From Bacteroidota bacterium (GTDB lineage: Bacteria > Bacteroidota > Bacteroidia > UKL13-3), in contig CANGPW010000009.1 of the NCBI GenBank assembly GCA_947456185.1, forward strand, positions 1 to 53,616: 53,616 bases of DNA. The letters are read 5' to 3'. The notes under the pieces are model-generated. The model was not told where the DNA came from, did no database searches, and saw only the letters and a list, made by a program, of their open reading frames with translations. How positions within the stretch are numbered: position 1 is the stretch's first letter; each line of letters opens with the position of its first letter. Both the position numbers and the translations under genes were made by a program. This document shows positions 1-53,616 of the stretch, one piece after another.

Positions 1-3000
1 ATACTTCATTATTATCAGTATCACCAAATACATTTAGTTGTTCAAATATTGGTGCTAACACCGTAACATTAACCGTAACTGATGTAAATGGAAATATTAA
101 AACAGGTACTGCAATTGTAACAGTTGCAGATACAGTTAAACCAGTTGTAATAACACAGAATATCACTGTTCAATTAAACAGCTTAGGTACTGCTTCTATA
201 ACTGGCGCCCAAGTGAACAATGGCTCAACAGATGCTTGTGGAATAGCAACCTATACAGTATTACCAAATGCATTTAATTGTTCAAATGTTGGAACAAACA
301 CAGTTACTTTAACTGTAACCGATATTAATGGAAATATTAAAACAGGAACAGCAATTGTAACAGTTGCTGATACAGTTAAACCAGTTGTAATAACACAAAA
401 TATCACAGTTCAATTAAATTCAATTGGAGTAGTAACAATATCAGGTAATCAAGTAAACAATGGTTCTACTGATGTTTGTGGAATATCAACTTTTACAGTA
501 TCACCAAATACATTTAGTTGCTCAAATGTTGGAACAAACACAGTAACATTAACCGTAACTGATGTGAATGGAAATATTAAAACAGGTACTGCAATTGTAA
601 CAGTTGCAGATACGGTAAGACCGGTAGTAAATACACAGAACATTACAGTTCAATTGAATTCATCTGGATCTGCTTCTATAACTGGAGCCCAAGTAAACAA
701 TGGATCAACAGATGCATGCGGAATAAATACTTCATTATTATCAGTATCACCAAATACATTTAGTTGTTCGAATATTGGAACAAACACCGTAACATTAACC
801 GTAACAGATGTAAATGGAAATGTAAAAACAGGAACAGCAACGGTAACAGTTGCAGATACAATTAAGCCAGTTGTTAATACACAAAATATAACTACTTACT
901 TAGGTTCAAACGGAACAACATCAATTACAGCCGCTCAAATAAACAATGGTTCAACTGATGCTTGTGGAATAGCAAGTATATCCGTTTCGCCATCAATTAT
1001 TACTTGCTCAGATTTAGGATTAAAAACGGTAACCTTAACCGTAACTGACGTTAATGGTAACGTAAATACAGCTACATCAACTGTAATTGTATTAGATCCA
1101 ATAGCACCAGTAGCAAGACCAAAAGCGAGATATAATGCATATTTATCGCTCAATGGTCAAGTAATAATCAATCCTGGTTTATTAGACAGTGCTAGTACAG
1201 ATAATTGTACTATTACTGGTAGAGTATTGAGTCAATCAGTATTCAATTGTGCTAACACTGGTATTAATAATATACTCTTTACTGTTCAAGATCAAAGTGG
1301 TAATTCAAATTCAGCTACAGTAGCAGTAAATATTATTGACACAATTGCACCAAATGTTATTGTTTCAAATCAAAGTGTATATTTAAATGCTTCAGGTACG
1401 GGTTCAATTACAGCTGCCCAAGTAAATAATAACAGTACTGATAATTGTGGTCTAGCTACATTTGCTATTAGCAAAAACACCTTTACTTGTTCAGACTTAG
1501 GAACTAATAATATCATATTTACTGCAACAGATGTGAATAGCAATATTAAAACATCAAATGTTATTGTAAACGTGTTTGATACTATTCGCCCTAACATGCT
1601 TACAAAACGAAATATCAATGTTTATGTAAGTTCAAATGGAACAGCTAGTATTACTGTTGCTGATGTTGATAGTGCTAGTACTGACAATTGCAGCATAGCA
1701 AATAGAACATTGAGCCAAACTTCTTTCACATGTGCTAATATTGGAGTAAATACTTTAACATTAAGTGGAACAGACATTACAGGAAATGTTGGTAGTAGAA
1801 CATTTACAATAACAGTATTAGACACGTTAAGACCATTATTAACAACTAAACCTGCTAGTATATATTTAAACGCAACTGGATCAGCAAGTTTAACAGCCGC
1901 ACAAGTAATATTAAACAGTAGCGATAATTGTTCATCAGCTTTAATCAGTAGCATCAATCAAAATAACTTTAGCTGTGCCAACTTAGGATTAAACACGGTA
2001 GCAGTAACATTAACAGATGCAAGCGGAAACTTTATAACAAATAATGCATCGGTAACAGTAATAGATACAATTAAGCCTAATGTATTAACTCAAAACAGAA
2101 CAATATATTTGAATGCTATAGGTACAGCAAGTTTAACAGCTGCTCAAGTAAATAATGGCACTACAGATAATTGTACTATTCAAACATTGAGTATTAGTAA
2201 AACAGCTTATACAGCTGCTGATTTAGGTATCAACAATATCACATTTACTGCAACTGATAACAGTAGCAATAGCCAAACTGTGAATGTAATTGTTACTGTG
2301 TTAGATACAGTAAGACCATTAGTTATTACACAAAACAGAACTATATACTTAAATGCAAGTGGTACAGCAAGTTTAACTGCAGCTCAAGTGAACAACGGTT
2401 CAAGTGATAACGTAGGTGTTACAAGTATATTATTAAGTAGAACAGCATTTAGCTGTTCAGATCTTGGTGCTAACTTAGTTACTTTAACTGTTAGTGATAT
2501 CAGTAATAATAGTGCTTCTGGAACTGCAACAATTACTGTTTTAGATACAATTAGACCTTTAGCTGTAGCAAGAAACCTTACTCTTTATTTAAATGCAATC
2601 GGTCAAGTAAGTATTACACCGGCACAAATAAATAATGGATCAACTGATAATTGTAGCATTGCATCTTATACATTAAGTAAGTCTGCTTTCAATTGTACCG
2701 ATAGAGGAATAAATTCAAATACCATTACATTATCAGTAACAGATGGTAGTGGAAATACTTCTAATGCATTGGCAAATATTTCAGTATTAGATACTATTAA
2801 ACCTAATATTGTTGTGAACAACAATTTGAATATTTACTTAAATGCAAGTGGAGTGGCAACATTAACAACTGCACAAGTAAACAATGGTTCAAACGACAAT
2901 TGTGGTATTACAGCTTTAGCTTTAAGTAAAACTAGCTTTAATTCAACTAACTTAGGCTTAAACATAGTAAACTTTACAGCAACTGATGCAAGTGGAAATA

Positions 3001-4085
3001 ACCAGTCAGTAAATGTGAATGTAAATGTGTTAGATAGCATGATGCCAGTTGCAATTGCTCAGAATAGAATCATTTATTTAGATGCAAGCGGATCAGCAAG
3101 TGTAACTACAGCGCAAGTGAATAATGGTTCAACTGACAATGTTGGTGTAACAAGTATTTCATTGAGTAAAACTACTTTTGGATGTAGTAATATTGGAAAC
3201 AATGCAGTAGTATTAACGGTAAGAGATATTAGTAATAATATTGCTACTGCCAATGCAATTATTACTGTGCTTGACACAATTAAGCCAACAGTTATAGCAC
3301 AAAACTTAACAGTTTACTTAAATGGTTTAGGCTTAGCAACTATTACACCAACTCAAGTGAATAATGGATCTTCTGATAATTGCAACATTGCTAACTTATC
3401 AGTAAGTAAATCATCATTCAATTGTACAGATAGAGGAATTAATTCTAATACTTTAACATTATCAGCTACAGATGCAAGTGGTAACATTTCAAATGCAAGC
3501 TTTACGGTTTCAGTTTTAGATACCTTCAAACCAAATGTTGTTGTTAACAATAACTTGAATGTTTATTTGAATGCAAGTGGAACAGCAACTATTACCACTG
3601 CACAAGTGAATAATGGTTCAACTGATAATTGTGGTATAACTACATTAACATTAAGTAAAACATCATTCAACGGATCTAACTTAGGCTTGAACATTGTAAG
3701 CTTTACAGCAAATGATGCAAGTGGAAACAGTGAGTTAGTTAATGTGAACGTAATTGTGAATGATACCATGGCTCCAATAATTATAGCACGTAATAAAACA
3801 ATATACTTAAATGCGTCAGGTAGTGCGGCAATAACTGCTAGTGACATAGATAGTGCATCAACAGACAATGTTGGTATTACTTCAAGAACCATAAATAAAA
3901 CATTGTTTAATTGTAATGATGCTGGTTCGAACTTAATAGAATTTACAGTAGGAGATATTAGCGGTAACAAATTTAGCCAAATAGTAACGGTAACCGTATT
4001 AGATACAATACTTCCAGTGGTAAGCACTATTCCTGCTAATGTTTCATTTGGATACTGTGGAGCAAATTATATTCCTAAATTGCCA
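1..4085 (+). repeat. Tandem array of about 240-bp coding repeats
   Basis: Sixteen complete units follow a partial one cut by the window edge. Readable unit starts include 216, 456, 696, 942, 1185, 2391, 3120 and 3849. Units are 237-249 bp, always a multiple of three. The first units are nearly identical in DNA. Positions 1-52 match 727-778 with one difference, an offset of 726 bp or three units, and units 1 and 2 are close copies at 240 bp. Later units have diverged. Such arrays expand and contract by recombination and often collapse in short-read assemblies. Confidence 0.93.
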
Positions 4086-4952
4086 ACGGCAACAGATAAT
4101 TGTGGAGATGTAACCATCAAACAAACTGCCGGTGTAACATTTGGAAACAAATACCCAGTGGGTGTTACAACTAACATATTTACTTTTGAGGATAAATCAG
4201 GTAATAAAGTTACTCGTAGTTATACTGTAACAATTTATTCTAAATATGTACCAGATTCATTCTCTAATATTTCAGTTTGTAGCAGTGTTCCTTCATTTAA
4301 TTTAACTCCAACAAATGCAAAAGGAGTATATACCTTTAAAGGAAGTGGTGTAACAATTGATGGTAAAATGTTTGATCCGTCTTTATCAGGTTCTGGCAAT
4401 TATAATGTTACTTATACATTTATTGACAGCATGTCATGTATAACTGAAGGTAACTTCTTTGTAACTGTAAATCGTGCACCAGATAAACCAATAATAGAAC
4501 GTAAAACTTCCACTTTATTACAAGTACAACAGCAGTTTTCATTCTACCAATGGTTACGTTTTGGTCAACCAATTGCTGGAGCAACAAGCCAAACTTATAA
4601 TACAACACGCTCAGGGTTATATTCAGTACAAGTGAGTTCAAAAGAAGGATGTAGTTCAGAAAGTGATGCTTATGCAGTCGGAAGTATTGGAGTTAAAAAT
4701 ACAAATACACAAGTAGGATTTAAATTATATCCAAATCCATCAAATGGATTAATATATTTAGAGTTAGATGATCAAAGTGTAATAGAAACTAGTATTAAAG
4801 TATTTGATGCTTTAGGCAAATTAGTTTATGAAACTGAAATCAATACCTTCATTACTCAATTAGATTTAAGTAATATAGCAGATGGGACTTATTTTGTTCG
4901 CTTAACACAGGTTGGCAAAACAGCTGTTAAACCAATTGTAATTACTAAATAA
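1..4952 (+). CDS. Giant repeat-built T9SS-secreted surface adhesin (5' end outside the window)
   Basis: The reading frame is open from the first base and has no start in the window, so this is the C-terminal part (about 1,650 residues) of a larger protein. It is made of about 16 complete Ig/HYR-like modules of 79-83 residues. Each has a beginning such as NNGSTDNCG, a middle FxC(S/T)xLG, a TVTDxxGN strand and a VLDTxxP linker. A canonical HYR-type domain follows (about nt 4086-4240), then a region of Ig-like character. The end is a type A T9SS sorting domain (about nt 4705-4952) with YPNPSNG, a G-T-Y-F-V-R strand and a final ITK. The product should be exported by Sec, then T9SS, and anchored on the cell surface as a long stalk. 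The OmpA-family gene follows after 33 bp, probably in the same transcript. Function as an adhesin is inferred from architecture; the binding partner is unknown. Confidence 0.9.
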   Translation, partial: TSLLSVSPNTFSCSNIGANTVTLTVTDVNGNIKTGTAIVTVADTVKPVVITQNITVQLNSLGTASITGAQVNNGSTDACGIATYTVLPNAFNCSNVGTNTVTLTVTDINGNIKTGTAIVTVADTVKPVVITQNITVQLNSIGVVTISGNQVNNGSTDVCGISTFTVSPNTFSCSNVGTNTVTLTVTDVNGNIKTGTAIVTVADTVRPVVNTQNITVQLNSSGSASITGAQVNNGSTDACGINTSLLSVSPNTFSCSNIGTNTVTLTVTDVNGNVKTGTATVTVADTIKPVVNTQNITTYLGSNGTTSITAAQINNGSTDACGIASISVSPSIITCSDLGLKTVTLTVTDVNGNVNTATSTVIVLDPIAPVARPKARYNAYLSLNGQVIINPGLLDSASTDNCTITGRVLSQSVFNCANTGINNILFTVQDQSGNSNSATVAVNIIDTIAPNVIVSNQSVYLNASGTGSITAAQVNNNSTDNCGLATFAISKNTFTCSDLGTNNIIFTATDVNSNIKTSNVIVNVFDTIRPNMLTKRNINVYVSSNGTASITVADVDSASTDNCSIANRTLSQTSFTCANIGVNTLTLSGTDITGNVGSRTFTITVLDTLRPLLTTKPASIYLNATGSASLTAAQVILNSSDNCSSALISSINQNNFSCANLGLNTVAVTLTDASGNFITNNASVTVIDTIKPNVLTQNRTIYLNAIGTASLTAAQVNNGTTDNCTIQTLSISKTAYTAADLGINNITFTATDNSSNSQTVNVIVTVLDTVRPLVITQNRTIYLNASGTASLTAAQVNNGSSDNVGVTSILLSRTAFSCSDLGANLVTLTVSDISNNSASGTATITVLDTIRPLAVARNLTLYLNAIGQVSITPAQINNGSTDNCSIASYTLSKSAFNCTDRGINSNTITLSVTDGSGNTSNALANISVLDTIKPNIVVNNNLNIYLNASGVATLTTAQVNNGSNDNCGITALALSKTSFNSTNLGLNIVNFTATDASGNNQSVNVNVNVLDSMMPVAIAQNRIIYLDASGSASVTTAQVNNGSTDNVGVTSISLSKTTFGCSNIGNNAVVLTVRDISNNIATANAIITVLDTIKPTVIAQNLTVYLNGLGLATITPTQVNNGSSDNCNIANLSVSKSSFNCTDRGINSNTLTLSATDASGNISNASFTVSVLDTFKPNVVVNNNLNVYLNASGTATITTAQVNNGSTDNCGITTLTLSKTSFNGSNLGLNIVSFTANDASGNSELVNVNVIVNDTMAPIIIARNKTIYLNASGSAAITASDIDSASTDNVGITSRTINKTLFNCNDAGSNLIEFTVGDISGNKFSQIVTVTVLDTILPVVSTIPANVSFGYCGANYIPKLPTATDNCGDVTIKQTAGVTFGNKYPVGVTTNIFTFEDKSGNKVTRSYTVTIYSKYVPDSFSNISVCSSVPSFNLTPTNAKGVYTFKGSGVTIDGKMFDPSLSGSGNYNVTYTFIDSMSCITEGNFFVTVNRAPDKPIIERKTSTLLQVQQQFSFYQWLRFGQPIAGATSQTYNTTRSGLYSVQVSSKEGCSSESDAYAVGSIGVKNTNTQVGFKLYPNPSNGLIYLELDDQSVIETSIKVFDALGKLVYETEINTFITQLDLSNIADGTYFVRLTQVGKTAVKPIVITK
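2391..3848 (+). repeat. Two tandem copies of a 729-bp three-module super-repeat
   Basis: Modules 10-11-12 (2391-3119) and 13-14-15 (3120-3848) match each other in order and length (80+83+80 residues). Module 10 resembles 13 (DNVGVTS, lacking the first Cys). Module 11 resembles 14 (NCTDRGINSNT, with a three-residue insertion). Module 12 resembles 15 (TSFN followed by STNLGLN or GSNLGLN, lacking the second Cys). The array therefore grew by duplicating a trimer, not only single modules. Confidence 0.88.
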
Positions 4953-4985
4953 ATTTAAACAAAACTAAAAACACGAAACAAGAAC

Positions 4986-6488
4986 ATGAATACAAATTGT
5001 TTAAATATAACAAAAGCAATAGTGATGTCAGCCATGCTAATAGGGGGGGGAACCCTATTGGCACAAGCTCCACAAAGCACTCAAACAGTTACAAGTTCTA
5101 CTTTTGTAAACAAATTGGCTGCAAAAGAAAAGTTTAATCGATTAAGCATTGGTTTTAGATTAAACCATCTATATGATATTCAATATAATGGATTTGGTAA
5201 ACTAAATGGAACTGAAACTAACGATCCTAGTGGGTTAAATGGAAGTAGTACTAAGTTTGATTTAGCCGTAGGTTTAAACTTTAATTACTTCATAACGAAT
5301 AAAATTAGCTTAGATTTGGCTTACGACAATGGTAAAATGACAGGTGAAACAAATGATGAAAATGAGTTCTATGAATCCAAAGTGTCATTTTTAACATTTG
5401 GACTGAATTTCGACTTAAAAGGAAACAAAAGGGTTAAGCCCTACAAATTTGTTCCATTTTTAAGAGCTAGCGCCTCACGTTCAAGTTATGATACCAAAAG
5501 AATGTTTGTTTCAGATGGAGGAGTAAATGGTTTGTCTAGTGGAACTACTTTGCAGGTCGGCTTAGGTGCTGGAATGCGTTATCATTTTAATGACCATTGG
5601 CATTTAAATTTTCAAAGTGAAGTTGTTCAAACATACACTGATGCATGGGATGGTTGGGATTATGGTTCAGGAAGAGATTATATGGCTAAAACCTCTATAG
5701 GTCTTTGTTTCTCATTTGGAAATAGCTTACACATTGATAGAGTTAGTAACAATCAAATTATTAATAATGAAGCTAAAAATACACCTAATAATGCAAATAG
5801 TAGTAATATGTTAGCATTAAGTGATAGCTTAAAAAATATAAATCAGAAAATAGCAAAAATGATAGCTGATAATGAATTGTTAACAAAAGATTCTGATGGT
5901 GATGGAATTCCTGATTATAGAGATCAGTGCCCAGAAGTAAAAGGCGCTTTTGTAAATGGTTGTAATGAAATGGATGGCTTAAAAGCTGGAGCTTTATATG
6001 AAAATAATAATGTAAATAAGATAGCTAATAATCAGTTGTCAGGCGGGAAAATTAACAATAATAATTCTATAGACTCTACTACAAAAAACAATTTTGGTAC
6101 TAATTCTTCAATACAAAATTTAAGCAATAACTTAAAAATAGAATTAAGAAATATGCTATTGGTTGAAATGAATAAAATTTATTTTGAAACAAACAAAGCA
6201 AACTTAAATGCTACTGATAGGGTTATTTTAACTCAATGTGCTAAAGTAATTATTGATAATCCTTCATTTAAGCTAACAATTTTAGGTTATGCCGATAATG
6301 TTGGAAGTGATGAGGCAAACTTTATTTTATCAAAAAACAGAGCGGAAGCAGTGTCAATTTATTTAGAAAATAGTGGTGTTAGTAAAAACAATATTATAAT
6401 TAAAGCAATGGGTGCTCAAAAAATGATAGGATCTGATGCCAAAGAATCAAATGCCTTTAACAGAAGAGTAGAATTTATTCTAGAATAA
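4986..6488 (+). CDS. OmpA-family outer-membrane protein with beta-barrel, TSP3-type linker and OmpA C-terminal domain
   Basis: This is a 500-residue protein. A Sec signal peptide (residues 1 to about 27, ending LLAQA) precedes an N-terminal region of alternating strands typical of an outer-membrane barrel (about 45-255). An Asn-rich linker follows. A calcium-binding thrombospondin-type-3 motif (DSDGDGIPDYRDQCP, about 301-315) comes next. The OmpA/MotB peptidoglycan-binding domain (about 385-500) includes IYFETNKANLN, GYADNVGSDEAN and NRRVEFILE. It probably ties the outer membrane to peptidoglycan, and its position directly after the giant adhesin suggests a role in adhesin export, anchoring or stability. 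The start ATG is the only one that yields the signal peptide. A G8 tract lies inside the signal-peptide codons (see findings). Confidence 0.9.
   Translation: MNTNCLNITKAIVMSAMLIGGGTLLAQAPQSTQTVTSSTFVNKLAAKEKFNRLSIGFRLNHLYDIQYNGFGKLNGTETNDPSGLNGSSTKFDLAVGLNFNYFITNKISLDLAYDNGKMTGETNDENEFYESKVSFLTFGLNFDLKGNKRVKPYKFVPFLRASASRSSYDTKRMFVSDGGVNGLSSGTTLQVGLGAGMRYHFNDHWHLNFQSEVVQTYTDAWDGWDYGSGRDYMAKTSIGLCFSFGNSLHIDRVSNNQIINNEAKNTPNNANSSNMLALSDSLKNINQKIAKMIADNELLTKDSDGDGIPDYRDQCPEVKGAFVNGCNEMDGLKAGALYENNNVNKIANNQLSGGKINNNNSIDSTTKNNFGTNSSIQNLSNNLKIELRNMLLVEMNKIYFETNKANLNATDRVILTQCAKVIIDNPSFKLTILGYADNVGSDEANFILSKNRAEAVSIYLENSGVSKNNIIIKAMGAQKMIGSDAKESNAFNRRVEFILE
5036..5062 (+). repeat. G8 homopolymer within a 10-bp-stem hairpin in the signal-peptide coding region
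   Basis: Bases 5043-5050 are eight consecutive G in a roughly 30% GC context. The arms GCTAATAGGG (5036-5045) and CCCTATTGGC (5053-5062) pair over 10 bp with one G-T wobble, enclosing GGGGGAA. The tract encodes Gly-Gly-Gly at about residue 20, so a one-base slip would frameshift the gene. Confidence 0.7.
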
Positions 6489-6506
6489 AAACTGTTTAAT
6501 CATTTC

Positions 6507-6546
6507 AAAAAAAAGACTTCATACCAAAAGTATGAAGTCTTTTTTT
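6507..6546. terminator. Rho-independent terminator after the OmpA-family gene
   Basis: The perfect stem AGACTTCATA (6514-6523) / TATGAAGTCT (6531-6540) has a 7-nt loop. It is flanked by an A tract on the left and six T on the right, so it could act in both directions. It ends the adhesin/OmpA transcript. Confidence 0.9.
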
Positions 6547-6748
6547 GTTTAGGTGTTAAATTAATTTCAGTTTTTTTTGTAAATAGATAATATTTATCTT
6601 TTTTCTTTCCACAATCTTTATTCTTCGATTTCAAAAATTATCTTTGCCCAATTTATTTATAAGCGTAACAAGTTAACTACTTGAAAATGTGAATTATTGA
6701 AATTAATCCAAGCTTTTTTCTTGTTTTAGAAAAGTAAAAAATAAAAAT

Positions 6749-9568
6749 ATGCCAAAAGATACAAGCCTCAAATCAGTATTAATTATCGGAAGTGGACCCA
6801 TTGTTATTGGTCAAGCCTGTGAATTTGATTATTCAGGTAGTCAAGCTGCACGATCATTAAAAGAAGAAGGAATAGAAGTTACATTAATTAACTCTAATCC
6901 AGCTACGATTATGACAGATAAAGTAACTGCTGATAATGTGTACTTATTACCTTTAAATATTGACAGCATTGAGCAAATTTTAAAAGAACGACATATTGAT
7001 GCAGTTTTGCCAACTATGGGCGGGCAAACAGCTTTGAATTTAGCCATTGAAGCTGAAGAAGTTGGATTATGGAAAAAGTACAATGTTAGAATGATTGGCG
7101 TTGACATTGCTGCTATTAACACAACTGAAAACAGAGAATTATTTCGTCAGAAAATGATCGACATTGGTGTGCCAGTGGCACAATCAAGAGTGGCAAATTC
7201 ATTTTTAGAAGGAAAAGAAATAGCACAAGAAATAGGTTTTCCATTAGTAATTCGTCCTTCTTTTACCTTAGGTGGAAGTGGAGGAGGTTTTGTTAATGAA
7301 AAATCGGAATTAGATGCCGCTTTAAAACGTGGGTTAGAAGCCTCACCTTCGCATGAAGTTTTAGTGGAAAAAGCATTATTTGGCTGGCAAGAATATGAAT
7401 TGGAATTATTAAGAGATAGTAATAACAATGTAACTGTTATATGTACCATTGAAAACTTTGACCCAATGGGAATTCATACAGGAGATTCAATTACTGTTGC
7501 ACCTGCAATGACATTAAGCGATTCAACCTATCAGCGTATGCGTGATATGGCTATACATATGATGCGAAGCATTGGTAATTTTACTGGTGGTTGTAATGTT
7601 CAGTTTGCTGTTAATCCAGAAAATGAAGATATTATTTCAGTAGAAATAAATCCACGTGTTTCTCGTTCTTCTGCTTTAGCAAGTAAAGCAACGGGTTATC
7701 CAATTGCAAAAATTGCAGCAAAATTAGCTATAGGTTATCACTTGGATGAATTAAAAAATCCTGTAACTAAAACCACTTCTGCTTTTTTTGAACCAGCCAT
7801 TGATTATGTTATAGTAAAAGTACCACGTTGGAATTTTGACAAATTTAAAGGTGCTAATAAAACATTAGGATTGCAAATGAAATCAGTAGGAGAAACCATG
7901 GGAATTGGAAGATCTTTTATTGAAGCATTGCAAAAGGCATTACAATCACTTGAAATTAAACGTAACGGCTTAGGAGCTGATGGTTACCAACAGAAAAAAT
8001 TAGAAGACATTATTGACAAATTGAAAAACCCAAGTTGGGATAGAATTTTTGCGGTAAAGGATGCTTTAAGCTTAGGCGTACCCATTTCATCTATTGAAAA
8101 AATTACACGTATCAGTCGTTGGTTTTTAAATCAAATAAGCGACATGGTACATTTAGAAAATACAGCCAAACGTTTTAACTTAAAAAATATGCCACATGAA
8201 ATCATGGTGGAGTTAAAGCAAAAAGGTTATAGCGATGCTCAAATAGCTCATTTGTTAGGTGGAGATACAACTGAAGATGAAGTTTGGGACTTACGATCAC
8301 AAATGAACGTTAAACGTGTATTTAAGATGGTAGATACTTGCGCGGCAGAATTCCCGTCACCAACTAATTATTTCTATTCAACATTTGACCAAGAAGACGA
8401 AAGCATAGTAAGTGATAAAAAGAAAATTATTGTTTTAGGTTCGGGCCCAAATAGAATTGGACAAGGAATTGAATTTGATTATTGTTGCGTTCATGGCTTA
8501 TTAGCTGCTAAAGAATGCGGATATGAAGCCATTATGATTAACTGTAATCCTGAAACAGTTTCTACCGATTTTGACATGGCAGATAAATTGTATTTTGAAC
8601 CAATATTTTGGGAACATTTACGCGAAATCATTGAAAAAGAAAAACCAGTTGGTGTAGTTGTTCAATTAGGAGGTCAAACGGCTTTAAAAATTGCAAAGAA
8701 ATTGCATGAGCATGGAATAAAAATTATTGGAACCAGTTTTCCTGATATGGATATTTCGGAAGACAGAGGCTTGTTTTCTGATTTGTTAAAAGAATTAGAT
8801 ATTCCTTATCCAAATTATGGAGTAGCAGAAGACGCTGACGAAGCCATTGCGGTAGCAAAAGTTGTTGGTTATCCAGTTTTGGTTCGCCCAAGTTACGTGC
8901 TTGGAGGACAAGGAATGAAAATTGTAATCAACGATGAAGATTTAGAAAAAGCAGTAATAGATTTATTAGGTGATTTACCTGGAAATCGTGTTTTAATTGA
9001 TCATTTTTTAGATAGAGCAGAAGAAGCAGAAATTGACTTAATATGCGATGGCGAAACTGTTCATATTATAGGAATGATGGAACATATAGAACCTGCAGGA
9101 ATTCACAGTGGAGATTCAAGTGCGGTTTTGCCTCCATTTAGTTTAAGTGAAAATGTTCAAAAGCAAATGGAAGATATTGCTACTAAATTAGCCTTTAAAA
9201 TGAAAATTAGGGGTTTAATGAATATGCAATTTGCCATCAAAAATGAAAAAGTTTATGTAATTGAAGCCAATCCTCGCTCAAGTAGAACGGTTCCATTTAT
9301 TGCCAAAGCATATGGAATAGCTTATGTAAATATTGCGACCAAAATTATGTTAGGCGAAAACAAATTAACAGACTTTGTATTTGAACGAAAATTGGAAGGA
9401 TATGCCATTAAAGAGCCAGTTTTCTCGTTTGAAAAATTTGAAAATGTAAATAAAGAATTAGGCCCTGAAATGAAATCTACAGGTGAAGCAATTCGTTTTA
9501 TAAAAGATTTAAATGACCCTCATTTCCGTCAATTAAAAAACCAAAAAAGCATGTTTTTAAGTCGATAA
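6749..9568 (+). CDS. carB: Carbamoyl-phosphate synthase large subunit lacking the C-terminal MGS allosteric domain
   Basis: The enzyme makes carbamoyl phosphate from bicarbonate, ammonia (delivered from glutamine by CarA) and two ATP, feeding pyrimidine and arginine synthesis in the cytoplasm. Both synthetase halves are visible. The first has SGPIVIGQACEFDYSG near the N-terminus and an ATP-grasp glycine loop FTLGGSGGGF. The second starts with GSGPNRIGQGIEFDYCC (about residue 564) and has a matching YVLGGQGMKI loop. The protein is 939 residues, against about 1,070 in E. coli. It stops shortly after GPEMKSTGEA, exactly where the methylglyoxal-synthase-like regulatory domain would begin, so UMP and ornithine control through that domain is absent. 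carA is not in the window. The gene is isolated between two terminators and is probably a single transcript. Confidence 0.97.
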   Translation: MPKDTSLKSVLIIGSGPIVIGQACEFDYSGSQAARSLKEEGIEVTLINSNPATIMTDKVTADNVYLLPLNIDSIEQILKERHIDAVLPTMGGQTALNLAIEAEEVGLWKKYNVRMIGVDIAAINTTENRELFRQKMIDIGVPVAQSRVANSFLEGKEIAQEIGFPLVIRPSFTLGGSGGGFVNEKSELDAALKRGLEASPSHEVLVEKALFGWQEYELELLRDSNNNVTVICTIENFDPMGIHTGDSITVAPAMTLSDSTYQRMRDMAIHMMRSIGNFTGGCNVQFAVNPENEDIISVEINPRVSRSSALASKATGYPIAKIAAKLAIGYHLDELKNPVTKTTSAFFEPAIDYVIVKVPRWNFDKFKGANKTLGLQMKSVGETMGIGRSFIEALQKALQSLEIKRNGLGADGYQQKKLEDIIDKLKNPSWDRIFAVKDALSLGVPISSIEKITRISRWFLNQISDMVHLENTAKRFNLKNMPHEIMVELKQKGYSDAQIAHLLGGDTTEDEVWDLRSQMNVKRVFKMVDTCAAEFPSPTNYFYSTFDQEDESIVSDKKKIIVLGSGPNRIGQGIEFDYCCVHGLLAAKECGYEAIMINCNPETVSTDFDMADKLYFEPIFWEHLREIIEKEKPVGVVVQLGGQTALKIAKKLHEHGIKIIGTSFPDMDISEDRGLFSDLLKELDIPYPNYGVAEDADEAIAVAKVVGYPVLVRPSYVLGGQGMKIVINDEDLEKAVIDLLGDLPGNRVLIDHFLDRAEEAEIDLICDGETVHIIGMMEHIEPAGIHSGDSSAVLPPFSLSENVQKQMEDIATKLAFKMKIRGLMNMQFAIKNEKVYVIEANPRSSRTVPFIAKAYGIAYVNIATKIMLGENKLTDFVFERKLEGYAIKEPVFSFEKFENVNKELGPEMKSTGEAIRFIKDLNDPHFRQLKNQKSMFLSR

Positions 9569-9587
9569 TTTTAAAAATAAAATATAA

Positions 9588-9625
9588 AAAAAAGGGTGTT
9601 CAGTTTAAATTGTACACCCTTTTTT
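9588..9625. terminator. Bidirectional terminator between convergent carB and the ars operon
   Basis: The stem AAAAAAGGGTGT (9588-9599) / ACACCCTTTTTT (9614-9625) closes a loop of about 14 nt. It lies between the carB stop and the stop of the minus-strand ars gene at 9631, and carries an A tract on one side and a T tract on the other. Confidence 0.88.
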
Positions 9626-9630
9626 ATTGA

Positions 9631-10260
9631 TTAGTTTTTTGTTATTTTACTGGTCATATAAAGCATTTCTCTTCCAATTTCTTTTACTTTTTCTAGGTAT
9701 TTGATGCTTTCAAATTCAGTGTCATCAAATTCTTTTGGATCAATATAAGGCAATGAAATTTTTTTAAATGCGCCTGCAACAAACGGGCAACCTTCATCGG
9801 CTTGGCTGCACACCATAATGGCTATATAATTGGTTTGTGGATTATAGTTTTCTGAGTAAACTTTTGAATACAAAATATCCATGCTTTCATCTTCTTCGCC
9901 TAATGTAATATGATACTTTGGATTTGAATTTTCATCTAATTTTCTCACTTTAAAACCATATTCTTTTAGGGCATTTACCATTCTAAAATTGAATGAAGTG
10001 GCTTCCGTTCCACCCGAAAACGTATCAATATTTTTTATATTATAATGTAAGGCTGCTGTTTTTATCCATAACTGTCCTAGCTGACTTCTACGAGAATTAT
10101 GTGTACAGATTACAGTAATTTCCGCCTTGCCAAAATTTATTAAACTTTCATTGATGGCCAAGGCTAAATTTTCAAGTTCAAGTTTTCGACTTTCGGTTAT
10201 TAAATCGAATTCTATTATCAATTCATTTACTGAATGATTTAGATTTTTATAAAGTTTCAT
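9631..10260 (-). CDS. Low-molecular-weight phosphatase-type arsenate reductase-like protein
   Basis: This 209-residue protein has the CX5R phosphate/arsenate-binding loop of the LMW protein-tyrosine-phosphatase fold: C52-THNSR-R58, after the strand AEITVI. A second cysteine pair occurs in MVCSQADEGCP, where thioredoxin-coupled arsenate reductases place their resolving cysteines. An acidic YIDPKEFDDT segment follows. It would reduce arsenate to arsenite for the adjacent exporter. Its start overlaps the end of the acr3 gene by 14 bp, which argues for translational coupling in one operon. An N-terminal extension of about 45 residues precedes the catalytic strand and is longer than in classical ArsC. 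A phosphotyrosine phosphatase role is possible, but the operon context favours arsenate. Confidence 0.82.
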   Translation of the reverse strand: MKLYKNLNHSVNELIIEFDLITESRKLELENLALAINESLINFGKAEITVICTHNSRRSQLGQLWIKTAALHYNIKNIDTFSGGTEATSFNFRMVNALKEYGFKVRKLDENSNPKYHITLGEEDESMDILYSKVYSENYNPQTNYIAIMVCSQADEGCPFVAGAFKKISLPYIDPKEFDDTEFESIKYLEKVKEIGREMLYMTSKITKN

Positions 10261-11314
10261 TTTTATAAAGTTTTGTTTTTAAATAATAAGCAAATTTTAC
10301 CAATAAAATCAATGCAGGAACTTCCACCAACGGACCAATTACTCCGGCAAATGCTTGTCCGCTATTGATACCAAAAACTCCAATGGCAACTGCAATGGCC
10401 AACTCAAAATTATTGCCAGAGGCGGTAAAAGAAATAGCTGCATTTTGTGCGTAATCAGCGCCAAAAAATTTGCTTACATAAAAAGTGAGTGTAAACATAA
10501 TGGCAAAGAAAATGACCAATGGAATGGCAATTCTGATTACATCAAAAGGAATATCAACAATCATTTGGCCCTTTAAATTAAACATAACTACAATGGTAAA
10601 AAGTAAAGCAATTAATGTAATGGGCGAAATTTTGGGAATAAACTTTCTATTGAACCATTCTTCGCCTTTTGTTTTGGTTAAAACCAGCTTGCTAATTACT
10701 GCCAAGGCAAAAGGAATTCCTAAATATACACTAACAGTTTTAGCTATTTCGCCAATTGTAATATCAATGCTTAAAGCTTTTATTCCAAAAAATGGCAACA
10801 TAATTTCTAAATAAAAATAAGCATAAACACTGAAAAAAAGTACTTGTAAAATACTATTAATTCCTACCAAACCTGATACATATTCTCGGTTTCCACCAGC
10901 CAATTCGTTCCAAACAATTACCATGGCTATGCATGGAGCAAGTCCAATAATTATTAAGCCTGTCATGTAATCAGGATAATCTTTTAAAAAGGTAATGGCT
11001 AAAAAAAACATCAAAAATGGACCAACAATCCACGTGATGAAGAATGATACAAACAATAATTTTTTATTATGGAATAGCGTTGGAATTTTTTCGAATTTTA
11101 CTTTGGTAAGCGGGGGATACATCATTAAAATTAATCCAATGGCCAAAGGAATATTGGTAGTTCCTTTCGAAAAAGAATTGATAAAATTAGCCGATGATGG
11201 AATAAAATAACCAATGGATACGCCAATACCCATGGCTAAAAATATCCAAAGTGTTAAATATTGATCTAAAAAACTTAATCGTTTTTGTTGTGCAATTGTT
11301 TTGTTTGTATTCAT
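10247..11314 (-). CDS. acr3: ACR3-family arsenite efflux transporter
   Basis: A polytopic membrane protein of 355 residues with about 10 hydrophobic segments, the normal size and topology for bacterial ACR3 (bile acid/sodium symporter superfamily). The segment GLAPCIAMVIVWNELAGG contains the Cys conserved in ACR3 membrane segment 4, and GNNFELAIAVAIG matches the conserved C-terminal half motif. It extrudes arsenite (possibly antimonite) using the proton motive force. It sits 13 bp downstream of arsR and overlaps the phosphatase-like gene, giving the operon order arsR-acr3-arsC-like. Confidence 0.93.
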   Translation of the reverse strand: MNTNKTIAQQKRLSFLDQYLTLWIFLAMGIGVSIGYFIPSSANFINSFSKGTTNIPLAIGLILMMYPPLTKVKFEKIPTLFHNKKLLFVSFFITWIVGPFLMFFLAITFLKDYPDYMTGLIIIGLAPCIAMVIVWNELAGGNREYVSGLVGINSILQVLFFSVYAYFYLEIMLPFFGIKALSIDITIGEIAKTVSVYLGIPFALAVISKLVLTKTKGEEWFNRKFIPKISPITLIALLFTIVVMFNLKGQMIVDIPFDVIRIAIPLVIFFAIMFTLTFYVSKFFGADYAQNAAISFTASGNNFELAIAVAIGVFGINSGQAFAGVIGPLVEVPALILLVKFAYYLKTKLYKNETL

Positions 11315-11327
11315 TGTTTATTTGGGT

Positions 11328-11669
11328 TTAAATTATATAACAACAATTTGATTTTTTATTTTGTAAATGATTATTGATATGCGAAAAAAATGCTTGCAAA
11401 ATGCTCAATGTTTCTTCATTGATACAATAACAAATGGCATTTCCTTCAATGTTTCCTTTGATAATTCCAGCGTTTTTTAGTTCCTTTAAATGCTGTGAAA
11501 CTGTAGGTTGTGCCAATGGCAATACATTTACTATATCGCCACAAATGCATGAATCTACTGAAAGTAAATATTCAATAATTGCCACACGTGCTGGATGCCC
11601 TAATGCCTTAGCTATGGCCGCCAATTGATTTTGTTTTTCGGTAAAATGATCTGTTTTACTTGCTCCCAT
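11328..11669 (-). CDS. arsR: ArsR-family arsenic-responsive repressor
   Basis: A winged helix-turn-helix metalloregulator of 113 residues from the ATG at 11669. A TTG seven codons upstream is possible but falls inside the predicted -7 box, so I reject it. The recognition helix region is PTVSQHLKELKNAG (about 55-68). The metal-binding segment at the start of helix 3 reads DSCICGD, with Cys41 and Cys43 matching two of the three arsenite ligands of E. coli ArsR. The third is replaced. Extra cysteine pairs at C80/C82 and C109/C110 (the C-terminal NCCYII) could supply the remaining ligand. It probably represses the operon until As(III) binds. Confidence 0.93.
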   Translation of the reverse strand: MGASKTDHFTEKQNQLAAIAKALGHPARVAIIEYLLSVDSCICGDIVNVLPLAQPTVSQHLKELKNAGIIKGNIEGNAICYCINEETLSILQAFFSHINNHLQNKKSNCCYII

Positions 11670-11687
11670 TATTTTATTATTATATTG

Positions 11688-11734
11688 CAATATTACGATA
11701 AAGATTTATTTATTCAACTTTTTAAATTGAATAA
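11688..11734 (-). promoter_or_regulatory. Promoter and probable ArsR operator of the ars operon
   Basis: Reading the minus strand, TTG (complement of 11715-11717) is followed by exactly 19 nt and then TAATATTG (complement of 11688-11695). This fits the Bacteroidota -33 TTG / -7 TAnnTTTG arrangement with one mismatch. The -33 element lies inside the perfect inverted repeat TTATTCAA (11710-11717) / TTGAATAA (11727-11734), 9-nt spacer. A dimeric ArsR bound there would cover the -33 box. The predicted transcript start is about 10-15 nt before the arsR ATG. Confidence 0.6.
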
Positions 11735-11761
11735 TGTTTTTAAAAATTAAAACTTGTAACA

Positions 11762-12472
11762 CTACTCCATATTTTCATGGTCAAAATATCCTTTTGATTT
11801 TATTTTGGCAGAGAAAAAATTCAAGAATAAAACCACAAAAAATAAGAACAATAAGGCCTGCGTACTTACTAAAAATCGTCCATAGGTGGTAACGGGATAA
11901 AAGTCGCCAAAACCAATAGAGGAGGAGGTGATGATACTAAAATAAATTGCATCAAACCAATGAGTAAAAGTTTGGTTTAAATAATTTCCACTTGCATAAA
12001 TAACTGCGTAGGCAAACACAACTTCGAGGTAATTAAAAAAAAGTAAAAGCATGGATCTTTTATAAGAACGAGGCCTTGAAAATAAATCGGAAGCAAATAT
12101 TAAAGTAGGAATGTAAACAATGGTTTCCAATAATAAATATACCAAAACCATAATGATCCAGGGGTAGTATTGCCAATTATTTACCAATATAACAATTGGG
12201 AAAATTACTTTAAGTGTTACATAAAAATCCAATGCCAAATCCTGGTATTCAATTCCTTTTTTACTAGCAAAAGTTTTTAAGTAAATGCCTGGGAATAGCA
12301 ATTGCGATGTAGCTAAAAACAGACGTATAATTTTTTCAATTCCGCTGTCATCTTGGTGATGATTGTGCCAAATAGAGTTTATATTTTTTATGTTTTTTTG
12401 AATAGGGCTAACCAATGGCTTTAAATTTTTAGCATTGCTACCCAAAAATAATTTTCGAATGGTGCGTTTCAT
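11762..12472 (-). CDS. Putative potassium channel (two-TM pore-loop type)
   Basis: A membrane protein of 236 residues with hydrophobic segments near 50-65, 83-97, 103-127, 141-160 and 203-220. A pore loop lies between the last two: HWFDAIYFSIITSSSIGFGD (171-190). The selectivity-filter signature is S-I-G-F-G-D, a variant of T-V-G-Y-G-D, followed by YPVTTYGR as in many bacterial two-pore-segment channels. No cytoplasmic ligand-binding (RCK) domain is present. It is likely to conduct K+ across the inner membrane. It ends about 70 bp upstream of the ars promoter on the same strand and is probably a separate unit. Confidence 0.8.
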   Translation of the reverse strand: MKRTIRKLFLGSNAKNLKPLVSPIQKNIKNINSIWHNHHQDDSGIEKIIRLFLATSQLLFPGIYLKTFASKKGIEYQDLALDFYVTLKVIFPIVILVNNWQYYPWIIMVLVYLLLETIVYIPTLIFASDLFSRPRSYKRSMLLLFFNYLEVVFAYAVIYASGNYLNQTFTHWFDAIYFSIITSSSIGFGDFYPVTTYGRFLVSTQALLFLFFVVLFLNFFSAKIKSKGYFDHENME

Positions 12473-12700
12473 AATTAGGATGGTTTAAAGTATAGAACAG
12501 TGTAAAGTTAAGTTTTATTTTATATAAATAATACTATCATATCTATCAAAATTCATTGATAATAATTGGCATATTTTTTTTAAAAGTTACCTTTTAATAG
12601 ATTTTTTTGTCAATTTTTAAATTGAAAATGAATAAGAAAAAGCAATTCTAATTTTTTTATAAACTATAAATTTTGTAATCTTGAATAGAATTAAAAAAAA

Positions 12701-13324
12701 ATGACATTAGCTATATTAATCCTTTTAGCCTATTTATTAGGTTCTATTCCTACTGCAGTTTGGTACGGTAAAACTTTTCATAAAATTGATGTTCGCGAGC
12801 ATGGAAGTGGAAATGCTGGCGCTACGAATACTTTGCGTATTTTAGGTAATAAAGCTGGTTTTATTGTGCTTTTCATTGATTTGTTAAAAGGTTTTTTAGC
12901 CTCCAGTTTGATATATTTTTCAGCAATAGAAGTTGAACCTCAAAATCATTTTAACTTCCAAATGGCATTGGGTGTAACTGCAGTTTTAGGTCATGTGTAT
13001 CCTATATTTGCAGGATTTAAAGGCGGAAAAGGAATTGCCACTATATTGGGCATGTGTATAGCTTTAAATTGGCAAATTGCATTGATTTGTATTTTGGTTT
13101 TTGTTACTATTGTTGCTATTACCAAATACATTTCGCTTGGAAGCATGATTACTGCTGGTATTGGTGCAATACTTTCTTTTTATTTTTATAACAATAATGT
13201 GCTTGCAAATTGCTTTTTTTGTGCCATAGCAATTCTAGTAGTTTATACTCACAGAACAAATATTACCAGGCTTAAAGAAGGAACAGAAAATAAATTATCA
13301 TTTAAAAAGAAGAAAAATCAATAA
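12701..13324 (+). CDS. plsY: Glycerol-3-phosphate acyltransferase PlsY
   Basis: An inner-membrane enzyme of 207 residues that transfers the acyl group of acyl-phosphate to glycerol-3-phosphate, the first step of phospholipid synthesis. Motif 1 (LLGSIPTAVWYGK) is followed by the Gly/Asn-rich GSGNAGATNTLR (about 36-47). The second conserved glycine-rich loop is FAGFKGGKGIAT. Five membrane segments are visible, the usual number. The clpS-like gene follows after 14 bp, so the two are probably co-transcribed. Confidence 0.96.
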   Translation: MTLAILILLAYLLGSIPTAVWYGKTFHKIDVREHGSGNAGATNTLRILGNKAGFIVLFIDLLKGFLASSLIYFSAIEVEPQNHFNFQMALGVTAVLGHVYPIFAGFKGGKGIATILGMCIALNWQIALICILVFVTIVAITKYISLGSMITAGIGAILSFYFYNNNVLANCFFCAIAILVVYTHRTNITRLKEGTENKLSFKKKKNQ

Positions 13325-13338
13325 TTATTTAAAAATAA

Positions 13339-13611
13339 ATGCAAACAGAAAAAGAACTAGAAGTTGATGTATTGGATTTAATAGACAATGGTTATAAAGT
13401 TGTTTTATATAATGACGATGTAAATACTTTTGATTGGGTTATTGAATGTCTATGTGAAATTTGTGAACATGATGCATTACAAGCAGAACAATGTGCCATG
13501 TTGGTGCATTATAAAGGAAAAGCTTTGGTTAAAAATGGCGAAGAAGAAAAATTAAAAAGTATTTGCCAAGCGCTTTGCGATAGAGGACTTTCAGCTGTTG
13601 TGGAGCAATGA
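13339..13611 (+). CDS. clpS: ClpS-family adaptor for the ClpAP protease
   Basis: A small protein of 90 residues with the ClpS core: VVLYNDDVNTFDWVIECL (N-degron pocket region), then AEQCAMLVHYKGKALVKNG with the conserved His of the MLVHYKG motif. ClpS delivers proteins with destabilising N-terminal residues to ClpA/ClpC. The N-terminal tail is short. It is the distal gene of the plsY pair. ClpA/ClpC is not in this window. Confidence 0.9.
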   Translation: MQTEKELEVDVLDLIDNGYKVVLYNDDVNTFDWVIECLCEICEHDALQAEQCAMLVHYKGKALVKNGEEEKLKSICQALCDRGLSAVVEQ

Positions 13612-13655
13612 GAAATGAGAAATGGGATTTGAGAGATGGGAATCTTTCAATCCTA
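13612..13655 (+). repeat. Short purine-rich direct repeats after clpS
   Basis: The stop codon of clpS is followed by imperfect repeats of GAGAAATG / GAGAGATGGG. No coding potential is seen. It may be slippage-derived filler. Confidence 0.5.
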
Positions 13656-13663
13656 TAATTTTG
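13628..13663 (+). promoter_or_regulatory. Candidate promoter of the CoA-transferase gene
   Basis: TTTG (13628-13631) and TAATTTTG (13656-13663) match the Bacteroidota -33 and -7 elements. The spacing of 24 nt is longer than the usual 19-21. The start codon is at 13705, giving a leader of about 35 nt. Confidence 0.35.
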
Positions 13664-13704
13664 TAATTTTTCAATCTTCCAATTTAAAATAATAAAACAA
13701 AAAT

Positions 13705-14403
13705 ATGTTACATAAAGTAGTTGAAAATGCTAACGAAGCAATCAAAGATATAGCAGATGGTGCAGTAATTATGTTAGGTGGATTTGGACTTTGTGGTATT
13801 CCCGAAAATTCAATTACAGCATTGGTCAATAAAGGCGTTAAAAACTTAACTTGTATAAGTAATAACGCAGGTGTTGACGGCTTTGGCATTGGCTTATTGC
13901 TCAACACACATCAAGTAAAAAAAATGGTTTCAAGTTATGTAGGTGAAAACGCAGAATTTGAACGTCAGTTATTAAGTGGTGAGTTAGAAGTAGAATTAAT
14001 TCCTCAAGGAACTTTAGCCACTCGTTGCATGGCCGCAGGTTATGGAATGCCAGCTATTTTTACGCCTGCTGGTATTGGTACAGAAGTAGCCATTGGAAAA
14101 GAAACCCGCGAATTTGACGGTCAAATCTATTTGTTAGAACACGCATTTAAGTCCGATTTTGCTATAGTTAAAGCTTGGAAAGGCGATACACACGGAAATT
14201 TAATTTTCAGAGCAACTTCGCGTAATTTTAATCCATTAATGGCCATGGCGGGTAAAATTACCATTGCTGAAGTGGAAGAATTAGTGCCAGCTGGCGAATT
14301 AGATCCCGATATGATTCATACACCAGGAATTTATGTAAACAGAATATTTAAAGGAGAAAATTACGAAAAGAGAATTGAACAAATTACAACAAGAGCAAAG
14401 TAA
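13705..14403 (+). CDS. scoA: 3-oxoacid CoA-transferase subunit A (SCOT type), without an adjacent subunit B
   Basis: A 232-residue protein of the usual length for the A subunit of succinyl-CoA:3-ketoacid CoA-transferase. The CoA-binding glycine motif appears as [13 protein letters not shown] (about 25-37). Later conserved parts are [21 protein letters not shown] and [17 protein letters not shown]. With subunit B it would move CoA from succinyl-CoA to acetoacetate during ketone or branched-chain amino acid breakdown. Subunit B, which carries the catalytic Glu and normally follows directly, is not here; the next gene is convergent. B must be elsewhere in the genome or lost. Confidence 0.93.
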
Positions 14404-14424
14404 TAGTATTTAAAAACTTAGCAT

Positions 14425-15201
14425 TTACCAAATTAACTTTTCTTTATTTAAAAATGCATTGATTCCACGTTTGCAATCGTTTGTTTGGCGTGCGTGAGAA
14501 TTCATTTCGGCTGCATAATTTAACGCATCATTCAAATTACGATTTTGTACTTCATCAATCATTTTTTTTGTTAAAGCCAAACTTTGTTCAGATGCTCCGG
14601 TACAAAGTTTTTGAGCAAAATTAAACACGTAACTTTCTATGTCATTTGCTGCAATTACTTCATTAATTAATTGATAGTTTTTGGCTTGTTCAGCATTAAA
14701 TAATTCAGCTGTTAGTAATAATTTTTTAGCGGTTTGTTCGCCTACTTTTCTAACTAAAAATACCATAACAATGGCAGGAACAAATCCAATTTTTACTTCA
14801 GAATACGAGAATTTACTTTCAGGAATTGCAAAGCAAAAATCGCAAATACTGGCTAAGCCACAACCACCTGCTATGGCCGCACCTGCTACTTGTGCAATCA
14901 CAATTTTAGGTGATTGGTAAATCATGGCAAACAGCTCTTTTAAATGATTACTATCTGCTAAATTTTCCTCGTAAGTATTGTTTTGCATGTCTTGTAAACT
15001 TGCTAAATCAGCACCACTACAAAAAGCTTCGCCAATAGCTTTAATAACTATTACTTTACAGTTTTTATCACTTTCGGCTTGGGCGAAAACACGTTTTATT
15101 TCTGCTACAAATTCAAAACTTAAGGCATTGCGTTTTTCTGGTCGGTTTAAAATAATATAACCCACACGTTCTTTTACTTCAAATAAAACTAAATCGTTCA
15201 T
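14425..15201 (-). CDS. Enoyl-CoA hydratase/isomerase family protein
   Basis: A crotonase-fold protein of 258 residues. Oxyanion-hole segments are IGEAFCSGADLASL (about 55-68) and AGAAIAGGCGLASI (about 104-117). The N-terminal ILNRPEKRNALS motif binds CoA. It hydrates or isomerises an enoyl-CoA. The SGADL sequence and context next to a CoA-transferase would suit methylglutaconyl-CoA hydratase of leucine catabolism, but this cannot be settled from sequence alone. It is convergent with the CoA-transferase gene and starts 11 bp after the comEC-like stop at 15213, suggesting co-transcription with comEC upstream. Confidence 0.9.
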   Translation of the reverse strand: MNDLVLFEVKERVGYIILNRPEKRNALSFEFVAEIKRVFAQAESDKNCKVIVIKAIGEAFCSGADLASLQDMQNNTYEENLADSNHLKELFAMIYQSPKIVIAQVAGAAIAGGCGLASICDFCFAIPESKFSYSEVKIGFVPAIVMVFLVRKVGEQTAKKLLLTAELFNAEQAKNYQLINEVIAANDIESYVFNFAQKLCTGASEQSLALTKKMIDEVQNRNLNDALNYAAEMNSHARQTNDCKRGINAFLNKEKLIW

Positions 15202-15212
15202 AGTATTTAAAA

Positions 15213-17273
15213 TTATGGTTCAATATTAAAGGTAAAAGCGCCATTTTCCATCACATTATTTCCATTGATATTTTTATAGCTTAAAAATTTTGAAATTGTT
15301 TGAGCTTGATTTGTTTTTAGTTTGGAACTAATTATCACTGAAGCAGTATTATTTTTAATCAAATTAGTATCTATAAATGTTTTTTGAGTTAAAATATTGA
15401 TACAATCTGGCAAAATAGTTTTGCCAATATTTAGCTTCATTTTGTTCAATGATATTTGCAAATTATTAGAAAATAGAATGGTGTCAATATCAGTAATTCT
15501 GCATGCCCAAATATGTTGTTGTATGTGAAAATGGATTTTGTCAGCATTGTTTAACAAGGAAGAATCAGCAATTAATATACTTTTATTGCCATCAAAAATT
15601 TGCATAGCAAAAGTTTTATTGATATTGTAAACTGTAATAAATTTTTGATGTTGAATTTTATAATCTTCGTATGCATTTACCAAAAAAACGAGAATAAAAA
15701 ATACCAATCCGAGTTTTGCCAAGTATTGTTTTCTAGTAATAAAATAACTACAAGTATATGCTACCGCAATAAATATAAGAATGGTTTCTATTTCATTGAT
15801 TTGAATTCCAGAAATAAAAGAAAATGGCAGTTTTTCGAGCCAAAGCACAATAATATTGGTAATAGCAATAAGCCATTTTACCACCCAACCTAAAGCCATT
15901 GCTGCGTATTTAAATAGTGAAAATAACTGAGCCAAACCAGCCATAAAAATCATTGCAATGGCAACAAAAATTACAAATGTAGTTAGCGGAATAATTAATA
16001 AATTTGATATAATAAAATAAACTGGAAACTGATGAAAATATAATAATCCTAAAGGAAAAGTTGCCAATTGCGCAGCAATAGAAACCGAAATTATATTCCA
16101 AACTTCATTGCCAATTTTACTATTAAAAGTAAACCATTGTTTAAAATATTTTTGAATGTTTACAATGCCAAAAACTGCTAAAAAACTTAATTGGAAACCA
16201 ACATTCGAAAGCATGTTACTATCAAACAATAGCAGCACAAATGCTGATGCGGCCAAGGTATTATTTATATTGGGTTTGTTCTTTACCATATTTCCTAAGG
16301 CAACAAAACTAAACATCACACTTGCTCTTAAAATAGAAGGCGAAAGACCACATAACAACGAATAAGCCCAAATAATAATTAATGAAATAATTGCTTTTAA
16401 AACGCGTTGATATTGTCGTTTATCAAAATATTTAAGCAACAAATTAATGAGCCAAAAAATTAAACCAACATGCATTCCACTAACAGCTAATACATGCAAA
16501 GTTCCAGTATTTGAATATGCTCTAACCAACTCTGGATTTATTTCATCATCATAACCATAAAGCAATGCTTTGGAAATGGCTATTTCATTTACACCTTGAA
16601 CATATTTTAAAAGTGAAGCGTTGAAAAATGCTTGTGCTTGATATGCAATTTTCCATAATATATTTCCACCTAAATGGTCAATTACTGCAAAATTATTTTT
16701 GGTAATATATGCTTGTCGGTATATTTGGTTAAAAGCAAGGTAACGTTTGTAGTTAAACTCATAAGGATTTTGCGGACCTTTAATTTCTTGACTCGTATTT
16801 TTAATTATTAAGCGAGTTCCATATTTTAAATGAGCTAAAATAGTTGAATCTTTTTCAAAATAAATCATCAAATTTCCATCAACTGGAATTGATTTCCCAT
16901 GATTAATTACAAGTAAAACATTGGCTTTACATTTAATAGAATTTTTACGCATTTGCCCAGGTTCTGAAATATCTATTACTAAATATTCTCCATTGGTTTT
17001 GGTAAAATGTGTTTGATAGTTTAAATGATTTTGGCTTGTATGCAATGCAATTCCACTAAATAACAATGTAATATTAAAAAAAATCCCAAAAATTTTATTG
17101 TGAAATTGATAAAGAAAAACTTTCCAAATGATGAATAAAACTAGGAATAAAATGGATAAAAGCACTGAAATAGTAATTATTGGCATTGGAAAAAACAGGT
17201 TGATTCCAATGCCAATAGTTATTGGGATTACTATTCTAACAAATGGAATTAGATGCCAAAAACCTGCTAACAT
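15213..17273 (-). CDS. comEC: ComEC/Rec2-family DNA-uptake channel, no metallo-beta-lactamase domain
   Basis: A large inner-membrane protein of 686 residues. N-terminal membrane segments (about 5-75) are followed by the OB-fold-like periplasmic region. The competence core (about 215-500) has the signature SNTGTLHVLAVSGMHVGLIF and several membrane helices. The C-terminal roughly 140 residues are soluble but lack the HxHxDH motif of the metallo-beta-lactamase domain of longer ComEC proteins. It forms the channel taking single-stranded DNA into the cytoplasm during transformation. No other competence gene is adjacent. Confidence 0.9.
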   Translation of the reverse strand: MLAGFWHLIPFVRIVIPITIGIGINLFFPMPIITISVLLSILFLVLFIIWKVFLYQFHNKIFGIFFNITLLFSGIALHTSQNHLNYQTHFTKTNGEYLVIDISEPGQMRKNSIKCKANVLLVINHGKSIPVDGNLMIYFEKDSTILAHLKYGTRLIIKNTSQEIKGPQNPYEFNYKRYLAFNQIYRQAYITKNNFAVIDHLGGNILWKIAYQAQAFFNASLLKYVQGVNEIAISKALLYGYDDEINPELVRAYSNTGTLHVLAVSGMHVGLIFWLINLLLKYFDKRQYQRVLKAIISLIIIWAYSLLCGLSPSILRASVMFSFVALGNMVKNKPNINNTLAASAFVLLLFDSNMLSNVGFQLSFLAVFGIVNIQKYFKQWFTFNSKIGNEVWNIISVSIAAQLATFPLGLLYFHQFPVYFIISNLLIIPLTTFVIFVAIAMIFMAGLAQLFSLFKYAAMALGWVVKWLIAITNIIVLWLEKLPFSFISGIQINEIETILIFIAVAYTCSYFITRKQYLAKLGLVFFILVFLVNAYEDYKIQHQKFITVYNINKTFAMQIFDGNKSILIADSSLLNNADKIHFHIQQHIWACRITDIDTILFSNNLQISLNKMKLNIGKTILPDCINILTQKTFIDTNLIKNNTASVIISSKLKTNQAQTISKFLSYKNINGNNVMENGAFTFNIEP

Positions 17274-17404
17274 AAAAACAAATTAAATTAAAATTAATTA
17301 TATTACAACATACATAATTTTAAACAAGTGTATAAAACTGTTTATTAATGAAACTAATAAATTGATTTTGGGAGTTTATAATTGCACAAACAAATTAAAA
17401 ATTT

Positions 17405-17863
17405 ATGGGATATTCTACATTATTATTGATTCACAGTTGGTTAAGATGGGCGTTTTTATTTGCGGCATTGTATGCGATTATTCGTTCTTTAGATGGTAAA
17501 ATAAATAACAAACCATTTGGAAAAGAGGAAAATACAGCAGCTAAAATTTTGGTAGCTTTAACGCATACCATGTTATTGTTAGGATTAGTACTTTGGTTCA
17601 TTAGTCCAAATGTACAACAAGCATTATCGCAAGGCGCATCGGTTTTTATGAAAGATAAAGTTTTGAGAGCTATGGTAATGGAGCATCCATTAATTAATAT
17701 TATTGCAGTAGTTTTTATACAATTAGGTAGAATAAAAAGTAAAAAAGCATATGAAGATGCTAGTAAACACATGAGAAGTTTGGTTTATTATGGAATTGGT
17801 TTACTTTTAATTTTATCGAGAATTCCTTGGGGAACAAGTCCAATGCTAAGAGGAATGGAATAA
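17405..17863 (+). CDS. Conserved small membrane protein, four helices, cytochrome-b-like annotation in relatives
   Basis: A protein of 152 residues with hydrophobic segments near 5-25, 47-65, 93-107 and 126-138. Histidines lie in or next to several of them (H10 in LLIHSWLRWAF, H54 in LVALTHTML, H95 in MEHPLIN, H122 in KHMRSL). Such spaced His could ligate haem, but no family motif is decisive. It is a widespread type of Bacteroidota membrane protein and I cannot assign a function. It stands alone and is followed by a hairpin. Confidence 0.75.
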   Translation: MGYSTLLLIHSWLRWAFLFAALYAIIRSLDGKINNKPFGKEENTAAKILVALTHTMLLLGLVLWFISPNVQQALSQGASVFMKDKVLRAMVMEHPLINIIAVVFIQLGRIKSKKAYEDASKHMRSLVYYGIGLLLILSRIPWGTSPMLRGME

Positions 17864-17886
17864 ATAGCTTTTAAATTAATATTTTA

Positions 17887-17918
17887 AAATAGCTGTATGC
17901 CCTTGTATACAGCTATTT
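17887..17918. terminator. Terminator-like hairpin
   Basis: A perfect 12-bp stem, AAATAGCTGTAT (17887-17898) / ATACAGCTATTT (17907-17918), has an 8-nt loop. The T tract is short, so it is a weaker rho-independent signal. It closes the small membrane-protein gene. Confidence 0.7.
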
Positions 17919-18061
17919 GTGTTTAAAAAGTTTGATGTTTTTATAGTTTTAAATTTTACATGTTTTAGTTCAATTAAAATAATCATGTTTTATTATTCAT
18001 TTTTCTGCTTTTTGATTCAAACAATTTTATTATTTTCGTCCGATTTTGCTAAAATCAAGAT

Positions 18062-18808
18062 ATGTCGAAAAAAGATCAAATAGATAAAAATAAATTGCCA
18101 AAACATATTGCCATCATCATGGATGGCAATGGAAGATGGGCGAAAGGATTTGGTAAATTCAGAATTTTTGGACATCATAATGGGGTAACGGCAGTCAGAG
18201 AAACAGTCGAAGCCGCAGCTGAAATTGGAATAAAGTTTATTACTCTTTATGCTTTTAGTACTGAAAATTGGAGCAGACCCCAAAAAGAAGTGGATGCTCT
18301 GATGGAATTATTAGTTGATACCATTAGAAAAGAAACGCCAACGCTTCAAAAAAATAATATCAAATTAGCATCTATTGGCAATATGAACGATTTGCCTGCC
18401 AAATGCCAAATTCAATTACAAGAAACCATTGATGCAACTAAAAATAACAATGGAATGACATTGGTTTTAGCACTTAGTTATAGCGCAAAATGGGATTTGG
18501 TAAATGCAGTTAAAAGCATTGCAACGCAAGTAAAAAATAATGACATAACAATAGATGACATAAACGACCAGTTGATAGATAAACATTTGTCGACTAGTGA
18601 AATGCCTCATCCAGAATTAATGATAAGAACAAGTGGAGAACAAAGAATCAGTAATTTTTTACTTTGGGAACTAGCTTATGCCGAGCTTTATTTTACATCC
18701 AAACTTTGGCCTGATTTTTCAAAAGAAGATTTGTATGATGCCATTTATGATTATCAGCAAAGAGAACGCAGATTTGGCAAAACATCGGAACAATTAAATT
18801 CAAACTAA
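18062..18808 (+). CDS. uppS: Isoprenyl transferase (undecaprenyl diphosphate synthase)
   Basis: A 248-residue cis-prenyltransferase that condenses isopentenyl diphosphates onto farnesyl diphosphate to make the C55 carrier for peptidoglycan and other glycans. The catalytic motif HIAIIMDGNGRWA (D21) opens the protein. FITLYAFSTENWSRP follows, and the C-terminal pyrophosphate-binding RTSGEQRISNFLLWELAYAE is complete. It is the first gene of a same-strand run with bamA and two ompH genes, an arrangement usual in Bacteroidota envelope operons. Confidence 0.97.
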   Translation: MSKKDQIDKNKLPKHIAIIMDGNGRWAKGFGKFRIFGHHNGVTAVRETVEAAAEIGIKFITLYAFSTENWSRPQKEVDALMELLVDTIRKETPTLQKNNIKLASIGNMNDLPAKCQIQLQETIDATKNNNGMTLVLALSYSAKWDLVNAVKSIATQVKNNDITIDDINDQLIDKHLSTSEMPHPELMIRTSGEQRISNFLLWELAYAELYFTSKLWPDFSKEDLYDAIYDYQQRERRFGKTSEQLNSN

Positions 18809-18898
18809 AAAAAGAGAAAGTGGAATAGTTTAATGCTGATTTAAAATTCAAATTGGTTTTAAAAAGTAACTATACACCACTTATTTCGTTATAAACAA

Positions 18899-21415
18899 AT
18901 GATAAAAAAAATTGCAATTTTTGCATGTATAATATTTACTTTTATTAATCCAGTTTTTTCACAAACTGACAGTATAATACCTAGTAATTATGCAACCATA
19001 GATTATGGTGCGGCTAAAACATATATTGTGGCTGGTTTTGAAGTTTTGGGAACTAGTTATTACGATAAAAGTGTGATACAAATTATTTCTGGAATTACTT
19101 TAGGACAGAAAATTAAAATACCTTCCGATGATGTTACCAAAGCAATTACTTCGCTTTGGAAACAAAAATTATTTGATGACGTAAAAATTAGGGTTCAAAA
19201 AATTGAAGATGATAGAATTTGGTTGGAATTAGTTTTAAAAGAAAAACCGCGTTTATCTACTTTTAGTATTATTGGAGTTCGTAAAGGAAAAGCCGAAGAT
19301 ATTAGTAATGATTTGACCATAAAAGCGGGTCAAATTATTAATCAAAATTTACTGGTAACCATTGAAAGAGAAATAAAAAAATTCTTTGCTGATAAAGGTC
19401 GTTCTGATACCAAAGTAAAATTTGAATTAACGGATTACAACGGAGTAAAAAACACCAATAAATTAAAAATATTTGTAACTCCTGGCCCCAAAATAAAGAT
19501 TGACCAAATAGTTATAATTGGTAACACTGCATTAACCGCTAAGCAAGTTAGAGGTCAAATGAAAGATACTAAATGGAAGCACAGGATATTTGCTAAATCA
19601 AAATTTATAGATGATAATTTTACTGAAGACAAGAAGAAAATTGTAGAAAAATATTTGAGCATGGGTTACCGCGATGTTCAAATAGCTTCAGATTCTGTTT
19701 GGAGAGGAAACGACCAAAATGTGAATATCAAAATAGTGATCAATGAAGGTTTGAAATACTATTTTAGAAACATCAAATTCATTGGAAATTCAAAATACAA
19801 AGATGAAGATTTGAGCAGAGTTTTGAATATAAACAGAGGTGATATTTATGACCAAACATTGCTTGACCAACGCTTAAATATGAGTCAGCAAGGTTTAGAT
19901 ATTAGCACGCTTTATATGGATGATGGTTATTTGTTTTTTAGAGTAGAACCAGTGGAAGTTTTAATTGAAAACGACAGCATTGATTTAGAAATTAGGATCA
20001 GTGAAGGTGAACAAGCAAGAATAAATAAAGTAACTGTTAAAGGAAATACCAAAACCAGCGATCATGTTATTTTACGTGAGTTGAGAACAAAACCAGGTCA
20101 GTTATTTAGCCGTAGTGATATTACCAGAAGTTTACGCGAATTAAGCCAAATTGGTTATTTTAATCCAGAAGCATTGGGCGTAAATCCAGTTCCAAATCCA
20201 ACAACCGGAACAGTAGATATAGAATATAAAGTAGAAGAACGTGCAAACGACCAAATTGAATTATCGGGAGGTTGGGGTGCAGGTATGATCATTGGAACTT
20301 TAGGTTTAACTATTAATAATTTTTCGGCAAGAAAAGTAACAAGATCAAGTGCTTGGAATCCAATTCCTAGTGGCGATGGTCAACGTATTTCTTTACGAGC
20401 TCAAACCAATGGAACTTTTTTCCAATCTTATTCAGCTTCATTCAGTGAACCTTGGTTAGGAGGAAAACGACCAAATGCTTTGAGTGTTTCGCTTTTTCAC
20501 TCACGTCAAACAAATGGATATGCAAGTGAAGATGCAAGAAGTACAGGTTTATTTACAACAGGTTTAACTGTTGGTATAGGTAAACGTTTGAAATGGCCTG
20601 ACGATTATTTTGTATTGTCGTATTCTGGTAGTTTCCAGCAATACAATCATAAATATAGTACTGCTGGTTTACCATATATTTCTTCTATAGAAGCTGGAAT
20701 TTCAAATAATGTAAGTTTTAAAATGGTGCTTAGCCGTAATTCAACCGATCAAGTTATTTATCCAAGAACTGGTTCTAATATTTCATTGTCATTACAATTA
20801 ACTCCGCCTTATTCATTAATGTTTGATAAGGAGTCACTTACTTCCACTAATTTAAGATGGTTAGAGTTTCATAAATGGAAATTTGATGCTACATTTTTCA
20901 ATAGAATTTTTGGTGATTTAGTATTTATGACCCGAGTAAATTTTGGTGCCATTGGAAGGTATAATAATGCTTTAGCAATCACGCCATTTGAACGCTTTTG
21001 GGTGGGTGGTGCTGGCTTAACAGGATTTAACTTAGATGGTAGAGAATTAGTGGCTTTACGTGGATATCAAGACAATACTCTAACACCATTATTTACCGAT
21101 CCAAACTCAGGAGCAATACAGCCAAAAGGAGCTACTGTTTATAACAGATTTACCATGGAATTACGTTATCCAATTTCATTAAATCCTCAAGCAACTGTTT
21201 TTCCCTTGGTTTTTGCTGAAGCAGGAAATGCACAATTAGATTTTAGAGATTTTAATCCTTTTAAATTATATAGAAGTTATGGAATGGGAGTTAGAATTTT
21301 CCTTCCAATGTTTGGAATGATAGGTTTGGATTATGGATGGGGAATAGATGACATTCCATTAAGACCGGGTGTAAATGGTGGTAATTTCCATTTCTTAATA
21401 GGTCAGCAGTTTTAG
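18899..21415 (+). CDS. bamA: Outer-membrane protein assembly factor BamA
   Basis: An 838-residue protein of normal BamA size. A signal peptide (1 to about 21, ending PVFSQ) is followed by about five POTRA domains (about 40-440), with repeats such as IDQIVIIGNTALTAKQVR and INKVTVKGNTKTSDHVILRE. The C-terminal 16-strand barrel ends in FHFLIGQQF with the terminal Phe recognised by the Bam machine. The conserved (V/L)RG(F/Y) lock motif of loop 6 is present as VALRGYQ. It inserts beta-barrel proteins into the outer membrane. It is followed after 39 bp by the two periplasmic chaperone genes. Confidence 0.97.
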   Translation: MIKKIAIFACIIFTFINPVFSQTDSIIPSNYATIDYGAAKTYIVAGFEVLGTSYYDKSVIQIISGITLGQKIKIPSDDVTKAITSLWKQKLFDDVKIRVQKIEDDRIWLELVLKEKPRLSTFSIIGVRKGKAEDISNDLTIKAGQIINQNLLVTIEREIKKFFADKGRSDTKVKFELTDYNGVKNTNKLKIFVTPGPKIKIDQIVIIGNTALTAKQVRGQMKDTKWKHRIFAKSKFIDDNFTEDKKKIVEKYLSMGYRDVQIASDSVWRGNDQNVNIKIVINEGLKYYFRNIKFIGNSKYKDEDLSRVLNINRGDIYDQTLLDQRLNMSQQGLDISTLYMDDGYLFFRVEPVEVLIENDSIDLEIRISEGEQARINKVTVKGNTKTSDHVILRELRTKPGQLFSRSDITRSLRELSQIGYFNPEALGVNPVPNPTTGTVDIEYKVEERANDQIELSGGWGAGMIIGTLGLTINNFSARKVTRSSAWNPIPSGDGQRISLRAQTNGTFFQSYSASFSEPWLGGKRPNALSVSLFHSRQTNGYASEDARSTGLFTTGLTVGIGKRLKWPDDYFVLSYSGSFQQYNHKYSTAGLPYISSIEAGISNNVSFKMVLSRNSTDQVIYPRTGSNISLSLQLTPPYSLMFDKESLTSTNLRWLEFHKWKFDATFFNRIFGDLVFMTRVNFGAIGRYNNALAITPFERFWVGGAGLTGFNLDGRELVALRGYQDNTLTPLFTDPNSGAIQPKGATVYNRFTMELRYPISLNPQATVFPLVFAEAGNAQLDFRDFNPFKLYRSYGMGVRIFLPMFGMIGLDYGWGIDDIPLRPGVNGGNFHFLIGQQF

Positions 21416-21454
21416 AATTTAAACTAAAAACCAATAAAATAAGTTTTAGTAATC

Positions 21455-22024
21455 ATGAAAAAAATAATCATTTTAATTGTAATATTCATGGCAATATTTG
21501 CCAATAAATCAATAGCACAAAAATTTGCATATGTTGATACTGAATATATTTTAGATTTAATGCCAGAATACAGATCGGCACAAAAACAGTTAGATGCCAT
21601 GAGTGAAGATTGGCAAAAGGAAATGGAGCAAAAAATGCTAGAATTAGAAAAAGCTGAAAAGGAATTCAATGCGGAGCAAATTTTGATGAGTGATGATATG
21701 AAAAAAAAACGTGCTGAAGAATTAAAAACTAAACAAAATGATTTACGCGATTTTAGAAATAAAAAATTTGGTTTTGAAGGTGAATTATTCAAAAAACGTC
21801 AGGAGCTAGTAAAACCAATTCAAGATAAAGTGTATAATGCAATTCAAAAAACTGCAAAAGCAAGAGCTTATGATTTTATATTTGCAAAAGGTGGTGAAGT
21901 AGTAATGCTTTACACCAATTCAAAATACGACATGAGTAATGAAGTGTTAGCAGAACTTGGCATAGCAATTGATAAAAGTAGCAAAAACCAATTAAAACCA
22001 GAAAATCCAGCACCTCAAAAATAA
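21455..22024 (+). CDS. OmpH/Skp-family periplasmic chaperone (first copy)
   Basis: A 189-residue protein with a signal peptide (1-22, ending SIAQ) and the N-terminal strand KFAYVDTEYILDLMPEY typical of Skp. A long charged coiled-coil arm spans about 45-130, followed by a return strand (YDFIFAKGGEVVML). Skp trimers hold unfolded outer-membrane proteins in the periplasm before delivery to BamA, encoded immediately upstream. A Pro/Asn-rich C-terminal tail is present. Confidence 0.93.
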   Translation: MKKIIILIVIFMAIFANKSIAQKFAYVDTEYILDLMPEYRSAQKQLDAMSEDWQKEMEQKMLELEKAEKEFNAEQILMSDDMKKKRAEELKTKQNDLRDFRNKKFGFEGELFKKRQELVKPIQDKVYNAIQKTAKARAYDFIFAKGGEVVMLYTNSKYDMSNEVLAELGIAIDKSSKNQLKPENPAPQK

Positions 22025-22064
22025 TTTTAAATCAAATAATATATAAAAAAAACAAATAAACAAA

Positions 22065-22622
22065 ATGAAGAGAATCATTAGAAAAGCAGCATTGGCAATG
22101 GTATTTGCACTTTGTGGAGGATTTTTTGTAGCAAATGCTCAAAAATTAGGTTACGTAGATTTACAAGAAGTAATGGTGGCTATGCCAGAGTACAAAAAAG
22201 CAAATACTGATATGGAAAAATACCAAAAACAGTTAGAAGAAGATTTAGGAAAATTACAAGTTGAGTTCAAAACTAAATATGAAGATTTTGAAAAATCAGC
22301 AAACACAACTACCGCAACTATGCGTGAGTTTAAAGAAAAAGAATTACGTCAGTTACAAGAACGTATTCAAGAATTCCAACAATCAGCACAAGAAGAAAGC
22401 AGAAAAAAAGAAGCAGATTTGTTAAAACCAATTGTTGAAAAAGCTAAAAATGCAATTGCCCAAGTTGCCAAAGAAGTAGGATATTCTTATGTTTTTGATG
22501 CTAATTCAGCAGGAATGTTATATAAACCAGAAGGTGATAATATTACTCCATCTGTTAAAAAGAAACTTGGATTAGTAGATGCTCCAATTGCACCTCCTAG
22601 ACAAGTAGCTCCTCAAAAATAA
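22065..22622 (+). CDS. OmpH/Skp-family periplasmic chaperone (second copy)
   Basis: This 185-residue paralogue of the preceding gene has the same plan. The signal peptide ends VANAQ, the core begins KLGYVDLQEVMVAMPEY, and a charged coiled coil spans about 45-130. The return strand is YSYVFDANSAGMLY and the tail PPRQVAPQK resembles the first copy's. Tandem ompH genes after bamA are common in Bacteroidota. The two may form separate or mixed trimers. A strong terminator follows directly. Confidence 0.93.
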   Translation: MKRIIRKAALAMVFALCGGFFVANAQKLGYVDLQEVMVAMPEYKKANTDMEKYQKQLEEDLGKLQVEFKTKYEDFEKSANTTTATMREFKEKELRQLQERIQEFQQSAQEESRKKEADLLKPIVEKAKNAIAQVAKEVGYSYVFDANSAGMLYKPEGDNITPSVKKKLGLVDAPIAPPRQVAPQK

Positions 22623-22635
22623 TTTATAATTAGAT

Positions 22636-22675
22636 AAAAAAACCCTGATTTTTCAAATAAAATCAGGGTTTTTTT
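22636..22675. terminator. Strong rho-independent terminator of the uppS-bamA-ompH operon
   Basis: A perfect 17-bp stem runs from 22636-22652 (A7 then CCCTGATTTT) to 22659-22675 (AAAATCAGGG then T7), with a 6-nt loop. Confidence 0.95.
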
Positions 22676-22739
22676 ATGAATTGTATTTGATATTATTTTT
22701 TAAGTAATTTTTGTTACATTATTTTTTGCTAAATACTTT

Positions 22740-22747
22740 TACATTTG
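22740..22747 (+). promoter_or_regulatory. Candidate -7 box of the dsbD promoter
   Basis: TACATTTG matches TAnnTTTG exactly and lies 25 nt before the start codon at 22773. No TTTG is found at the ideal 19-21 nt upstream, so the -33 element is not identified. Confidence 0.35.
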
Positions 22748-22772
22748 CCATGCACACTATTATTATACAATC

Positions 22773-24866
22773 ATGATAAAAACCAAAAATAATTTAATAT
22801 TTTTAGTAACCATACTATTTAGCATTACCTTTTCTAATTTATTTGCTCAATTAAAAAATACGCCTGTTTGGAAAATAACTAGCAGCAAATTGGAAGCAAA
22901 AATTGGTGATGAAATAGACATTGTTTTAACCAGTGTAATTGAAAAAGATTGGTATATGTATAGCAACGATATGGATCCAAATTTAGGGCCTATTACTGCA
23001 GAATTCACTTGGGTTAAAGATAAATCGTATCTATTAGTGGGCAAAACTATTCCAATAGGAAGCCATAAACATTATGAAGAAGTTTGGCCGGGAACAGTTA
23101 GTACAATGAAAGGAATTGCCAAGTTTATTCAAAAAGTTAAAATATTATCGGAAAATCCAAAAATAAAAGTAGCACTTTATTTTCAAGAATGTTCAGAGGT
23201 TACAGGTATGTGTATGCCTCCTTATGAACAAGAATATGAAGTTAAGAATTTAAATATTACAGCTTCCAATGAAACTACAATTCCAAATAGTATGGATGTT
23301 AAAAATACTGAAAATGTAATTTCAACAATAGATACTTCATCAAATATTGCTTCAGAAGCAAAAAAAGATACATTATCAAAAACAGAAGTTATAGCTACAA
23401 TCCCTTTATCAAAGCCAGCAAGTGAAAGCTTTTTTAGTTTTTTAATATTGGCATTTTTAGGCGGATTAATTGCTGTAGCTACTCCATGCGTATTTCCAAT
23501 GTTACCCATGACGGTTAGTTTTTTTACTAAAAAAAGTAGTACCAGGGCTGAAGGAATCACAAGAGCTATCACTTTTGGCATTTCTATTATTGGTATTTAT
23601 GCATCTCTAGGTTTGGTTTTTGCGTTTTTTGGTTTAGGACCAGATTTTGGAAATTGGTTAAGTACACATTGGTTACCAAATGTTTTATTCTTTCTCATTT
23701 TCTTGGTATTTGCAGCATCGTTTTTAGGCATGTTTGAAATTACATTGCCACACTCATTTGTCAATAAAATAGATTCTAAAAGTAGTATGGGTAATTTTGC
23801 TGGAATTTTCTTTATGGCATTTACATTAACCTTGGTTTCGTTCAGTTGTACAGGTCCAGTTGTAGGAAGTTTACTCATAGAAGCAGTGGGCGGAAAGTTT
23901 ATAAAACCATTATTAGGAATGGCTTCGTTTGGATTTGGTTTGGCATTGCCATTTACTTTATTTGCTGTTTTTCCAAGTTGGTTGCAAAACTTGCCCAAAA
24001 GTGGAGGATGGCTGAATTCAGTAAAAGTAGTTTTAGGTTTTATTGAAATTGCTTTTGCCTTTAAATTTCTTTCCACTGCCGATGTGGTTTACCATTGGGG
24101 AATATTAGACAGGGAAATTTATTTAACCATTTGGATTGTAATAGCCTTTTTATTAGGAATGTATTTGCTTGGAAAAATAAAGTTCAGCCACGATAGCGAT
24201 ATGCCATTTATTGGTGTTCCTCGATTTGGATTAGCTGTTATTTCCTTCTGTTTTGGTGTTTATATGATTCCTGGTTTATTTGGTGCCCCATTAAAAGCAC
24301 TCTCAGGTTTGTTACCACCTATGCAAACGCAAGATTTTATTCTTGGTGCTGAAAATAATCAGACCCAATCAACTAATCAACCAACCAACCAATCAATTGT
24401 AAAAGCAAAACATGCTGATTTTTTACATTTACCTCACGGGTTAACAGGTTACTTTGATTATAAAGAAGCCCTAGCTGCCTCAAAAGCTTCAGGAAAGCCT
24501 TTATTTGTTGATTTTACTGGTCATGCTTGTGTGAATTGCCGTAAAATGGAAGAATATGTTTGGGCTAAACCAGAAGTGCTTAAACGCTTAAAAAACGATT
24601 ATATAATAGTTTCACTTTATGCTGACGAACGACTTGAATTACCTGAAAACGAATGGTACACATCAGATAGAGATGGAAAAGTTAAAAAAACCATAGGTGG
24701 ACAAAATCAAGATTTGCAAATTTCTAAATATAATTTTTCGGCTCAACCGCAATATGTGTTAATTGATGGTAATGAAAAAGTGCTTACTTCTCCTCGTTTT
24801 TATGACACTGACGAAGCTGCATTTGTAAAGTTTTTAGATGATGGAAAAGCTGCATTTATTAAATAA
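22773..24866 (+). CDS. dsbD: Thiol:disulfide interchange protein DsbD
   Basis: A 697-residue three-part protein. A signal peptide (1 to about 25) and a periplasmic immunoglobulin-like alpha domain carry C140 and C147 (in CSEVTGMCMPP). A central CcdA-like domain of about eight helices (about 215-510) has redox Cys in TPCVFPMLPM (C239) and SFSCTGPVVG (C359). A C-terminal thioredoxin-like gamma domain has C586-VN-C589. It carries electrons from cytoplasmic thioredoxin to periplasmic disulfide isomerases and cytochrome-c maturation proteins. The linker before the thioredoxin domain contains CAAC-type tetranucleotide repeats. It is preceded by the operon terminator, so it has its own promoter. Confidence 0.95.
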   Translation: MIKTKNNLIFLVTILFSITFSNLFAQLKNTPVWKITSSKLEAKIGDEIDIVLTSVIEKDWYMYSNDMDPNLGPITAEFTWVKDKSYLLVGKTIPIGSHKHYEEVWPGTVSTMKGIAKFIQKVKILSENPKIKVALYFQECSEVTGMCMPPYEQEYEVKNLNITASNETTIPNSMDVKNTENVISTIDTSSNIASEAKKDTLSKTEVIATIPLSKPASESFFSFLILAFLGGLIAVATPCVFPMLPMTVSFFTKKSSTRAEGITRAITFGISIIGIYASLGLVFAFFGLGPDFGNWLSTHWLPNVLFFLIFLVFAASFLGMFEITLPHSFVNKIDSKSSMGNFAGIFFMAFTLTLVSFSCTGPVVGSLLIEAVGGKFIKPLLGMASFGFGLALPFTLFAVFPSWLQNLPKSGGWLNSVKVVLGFIEIAFAFKFLSTADVVYHWGILDREIYLTIWIVIAFLLGMYLLGKIKFSHDSDMPFIGVPRFGLAVISFCFGVYMIPGLFGAPLKALSGLLPPMQTQDFILGAENNQTQSTNQPTNQSIVKAKHADFLHLPHGLTGYFDYKEALAASKASGKPLFVDFTGHACVNCRKMEEYVWAKPEVLKRLKNDYIIVSLYADERLELPENEWYTSDRDGKVKKTIGGQNQDLQISKYNFSAQPQYVLIDGNEKVLTSPRFYDTDEAAFVKFLDDGKAAFIK
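24378..24392 (+). repeat. Short tetranucleotide repeat inside dsbD
   Basis: About 3.5 copies of CAAC encode TNQPTNQ in the linker between the membrane and thioredoxin domains. It is probably too short for efficient slippage. Confidence 0.5.
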
Positions 24867-24966
24867 TTATTTAAATTATAAATTATAATATTAATAAAAA
24901 TTGGATATTTAGTTGAATAATCATAGAATTATTTAAATTTAAATAAATAATATTGCATCATAAATT

Positions 24967-26460
24967 ATGATCAATATAAATAGCAATTTTCGATTATTTT
25001 TTGTTAATTTATTTTCAGTGTTTTTTTGTTTTTTTGTTTTAAATATCAAGGCTCAAAATCAATTTGGATTAACATCAGATAACTATGCTGGTTTATATAG
25101 TTTGCAAGTAAATCCGGCCAATATTTGTTTTCAACCTGTTACTTATGAATTTAATATTTTAGGGGCGGATGCCAATTTGAACAATAATAATTTTTTTTCA
25201 AGTCCAACTTTTGTCCCTCAATTAGGATTCAATAATAACTTTAATAGATTTAGGTTTGAAAATCTAAAGTTTATCCCAGATTCATTTAAATCAGGAAATC
25301 TTTTATTGAAAAAAGATTTACAATCACATGGATATGTTTTTGGTGGTATAAATATATTAGGTCCTTCTTATTTGTTTGCAATAAGTAGAAAAACATCATT
25401 GGCTATAACTACTGCTTTCAGAACACATTTAAGCGCTACTCATATTAATACAATTGCTGCAAACTCTTTTTTTGAGGGACTTTCTTATAATCCAATTAAA
25501 AATAAACAATTTAAAATGGAAAACACTAAACTTTCGTTTGGTAGTTGGGCGGAGCTTGGATTTAGTTACGCACATGTAATAATTGACAATAAAAACTATA
25601 CACATCGTTTGGGTTTTTCGGTAAAAGCACTTTTTGGAATAGCAGGCGGATATATATATGATAATGGATATAATGGTTGGATTGATGGTGGAAATAAATT
25701 AATTTTTGATAGCTCAAATTTTTCTTATGCTTATTCGGGTCCATCAACTAGTAAAAAGTATAAAAACACCTCAAATAGTGGCGTTTCACTAAATGGTATT
25801 GGAGCTAGCTTTGACATTGGATATTCAGTTCAGAATAATGCTATTGATGGAACTCGAAGCTGTCCAAATTTATATCAATACGGTAATAATACAAAAGTTT
25901 ATAATTGGAAAGCAGGTATTTCGCTTTTAGACATTGGCGCGATTCAGTATTTTAAAAATTCTTTTGCTACAAATATTATAAATGGAAGTTTAAATTGGAC
26001 CAAATTTGATACCATTTCTGCTTATGATATTACGGTAATAGATGCAACACTTAGAAGTTATGTAGGAGCGGAAAAAACACAAACTTTTAAGAGTTTTTGG
26101 TTAATACTTCCAAGTGCTATTAGTTTACAGTATGACTATAATTTGAATTCAATGTTTTATATAAATGCTTCGATAGTTCAAAGAATTACTTTGGCAAAAA
26201 TGCCTTCCTTGTCAAGAATGAATTCAGTAGCTATTATTCCGCGTTATGAAAATGAGAAACTAACAGTTTGTATGCCATTTATTTTAAATGAATATAAAGA
26301 TATTAATTTAGGTTTGGCCATTAGGTACAAAAATGTAACTATAGGAAGTGATAGATTTGGGGAAACTTTTGGCTTGCAAAATCTATATGGTGCAAATTTA
26401 TATTTTGCCTATAGGTATAGTTTTATAAATAGAAAAATAGGTTCAGGAAAATTGTTCTAA
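24967..26460 (+). CDS. Putative outer-membrane beta-barrel protein of the DUF5723 type
   Basis: A 497-residue protein with a signal peptide (1 to about 29, ending IKAQ). It then reads NQFGLTSDNYAGLYSLQVNPANI, a beginning I associate with the Bacteroidota DUF5723 family of predicted barrels. Alternating aromatic/hydrophobic strands with Gly turns continue to the end, and the last residues SGKLF carry a terminal Phe suitable for Bam recognition. No enzyme motif is seen. The role is unknown; related proteins are often called PorV-like, but I cannot support that here. It stands alone and is followed by a strong terminator. Confidence 0.75.
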   Translation: MININSNFRLFFVNLFSVFFCFFVLNIKAQNQFGLTSDNYAGLYSLQVNPANICFQPVTYEFNILGADANLNNNNFFSSPTFVPQLGFNNNFNRFRFENLKFIPDSFKSGNLLLKKDLQSHGYVFGGINILGPSYLFAISRKTSLAITTAFRTHLSATHINTIAANSFFEGLSYNPIKNKQFKMENTKLSFGSWAELGFSYAHVIIDNKNYTHRLGFSVKALFGIAGGYIYDNGYNGWIDGGNKLIFDSSNFSYAYSGPSTSKKYKNTSNSGVSLNGIGASFDIGYSVQNNAIDGTRSCPNLYQYGNNTKVYNWKAGISLLDIGAIQYFKNSFATNIINGSLNWTKFDTISAYDITVIDATLRSYVGAEKTQTFKSFWLILPSAISLQYDYNLNSMFYINASIVQRITLAKMPSLSRMNSVAIIPRYENEKLTVCMPFILNEYKDINLGLAIRYKNVTIGSDRFGETFGLQNLYGANLYFAYRYSFINRKIGSGKLF

Positions 26461-26471
26461 TTTTTCAAATT

Positions 26472-26509
26472 AAAAGCTCCAATTTGATAAAACAAATTGG
26501 AGCTTTTTT
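26472..26509. terminator. Bidirectional terminator
   Basis: A perfect 15-bp stem, AAAAGCTCCAATTTG (26472-26486) / CAAATTGGAGCTTTT (26493-26507), has a 6-nt loop and further T. It serves the DUF5723-like gene and the convergent ornithine aminotransferase gene. Confidence 0.95.
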
Positions 26510-26523
26510 GATATTACTATAAA

Positions 26524-27768
26524 TTACAAACTTAAAATTACTCTTTCTATGATATCGCAAGCTGCATGCATTTGAGCTGCAGTAATGGTAAGTGGTGGTG
26601 CAAAACGAATAATATCTCCATGCGTTTGTTTGGCTAATAACAAATTATCCTTTAAAGCCAAACATACATCGTAAGCAGATTTACCATTGCCAAACGGCAT
26701 AATAACAATTGCATTTAATAAGCCTCGTCCACGAACTAGTTTCACTAAATTAGTTTGTTGCATTAACTCAGCCATTCTTTGTCTGAATATGATTCCCATG
26801 GCTTCCGCATTATTTGCTAAACTTTCTTCGATAAGAACTTTTAATGCTTCTATTGCCACCGCACAAGCCAGAGGATTTCCACCATAAGTACTTCCATGTT
26901 CACCAGGTTTTATGGTAAGCATTACATCATTATTAGCTAAAACAGCTGCTACTGGCATTGTTCCACCCGAAAGCGCTTTGCCTAAAATTAATACATCTGG
27001 TTTAATATTTTCATGATCGCAAGCTAACATTTTGCCAGTTCGGCAAAGTCCAGTTTGCACTTCATCAGCAATCATTAACACATTGTATTTCGTGCATAAA
27101 TTACGCACACCTTGTAAGTATCCATCGTGAGGAACAACAACGCCCGCTTCACCTTGAATAGGTTCAAACATAAAAGCACAAATATGAGGATTGGCTTTAA
27201 ATGTTTCTTCTAAAATAGCTAAATCGTTGTAAGGAACTAGTTTAAAACCTGGCATAAATGGACCAAATCCTTGAAAGCTACTTGGATCATTGCTTGATGA
27301 AATGGCTGCCATGGTTCTTCCCCAAAAATTTCCTTCTACAAAAATAACTTCTGCTTTATTTTCAGGAATTCCCTTTACATCGTATCCCCAACGTCTGGCT
27401 AATTTAATGGCGGTTTCGCCACCTTCTACGCCTGTGTTCATGGGTAACACTTTATCGTAACCAAATAAATTGGTAATAAATTGTTCGTATTCGCCTAAAA
27501 TATTATTATGAAAAGCCCTGCTTGTTAATGTTAGTTTTTGCGCCTGATTAATCATGGCATTTATGATGCGCGGATGGCAATGACCTTGGTTAACGGCACT
27601 GTATGCCGAAAGAAAATCGAAATACATTTTTCCATCTACATCGCACATAAAAACACCTTCGGCTCTTTCAATTACTACTGGAATTGGGTGGTAATTATGT
27701 GCGCCATGTTGGTCTTCTAATGCTATAAAATAATCGCTTTTGCTTGAGTTGATGTTATTGCTTGTCAT
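26524..27768 (-). CDS. rocD: Ornithine--oxo-acid aminotransferase
   Basis: A 414-residue PLP enzyme of the class III aminotransferase family, starting at the ATG at 27768. A TTG three codons upstream is the alternative and is less likely. The Lys that binds PLP lies in [11 protein letters not shown] contacts include [18 protein letters not shown] and [12 protein letters not shown]. The N-terminal [14 protein letters not shown] and [14 protein letters not shown] motifs identify the ornithine subgroup. It converts ornithine and 2-oxoglutarate to glutamate semialdehyde and glutamate, linking arginine breakdown to proline. It is monocistronic. Confidence 0.96.
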
Positions 27769-27819
27769 AATTGGCAAATGTAAATCAATTTTGTTTCGAA
27801 AAAATAATTTTCTAAAATA

Positions 27820-27855
27820 AAAAACCCTGATTATTAAAAGATAATCAGGGTTTTT
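27820..27855. terminator. Terminator of the large T9SS protein gene (minus strand)
   Basis: The perfect stem AAAAACCCTGATTAT (27820-27834) / ATAATCAGGGTTTTT (27841-27855) has a 6-nt loop. It lies just past the stop of the minus-strand gene at 27873. The stem core CCCTGATT is shared with the terminator at 22636. Confidence 0.92.
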
Positions 27856-27872
27856 GTTTGTTATAAAACCAA

Positions 27873-30800
27873 TTATTCTTTAATAATTTTTTTAATAAAG
27901 AATTCGTTGTCTGTTGATAATTTTAGTAAATAAATTCCTTTTGTTAAAGAGTTAGTATTTACCGAAACTTCATTCAATTGTTTGTTGTCAATGGTTTTAG
28001 AAATTAATACTTTTCCTGTTAAATCCACTATTTCTATTGTTGCAGTATTACTCGATAAAGTAGGCAATTGAACAGAAATATTTTCATAACAAGGATTTGG
28101 ATAAGCTACTAATTTTTTAGTTAATTGATTTTGAACTCCCATTCCGTAACCTAAAGTAAAATTGGTTATGATGGAATCAGTATTTAAGGTAAAAGGACCG
28201 GCTACTGCGTTAACTCTCCATTTTAATGAAAGCGTTTGGTTAGTTTGAACTCCCAAAGAAATTAATATACTTCTTATTTTACCAAATGTAATACCCAAAG
28301 AAGTATCTATTCCTGAAGTTTTAGAAAGTAAGCTAGCAAGTGGGTTTCGGAAGTTTCCACCTAAAGTGTCTATTGATAAAGTGTAAAGAACTGGCCCAAC
28401 CGATGAACTGATTGGATCAAGAATTGACGCAGTCCAATTGGTAAACATAGTTTGGTTAGTGTCGCCAGATATTGTTACATTGTTATTGGTAACAGGAGTT
28501 AGCACTTGAAAACTAGTTAGGGCATTGTAAGGTAATATATCATTGGCATTTCTTGGTAATATTTGATAGCCGTTAAAAGTATACGGAGCAACAGTGCTAG
28601 TTGATGTTTGAGCACCAAATCCTTTTATATGGAAGTATGTAGTAGAAGGGAAAGGAGTGTTTGCCAATAAACTTGAGTTGTAAATTCTAATAGCAGCGGT
28701 ATCGTTATTAGCAGTAATAATATTATAAGTTTGACCCGCTGTCCAATTTATTCCATTTGGTCTAGTAACAAATTTTACTGCATTTAAACGTACTAAATCG
28801 TTTTCAGTGTTTTCCGCTAAACGGGTTGTAAGCTTTGGATTAGTTAAGGTTTTACCGGTAGCTAAAACAGCTAAGCTATCAATATTTCCTATTACTAATA
28901 AACCTCTATTGGTAGATATTACTCCAAATAATTGAATGCTATCACCTTCTACAGGTATATAACCAAACGTACTTGCAGTGTTTGCCACAGTAATTCCACC
29001 TGTATTATCGCGCAATACAAATATTAATCCACCTTGCATAGCTGTTCTCTGATTAACGCCATAAACAATTCCATGTAATGACACTCTTACATTTATTGAA
29101 TCAGGAACACCAGTTGTGGTATTTGTATTTCCTATTTGAGCTATGGTATATGTAGTTGGCGGTGGAGGATTTGGTAGTGCTGTTCCATTAGCTGTAGCAC
29201 TGGTTGTTGAATAAGTTGAATCCGCATCTCTTACCACATAAATTAATACATGGTAATTGGTGTAATTATTAATGGCTGTAATATTTACAAAATTGGTATC
29301 GCCTTTATACACGCATTTAGCAGCAGTATCATTTTGGTAACGAGAGCTGATAGCTGAACTAAAATTTGCATTTGCATTAATAGTAGTAACTGTTCTGCTT
29401 GGTGTACCTTCTGTTATTAAGGTACTAGCTTTAACAAAAACCAAAGTAGTTAGTGTAGTATTGTTATAATTTGAAGGTTTTGTCCAACTAATTTTAGTAC
29501 TAGTAGTAGTTATTCCAGCAACAGTTGTTCCCGAAACATTAGTAGGAGGCAAGCCTCTAGTAGTTCCACTTGCAGTTATGGCATTTGAATACAATGAATC
29601 AGCATCACTCACCACATATATTAAAGCATAATAAAGCGAAGAAGCATTTAAATTACTTGCAGTAACAAAAGTTGAATCACCTTTATAAATACAATAAGCG
29701 TTGGTATCACCTTGGTATATGGTACCTAAACCAAAAACACTATTTCCATTATAATTAGCTGGGTTTAAATTAGGGAAACCTTGTATTACTGCACTTAATG
29801 GTTTTATAAACACTAAGGTAGTAAAGTTTGCATTTTTGTAACTGGTATCTTTTGTCCATGTTAAATTAGCAGTAGCTGGAGTATATGAAACTACAGTCAC
29901 TGATTTTACATTGATTGGTCCAGCACTGGCAGTAATTCCAGTTGTAGTCACTACAGTTGAATAATTTGAATCAACATCATTAATTGCATATGCAGAAATA
30001 TAATAATTAGTGCCTGAATTTAATCCTACTATGTTTACAAAAGTGCTATCACCTTTGTAAATGCAACGTGCACTTGCATCAAGTGATAAAGTAGTGCCAA
30101 TTCCACTAAAATTTGAATCGGCTGTAATTAATATTGGATTGGTATTTGGTGTTCCTGCTGTTATAGCCGAAATTGCTTTAGCAAATACTACCATGGTATT
30201 ATTGGCATTAACATAACCTGTAGGTTTTACCCAACTTACTCTGGCACTTGTTTGTCCAGTGGAAGTAAATAATAAGTTTGTTACTGTACGTGGTGCCGTA
30301 CTAGATGTAGTAACGCTTGCAGTAGTTGCTGTTGAATAAACACTGTCGGTGTTTTTAACTACTAAAACTGCTACTTGGTATAATGTATTTTGGTTTAAGC
30401 CTGAAATTAATACTGAGTTAGTATCACCTTTGAAAATACATTTAGCACTTCCATCGTTTTGGAAATAAGAGTTTGCTAATGTAAAATCAGTACTTGCAGT
30501 ATATGCGTTTGCCGATAAAGAAGGCGTGCCAATAGTTATTGGGTTAACGGCTTTTACAAATACCAATGTAGTATAATTACTATCAATATAATTGCTATTT
30601 TTTGTCCATGATATTCTGGTGGATGAAGTGGTAGTAGTAGTAAATGCAATGGTAAATGCCGAAGGCGAGTTTGATACAGTTGCCGCATTTAAAACATTCC
30701 AAGTATTAGCACTTCTTATTCCATCAACCAATACGCGAGGTGCATTTGTTGCAGATCCTTGGCGCAATGCCAAACGTCCTAATGTAGTAGCATCGGCATT

Positions 30801-31418
30801 AGTTCCGCCTATGGTAGCCACCGTAGCTAATGTAGGTTCAGTAGTTGGAAAACCACTTGTAAAATTATAAACCATTACTGAATCGTTTAATGTTCCAATA
30901 TTATATTGGTATTTGATTACCAATAACGAGGTAGTATTTAAAGGAAAACTATCATTGCTATATATAGCTGCTTCGTTTCCTTTTGAAATACCTATTTTGT
31001 AAAATCCAATACCAGCTGCTTTTGCATATAACCTACCTGTATAAGTAGTGGCAGAGTTTTGAGGTAAATAAGCAAAGAAATAATCACCAGCTGTAGTTAC
31101 TTTACTCACGTTAATCATCATGGAAGTATAAAGGTTTCCGGTGGTAACATTATTGAATAAATCGCGGTAAATGTCTTGCCCTGCAGTGTCAACTTTAGCG
31201 GCATTACCTATGGCCGATAGGTTATAACCAGTATAAGTTAAGCCAGTATTTGATACTTTAATTTGAGGAGTAGATGTTGTTTGTATTTGTAACCAATTAT
31301 TGGATGTTAATGCCGAATCTGTGGCATAGTCAAAGTTTTCGGTAATTAATTGTTGTGATTGAGCTGAGTATTTAATACTCAATAACAATAACAACATCAT
31401 CGTAATTTTTATTTTCAT
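27873..31418 (-). CDS. Large secreted T9SS protein with four Fn3-like modules and an OB-fold-like domain
   Basis: An 1,181-residue protein. The signal peptide (1 to about 21) is followed by a beta-sandwich-like N-terminal domain (about 22-245). Four Fn3-like modules of about 130 residues (about 250-770) each contain one cysteine in the signature [KRY]C[IV][FY]KGD[TS] and a (K/D)DADSxYST strand. A Pro-rich hinge leads to a domain resembling the DUF5689/OB-fold found in Bacteroidota surface proteins (about 785-905, with [20 protein letters not shown]). The end is a type A T9SS sorting domain ([26 protein letters not shown]). The product should be surface-exposed or released. A nuclease- or sugar-related role is sometimes associated with this OB fold, but no catalytic residues are evident. 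Confidence 0.88.
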
Positions 31419-31784
31419 GTTTTATTTATTTTTTTAACTTTCAATAATAGATTTATTTTTAGTTTTATACGGTAGTTGTTAAAATGAGATAAGAATTTTA
31501 CACATGAATTATAAATTACATAGAAAGAATTAAAAAAATATAAATTATAAAGTCCCGACACATCCGGAAAGTATTAATGATGAGTTGAAAATTAAGTATG
31601 GTGAATTATTAAAAAAAAGAAGTTTACTGACTATTTATTAATGTAAATGACATTAATTTAAGATTTTTAATTTTAAATATCCTATATAAAACACCTATTT
31701 AGAAGCTTTTTAGCCTAGGTAATTTTACCCTTAAAGTAATTTGCAATTATCTTTTACTTAATATCAGAATGATATATTTGAATT
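31419..31784. other. 366-bp intergenic region between divergent secreted-protein genes
   Basis: No complete gene is seen. The region must hold promoters for both flanking genes. TATATTTG at 31773-31780 matches the -7 consensus exactly but is only 5 nt from the GTG start at 31785, so it would give a leaderless message. An ATG-less open stretch at 31534-31639 is described separately. Confidence 0.6.
31534..31639 (+). pseudogene. Possible remnant of a protein C-terminus
   Basis: Between two stops, the frame reads with protein-like composition (VPTHPESINDELKIKYGELL, then KKRSLLTIY and a stop) but has no start codon. The amphipathic charged helix character differs from surrounding AT-rich non-coding DNA. 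I do not recognise the family; it may be chance. Confidence 0.25.
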
Positions 31785-32933
31785 GTGACATATGCCCAAT
31801 TCAAGCTTTTACTAATTTTCTGTTTCTATGGATTTATTTCTAAAGGCCAAGCTGTGGTTGTAAGTGAATATTTTAATGCAACTTCACCCAATGATGAATG
31901 GACAGAATTATTGGTAATTCAAGACAATGTGGATATGCGTAATTGGTCTTTAAGAGATAATAATGATGATCAAGACGATTGGCAAACACCAATAACTTTT
32001 GAAAATATTTCATTTTGGAACCACATGAGAGCGGGAACCATAATAATAATTTGGCACCGTGCTGCATCTACAGGTATTAATTTAGATATAGATAAATCAG
32101 ATGGATATATAGAGTTACATGCACAATATTCAGGTTATTTTAGTGGTGGATCATTTCCAAATAGTACTTTAAATATTGCTGGAGGTTCTAGTGATGGTGA
32201 TTTGGTCCAACTAAGAGACTCCTCCACTAGTCATATTCATGCGTTGGGACATAAAAGTTCTCCAGGTTTATCATTTACATCAATTATTCAATATAGACTT
32301 AACCATGCAAGTTCTATAAGTAGTGGTGATGCAGTGTATGTTTGTCCGGGTAGTAGTATTAGCGATTATGACGGTGGAAGTGGAACAACGAAAACAGCAA
32401 AGAGTAGTTCCCTTTTTTCAAAAGGGCTTCCCAATGTATCAATTAGTAATCCTGTAACTAACCAAACCTATTGGCGCAGCATTCGTCAGCCATCTTTTCC
32501 ATCAGCTACATTAACTGGTTCTTATAATACAGGAACAGCTAGCATTGATTTATCATGGAATGCTGCCACTGATCCATATCCATTAGATAGTTCTGTGGGT
32601 TATATAATTTTAAGAAATACATCCTCTACTTTTACAGACCCTGTTGATAGCATTTCATACTTAAATGGAAGTATTATAGGTTCAGCTACGGTTTTAACAC
32701 ATGTTTTTACTTCTCAAACTTTAAGTTATAACGATAATACCATTTTAAACTGTGGTTCAACTTATTATTACAAGGTATATGCCTTTAGATACTTTTGTGC
32801 TAATGCCAAAACTGTAAGTCAAAGCTGCAGTGCTATAAACAAAGCAAGAGGAAGAGCCTATAATGAAACTGGGACGAATATAGCAACTGTTTCATTACCG
32901 TTACCAACAACAAATTCCATCAATTCCTATTAA
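31785..32933 (+). CDS. Secreted protein with lamin-tail-like and Fn3-like domains and a conserved C-terminal tail
   Basis: A 382-residue protein. The GTG at 31785 is the only start giving a full signal peptide (FKLLLIFCFYGFISKGQA); an in-frame stop lies two codons upstream. The N-terminal part (about 24-165) has the look of a lamin-tail domain (VVVSEYFNATSPNDEWTELL, NWSLRDNN). Residues about 235-355 look Fn3-like (LSWNAATDPYPLDSSVGYII, YYYKVYAFRYFC). It ends PLPTTNSINSY, matching the tails of the next two proteins without gaps. No standard T9SS sorting domain is present. It is first in a four-gene run with 31-bp, 14-bp and overlapping junctions. It is probably a subunit of a surface structure; this is inference. 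Confidence 0.85.
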   Translation: MTYAQFKLLLIFCFYGFISKGQAVVVSEYFNATSPNDEWTELLVIQDNVDMRNWSLRDNNDDQDDWQTPITFENISFWNHMRAGTIIIIWHRAASTGINLDIDKSDGYIELHAQYSGYFSGGSFPNSTLNIAGGSSDGDLVQLRDSSTSHIHALGHKSSPGLSFTSIIQYRLNHASSISSGDAVYVCPGSSISDYDGGSGTTKTAKSSSLFSKGLPNVSISNPVTNQTYWRSIRQPSFPSATLTGSYNTGTASIDLSWNAATDPYPLDSSVGYIILRNTSSTFTDPVDSISYLNGSIIGSATVLTHVFTSQTLSYNDNTILNCGSTYYYKVYAFRYFCANAKTVSQSCSAINKARGRAYNETGTNIATVSLPLPTTNSINSY

Positions 32934-32964
32934 AACCTTTAGAATTAATTAAAAAAACACACAT

Positions 32965-33732
32965 ATGAAACACCAAACAATTAAAAATTACTTATTGATG
33001 CTATTGTTCCTTCTTGGATTAGGCATTTCTCAAATGAATGCTCAGAATCAAAAAGTTTGGACAGGAACATCCAAATTATTTGGGATAAATGGTGCTACCA
33101 ATCCTACTTCTTCTGTTATATGGAATTTGGGACTAGGAACTGCTAGTACTTCTTCAAAAACTGATAGTACAGTATCTGCTAGGGCAATTTTCACAAGAGT
33201 AAATTGGAATAATCCAACCGCTGCAATGATAATAGATACTATAAAAGTGAGTGAATCAGTAAGTGGATGTCCTAGTGTAATTGTTTCAAAATTGGTAGAA
33301 GTTTATCCTTTGCCAATTTGTTCTATAGGTAGTAACCAAACGCTTTGTTATGGAGTTTCGCCTGTATCTTTTACGTTAAATATTACCAACTATTCAGACA
33401 TTACAGGGATAAAAGATTTTCCTATTACTTACGAAGTAAGAGCAGGATCAGTAACGGGAACAGCACTTGGAGGAACATCAACTGGGAGTACTACTTTATC
33501 AGCAGCCAGCACTACCATTAATCCTTCAACCTGGCCAAGTATGGCTGCAGGAACTTCTTATTATTTTGTAATTACCTCTTTTGGTTCAAGCATTTCGGCA
33601 ACAGGAAATAATCCCGCTCCTGGTAATATTAGTTTAACTGGAATTGGTGCCAATGCATATGCAGTTTTACCTACCAATAATACTTATATAATTAGTCCAG
33701 TTATTACTGCTCCATCTATCATAGCTTATTAA
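32965..33732 (+). CDS. Secreted Ig/PKD-like protein with the conserved C-terminal tail (second in operon)
   Basis: A 255-residue protein with a signal peptide (1 to about 26, ending QMNAQ). An Ig/PKD-like module (about 27-115) includes SVIWNLGLG, ATVSARAIFTRVNW-type strands, DTIKVSESVSGCPS and a closing VEVYPLP. A second beta-rich domain spans about 115-240. It ends PVITAPSIIAY, aligning with PLPTTNSINSY of the gene before and PKPTPSAIKHY of the gene after. The first module resembles those of the next two proteins, so the genes are probably related by duplication. No T9SS domain is seen. The function is unknown. Confidence 0.85.
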   Translation: MKHQTIKNYLLMLLFLLGLGISQMNAQNQKVWTGTSKLFGINGATNPTSSVIWNLGLGTASTSSKTDSTVSARAIFTRVNWNNPTAAMIIDTIKVSESVSGCPSVIVSKLVEVYPLPICSIGSNQTLCYGVSPVSFTLNITNYSDITGIKDFPITYEVRAGSVTGTALGGTSTGSTTLSAASTTINPSTWPSMAAGTSYYFVITSFGSSISATGNNPAPGNISLTGIGANAYAVLPTNNTYIISPVITAPSIIAY

Positions 33733-33746
33733 TTTAAAACAAATAC

Positions 33747-34385
33747 ATGAAATACTTCTTTAGTTTATTATTTGTTTTTTTTATTACTGCCTTTTTAAGA
33801 ACACAGGCACAATCAACAGTTAGCCCCGATACGGTTTGTGCTGGGTCTATCAATAAAATTTTTGACGTGGATCCTACACCAGGTTCAAGTTATGTATGGT
33901 TATTGAGAAATGGAAGTACATATGGAACTATTTCAACCATTGCTGGTCGTTCAGATAGTATCCGCATTAACTTTGGTGCATCTGCGGGAATTGATACCTT
34001 AAAACTTGTAGAAATTGGTCCTTCAGGTTGTTTAAGCGATACCGTTAAAATGGCTATTGTGATTATGCCTGCAACCACTGCTACCATAGTTGGAACAGAT
34101 TCTATTTGTGTCAATAATGTATTTTCAGCAAACCGTTTAAGAATTGTATTTACAGGTACTTCGCCTTGGAATGTAACTTATACCGATGGTACAACGCCTG
34201 TTACTATTTCATCAATAATCAGTAGCCCCTATTATTTAGTTTCACCTGTGTACTCAGTTACAGGAGTTAAAAACTACACACTTGTATCGGCAAATAGCAA
34301 TGGCAGCTGCCCAGCTTCATTAAGTGGTTCAGCAAGCGTTACTGTATTTCCTAAACCAACTCCTTCAGCTATTAAACATTATTAA
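33747..34385 (+). CDS. Secreted Ig/PKD-like protein with the conserved C-terminal tail (third in operon)
   Basis: A 212-residue protein with a signal peptide (1 to about 21, ending RTQAQ). The PKD/Ig-like module (about 22-110) begins STVSPDTVCAGS and continues SYVWLLRNGSTYG, DSIRINFG, DTLKLVEIGPSGCLSDT. A second Ig-like module with a Cys pair follows (about 112-200; SICVNNVF and NGSCPAS). It ends FPKPTPSAIKHY. Its stop overlaps the next start (TAATG), which indicates translational coupling and a fixed stoichiometry with the CHU_C protein. Confidence 0.86.
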   Translation: MKYFFSLLFVFFITAFLRTQAQSTVSPDTVCAGSINKIFDVDPTPGSSYVWLLRNGSTYGTISTIAGRSDSIRINFGASAGIDTLKLVEIGPSGCLSDTVKMAIVIMPATTATIVGTDSICVNNVFSANRLRIVFTGTSPWNVTYTDGTTPVTISSIISSPYYLVSPVYSVTGVKNYTLVSANSNGSCPASLSGSASVTVFPKPTPSAIKHY

Positions 34386-34981
34386 TGAAAATAAAGGCAG
34401 TCATATTTTTACTGCTTTTACTTGCTAAACTGAATTGGTTAAATGCGCAAGTAATAGACACTGCAGTTATAAACATGCAGCAGGTTCGTTATGGAATTGC
34501 ATTCAATGTGGGTTCAACTTATGAATGGCAAGTACAAGACGGTTCAATAGTATCCGGTGCATTTACCAATGAAATATATGTGAATTGGGGAAGTGTGCCC
34601 GGATTAAAACGGATTGCTGTAGTGGAAACAAATGTCACAGGCTGCGAAAGTGATACAAATATTGCCTTTGTTTTATTGGTTACTGATACCTTAACCGATT
34701 CCTTAATTTGTATCATGCCCAATGCTTTTTCGCCTAACGGTGATGGATTGAATGATGTGTTTGGTTTTACTTTTCCAATAAGTGATTTGAATGAATTTAA
34801 ATTAGCTATTTATAACAGGTGGGGCGATGCTGTATTTATGTCTAATGATCCGTTAATGCCGTGGGATGGAACTACAAATGGAAACCCTTGTGCCATGGAT
34901 GTGTATGTATGGAAGTTAGAAATTAGCAGAAAACGATACAGGTCAATTTCAAAACATGGTACTTTTACTTTGTTACGTTAG
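34385..34981 (+). CDS. T9SS type B (CHU_C / gliding-motility-associated C-terminal) secreted protein, last in operon
   Basis: A 198-residue protein with a signal peptide (1-21, ending LNAQ). One Ig/PKD-like module (about 22-105) is homologous to those of the two preceding proteins: STYEWQVQDGS, NEIYVNWGSVPG, VVETNVTGCESDT. The CHU_C domain (about 108-198) carries PNAFSPNGDGLNDVF, YNRWGDAVF, PWDGTTNG and VYVWKLE. This type B domain sends proteins through T9SS, often followed by SprF-family-dependent surface attachment. It lacks the tail shared by the other three proteins and may provide the cell-attached base of an assembly. No SprF/PorP gene is adjacent. Confidence 0.9.
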   Translation: MKIKAVIFLLLLLAKLNWLNAQVIDTAVINMQQVRYGIAFNVGSTYEWQVQDGSIVSGAFTNEIYVNWGSVPGLKRIAVVETNVTGCESDTNIAFVLLVTDTLTDSLICIMPNAFSPNGDGLNDVFGFTFPISDLNEFKLAIYNRWGDAVFMSNDPLMPWDGTTNGNPCAMDVYVWKLEISRKRYRSISKHGTFTLLR

Positions 34982-34995
34982 TTCAATTTAACTCC

Positions 34996-35120
34996 GAGCT
35001 TGTTCGGTAGTTATCGGTACAGCCTACATTTCGACAAGCTCAATGACCGGGAATTTGAGTTTTCACTCGCACATTGCTTATGCCAAAATTTGCTGTCACC
35101 CTGAGCTTGTCGAAGGGCAT
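34996..35120. repeat. REP/BIME-like dispersed palindromic repeat, copy 1
   Basis: TTCGACAAGCTCA (35030-35042) and TGAGCTTGTCGAA (35102-35114) are perfect inverted copies. GAGCTTGT (34996-35003) and ACAAGCTC (35034-35041) form a nested pair. The segments ATTTCGACAAGCTCAATGAC and GTCACCCTGAGC recur at 41350-41443. Such elements are dispersed non-coding repeats. ORFs over them reading HPELVEG are artefacts. Confidence 0.85.
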
Positions 35121-35141
35121 CACGTAAAACTAAAAAGCATA

Positions 35142-35174
35142 AAAAAAACTCCAACTATTTGTTGGAGTTTTTTT
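35142..35174. terminator. Rho-independent terminator
   Basis: A perfect 14-bp stem, AAAAAAACTCCAAC (35142-35155) / GTTGGAGTTTTTTT (35161-35174), has a 5-nt loop. It lies just downstream of the decayed minus-strand T9SS gene end and also downstream of the plus-strand operon, so it can serve either. Confidence 0.92.
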
Positions 35175-35184
35175 GAAAATAAAT

Positions 35185-35304
35185 TTATTTCACTAAAACT
35201 TGTTTCGTTATTTCACCGGTTGAGGTATTAATTTTCAATACATATACACCAGCTGATAACGATAAATTGATTGGGATTAGTTGTTCTCCATTTTGTATCA
35301 GTAT
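35185..35304 (-). pseudogene. Remnant of a T9SS type A sorting domain
   Basis: On the minus strand the frame reads LIQNGEQLIPINLSLSAGVY followed by VLKINTSTGEITKQVLVK and a stop. This is the final strands of a type A T9SS sorting domain (GVYVLKI... KQVLVK). A stop lies immediately upstream, no start exists, and the DUF2752 gene ends 5 bp away. The 3' end of a T9SS-cargo gene and its terminator have survived a deletion. Confidence 0.75.
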
Positions 35305-35309
35305 TTAGG

Positions 35310-35624
35310 TTATAAACTAATGCCGGTTTTTATAAATGAAATTACTGTTTTGATCCAAGTATATGAGAGTAATGGTAGAACTATAATTACCATTTTATTG
35401 TATTCAAAAGCTGTTCTAAAATTAAAATGTATTCCAGATAGAACTGCCCTTGTAATTCCACATCCATAACAATCTACTCCAAATATATTTTTGAATAGAC
35501 AAATTGAATGTTGATTACTAATCCAATTAAAAGGTATCAGGAATAAAATAATAGGCATCATTAAAAATATAAAACAATATAATTTCTTAAAACCTTTTTC
35601 TATATTTTTTGATATTAATAGCAC
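35310..35624 (-). CDS. DUF2752 small membrane protein
   Basis: A 104-residue protein from a GTG start. A first membrane segment (about 16-33) is followed by the DUF2752 signature CYGCGITRAVLSGIHFNFR (CxGCGxTRA, about 52-70) and a second membrane segment (about 78-98). The function of DUF2752 is unknown. It often sits next to TM2-domain genes in Bacteroidota, as it does here, but a terminator-like hairpin separates the two in this window. Confidence 0.82.
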   Translation of the reverse strand: MLLISKNIEKGFKKLYCFIFLMMPIILFLIPFNWISNQHSICLFKNIFGVDCYGCGITRAVLSGIHFNFRTAFEYNKMVIIVLPLLSYTWIKTVISFIKTGISL

Positions 35625-35640
35625 CTATTTATTATTTCAA

Positions 35641-35675
35641 AAAACACGACATAAATTTTAGTTATGCCGTGTTTT
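35641..35675. terminator. Terminator-like hairpin downstream of the TM2 gene
   Basis: AAAACACGACATAA (35641-35654) pairs with TTATGCCGTGTTTT (35662-35675) with one mismatch and a 7-nt loop. A tracts lie on both sides. Confidence 0.75.
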
Positions 35676-35683
35676 AAAATGAG

Positions 35684-36019
35684 TTACATGAAAGATGTAA
35701 TTTGAGTAAATTTCTTAAAATTATATTTTTTTGCCCTATCCTTAGCTGAAAAAATATCAACTAACCACCAAATTAAGCAACCATAACAAGTTATAATTTT
35801 AATAATTCCTAAGGCTATATCGTCTAACCAAAAACGCTCCCAACCCAAAAGAATCGCAATTAAAAAAATGTTTGATGGCTTTTGGAATTCTGAACTTTGC
35901 ACCATAAAAAATTTATCATCTTCCATTTTTTCTAATTTATCCTTAATAATCATCAGATCTTGAGGATTGAAATTTTCGGCATTCATACCGATAAACATGT
36001 CTACTTTTGATTTTTCCAT
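35684..36019 (-). CDS. TM2-domain membrane protein
   Basis: A 111-residue protein with a soluble N-terminal half (about 1-45, charged: PQDLMIIKDKLEKMEDDKFF). A TM2 domain follows (about 47-100): two membrane helices joined by a short turn, with the typical LGWERFWLDDIALGIIKI and GCLIWWLVDIF. TM2 proteins have no general assigned function. It lies downstream of the TIR/deoxyribosyltransferase-like gene on the same strand with about 107 bp between. Confidence 0.85.
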   Translation of the reverse strand: MEKSKVDMFIGMNAENFNPQDLMIIKDKLEKMEDDKFFMVQSSEFQKPSNIFLIAILLGWERFWLDDIALGIIKIITCYGCLIWWLVDIFSAKDRAKKYNFKKFTQITSFM

Positions 36020-36126
36020 TGTTTTAGTTTTAAATTTCTTACTCTTTTGGCTTTTCAGATACGCCCCGTTTTTATTAATGGTTGCTGGTCTCCATTTACA
36101 TAATAATTAAATTAAATTATATAACA

Positions 36127-36660
36127 TTATATAGATTCATCAATAGAGTTAAAAGATATTTCTCTTGAATTAAAGTATTCTTTGACATCACTTTCTAGAC
36201 TCATCCTGAGAGAATTATTGTCTTTAAATATTACTTTACTGTTTTTGTCCACTATATACTCTGAAATAAAATAGCCTTGTAAATTACTTGGTATACCTTC
36301 TGGTAATTTCTTACCATCGATTTTTTCACGAATGAAATAAATTGATAGAAAATTATTGTTTTTTTCTAAAGCTAGCGCAATTCCGGTCTCAATAAAAACA
36401 TTTCGGTTTTCTGCAGTTATATCTATAATTACAACTTGTGAATCTTCTATTCTTTTAATTATACTTTTAAGAATAGTTCTACCTGCTGAAGCTCTTAATC
36501 TTTTATAATTAATATTGTAATTAAATTTTTTGTTTTCATTATCAGAAAATCGAGATTTAATCATATCATATATATGTTTTATAGCTTTTTCTGAATTGTT
36601 TATTTTTACATCATCATTTTTCCATTGATATGATGAAGATATTGTAAATTGATTTTTCAT
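36127..36660 (-). CDS. Predicted nucleotide-binding protein, TIR-like / nucleoside-2-deoxyribosyltransferase-like
   Basis: A 177-residue soluble protein without signal or membrane segment. A Rossmann-like core is visible: strand QVVIIDIT (75-82), then AENRNVFIETGIALAL (83-98). The D-x-T...N-x-N-V-x-x-E-x-G-x-A pattern is shared by TIR-like and 2-deoxyribosyltransferase-like domains, where the Glu (here E91) cleaves N-glycosidic bonds of NAD or nucleosides. SAGRTILKSIIKRI (58-71) precedes it. Such domains are common effectors in bacterial defence and signalling, but no sensor such as a CD-NTase or Thoeris partner is next to it. It lies between GYF_2-membrane and TM2 genes on the same strand. 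The activity is inferred. Confidence 0.65.
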   Translation of the reverse strand: MKNQFTISSSYQWKNDDVKINNSEKAIKHIYDMIKSRFSDNENKKFNYNINYKRLRASAGRTILKSIIKRIEDSQVVIIDITAENRNVFIETGIALALEKNNNFLSIYFIREKIDGKKLPEGIPSNLQGYFISEYIVDKNSKVIFKDNNSLRMSLESDVKEYFNSREISFNSIDESI

Positions 36661-36693
36661 AATTTGATAGTTAATAGTTGTTGTTTAAATATG

Positions 36694-37476
36694 CTAGTTG
36701 TTACAATTATTACTTAATTTTGACATGCCATATCCAAACATATCGTCTTCGATCATTGAAAGACGCAACATCCAATCTATTGCATATTTATTTTCAATTT
36801 GAGTTACTGCAAAAACAGGATTTGATGTTGAAATGTCAGTTGCCACATATGCTTTATCTCCATATCTGTCATGTCCTTCTCCTAAGGAAAAACTACCAGA
36901 ACTTATTGTATTTAAAGTATTTTTTTTACCTCCCCAATCGTCAAGTTTATTTTGAATTTTGTAAGTGCCAGTATTACTATTTTGATTAAAGCATATTGTC
37001 AACCAAAAATTATCTTCTTGCTTTTTATCGTGCCAGCCCCATTCTCCAGTCAAGTTTGCTAAATTATTTTGAAGGGAGCTATTTACACTTGTTTTTCCAT
37101 TCATTTGATTTGTAGATATATTAAACAAAATATAAATCAAAAGCAGTCCAATTGCACTTGATAAAATTTTATTAGAAAGAACTAATAAAACTAAATTTTT
37201 ACCTATTAGAGAAAATTTAGTGTTTGTATTATTTTTTGATATTGGCGGAGGAATTCGTTTTGTTGATTTTGGTATAGGAGGAATTTGATTTGATTCAATA
37301 TTTAATGAGGACTCTTTTTTCAATGCTACATATTCAGGATAAAGTTTAGCTTTTTTCCAGTCTGAAACTTTTCCGACTTCCACACAAATCATTGTTTCTT
37401 CTTCACATATTTTAATGATTTCCTCAATTGGAATAGGGCCAAAAGTAATGCCATCTTTTATGTAATAATAATTCAT
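36694..37476 (-). CDS. GYF_2-domain single-pass membrane protein (smaller)
   Basis: A 260-residue protein. The N-terminal GYF_2 domain (about 1-50) reads YYYIKDGITFGPIPIEEI, ending in VSDWKKAKLYPEY. A Pro-rich linker (PPIPKSTKRIPPPI) leads to one membrane helix (about 97-118). A soluble C-terminal domain follows (about 140-255) with LTGEWGWHDKK, strands typical of a small beta fold, and HDRYGDKAYVA. GYF_2 domains bind proline-rich peptides or act as adaptors at membranes. It is a paralogue of the following upstream gene only in the GYF_2 part. The function is unknown. Confidence 0.78.
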   Translation of the reverse strand: MNYYYIKDGITFGPIPIEEIIKICEEETMICVEVGKVSDWKKAKLYPEYVALKKESSLNIESNQIPPIPKSTKRIPPPISKNNTNTKFSLIGKNLVLLVLSNKILSSAIGLLLIYILFNISTNQMNGKTSVNSSLQNNLANLTGEWGWHDKKQEDNFWLTICFNQNSNTGTYKIQNKLDDWGGKKNTLNTISSGSFSLGEGHDRYGDKAYVATDISTSNPVFAVTQIENKYAIDWMLRLSMIEDDMFGYGMSKLSNNCNN

Positions 37477-37493
37477 AAAATTAGTTGTTTGAT

Positions 37494-38678
37494 TTAATTT
37501 TTTTCAGGTGTCTTTATATCAGAAGTTTTTTCTGGAGTTGGTGGTAAAAGAATAACTAAATTATTTTTTTGGCGAATTCGTAAATAACTTATACTTCCTC
37601 CAATTCCAAATGCAATCAGCGCACCCCAATATGGAAATTGAAAGTTTGTTTCAATAAACCCTTTCCCTATTTCATCTATTTCACTTTTTAATACAAGCTG
37701 AAGTATAATCAATGAACCCGCTCCGATTAAACCTGCAAATGTTCCTAAGATATTTTCTTTCTTTACTTTAATTAGAAAAGCACCAAGTCCTATTATAGCA
37801 GCTCCGAATGCAAAGTTTGTTAAAAAAACAATTAGTAAAATTGTTTCTGTTTCCAACTTACCGTGTATTTCAGTTTCCAAATTACCTAGGTCTTTAATTT
37901 TTGAACTAGCCTTTATTAATTCTATACCTTTAATTGAACCTATTTTTTGTGTTCCACATTTTAATTCGCAAAACGTGAAAAAGAAAAAAATAATAGCAAT
38001 CGCAAATGAAACGGGTATAATTGGTCGCCTGCTCGAAATATTATCTGCATTTGGGATTTGAACATTGATTGTATTTCGCTCTGTTGGATTGTTTGAATTT
38101 TGAATTTCCAAATTGTTCGAATTAATTTGGTTAATGTTTGATTTATTTTTTGATCTTTTAAAATTCCTAATCCAAAAAAATATTATAGTGCTAATGCCTA
38201 TTAATTTTAATGTTCCCATAATATAATAAATCTCGATATACGGAGTAGTATTAGTTGGAAATGTCATTAAAAATTCAATTCCGGGATATAATTTTAAATA
38301 TGAAAAAAAATTTTCTTTAAATTGATATATTATATGAGAATTCAGGGAGACATCTTTAGAAAAAAATGGGTTTATAAAAAATAAAATATTCTGATATTCT
38401 AATATTAAAGTTAAAACAAAAAAGCATATTAAAAATGATAACAGAATAAATATATATTTTAAATGATTAAACTTTTTATTATTTTCAAAATTGTTTGAAT
38501 TATTAATTTTTGTCTTTTCAGAAAGTGCGTTTTTGATTAATGGAAATGATTCGGCATTTTTCCAGTCGGAATCCGTACCTTCATCATCAAAAATTAATGT
38601 ATTATTGTCTATTTCGTTTAAGAGTTCGTCAATAGAAACTGGTCCAATTGATTGATTATTTTTTATGTAATACCACAT
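37494..38678 (-). CDS. GYF_2-domain multi-pass membrane protein (larger)
   Basis: A 394-residue protein. The GYF_2 domain (about 1-52) reads WYYIKNNQSIGPVSIDELL, ending in DSDWKNAESFPLI. Membrane segments lie near 75-100, 150-168, 222-240, 281-301, 309-327 and 347-366. Immediately after the third comes CELKCGTQKIGSIKGIELI, a C-x-x-x-C motif seen in related Bacteroidota membrane proteins of unknown function. The gene pairs with the smaller GYF_2 gene 17 bp downstream. Sensor or scaffold roles are possible; none is demonstrable. Confidence 0.78.
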   Translation of the reverse strand: MWYYIKNNQSIGPVSIDELLNEIDNNTLIFDDEGTDSDWKNAESFPLIKNALSEKTKINNSNNFENNKKFNHLKYIFILLSFLICFFVLTLILEYQNILFFINPFFSKDVSLNSHIIYQFKENFFSYLKLYPGIEFLMTFPTNTTPYIEIYYIMGTLKLIGISTIIFFWIRNFKRSKNKSNINQINSNNLEIQNSNNPTERNTINVQIPNADNISSRRPIIPVSFAIAIIFFFFTFCELKCGTQKIGSIKGIELIKASSKIKDLGNLETEIHGKLETETILLIVFLTNFAFGAAIIGLGAFLIKVKKENILGTFAGLIGAGSLIILQLVLKSEIDEIGKGFIETNFQFPYWGALIAFGIGGSISYLRIRQKNNLVILLPPTPEKTSDIKTPEKN

Positions 38679-38748
38679 ATTCTTTTAAGATTTGATAATT
38701 ATTTTAATTGAAATTTCAAAATACAAACATCACACATAAGTTCGACAA

Positions 38749-38982
38749 CTAGTGACGTTCTGAAATTTTGTATCTTTTTTTATTATTGGCTTCGGTAATG
38801 ATTTCCAAGAATTCGGTTTTGTCGTTAATTATTTCACCGAAGCAACTCAGGTCACGTTGCAACTGGCGCTCGCTAACATGAATATCACAGCTTTGGCAAT
38901 AATTCATTAGCTCAATAATAGATTGAGATTTATACTTCAATCGTTTGTAAATAATAAAAAAACGTTCTGCTCTGCCAGCCAT
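38749..38982 (-). CDS. Short HTH protein resembling the N-terminus of WYL regulators (probably truncated)
   Basis: A 77-residue protein: RFFIIYKRLKYKSQSIIELM, then VSERQLQRDLSCFGEI and a wing ending KKRYKISERH. This is the DeoR-like winged HTH found at the N-terminus of WYL-domain regulators. The WYL domain that should follow is absent, and the next gene begins 70 bp on. It may be a remnant or a functional mini-regulator of the GYF_2/TIR-like genes downstream. Some WYL regulators control defence loci, which makes the position notable. Confidence 0.65.
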   Translation of the reverse strand: MAGRAERFFIIYKRLKYKSQSIIELMNYCQSCDIHVSERQLQRDLSCFGEIINDKTEFLEIITEANNKKRYKISERH

Positions 38983-39143
38983 TTAAAATTATAAAATGTT
39001 GGTGCAACTTTATTACTCAGGATGAATTTAAAGAATTACAATTAGATACTAAATAGGTAACAAATAAGTACGAAAGCTATCATACAGCTAGTTACAAATT
39101 GGAAATTGTTTTTTTGACGAAGTATTTAATGTACTAATATGGC

Positions 39144-40409
39144 TTAAATAGTTTCGTTTTTATTGACTTTGAAAATAGTTTTGCGCTTATCGGTTTGGTC
39201 TTTTTCTCTTGAAAGCAGGTTCGGATAAATTTCATTTAACTGAATAATTAATCGGTGCCTTTTCATTTTTCTGCTTTCCTGCTCCATGTAATCTATTCCC
39301 AAAAGTTTGTCGAGTTCATCGGCAGATAATTCCGTTTTTGGAGAGTCAAGTATTACTTGAATAAGTGGATGTGTTTTTTCAGTATTGCTTATTTGCGGAC
39401 TAATTATTTTTTTCTTTTCTTTTTTATCTAGTTTATGAAATACCAAGTTTACTATATAAGCGAATAATAAAAGTAATAAAATAATGTATATTTTTCGGGC
39501 ATATTTTAGATTAAAAACTTGCCACCAATTGGGTGTTAGAATAAGAGGAATGGCAGATGTTTGATTTGTTTTATATAAAGAGTCAATATCTAATACTTGG
39601 TCGTTTTCAAATATTTGATTGCTGCTTTTATTCATTAAGTACAAATGATTACGATGAATTTTTAAACGGTAATCTATATTTTTAAAACCATTTTTGTCTA
39701 TAATTAAATAGGTTAAATTTTTAGTATCAATGATCACAAATTTATTACCTGTTATGTTTAAAAAATAATCTTGGGTATATAAAAATTCACCTTTATTGAT
39801 GACTTTATTAAATACAAAATCAAGATTTGTATTTAAGTTTTCAAATTTTTCCCATGTAAAAGTCTTTAAATCTAATCGATATATATTGCGATTAAATTCA
39901 TCAGGTTCGGTATCGTTACCACATTTAATATTGTTAAACGTGTATACATAGTTTCCGTTTTTAAAGGTGTAGCCACTAATAAATGGAGGTTTTGGTCCGG
40001 TGGTGGCTTTAATATACCATTCGTGAGACTTAAAGTCGAAAGCTTCTAAATTATTATGTGTAACAAACATTCCATATCCACCTAATAAATAAATGTTTTG
40101 ACTGTCGGTAAATAAAAATCGTTTAAAGTTACCGCCATGAAACATGGAATGATCAAGTCTTTCAATGGAATCGCCTTTCAAATGAAATAAGTATTGATAG
40201 CCCCATGGATTAAAAAATGTATCTTGGTTAAGCACACAAAAATTAGCCATTCCTCTTTCAAAATTTGTACCATCAGCACATTCATAAAATTGACGTGCAA
40301 TTACATCATGAACAAATTTATCTTGATAAGCATTCAGTTTTTGAGCGGTAAGCTTAAAACTTAAGGCAAAAAGGAAGAAGAATATAACAGGGTAAAATAT
40401 TTTTTTCAT
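39144..40409 (-). CDS. Membrane-bound one-component regulator: periplasmic beta-propeller-like sensor, TM helix, cytoplasmic HTH-like tail
   Basis: A 421-residue protein from the ATG at 40409, chosen because MKKIFYPVIFFFLFALSF starts a clean signal peptide; an ATG seven codons upstream is the alternative. The periplasmic part (to about 300) has Kelch-like strands (YLLGGYGMFVTHNNLEAFDF, YRLDLKTFTWEKFE). A single membrane helix (about 306-325, IYIILLLLLFAYIVNLVF) leads to a cytoplasmic domain of about 90 residues. That domain contains ELSADELDKLLGID and KMKRHRLIIQLNEIYPNLLS with a basic end. I read it as a DNA-binding, winged-HTH-like output, but it is not a textbook family. It could control the downstream cluster. 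Confidence 0.65.
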   Translation of the reverse strand: MKKIFYPVIFFFLFALSFKLTAQKLNAYQDKFVHDVIARQFYECADGTNFERGMANFCVLNQDTFFNPWGYQYLFHLKGDSIERLDHSMFHGGNFKRFLFTDSQNIYLLGGYGMFVTHNNLEAFDFKSHEWYIKATTGPKPPFISGYTFKNGNYVYTFNNIKCGNDTEPDEFNRNIYRLDLKTFTWEKFENLNTNLDFVFNKVINKGEFLYTQDYFLNITGNKFVIIDTKNLTYLIIDKNGFKNIDYRLKIHRNHLYLMNKSSNQIFENDQVLDIDSLYKTNQTSAIPLILTPNWWQVFNLKYARKIYIILLLLLFAYIVNLVFHKLDKKEKKKIISPQISNTEKTHPLIQVILDSPKTELSADELDKLLGIDYMEQESRKMKRHRLIIQLNEIYPNLLSREKDQTDKRKTIFKVNKNETI

Positions 40410-40606
40410 AAAACAATTGCAATGATACAATTCTAGTTCGCCATTTAAGGTCGAACTAAAATAGTCTAAATAATTGATACGCTTATATATTCTTTTTCAT
40501 TGATATATAATCAAAAGTAATTTGACTAGGATATAATGAAAAAGTTTTTTTCATATTTTTTAAAAAGCATTTAACAATTATAGATTTAATAATTTTCATT
40601 CTACAT

Positions 40607-40650
40607 AAGGTAGTAGTAGTGATTTTTTAAAAACTCACTACCTTGTTTTT
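40607..40650 (+). terminator. Orphan terminator-like hairpin
   Basis: AAGGTAGT / ACTACCTT pairs over 8 bp, with an alternative register through the TAG-TAG-TAG repeat, and is followed by GTTTTTC. No plus-strand gene lies upstream for several kilobases, so it might end a small RNA. Confidence 0.4.
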
Positions 40651-40791
40651 CTAATTGATTCCTATTCAGTAAAATAATTTTCAATAATGAATGGTTAAAT
40701 ACTCAATAGCAATCCCTTTAGCCTAATTTGATTTTTAAGTTCTCTAAAACTTTAAATTTCAATGAGTAAAATTTGTATGAAATATAAAATT

Positions 40792-40831
40792 GGTCCTTTG
40801 TGACCATATGAACTTATGGTCATAAAGGTCC
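40792..40831. repeat. Long imperfect hairpin
   Basis: The 17-nt arms 40792-40808 and 40815-40831 (GGTCCTTTG... / ...AAAGGTCC) pair with one mismatch and one G-T wobble, enclosing TGAACT. No T tract follows. The role is unknown. Confidence 0.65.
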
Positions 40832-41002
40832 ATAAAATTTAACTTTATTGGCATTCACTTGCATTTTGCAATAGAAATATTGAAAAGCTACCGGCTGATT
40901 ATTCACCCCGGTCTGCGACCACCCCTCAAGAGGGGAATCTGCCCGTTGTTTGTCTTTCAGCGCAGCGGCACCAACAACAATTTCAAACAAAACATATCTG
41001 TT

Positions 41003-41212
41003 TTATTTTAGATTCATTTGGAAAGAAATCCTTCTTTTTTTCTTCTTACTTTTTTCATTGTCAAAAAAGTAAGCAAAAAGACTAGACAATAAAAAGCTAC
41101 CCACCCACAAGGCAAGATGCACGGCCCGCTTTATTGTCAGGCCAACGCTCGCCAAAAACAAGCATTTGTTTGTAGGATTTTTATTTAGAGTTTTAGTATT
41201 CAGATAAATATT
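41003..41212. repeat. Dispersed-repeat-like block with perfect hairpin
   Basis: CTTACTTTTTT (41045-41055) / AAAAAAGTAAG (41063-41073) is a perfect 11-bp hairpin with a 7-nt loop. GC-richer flanks (GCACGGCCCGCTTTATTGTC) differ from the surrounding DNA. An 80-codon minus-strand frame across it looks accidental. Confidence 0.55.
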
Positions 41213-41518
41213 GATTATGCCAAAATTTACTGTCACCCTGAGCATTTCCGATATATATCGGACGAAGGGTTTTTGTTTAAAAACTAAAATTTTATGTGGG
41301 TCGAGACGCCAGATAAACTAACATTTGAAAGATGCGAGCGAGTGCTGGCATTTCGACAAGCTCAATGACCGGGAATTTCCTCCGCCTTCGCTCGCATTTT
41401 GATTATGCAAAAATTTGCTGTCACCCTGAGCTTGCCGAAGGGTTATTGTTTTAAAAAAGTAAATTTAATTTTGGGTGAGATGCCAAATAAACTCTCAATT
41501 GCAAGATGTGAGAGAGTT
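41213..41518. repeat. Two tandem about 188-bp copies of a REP-containing repeat
   Basis: The first copy (41213-41342) and the second (41401-41518) begin with GATTATGC. Both continue AAAATTT(A/G)CTGTCACCCTGAGC...GAAGGGTT and end with a (GATG)(C/T)GAG(C/A)GAGT motif. Between them lies TTCGACAAGCTCAATGACCG, also found at 35030. In the first copy the REP stem tip is replaced by the perfect palindrome CCGATATATATCGG (41248-41261). ATGCGAGCGA and TCGCTCGCAT form further inverted arms. Confidence 0.82.
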
Positions 41519-41526
41519 ATTAGCAA

Positions 41527-44358
41527 TTATTTCCTACCACCAAAACTTCTAATATTGTAAGTAAATACTAGCATGTAATAGCGAGTTAAAACTTGTGTTT
41601 TACTGTCTTCTATGTAGTTTCCAGCAATGGTTCTGCTTATATTATTGTTTTGATTTAAAATATCGTATGTGTTAAATACAATTTCGGCAGCATTATTCTT
41701 AAGGAATTTATATCCAACACCACCAGTCCATAAATAAAAATTTTGGTTGAAACTACTTCCTAGTCCAGTATAATAAGTATTGATAATTTCACTTCTTAAC
41801 ACCAAACCTTTCCATGGCAATAAGTTTAATTTAGCGGAGCTAATTTGATAAAAATAATTGTTGTTCAATTTTGTATTCAAGGTGTTTTCTACCACATTAT
41901 AAAAAGCGGTATACGATATGGTAAAATCTATTTTTTCGCTGATATTACTTGCCAATGCAAAACCAGAAGTAAGCACAAAAGTATTGGTATAATTTACCAA
42001 ATTATTTATTTTACTTGGAGTTTTATTATAGGTAGTTCCAAGGTTTAAATTCATGTTACTTTTTAGTTTTTTTACAGGAAAACCATAAGTAATAAAACTA
42101 TTGATATTCCAATATCCGTCAAAGTTTTCAGGTTTGCTAAATTGAGAACCCTTGATTAAAGTTAAATCTCCAATTTTCTGACTGCTATCTCTTACAGTAA
42201 AAGTTGAATTTCCAATATAGTTTTGGGTGTTATTTGCATTTAAAAACAAATTGAAAGTTTTTCCTTTATCGGCATTTGTTAAACCATACCTTGTAACTAT
42301 GTTATGGCTAAATTCCTGTATTAATGCTGGATTTCCAGTACTTAAACTTAAAGGATTTGAATTATCTATTACACTTTGTAATTGGTTAATGGTAGGTGCG
42401 TTGGTATTGGTTCTGTAAAATATTCTGATGTTGTTCTGCTTGTTAAATTGATAAGTAAACATCGCATTTGGCAATACATTATCAAACGTTTTTTTTACTT
42501 TAATTTCATTCGGTGTTTTTTGAACGCCTTCTAATATAACATTTTGATAATTTGCACCTAACATCAAATTAGCTTTTTCACCCATTTTATATCGGTAATT
42601 TAAACCACCTCTTTGCGTATTTAGCGTATTTTCAAAATTACTTGATAAGTTATTGTTTAATATATTGTATTCGCCATTCAGTGTGTCTTTGGTATTGGTT
42701 AGTTTGTTATTATAGTTTTGGGTGTATGAAGGCGAATAATTGGCCATGATCATTCCGTTTTTGCCTATTTGTTCTGTATAATTAATAGCTCCTGAATGAG
42801 TATAACTATTTCCAACAGTAGTTGTTCTTTGTTCAAATTTTGAAATAGAATCTGTTGGAAAATAAAAAGTGTTATTAGCATTTAAATAATTGGATCCATT
42901 TTTGTCGTTTACATCTGTTCCTAAATTAAATGAAATAGTTCTGCCTTGTTTTGCAAACTTATGTCGGTATAATATATTATTATTTAAGCTTACTCCACTA
43001 TTATTAGAGGTGTTGAAGGTATTTGTTTTATTCAATGATTCGTTGTTAAATGTTGTAAAACCATTGGTTAAACCATAAGCAGAATTTTCTTGGAAACTTA
43101 ATTTTGGTGCTAATACAATGGAGTTATTGCTGTCAATATTGTATTCTAAACGTACGTTTAACCTGTGGTTTAAATTGTCACTATTGCTTGTGCTATTTTG
43201 GTTGTATAATTGGTTAACACCACCACTTAAAAAACTGGTGCGTTGCAATTGATTATTGGTATTATTACTAGATTGATTGAAAAAATAACTTCCAGTTACT
43301 GTTAGTTTTTTTGCCCAAATATCGCTAAAGTTGATACCACCCGAATTGGTTTTATTAATTCCACCTTGATTGCCTACCACAAAATTATTACTTGCATTTC
43401 CACCGCCACCAGGCATTCCCATTCCTCTTCCGCCCATTCCCATTCCACCCCTTCCACCTTGGTTTCCGATACTTTGAAGGCCAAGTAAATCTTGAGAGCC
43501 AAAGTTTTGTTGGTTTATGTTATTGCTTAATCCTAAAATAGAAATGCGTTGCTTTCCTCTGAATAAATTAATATTTCCACCAGCAGTATATTTGTCATCG
43601 GTTCCCGGTCCTGCATATAATCTTCCAAATTTACCATTAGCTCTGCCCGCTTTTGTAACTATATTAATCGACTTTTGGGTATTTCCATCATTGAATCCAG
43701 TAAATTGTGCTTGGTCACTTTGCTTATCAAAAACTTGTATTTTTTCAATTACTTCAGCAGGTAAATTTTTTAAAGCCAAGGCCACATCATCCCCAAAAAA
43801 TTCTTTGCCATCTACCGTTACTCTTTGAACAGTTTCGCCTTGTGCTTTTACGATTCCGTTGTCTAAAGTAATTCCCGGCATTTTAGTTATCAAATCCTGT
43901 ACATTAGCATCAGGATTGGTTTTAAATGCTTTTGCATTGTATTCTATAGTATCATTTTTCTGTTGCGATCGTATGATACTTTCAGTAATATTTACATCTT
44001 TTAATTGATTTAAATTTTCAGTCATTTTAAAAACGCCAATCTTTTCTATTGGTGAATTTATTTTTATAATGCTTGCTAGTTTTTCAAAACCAATATAGGA
44101 AGCACTTAAACCATAAGTACCATATTTTAAATTATAAATTTTGAATTTTCCTTCACTATCTGTTAAACTGTTTTTCCTAGTAAGTGAATCGTTTAAATTA
44201 ACCAAGGATACCACCACACCAATTAAAGGATTTTTATTTTTTTTGCCTAAAATTTGTCCTTCAATTGTTTCAGTTTGCTGTGCAAACAATGATAAAATGG
44301 GAATGAAAAATGCAGCTATAAGTAAAAAAACATTTTTATTGATTATTTGTAATTTCAT
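41527..44358 (-). CDS. TonB-dependent-receptor-like outer-membrane protein (carboxypeptidase-regulatory-like domain, plug, barrel)
   Basis: A 943-residue protein from the ATG at 44358, which gives a clean signal peptide ending LFAQQ; an upstream ATG adds nine residues. An N-terminal CarboxypepD_reg-like domain (about 22-110; TIEGQILGKKNKNPLIGVVV, GKFKIYNLKYGTYGLSASYI) is followed by a plug-like domain (about 130-230; LITKMPGITLDNGIVKAQGE, VTVDGKEFFGDD). A barrel of the outer-membrane beta-barrel type 3 group follows. A Gly/Met-rich insertion (about 310-340; GGRGGMGMGGRGMGMPGGGG) sits in a barrel loop. It probably transports or binds a ligand at the outer membrane; the substrate is unknown. 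No SusD-like partner is present. Confidence 0.9.
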   Translation of the reverse strand: MKLQIINKNVFLLIAAFFIPILSLFAQQTETIEGQILGKKNKNPLIGVVVSLVNLNDSLTRKNSLTDSEGKFKIYNLKYGTYGLSASYIGFEKLASIIKINSPIEKIGVFKMTENLNQLKDVNITESIIRSQQKNDTIEYNAKAFKTNPDANVQDLITKMPGITLDNGIVKAQGETVQRVTVDGKEFFGDDVALALKNLPAEVIEKIQVFDKQSDQAQFTGFNDGNTQKSINIVTKAGRANGKFGRLYAGPGTDDKYTAGGNINLFRGKQRISILGLSNNINQQNFGSQDLLGLQSIGNQGGRGGMGMGGRGMGMPGGGGNASNNFVVGNQGGINKTNSGGINFSDIWAKKLTVTGSYFFNQSSNNTNNQLQRTSFLSGGVNQLYNQNSTSNSDNLNHRLNVRLEYNIDSNNSIVLAPKLSFQENSAYGLTNGFTTFNNESLNKTNTFNTSNNSGVSLNNNILYRHKFAKQGRTISFNLGTDVNDKNGSNYLNANNTFYFPTDSISKFEQRTTTVGNSYTHSGAINYTEQIGKNGMIMANYSPSYTQNYNNKLTNTKDTLNGEYNILNNNLSSNFENTLNTQRGGLNYRYKMGEKANLMLGANYQNVILEGVQKTPNEIKVKKTFDNVLPNAMFTYQFNKQNNIRIFYRTNTNAPTINQLQSVIDNSNPLSLSTGNPALIQEFSHNIVTRYGLTNADKGKTFNLFLNANNTQNYIGNSTFTVRDSSQKIGDLTLIKGSQFSKPENFDGYWNINSFITYGFPVKKLKSNMNLNLGTTYNKTPSKINNLVNYTNTFVLTSGFALASNISEKIDFTISYTAFYNVVENTLNTKLNNNYFYQISSAKLNLLPWKGLVLRSEIINTYYTGLGSSFNQNFYLWTGGVGYKFLKNNAAEIVFNTYDILNQNNNISRTIAGNYIEDSKTQVLTRYYMLVFTYNIRSFGGRK

Positions 44359-44522
44359 TGAATAAATATGTATTAAAGTTCGCAAATATAAAAGTTGAAA
44401 AGGCTAATGAGTATTTTATTTTTTACTTCATTTTTATTATTTTAAATAATAAAATAATAAATTTTGTTTTTTGTTTTTTTTGTATTTATTTTTCAAAATA
44501 TTTAAATCATAATATAAATGAT

Positions 44523-44825
44523 ATGATAATGTTACTATTACTTTTAAATACCAATGATATTGAAGGATTTTTATATGTAAACTTTATACCAGTATTTGTA
44601 TCATTAGTAATCATACTATTATTTATTTTTAGTTTCAGCACTTACTTTAACATTAAATACCAATGCCCAAAATGTGGAGCTGTAAAAGACATTTCGAGGA
44701 TTAGAAAAAATAAAATATTTAAGTTGCTTCGTTTCAGTGATGAATATAGAAAATATTCATGTGGAAAATGTCATAAAAAATTTTATATTTTCAATAAAAA
44801 TCAAGAAAACACAAAAACTACTTAA
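44523..44825 (+). CDS. Small single-TM zinc-ribbon protein (paralogue 1)
   Basis: About 100 residues from the ATG at 44523; the open frame extends upstream into the divergent gene's start but that part looks non-coding. A membrane helix (about 17-40; VSLVIILLFIFSFS) is followed by a two-knuckle zinc ribbon: CPKC, then IRKNKIFKLLRFSDEYRKYS, then CGKC. The protein at 47068-47304 has the same plan and spacing. The cytoplasmic zinc ribbon may bind a partner or nucleic acid; the function is unknown. Its end overlaps the convergent mtgA stop by 8 bp. Confidence 0.68.
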   Translation: MIMLLLLLNTNDIEGFLYVNFIPVFVSLVIILLFIFSFSTYFNIKYQCPKCGAVKDISRIRKNKIFKLLRFSDEYRKYSCGKCHKKFYIFNKNQENTKTT

Positions 44826-45672
44826 CACCTTTTTGTTTCCAAGGAATTTTCACGTATTTCATATACCTTACTATTACAGATTGCTTCCTTTCAATATAAT
44901 TTGAGGGTTTATTTGCGGTCCATCTTCTAGGGTTTGGAAAGCATGCAACTATTGAAGCAGCTTCATTTTTACTTAATTCACTGGCAGATTTGTTATAATA
45001 ATAATTTGCTGCTGCTTCTGCACCATAAATACCTTTACCCATTTCTATAATATTTAAGTAAACCTCCAAAATTCTTCGCTTACTCCAAAGAACTTCTATG
45101 CTCACTGTTATATAAAATTCTAAACCTTTTCTTATCCAACTTCTGCTCGGAGTAAAAAACAAATTTTTGGCAGTTTGTTGGCTTATGGTGCTTGCTCCTC
45201 GTAATTTTTTACCACCATTGATACTGCTTTGAATTGACTTATATATTTGTTCAAAATCAAATCCGTAATGTTCAAAAAACTGTAAATCTTCGCCAACAAC
45301 GGTAGCTTTAATCATGTTGTTACCAATATAGTCTATTCCTCTCCACGATTTGTTCAAACGCATTTCATCACTTCCAGACATTTGTTCAAATAGTCTAACA
45401 ACATGTAATGGAGTTAGTGGAACAGGAATTACCCTGTAAAGAATTATAAGCATAAAACTGTATTGCCAAGAAAGTAGCAAAACTTTCAATAGCCAGTCTT
45501 TAAATTTAATTAGCTTTCCTTTTATTGCTTTTATGTATTTGTTTTTATTCAAAATATTTACTCGCAGCAAGTTTACAAAAATGATTGTGAAATCTCTTTT
45601 TGTTTTATGTACAAAGCATTGTTTATTTGTACTCTTTTCAAATAAAGCATAAAACATTCGTGATTCAAGCAT
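44818..45672 (-). CDS. mtgA: Monofunctional biosynthetic peptidoglycan transglycosylase
   Basis: A GT51 family enzyme, 284 residues from the first ATG, that polymerises lipid II into glycan strands at the periplasmic face of the inner membrane. A membrane anchor lies near 66-82. The GT51 motifs follow in order: VVGEDLQFFEHYGFD (catalytic Glu), GASTISQQTAKNLFF, the second-Glu region RRILEVYLNIIEMGKGIYGAEAA, and a final PNPRRW. The first 50 residues are basic and longer than usual and the first ATG overlaps the divergent phosphoesterase start, so the true start may be further in at a non-ATG codon. Confidence 0.93.
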   Translation of the reverse strand: MLESRMFYALFEKSTNKQCFVHKTKRDFTIIFVNLLRVNILNKNKYIKAIKGKLIKFKDWLLKVLLLSWQYSFMLIILYRVIPVPLTPLHVVRLFEQMSGSDEMRLNKSWRGIDYIGNNMIKATVVGEDLQFFEHYGFDFEQIYKSIQSSINGGKKLRGASTISQQTAKNLFFTPSRSWIRKGLEFYITVSIEVLWSKRRILEVYLNIIEMGKGIYGAEAAANYYYNKSASELSKNEAASIVACFPNPRRWTANKPSNYIERKQSVIVRYMKYVKIPWKQKGVK

Positions 45673-46982
45673 TTCAAATTAAATTAGCATTATCTTTTAT
45701 ATCCTTTGCAATCATCATTGATTTATATAGTTGGCAAGCTATTAGGGCTTTAGTTAGAGGTAAATCGGAAATTACAAGAAAAGTATTTGCTTATATTTAT
45801 TGGACTATTCCTGTTTTAGTTTTTATTTATTTTATATCTGGTTTAATTATTACAGGTAAAACTGGAAACAATTTTATAAAAATATACTTTGCAGGGTTTT
45901 ATTTTGTCATTTATATTTCAAAGTTTGTGGTCTGTATTTTTTTAATTTTTGATGATTTAAAAAGATTATTTAAAATTTTATGGAGAATTTTTTTTTCTAG
46001 TAGTCAATCAAAAAATGTTGTTGACCCATCTCAAGGTGATACTTTGGAACACATACATGAAGAAGAAATAGAGGAAAAAGAAAAAATAAGTAGAAGTCAA
46101 TTTATTGCTACAACAGGTTTATTGGTTTCAGCAGCTCCACTTATTATTTTAACTAGAGGAATTATTAAAGGTGCTTACGATTATAGAGTTAGACGCATTC
46201 AATTATATTTACCAAACTTACCAAGTGGATTTGAAGGAGTAAAATTATTGCAAATTAGTGATATTCATACTGGAAGTTTTACTGATAGAGATGCTGTATA
46301 TAAAGGTATTCAAATGATCAAACAAGAAAATGCTGATTTAATATTTTTTACTGGCGACATTGTGAATAGCATGACTGATGAATTATATGATTGGCAAAAT
46401 ATTTTTTCTGAAATAAAAGCGCCAATGGGTGTTTTTAGTATTTATGGCAATCACGATTATGGTGATTATGTTCCTAATTGGTCAAGCCAAGAAGCTAAAG
46501 AAAAAAATTTAGCAGATTTAGCACAGGCTCATAAAAATATGGGTTGGAATTTATTAAGAAATGAACATTTAACTTTAACAAAAAACAACCAAAGAATTGG
46601 AATTATTGGAGTAGAAAATTGGGGAGACAGAGGTCGTTTTCAAAAATATGGCGACCTAGAAAAAGCGACTAAAAATTTGCCTGATGTTCCTGTTAAATTA
46701 TTACTTTCGCACGATCCAAGTCATTTTGATAGTATTGTTAGTAAAAATCATAAAGACATTGATGTTACTTTTAGCGGACATACACATGGGTTTCAATTTG
46801 GAGTTGAAATAGGAAGTTTTAAATGGAGTCCATCACAATATATTTATCCTCATTGGGCTGGTTTATACAATATAGGAAACCAACAAATTTATGTTAACAG
46901 AGGTTTTGGCTTTTTAGGTTACCCTGGAAGAGTTGGAATTTTACCTGAAATTACTGTTTTTACTTTAACAAAAAATAGTTAG
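45660..46982 (+). CDS. Membrane-anchored calcineurin-like metallophosphoesterase (YkuE-like)
   Basis: About 440 residues from the GTG at 45660, chosen because it starts a hydrophobic segment (IKLALSFISFAIIIDLYSW); an ATG 20 codons upstream overlaps mtgA further. Three to four N-terminal membrane helices precede SRSQFIATTGLLVSAAPLII (twin-basic-like but not a real Tat motif here). The phosphoesterase domain carries the full metal set: D201-I-H203, GD in FFTGDIVN, GNHD (263-266), the H of LLLSHDPSHF, and GHTHG (373-377). Likely substrates are lipid-linked phosphates or nucleotides outside the membrane. Confidence 0.9.
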   Translation: MIQAFQIKLALSFISFAIIIDLYSWQAIRALVRGKSEITRKVFAYIYWTIPVLVFIYFISGLIITGKTGNNFIKIYFAGFYFVIYISKFVVCIFLIFDDLKRLFKILWRIFFSSSQSKNVVDPSQGDTLEHIHEEEIEEKEKISRSQFIATTGLLVSAAPLIILTRGIIKGAYDYRVRRIQLYLPNLPSGFEGVKLLQISDIHTGSFTDRDAVYKGIQMIKQENADLIFFTGDIVNSMTDELYDWQNIFSEIKAPMGVFSIYGNHDYGDYVPNWSSQEAKEKNLADLAQAHKNMGWNLLRNEHLTLTKNNQRIGIIGVENWGDRGRFQKYGDLEKATKNLPDVPVKLLLSHDPSHFDSIVSKNHKDIDVTFSGHTHGFQFGVEIGSFKWSPSQYIYPHWAGLYNIGNQQIYVNRGFGFLGYPGRVGILPEITVFTLTKNS

Positions 46983-47067
46983 GAATTATATTTAATGATA
47001 AATACAATGTTTTTATTATTTTTTTTTCTATAGATTTAATTTAAAATTGCTGTCTGAAATACTTGTT

Positions 47068-47304
47068 ATGTTAATATACTTTTTTGTATTTATATTCTTA
47101 TTACTAATCATATATCTATTTATAAGAATTGTTATTTTTACCAAAACTCAAAAAGACAAAACTTGTAGATTTTGTAATAGTAATTCCCATGATACTGAGC
47201 GTATTGCTAGAAATAATTTTATTAAAAGAATTTTCCTATCTAAAGATGTTCATAAATATAGGTGCCGAAAATGTGGCAATAATTTTTACTACAAGCATAT
47301 CTAA
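47068..47304 (+). CDS. Small single-TM zinc-ribbon protein (paralogue 2)
   Basis: A 78-residue protein from the ATG at 47068; a TTG seven codons upstream is the alternative. A long membrane helix (about 2-22, YFFVFIFLLLIIYLFI) is followed by CRFC, a basic stretch ERIARNNFIKRIFLSKDVHK, then CRKC and NNFYY. It matches the protein at 44523-44825 across the ribbon. It lies 85 bp after the phosphoesterase on the same strand and is convergent with the choice-of-anchor-B gene. The function is unknown. Confidence 0.68.
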   Translation: MLIYFFVFIFLLLIIYLFIRIVIFTKTQKDKTCRFCNSNSHDTERIARNNFIKRIFLSKDVHKYRCRKCGNNFYYKHI

Positions 47305-47305
47305 T

Positions 47306-47331
47306 AATATTGAATTTAATTATTCAATATT
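47306..47331. terminator. AT-only inverted repeat at a convergent junction
   Basis: AATATTGAAT (47306-47315) / ATTCAATATT (47322-47331) is a perfect 10-bp stem with loop TTAATT. It overlaps the end of the minus-strand gene. It may act as a weak bidirectional terminator. Confidence 0.45.
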
Positions 47332-48711
47332 CACTTTATAAGTTTTTGAATAATTTTCATTATTTACTTTGAAAAAATAAAAACCAGGATTCAAGGTCTC
47401 TATACTTATATTTAAGTTTGTTGAATTAATTTCTAATTCTTTTACAATGGAACCTTTTATATCTAATACAGTCAAATTGAATTTTTCATTTTGATCAGGT
47501 AATTTAAAGCATATTAAATTCTTTGCTGGATTTGGATAAATTTCTACTATTGAATTTTCCGATTTTATTTCCTTTTCTCCGATACCAAATTTAGGTTTCA
47601 TTACAAATAATCCTTCACTAATGTCACTGGCTATTATATTGCCACTTGGCAAATAAGGCCATACCCCCCAGCATCCGTGAAAACCTGAATATACGCCTCC
47701 TGCATTTAAAGGATAGGTATCGTAAAAAGCATGTACTTTTGGATAATTTACATTGCTTAAATCATATACATAAACTCCATCTTCATATGACGAAACTATT
47801 GCCATATTATTTTTCCAATATGCATTATGAGGCAAAGCATTTGGATGTGAATTAAAGTAAACTATTTGCCTAGGGTTACCGATGTCACTAATATCAAAAA
47901 TTTTAATAGGTGAACCCAGGTTTTCATCGGTAAACATTATCATATTACCTTTATCATTTAACCAACTGCTATGGTTAGTTCCTCGCTGAGGATAATTTGC
48001 TATTACACCCAACAATTTTTGCGAGTTTAAATTGGTTAAATCCATCATGTATAATCCGTTTTCATAACACGATAAATATACCGTATCGTTTCTGCTATAC
48101 ATTTCGTGAACTTTGCTAAATTGTGCTTCGCCTAAACCATTTAACGGTACTTGTAAACTAGCCAATTTTGTTGGATTTTCTGGATTATTTAACGAAAAAA
48201 TATCCATTGCAGAAAATCCTACTTTAGTAGAATTTTGTGGTATATACATTCGTTTTCTTTCAGCTTCTACAAACACCGTATGCGCTTGAACAGTTAGTGC
48301 ATCGCTTCTATATACTTCATGCACCGAATCGGGTAAATATTGTAAATCGAGTATTTGTAATCCTCCTAAACTGCCTGATCTTTCTGATACACAATAGGCA
48401 TAATGCTGGTAAATTTCTACATCTCTATTTATTGATTTTTTTGAAAATCCATCAAAAGATAAAATTAATTTGGTCGTTTTTGGATTCGTAATATCAAAAA
48501 AGTAAAAGCTATCATTTCCAAATAGGATGGCATATTCTTTGTTTTTAGTTGAATCGTGGTAACCCATAATATCACTCCAAAGTTGGTCGCCATCTATTGG
48601 TTGTAAAGATTTATTATTCCATTGAGCTAGTAGCTCCATATTCAAAGATTGTTGGGATTTTAAGCCATTTATTGAAAATAGAATAAAAAGTAAAATGTAT
48701 ATTTTTCGCAT
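47320..48711 (-). CDS. Choice-of-anchor B family surface protein with T9SS sorting domain (paralogue 2)
   Basis: A 463-residue protein with a signal peptide (1 to about 19, ending GLKSQ). A beta-propeller of LVIVD-type repeats spans about 25-375: FYFFDITNPKTTKLILSF, GLYMMDLTNL, IKIFDISDIGNPRQIVYF and GVYVYDLSNVNYPKVHAF. The conserved HNAYWKNN and GCWGVWPYLPSGNIIASDIS blocks define the choice-of-anchor B domain. The end is a type A T9SS sorting domain (IYPNPAKNLICF, GFYFFKV). It follows its tandem paralogue after 24 bp. It is surface-attached or released; the ligand is unknown. Confidence 0.92.
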   Translation of the reverse strand: MRKIYILLFILFSINGLKSQQSLNMELLAQWNNKSLQPIDGDQLWSDIMGYHDSTKNKEYAILFGNDSFYFFDITNPKTTKLILSFDGFSKKSINRDVEIYQHYAYCVSERSGSLGGLQILDLQYLPDSVHEVYRSDALTVQAHTVFVEAERKRMYIPQNSTKVGFSAMDIFSLNNPENPTKLASLQVPLNGLGEAQFSKVHEMYSRNDTVYLSCYENGLYMMDLTNLNSQKLLGVIANYPQRGTNHSSWLNDKGNMIMFTDENLGSPIKIFDISDIGNPRQIVYFNSHPNALPHNAYWKNNMAIVSSYEDGVYVYDLSNVNYPKVHAFYDTYPLNAGGVYSGFHGCWGVWPYLPSGNIIASDISEGLFVMKPKFGIGEKEIKSENSIVEIYPNPAKNLICFKLPDQNEKFNLTVLDIKGSIVKELEINSTNLNISIETLNPGFYFFKVNNENYSKTYKVNIE

Positions 48712-48735
48712 GTTTTAATAGATAAATGGAAATAA

Positions 48736-50154
48736 TTATTGTTTCCAAAATTTTTGTTTTAAAATATTTTTACTGCCAATAATTTCTATAATATATAATC
48801 CATTTTTTAAATCATTGATGTTTTCTGTATATAAATAATTGCTTTTAAATGAAGGTGCAAGTTCTTTTACTATTTGTCCTTGTAAATTTAAAATTTGTAT
48901 TTTAAAAGCATCATTATAATTGGTTTCAATGGCTATATTTATTTCTTCATTACTCGGGTTCGGGTAAATATTTGCCTTTATTTTTTGATTTATTTCTGTG
49001 TTGTTTAATAAACCACTATCTGCTTTTAAAACAAAAATACCATTTGTTCTATCACTAGCTATGATATTGCCACTAGGCAAAAAAGGCCAAACACCCCAAC
49101 AGCCAGCAAAGTTTTTAGTGTAATCATTCACCGCATTTTGAGGATAAGTATCGTAATAAGCAGCTAAAAACGGTTTTTTAGTGTCGGCAATATTCCAAAT
49201 AAAAACGCCATCTTGATAATGTGAAACCACAGCAAAATCGCCATACCAATAAGCATTGTGTGGCGTGGCCCACGTGTTTGAAATAAAAGTACTTTCTAAA
49301 CGAGGTGCTTGAATAATACTGATGTCAAAAATTTTAACTGGTAAATTCATATTTTCATCTGTAAACATGATGTACTTTCCATTTTTATTTAACCAAGAGG
49401 AATGGTTATATCCACTTCCCGGATAGTTAACGATGCTACCAATTATTTGTTGATTATTTAAATCGCGCAAATCGTAAATATATAATCCACTTGTGCCGCA
49501 TGAAAGATAGCCAGTATCATTCCTTACATGTCCTTCATGAACCCATCTAAAAGCAGCTTCTCCATTTGCCCTATTTGGAACCATTAGTTTAGCCAAAAAC
49601 ACAGGTTTTTCAGGATTTTCCAACGATATAATATCCATGGCCGATTCCTTTGAATTGCCATTTACCCAATTTGCATATTTATTGGAATACATATACAAAC
49701 GCTTACTTTTTGCTTCTATAAAAATGCTATGGGTGTTAATTGCTAAGCTACTGTCTTCATATACTTTATGAACAGAATCTGGCAAATATTTTAAATCAAA
49801 AATTTGCATAGAACTCCTGTTTTGGTCAGCTACGCAATACACATAATGCTGGTAAATTTCATAATCGCGATTGATTACATTTTTAACCGAACCATATTCC
49901 ACATCTAATAATTTTATTTGAGTGGGAATGGTTATATCAAAAAAATAAATGCTATCAGTGCTTCCAGCAATGATATATTCTTTTTGAGTTAAACTGTCGT
50001 AATAACCAGCCAAATCGTTCCAAATATTGATAGAATCTACTTTATTTAAATTAGGATTGTTCCAATTACTAAGCAGTGTCATTCTGTATGCAATTTGTGC
50101 ATTTGCAAATGAAATGATTAAACAAAAAAGAATAAATAAAGCGAACTTTTTCAT
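48736..50154 (-). CDS. Choice-of-anchor B family surface protein with T9SS sorting domain (paralogue 1)
   Basis: A 472-residue protein with a signal peptide (1-19, ending ANAQ). The LVIVD-type propeller includes IYFFDITIPTQIKLLDV, GLYIYDLRDL and VKIFDISIIQAPRLES, then PHNAYWYGD and GCWGVWPFLPSGNIIASDRT. The type A sorting domain begins IYPNPSNEEINI and ends GLYIIEI...KQKFWKQ. It aligns with the next gene along its whole length, so the pair is a tandem duplication. It lies 22 bp after the Kazal gene, so the three are probably one operon. Confidence 0.92.
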   Translation of the reverse strand: MKKFALFILFCLIISFANAQIAYRMTLLSNWNNPNLNKVDSINIWNDLAGYYDSLTQKEYIIAGSTDSIYFFDITIPTQIKLLDVEYGSVKNVINRDYEIYQHYVYCVADQNRSSMQIFDLKYLPDSVHKVYEDSSLAINTHSIFIEAKSKRLYMYSNKYANWVNGNSKESAMDIISLENPEKPVFLAKLMVPNRANGEAAFRWVHEGHVRNDTGYLSCGTSGLYIYDLRDLNNQQIIGSIVNYPGSGYNHSSWLNKNGKYIMFTDENMNLPVKIFDISIIQAPRLESTFISNTWATPHNAYWYGDFAVVSHYQDGVFIWNIADTKKPFLAAYYDTYPQNAVNDYTKNFAGCWGVWPFLPSGNIIASDRTNGIFVLKADSGLLNNTEINQKIKANIYPNPSNEEINIAIETNYNDAFKIQILNLQGQIVKELAPSFKSNYLYTENINDLKNGLYIIEIIGSKNILKQKFWKQ

Positions 50155-50176
50155 GATAAATTATTGTGTATTGAAA

Positions 50177-50677
50177 CTAATATTTTACAAATTTTTTATA
50201 CCTGTAATCGCCTCTTGCGTTGTATAAAAACATAATATAAACTCCTGGTCTGTAATTAGTAGTTTCCGTTATAAATAAATCAACTCGTCCGCTTAAATCA
50301 GGATATAAAGTTTTGTAAAATAACATGGCTCCATATTGGTCTATGATATACAAATTTGCAGTTGTTATAATATTCTGTGGTTGAACAAATGAAAAGTTCA
50401 AATTGTCGTGCGTATATGTTGGGTAAATATCAAATTCTAAACCTGTACATGAACCATCTCGCCATTGGCCAGGTAAGATACCATTTTGAATTTCGGCAGC
50501 ACAAATATTTCTATAAGTTACTCCATCGCAACCACAAACAGGCCTGTATGTGGGATCAGGACAGGGGAAAGCTAAATTGTTTTTAGTGCTGTCTTTACAT
50601 TGTGCTTTGCAATTTAGAGTTAACAAGAACAAAACGATGAATGAAAATAAATATTTTATTGCTTGAAATGATTTCAT
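50177..50677 (-). CDS. Kazal-type protease-inhibitor protein with T9SS-like C-terminal domain
   Basis: A 166-residue protein with a signal peptide (1 to about 26). A single Kazal domain follows with six cysteines (C27, C39, C48, C50, C59, C77) and the signature PVCGCDGVTYRNICAAE. A C-terminal domain (about 82-166) matches type A T9SS sorting: FDIYPTYTHDNLNFSF (YPT instead of YPNP), then GVYIMFLYN and KKFVKY. Kazal domains inhibit serine proteases; the reactive-site loop would lie near residues 39-46. It is first of the three-gene run. A role in protecting surface proteins or acting on host or competitor proteases is inferred. Confidence 0.9.
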   Translation of the reverse strand: MKSFQAIKYLFSFIVLFLLTLNCKAQCKDSTKNNLAFPCPDPTYRPVCGCDGVTYRNICAAEIQNGILPGQWRDGSCTGLEFDIYPTYTHDNLNFSFVQPQNIITTANLYIIDQYGAMLFYKTLYPDLSGRVDLFITETTNYRPGVYIMFLYNARGDYRYKKFVKY

Positions 50678-50865
50678 TTTTTGATGTAAAAAAACAAGAA
50701 TTAAATGTTCACTATTCTGATTTTCGATTACGAATATAAAAATTTATTTAGCAACTCGTTTTAATTAATGAATAAATCAATATTTTTACCAAAATAAAAT
50801 AAAAATATCTCATTATCGAATGCAGATTTACTAGATTTAAATCAATTATTATTGTAAAAACAAAA

Positions 50866-51477
50866 ATGAAAAAATTTTACATCATTAGGCATGGCGAAAC
50901 CGACTTCAATCGCATGAATATAGTTCAAGGAAATGGTGTAGATACCGATTTAAATGAAACTGGTTTAAATCAAGGTTTTTTGTTTTACAATAAATATAAA
51001 ACCATCCCTTTTGATAAAATTTATATTTCAGCTTTAGTTAGAACCCAACAAACCATTCAGCATTTTATAAACGATGGAATTCCATATGAAAAACTGCATG
51101 AATTAAATGAAATTAGTTGGGGTGATTTTGAAGGAAAAGTACAAGATTTTAAAGAACGTGAATTTTATCAACATGCTGTGGATTCATGGAACAGCGGGAA
51201 TTACGATGTGGCTGTATCCAATGGAGAAACTCCTAATCAATTGCAAGAAAGACAAAAAAAAGCATTCGAAATTATCATGAAAAATACCCATGAAAAAACA
51301 ATTTTGGTTTGTATGCATGGAAGAGCTTTGAAAAGTTTTATTTGTTTATTATTGAACGTTCCGTTATTGAACATGGACAACTATCAACACCAAAATACAT
51401 GTTTATATCAATTAGATTTTGATGGGGAGAAATTTGAATTAATCATTGAAAATGATGTTTCGCATTTTGGGGATTAA
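50866..51477 (+). CDS. Histidine phosphatase superfamily protein (phosphoglycerate-mutase-like)
   Basis: A 203-residue protein. The catalytic RHGE motif is at residues 8-11 (phospho-accepting H9). The second conserved Arg lies in ISALVRTQQT, the acid Glu in LNEISWGDFEGK, and the second His in VCMHGRALK. Length and motifs fit cofactor-dependent mutase-like phosphatases (GpmB/CobC type). The substrate cannot be read from sequence. It is divergent from the Kazal operon and stands alone. Confidence 0.92.
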   Translation: MKKFYIIRHGETDFNRMNIVQGNGVDTDLNETGLNQGFLFYNKYKTIPFDKIYISALVRTQQTIQHFINDGIPYEKLHELNEISWGDFEGKVQDFKEREFYQHAVDSWNSGNYDVAVSNGETPNQLQERQKKAFEIIMKNTHEKTILVCMHGRALKSFICLLLNVPLLNMDNYQHQNTCLYQLDFDGEKFELIIENDVSHFGD

Positions 51478-51774
51478 AGATACTACAAAGTTTGAAAGAT
51501 TATTATCTTTGTATCAGGATTTGTTGATTATAGGATTTATAAGATATTTGGAAAATTTGTACAATTTTTGGTTGTAATTTGTTGATAGGGTAACGTAAGT
51601 TATTTGCTACAAAAACGGCTGTGTTATATGTTCTCAATTTATGCAAAATCTGCGGGAAACAAAATAGAACAAAGATTTAAGTGAAATCTTTAACAAAACA
51701 AATTCAAACCATTTATCAAAAATCAAAAATCCTCAATCAAAAATAATTTATCATTGTTCCAGAAAAATATTGTT
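51478..51774. other. 297-bp intergenic region before the prolyl oligopeptidase gene
   Basis: No gene is seen. It has the small hairpins AAAGAT/ATCTTT (51495-51510) and AAAGATTT/AAATCTTT (51671-51691, 5-nt loop), plus ATCAAAAATC direct repeats near 51717-51745. Confidence 0.5.
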
Positions 51775-53616
51775 ATGATTAAAAAATACATTTTACCTAC
51801 ATTATTAATTGCAACATTTGCTTGCAATCAAACTCAAAAAACAACTCAAATAAAATTGAATCTATTACCTTATCCTACCACTAAAATAGCAACTCAAACC
51901 GATGATTATTTCGGAACTCAAATAGTAGATCCTTATCGTTGGTTAGAAAACGATACAGCCACTGATGTAATTCAATGGGTAAAAGAGGAGAACGAGGTAA
52001 CTCAAAACTATTTGGGTCAAATTCCTTATAGAACTCAAATAAAAAGTAGGTTAACAGAAATTTGGAATTTCCCTAAATATTCAAGTCCGTTTAAAGAAGG
52101 TGATTGGTATTATTTCTTTAAAAATGAAGGATTACAAAATCAAAGTATTTTATACCGCCAGAAAGGTTTATCAGGCGAGCCCGAAGTGTTTTTAGACCCT
52201 AATCAATTAAGTGAAGATGGAACAGCTTCGTTAGGAAGTTTTACTTTTAGCAAAGACCACAAATATTGTGCTCTAGGTGTGGCACAAAGCGGCAGCGATT
52301 GGAATGAAATATTTGTGATGGATGTAACTTCCAAACAAAAATTAGCTGATAAAATAGAATGGGTGAAGTTTAGCGGTGCTACTTGGAAAGGGAATGGTTT
52401 TTATTACAGTCGTTACGATGCACCAGCTAAAGGAAAAGCATTTAGCAATGCCAATGAGTTTATGAAAATTTATTACCATCAAATGGGAACTGCTCAAAGT
52501 GCAGATGAATTAATATATGAAGACAAAAAACACCCATTGCGTTATTTTAATGCAGGCATATCGGAAGACGAACGTTTTATGTTTATTAATATCAGCGAAG
52601 GAACAAATGGCAACGAAATATTGGTAAAAGATTTAAGTAAAAACGATAAAATTTTTAATACTTTATTCAAGGGTTTTGAAAACAATTATAGTTTTATAGA
52701 TAATGTGGGTGATAAAATATTAGCCACTACTGATAAAGGTGCGGCAAAATACAAATTAATAGAAGTGGATCCAATGCATGCTGAGGAAAAAAACTGGAAA
52801 ACCATTATTGCTGAAAGCAATGATTTACTAGAAGGAGCAAGCCTTTGGGGTGGAAAATTATTTACTACTTATTTAAAAGATGCAAGCACTAGAATTTATA
52901 AATTTAATGCTGATGGAACTGGAAAAGAAGAAATAAAATTACCTGGAATTGGAACTGCAAGTGGCATTGGTGGTAAAAAAGAGGATACCGAAACATTTTA
53001 TACTTACACTTCATTTACCAATCCTGGCGAAATATACAAGTACGATTTAAAAACTGGAAAATCGGAATTATTCCGCAAAACTGAAGTAAAGTTTGATGCC
53101 AATGATTTTGAAACCAAACAAGTTTTTTATACAAGTAAAGATGGTAGCAAAGTGCCTATGTTTATTATGCATAAAAAAGGCTTGAAACTAGATGGAAATA
53201 ATCCAACCATGCTTTATGGTTATGGTGGATTTAATATTTCATTGACACCATCGTTTAGTGTCAGCCGAATCATGTTTTTAGAGCAAGGTGGAGTTTATGC
53301 CATTGCAAGTTTACGGGGTGGTGGAGAGTATGGCGAGGACTGGCACAAAGAAGGTATGTTGGGCAAAAAACAAAATGTATTTGATGACTTTATAGCTGCT
53401 GCAGAATATTTAATCAGTGAAAAATATACAACACATAATAAACTTGGAATTAACGGTGGTTCAAATGGTGGTTTGCTTATTGGTGCTTGCATGACTCAAA
53501 GACCAGAATTATTCAAAGTGGCAATTCCTGCAGTAGGAGTGTTAGATATGTTGCGTTACCATAAATTTACCATTGGTTGGGGATGGGCAGTGGAATATGG
53601 TAGCAGTGATAAAAAA
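51775..53616 (+). CDS. Prolyl oligopeptidase (S9A) lipoprotein, 3' end outside the window
   Basis: The frame opens at the ATG at 51775 and runs off the window, giving 614 residues of an expected 700 or so. A lipoprotein signal (LPTLLIATFAC, lipid Cys17; the lipobox is imperfect) precedes the propeller domain. The N-terminal YPTTKIATQTDDYFGTQIVD and DPYRWLE motifs are typical of the family. The catalytic domain starts near residue 455 (FYTSKDGSKVPMFI), with ASLRGGGEYGEDWHKEG and the nucleophile in GGSNGG (Ser563). The catalytic Asp and His lie beyond the window. It cleaves short peptides after proline, probably in the periplasm or at the surface. Confidence 0.95.
   Translation, partial: MIKKYILPTLLIATFACNQTQKTTQIKLNLLPYPTTKIATQTDDYFGTQIVDPYRWLENDTATDVIQWVKEENEVTQNYLGQIPYRTQIKSRLTEIWNFPKYSSPFKEGDWYYFFKNEGLQNQSILYRQKGLSGEPEVFLDPNQLSEDGTASLGSFTFSKDHKYCALGVAQSGSDWNEIFVMDVTSKQKLADKIEWVKFSGATWKGNGFYYSRYDAPAKGKAFSNANEFMKIYYHQMGTAQSADELIYEDKKHPLRYFNAGISEDERFMFINISEGTNGNEILVKDLSKNDKIFNTLFKGFENNYSFIDNVGDKILATTDKGAAKYKLIEVDPMHAEEKNWKTIIAESNDLLEGASLWGGKLFTTYLKDASTRIYKFNADGTGKEEIKLPGIGTASGIGGKKEDTETFYTYTSFTNPGEIYKYDLKTGKSELFRKTEVKFDANDFETKQVFYTSKDGSKVPMFIMHKKGLKLDGNNPTMLYGYGGFNISLTPSFSVSRIMFLEQGGVYAIASLRGGGEYGEDWHKEGMLGKKQNVFDDFIAAAEYLISEKYTTHNKLGINGGSNGGLLIGACMTQRPELFKVAIPAVGVLDMLRYHKFTIGWGWAVEYGSSDKK

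Follow-up and report, generated by a model that had tools for sequence, protein, structure and literature searches.

A four-gene operon in the analyzed window (the whole stretch of DNA under study, 53,616 nucleotides of a Bacteroidota bacterium) probably encodes a heteromeric surface chain assembled by head-to-tail strand donation, in the order g1, g2, g3 and finally g4, the CHU_C anchor. The C-terminus of each upstream protein consists of an interdomain linker and the first strand (strand A) of a PKD/Ig-like domain whose remainder is missing from the same chain. The next protein, once its signal peptide has been cleaved at a Q-rule site, opens with a PKD/Ig-like domain in which strand A is wholly or partly missing. 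In the proposed chain, the tail of one protein (n) would fill this gap by inserting as strand A in the N-terminal domain of the following one (n+1). The anatomy, the match between the cis and trans arrangements and the association within operons are observed, whereas strand insertion, subunit order, export route and fiber formation belong to the model. The anchor role was assigned to g4 because only this protein has a T9SS type B (CHU_C) signal; the tails would couple the CTD-less subunits to it, either for joint export as a complex or for assembly at the surface.

Four consecutive plus-strand ORFs were located at 31785-34981, in agreement with the original prediction: g1 (31785..32933, GTG start, 382 aa), g2 (32965..33732, 255 aa), g3 (33747..34385, 212 aa) and g4 (34385..34981, 198 aa), with the predicted TAATG overlap between g3 and g4. 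The first three are secreted proteins sharing an 11-residue tail at their exact C-termini, as had been claimed: PLPTTNSINSY in g1 (32898..32930, plus strand, directly before the stop), PVITAPSIIAY in g2 (33697..33729, plus strand, at the ORF end) and PKPTPSAIKHY in g3 (34350..34382, plus strand), the last being the candidate strand donor to g4. Mature N-termini are probably QAVVVSEYF for g1, the Q at 33043 for g2, the Q at 33810 (QSTVSPDTVC) for g3, and the Q at 34448 (QVIDTAV) for g4. Behind the operon, an A/T-rich hairpin (35142..35174, a minus-strand entry of the scan) is a possible terminator, weakly supported in that the scan found 3 sites against 2.3 expected; on the plus strand the T-run lies inside the stem.

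The fourth protein was confirmed as a T9SS type B protein, with an N-terminal PKD_6 domain (2e-5, Pfam) followed by a C-terminal CHU_C domain (about 34712-34936) that scored above cut-off against both PF13585 (8.6e-16, 58.3 bits, cut-off 27) and NCBIfam TIGR04131 (7.3e-14, 51.7 bits, cut-off 35). No CHU_C, TIGR04131 or type A domain match was found in g1, g2 or g3 at E values up to 1 in Pfam and NCBIfam, and the same scans returned no fimbrillin or Mfa family match for any of the four proteins. For g1, which has homologues with tails, a lamin-tail/Fn3 body had been proposed; a lamin-tail-like region follows the signal peptide, with an LTD match (8.1e-5, 23.4 bits) below the gathering score of 34.3 bits, and the Pfam scan gave no Fn3 match. 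Two PKD/Ig-like domains make up g3. In the chain, g1 would likely be the outermost subunit.

The motif originally proposed for the tails, P-x-[PI]-T-x-x-[SA]-I-x-x-Y, proved too narrow, and the tail core is better described as P, some residues, then I-x-[H/A/S/P/K/T]-[Y/D/N]. Among 642 closed genes (90 aa or longer) from the window and from fetched loci longer than 9 kb, 9 matched the exact pattern, more than chance would give, although this is not a genome-wide rate because those loci were fetched around such operons; the matches correspond to 6 distinct genes, as some loci overlap, and all are tail genes of this operon kind. A tail profile that included the three window tails gave five matches at E<=10 in the 2.6 Mb own genome, namely the operon's three tails and two weak partial matches (E 0.29 and 0.79) that end before the model end. 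A genome-wide sorting signal is thus unsupported in the own genome, where strong profile matches are confined to this operon. With a profile built only from 12 tails of other families, the g3 tail outscored all others of the 1341 window segments (E 0.043, 9.9 bits; model positions 1-17 of 20), and the g1 and g2 tails were not among the seven best listed. A profile of 14 same-family tails from other operons, which contains homologues of g3, placed g3 first (1.1e-9) and g1 second (0.026), with the g2 tail again outside the seven best listed. The g3 tail therefore stands on its own evidence, and those of g1 and g2 depend on the operon and its homologues.

Across the sampled class, seven families have tails of this form ending precisely at the C-terminus, mostly directly 5' of a CHU_C gene. 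Among 30 loci examined from the class search, 15 matches ended at the stop codon (distance 0) and the other 15 were internal or spurious; the tail as a mere internal repeat motif is unsupported. The expected clustering with CHU_C genes held in part: a CHU_C gene is the first or second gene after 13 of the 15 exact C-terminal tails, the exceptions being a contig that ends first (L140) and a tail gene followed by no CHU_C gene (L226), and a motif search (not Pfam) of eight same-genus regions (L025-L030, L032, L041) showed tail genes and no CHU_C gene. Homologues lacking the tail had been named as evidence against the prediction; all g2 and g3 homologues with a visible C-terminus ended in the tail or a close variant (..NPIIAN, ..TITPTN). 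Matches to g2 occurred in 15 of the family's 64 genomes, a count that includes the own genome. A named-genome scan returned 18 loci: 17 were operons already in the set, and the other, L102, was a weak partial match.

The tail resembles the linker and first strand of a following PKD/Ig-like domain. Single-chain relatives carry this stretch in cis (PLPVTSxIxGP-DTVC), and in the operons it closes one protein and is absent from the next mature one, which begins at Q..DTxC. In the fetched loci, the anchor-type domain occurred as 41 distinct in-chain copies, 30 of them with a P...[IVL] linker directly in front (e.g., NPLPVTSPISGQ-DSVC), and a tail gene ended at most 520 nt upstream in 44 of 52 distinct signal-peptide-started copies, most of the loci behind the latter count having been fetched around tails. 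The motif P.P.TS.I is common to tails and cis linkers, in keeping with a donor whose end segment equals the missing strand. This likeness, together with adjacent genes lying in frame in many loci examined, would also fit tails that are left-over linkers of a split tandem-repeat protein with no present function. We consider such a relic quite improbable: the H of the tails' [IVL]-x-H ending was present in none of the 41 in-chain copies, yet it recurs at C-termini in several families, the tail is conserved across distant families, and g1 carries a tail on a body of another type than the repeats.

A domain search across 395 genomes pointed to the same association between donors and acceptors. Of 30 listed loci, 18 were signal-peptide-started, and all 17 anchors among the listed loci had a tail gene 65-241 nt upstream; the other signal-peptide-started locus, the g3-type L242, had no upstream tail gene. 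The query profile included twelve of the 17 anchors among its rows. The five outside it were L233, L243, L244, L236 and L239, the last two new, and a further new anchor, the second gene of L242, has an upstream tail too.

CHU_C scored above cut-off in all 23 anchors scanned. An N-terminal PKD_6 match was obtained in 17 of them, beginning at profile position 12-13 in 16 and at position 17 in one (window g4), as compared with positions 4 and 5 in two cis domains; the remaining 6 had no N-terminal PKD_6 match. A mature acceptor domain without a strand, as strand donation would require, was therefore found in those 17 anchors and only partly in window g3, which retains part of its own strand A (QSTVSPDTVC) and matches PKD_6 from position 6. 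The N-domains of g3 and the anchor are homologous (hhalign E 1e-23), and the g2 N-domain resembles that of the anchor weakly (hhalign probability 9.5, E 0.0034); the g1 to g2 step of the chain is weak. Counting against the model, the PKD_6 score did not really rise when the tail was placed in front of each of four anchor domains (35.3 to 34.6, 30.4 to 30.4, 28.9 to 29.1 and 28.4 to 29.0).

The possible strand insertion is based on AlphaFold read-through models viewed without coordinates. In the L192 model the tail was ordered, with a short strand at F-H; elsewhere a short strand appeared in the g2 tail, and the free g3 tail was coil (pLDDT 59). Each model was a single chain in which a signal peptide served as linker, an arrangement that by its nature keeps the tail close to the domain that follows, and one model was built from 5 rows.

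The same observations bear on whether the translocon or a shuttle could directly recognize the tail itself as a short export signal, for T9SS or another outer-membrane route. In favor of this, the tail proteins have a Sec signal peptide, g1-g3 show no CTD, the tail occupies the very C-terminus and repeatedly ends in I-x-H-x, and several same-genus regions have tail genes without a CHU_C gene. We nevertheless regard direct reading as unlikely, as ordinary Ig-like repeats have the same stretch as their in-chain linker, it accompanies strand-deficient N-termini of the neighboring protein, and the confinement of strong own-genome matches to one operon is unlike a general sorting signal. Known T9SS signals, as described in excerpts of PMC10202324, are C-terminal domain families A, B and C. 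Of the roles originally suggested for the tail (export, processing or polymerization signal of a CHU_C-based fiber), a donated strand on a CHU_C base fits best, nothing came to light in favor of the peptidase site that had been suggested as another example, and the fiber itself we infer.

An N-terminal pyroglutamate offers no free amine for head-to-tail ligation. This bears on the tail as a processing or ligation site, trimmed or covalently joined to the next subunit, for which the exact C-terminal position and recurring ending would speak. Such a site is very improbable, as the N-terminal Q of the partner is expected to become pyroglutamate under the Bacteroidetes Q-rule (excerpts of PMC5837995 and PMC10653852). 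On inspection of the operons, no sortase or peptidase stood out.

Strand donation has precedents in other surface polymers. In chaperone-usher pili, an incomplete Ig-like fold is completed by a strand of the neighboring subunit, with an N-terminal extension as donor and with a chaperone and usher; here, in contrast, the proposed donor is a C-terminal tail. Such donor-strand complementation is touched on in the consulted part of PMC5789003, which concerns the type V fimbriae of Bacteroidia (Mfa1/FimA, Porphyromonas gingivalis); there a C-terminal segment is a candidate donor strand, its last six residues are needed for polymerization, and proteases remove a first strand upon polymerization. As far as that text goes, the likeness lies in a surface polymer of beta-sandwich subunits with a C-terminal candidate donor (here proposed from sequence), whereas in the present operon the mature domain already begins without its first strand and a T9SS type B domain belongs to the base.

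Excerpts of PMC9143113 and PMC12618676 describe type B proteins that associate with PorP-like proteins. The operons resemble such cargo with a PorP/SprF shuttle (SprB-SprF, PG1035-PorP) in having CHU_C in the last protein and, in several related operons, PorP/SprF genes 3'; PorP_SprF was found in 7 of 7 neighbors tested, which had been chosen for a PorP_SprF-like look, and the neighborhood of the window operon held no adjoining PorP/SprF gene. Whereas that cargo, as those excerpts present it, carries its own CTD, CTD-less chains would attach here via tails. Further, g4 matched the C-terminal end of the Aureispira grappling hook protein GhpA (9flp and related entries; 1.1e-7), which also gave the best structural fits of the models (L192 to the tandem GhpA domains of 9flu, TM 0.57, 4.3 A). 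The matched GhpA repeats form one chain, whereas comparable linkers here are cut between genes. Such tails were described nowhere in the parts of the open papers searched, a search with subscription papers and preprints outside its scope that does not prove absence.

T9SS cargo is said, in the portion of PMC11285876 consulted, to need a C-terminal domain of its own. If CTD-less proteins are linked to a single CHU_C anchor through the tails, this would be a possible explanation for signal-less secreted Bacteroidota proteins. More broadly, and tentatively, at somewhat below even chances in our estimation, secreted proteins without a T9SS signal could be carried out when their tail completes the N-domain of a CHU_C anchor or of an intermediate subunit, so that one type B signal would serve an ordered chain, in a widespread and undescribed arrangement. 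If true, subunit order could be read from operons by pairing tails with strand-deficient N-termini. Environmental Bacteroidota may build a multi-part surface structure through such tails.

The four open reading frames and three 11-residue C-terminal tails of the original prediction were borne out by the window sequence (31785-34981, plus strand). Domain scans placed the product of the fourth gene (g4, 34385-34981) among CHU_C / T9SS type B proteins and showed a PKD_6 domain at its N-terminus; by its domain g4 is a type B cargo member. Neither a type A nor a type B domain was found by the scans in g1 (31785-32933), g2 (32965-33732) or g3 (33747-34385), which are not members. The divergent neighbour (27873-31418, minus strand) encodes, by domain scans, an Fn3-type protein of 1181 aa that carries a T9SS type A domain; no PorP_SprF gene lies beside the operon. 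Behind it, sequence inspection showed inverted pieces of the kind TTCGACAAGCTCA / TGAGCTTGTCGAA at 35020-35130, like a dispersed repeat. At about 35185-35295 on the minus strand, an open stretch ending ...GEQLIPINLSLSAGVYVLKINTSTGEITKQVLVK* resembles a T9SS type A sorting-domain end, the gene itself being absent, and is perhaps a gene remnant. The own genome, a 2.6 Mb draft in 127 contigs, gave 20 CHU_C matches at E≤0.001 (loci L145-L164), 13 over the cut-off; strong tail matches occurred solely in this operon.

Matches to g2 at E≤0.001 were present in 15 of 64 family genomes, own genome counted, and the matching genes, where the regions were read, lay in operons that encode short secreted proteins. 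Homologues of g1, g2 and g3 shared one common C-terminal form (...VFPKPNPGAIKHY, ...VRPAITTPTIQAY, ...NPLPNTNSIFSY, ...SQPILAN; ...TITPTN is one of the variants), with the terminal I and Y invariant across 14 aligned g3-type proteins. The 18 loci returned by a scan of named genomes were all on MAG contigs, whose titles read Bacteroidetes, Bacteroidota, Bacteroidia, Chitinophagaceae or 'Chitinophaga pinensis'. Eight same-genus regions (L025, L026, L027, L028, L029, L030, L032, L041) carried between two and four tail genes; no CHU_C gene was found in these by motif, and the last tail gene encoded a further g3-type protein (..TITINTY) in L026, L028, L029, L032 and L041.

The tail profile was searched against 395 genomes of the class, of which 36 matched at E≤0.001. 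Among 30 loci examined, 15 matches ended exactly at a stop codon and 15 were internal or spurious. The exact C-terminal tails came from seven families (f1, f3, f5, f27, f38, f56, f58), examples being PTTSPIFHD, PTTSPIFHN, PTTSQIFH, VTPSIQHN and PTLTPIKH. A Pfam-confirmed CHU_C gene was next or next but one for 13 of the 15, the others being L140 (contig ends) and L226 (no CHU_C gene after). CHU_C scored above cut-off in all 23 anchors (CHU_C proteins of such operons) scanned, and PorP_SprF in 7/7 adjoining genes tested, which were chosen for looking like PorP_SprF. In f38, a third tail gene, encoding a protein of 643-756 aa, lies behind the CHU_C gene (L144, 5323-7593; L222, 5302-7233; L225, 9730-11670), so the order of the genes may differ from that of the chain, and tail genes are not always upstream.

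Internal profile matches were linkers that join the Ig-like repeats within large proteins, e.g. VTVNPLPTPNAGADKSICAGS. The closest of these cis linkers were NPLPVTSPISGQ-DSVC and PLPVTSVINGP-DTVC, and the domain after them is of the type that starts CHU_C anchors. In the operons a P.PTTSxI stretch closes one protein and often takes the form I-x-H-[DNY]; the mature protein after it begins Q-x-[IV]-D-T-x-C or similar, with signal peptides called by a simple script and the cleavage site placed by the Bacteroidetes Q-rule (PMC5837995, PMC10653852). By eye, the junction from tail isoleucine to cysteine exceeded its cis counterpart by two to three residues. Among 41 distinct in-chain domain copies, a P...[IVL] linker stood directly ahead in 30, and [IVL]-x-H in none. 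Covalent ligation across this junction is disfavoured, since the acceptor N-terminus is expected to become pyroglutamate. On sequence and models, the best reading is that each C-terminal tail would donate a strand to the following protein, whose N-domain is strand-deficient, and that the CHU_C protein would be the anchor.

A search with 18 anchor N-domains matched 226 of the 395 genomes at E≤1e-8. Of 30 listed loci examined, 18 were signal-peptide-started, comprising 17 anchors and the g3-type protein L242; this ranking is partly circular because 12 of the 17 anchors were query rows; those outside were L233, L236, L239, L243 and L244, with L236 and L239 newly found. All 17 anchors had a tail-ending gene 65-241 nt upstream, and L242 had none. 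The other 12 loci were not signal-peptide-started, and 7 showed clear cis linkers by eye (L246, L248, L249, L250, L253, L254, L256). Across all loci collected, a tail gene lay no more than 520 nt upstream of 44 of the 52 distinct signal-peptide-started copies. The remaining eight were six g3-type proteins, either first in the operon (L144, L222, L223, L225) or with no tail gene in the available stretch (L236, L242), and two copies of genome G065 (L183, and L186 with only 507 nt upstream). An N-terminal PKD_6 match was present in 17 of 23 anchors, from position 12-13 in 16 and from 17 in window g4, and absent in L142, L143, L144, L192, L224 and L242; in two cis domains it began at 4 and 5. The PKD_6 score did not rise when the tail was joined ahead of the domain in four anchors.

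Two single-chain AlphaFold2 runs used naturally in-frame genes, with glycine in place of the stop and the signal peptide kept as linker; a structural fit to tandem domains is partly expected because both domains sit in one chain. The L192 tail-anchor model (5 sequences; pLDDT 82, pTM 0.67) had a strand at F84-H85 and an anchor strand at 116-121, with pLDDT of 91 for block 71-80 and 67 for block 81-90 (linker included). Its best Foldseek matches by E-value were titin fragments (TM about 0.3), and the top TM among 50 listed belonged to GhpA fragments (9flu, 0.57 at 4.3 Å; 9fly, 0.58). In the L026 g2-g3 model (pLDDT 76, pTM 0.52) residues 226-228 of the g2 tail formed a short strand (block 221-230, pLDDT 70), and the free g3 tail was predicted as coil (431-437, pLDDT 59). 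GhpA fragments came first in Foldseek for this model, but with TM of 0.38-0.42 and rmsd of 8-10 Å.

Some observations sit poorly with strand donation: the same-genus regions having tails without a CHU_C gene by motif, the f38 operons in which a third tail gene comes after the CHU_C gene (L144, L222, L225), the strand residues kept in window g3, and the weakness of the profile link for the g2 N-domain. In the parts of the literature searched, no description of such C-terminal tails was found. The proposed chain would work in the manner of donor-strand polymers such as type V fimbriae and chaperone-usher pili, but domain scans gave no fimbrillin family match in g1-g4. Under strand donation, the tail of one protein would complete the strand-deficient N-domain of the following protein, the CHU_C protein would serve as the chain's anchor, and subunits without a C-terminal T9SS signal domain may cross the outer membrane complexed with the anchor, or via a route opened by the tail itself.
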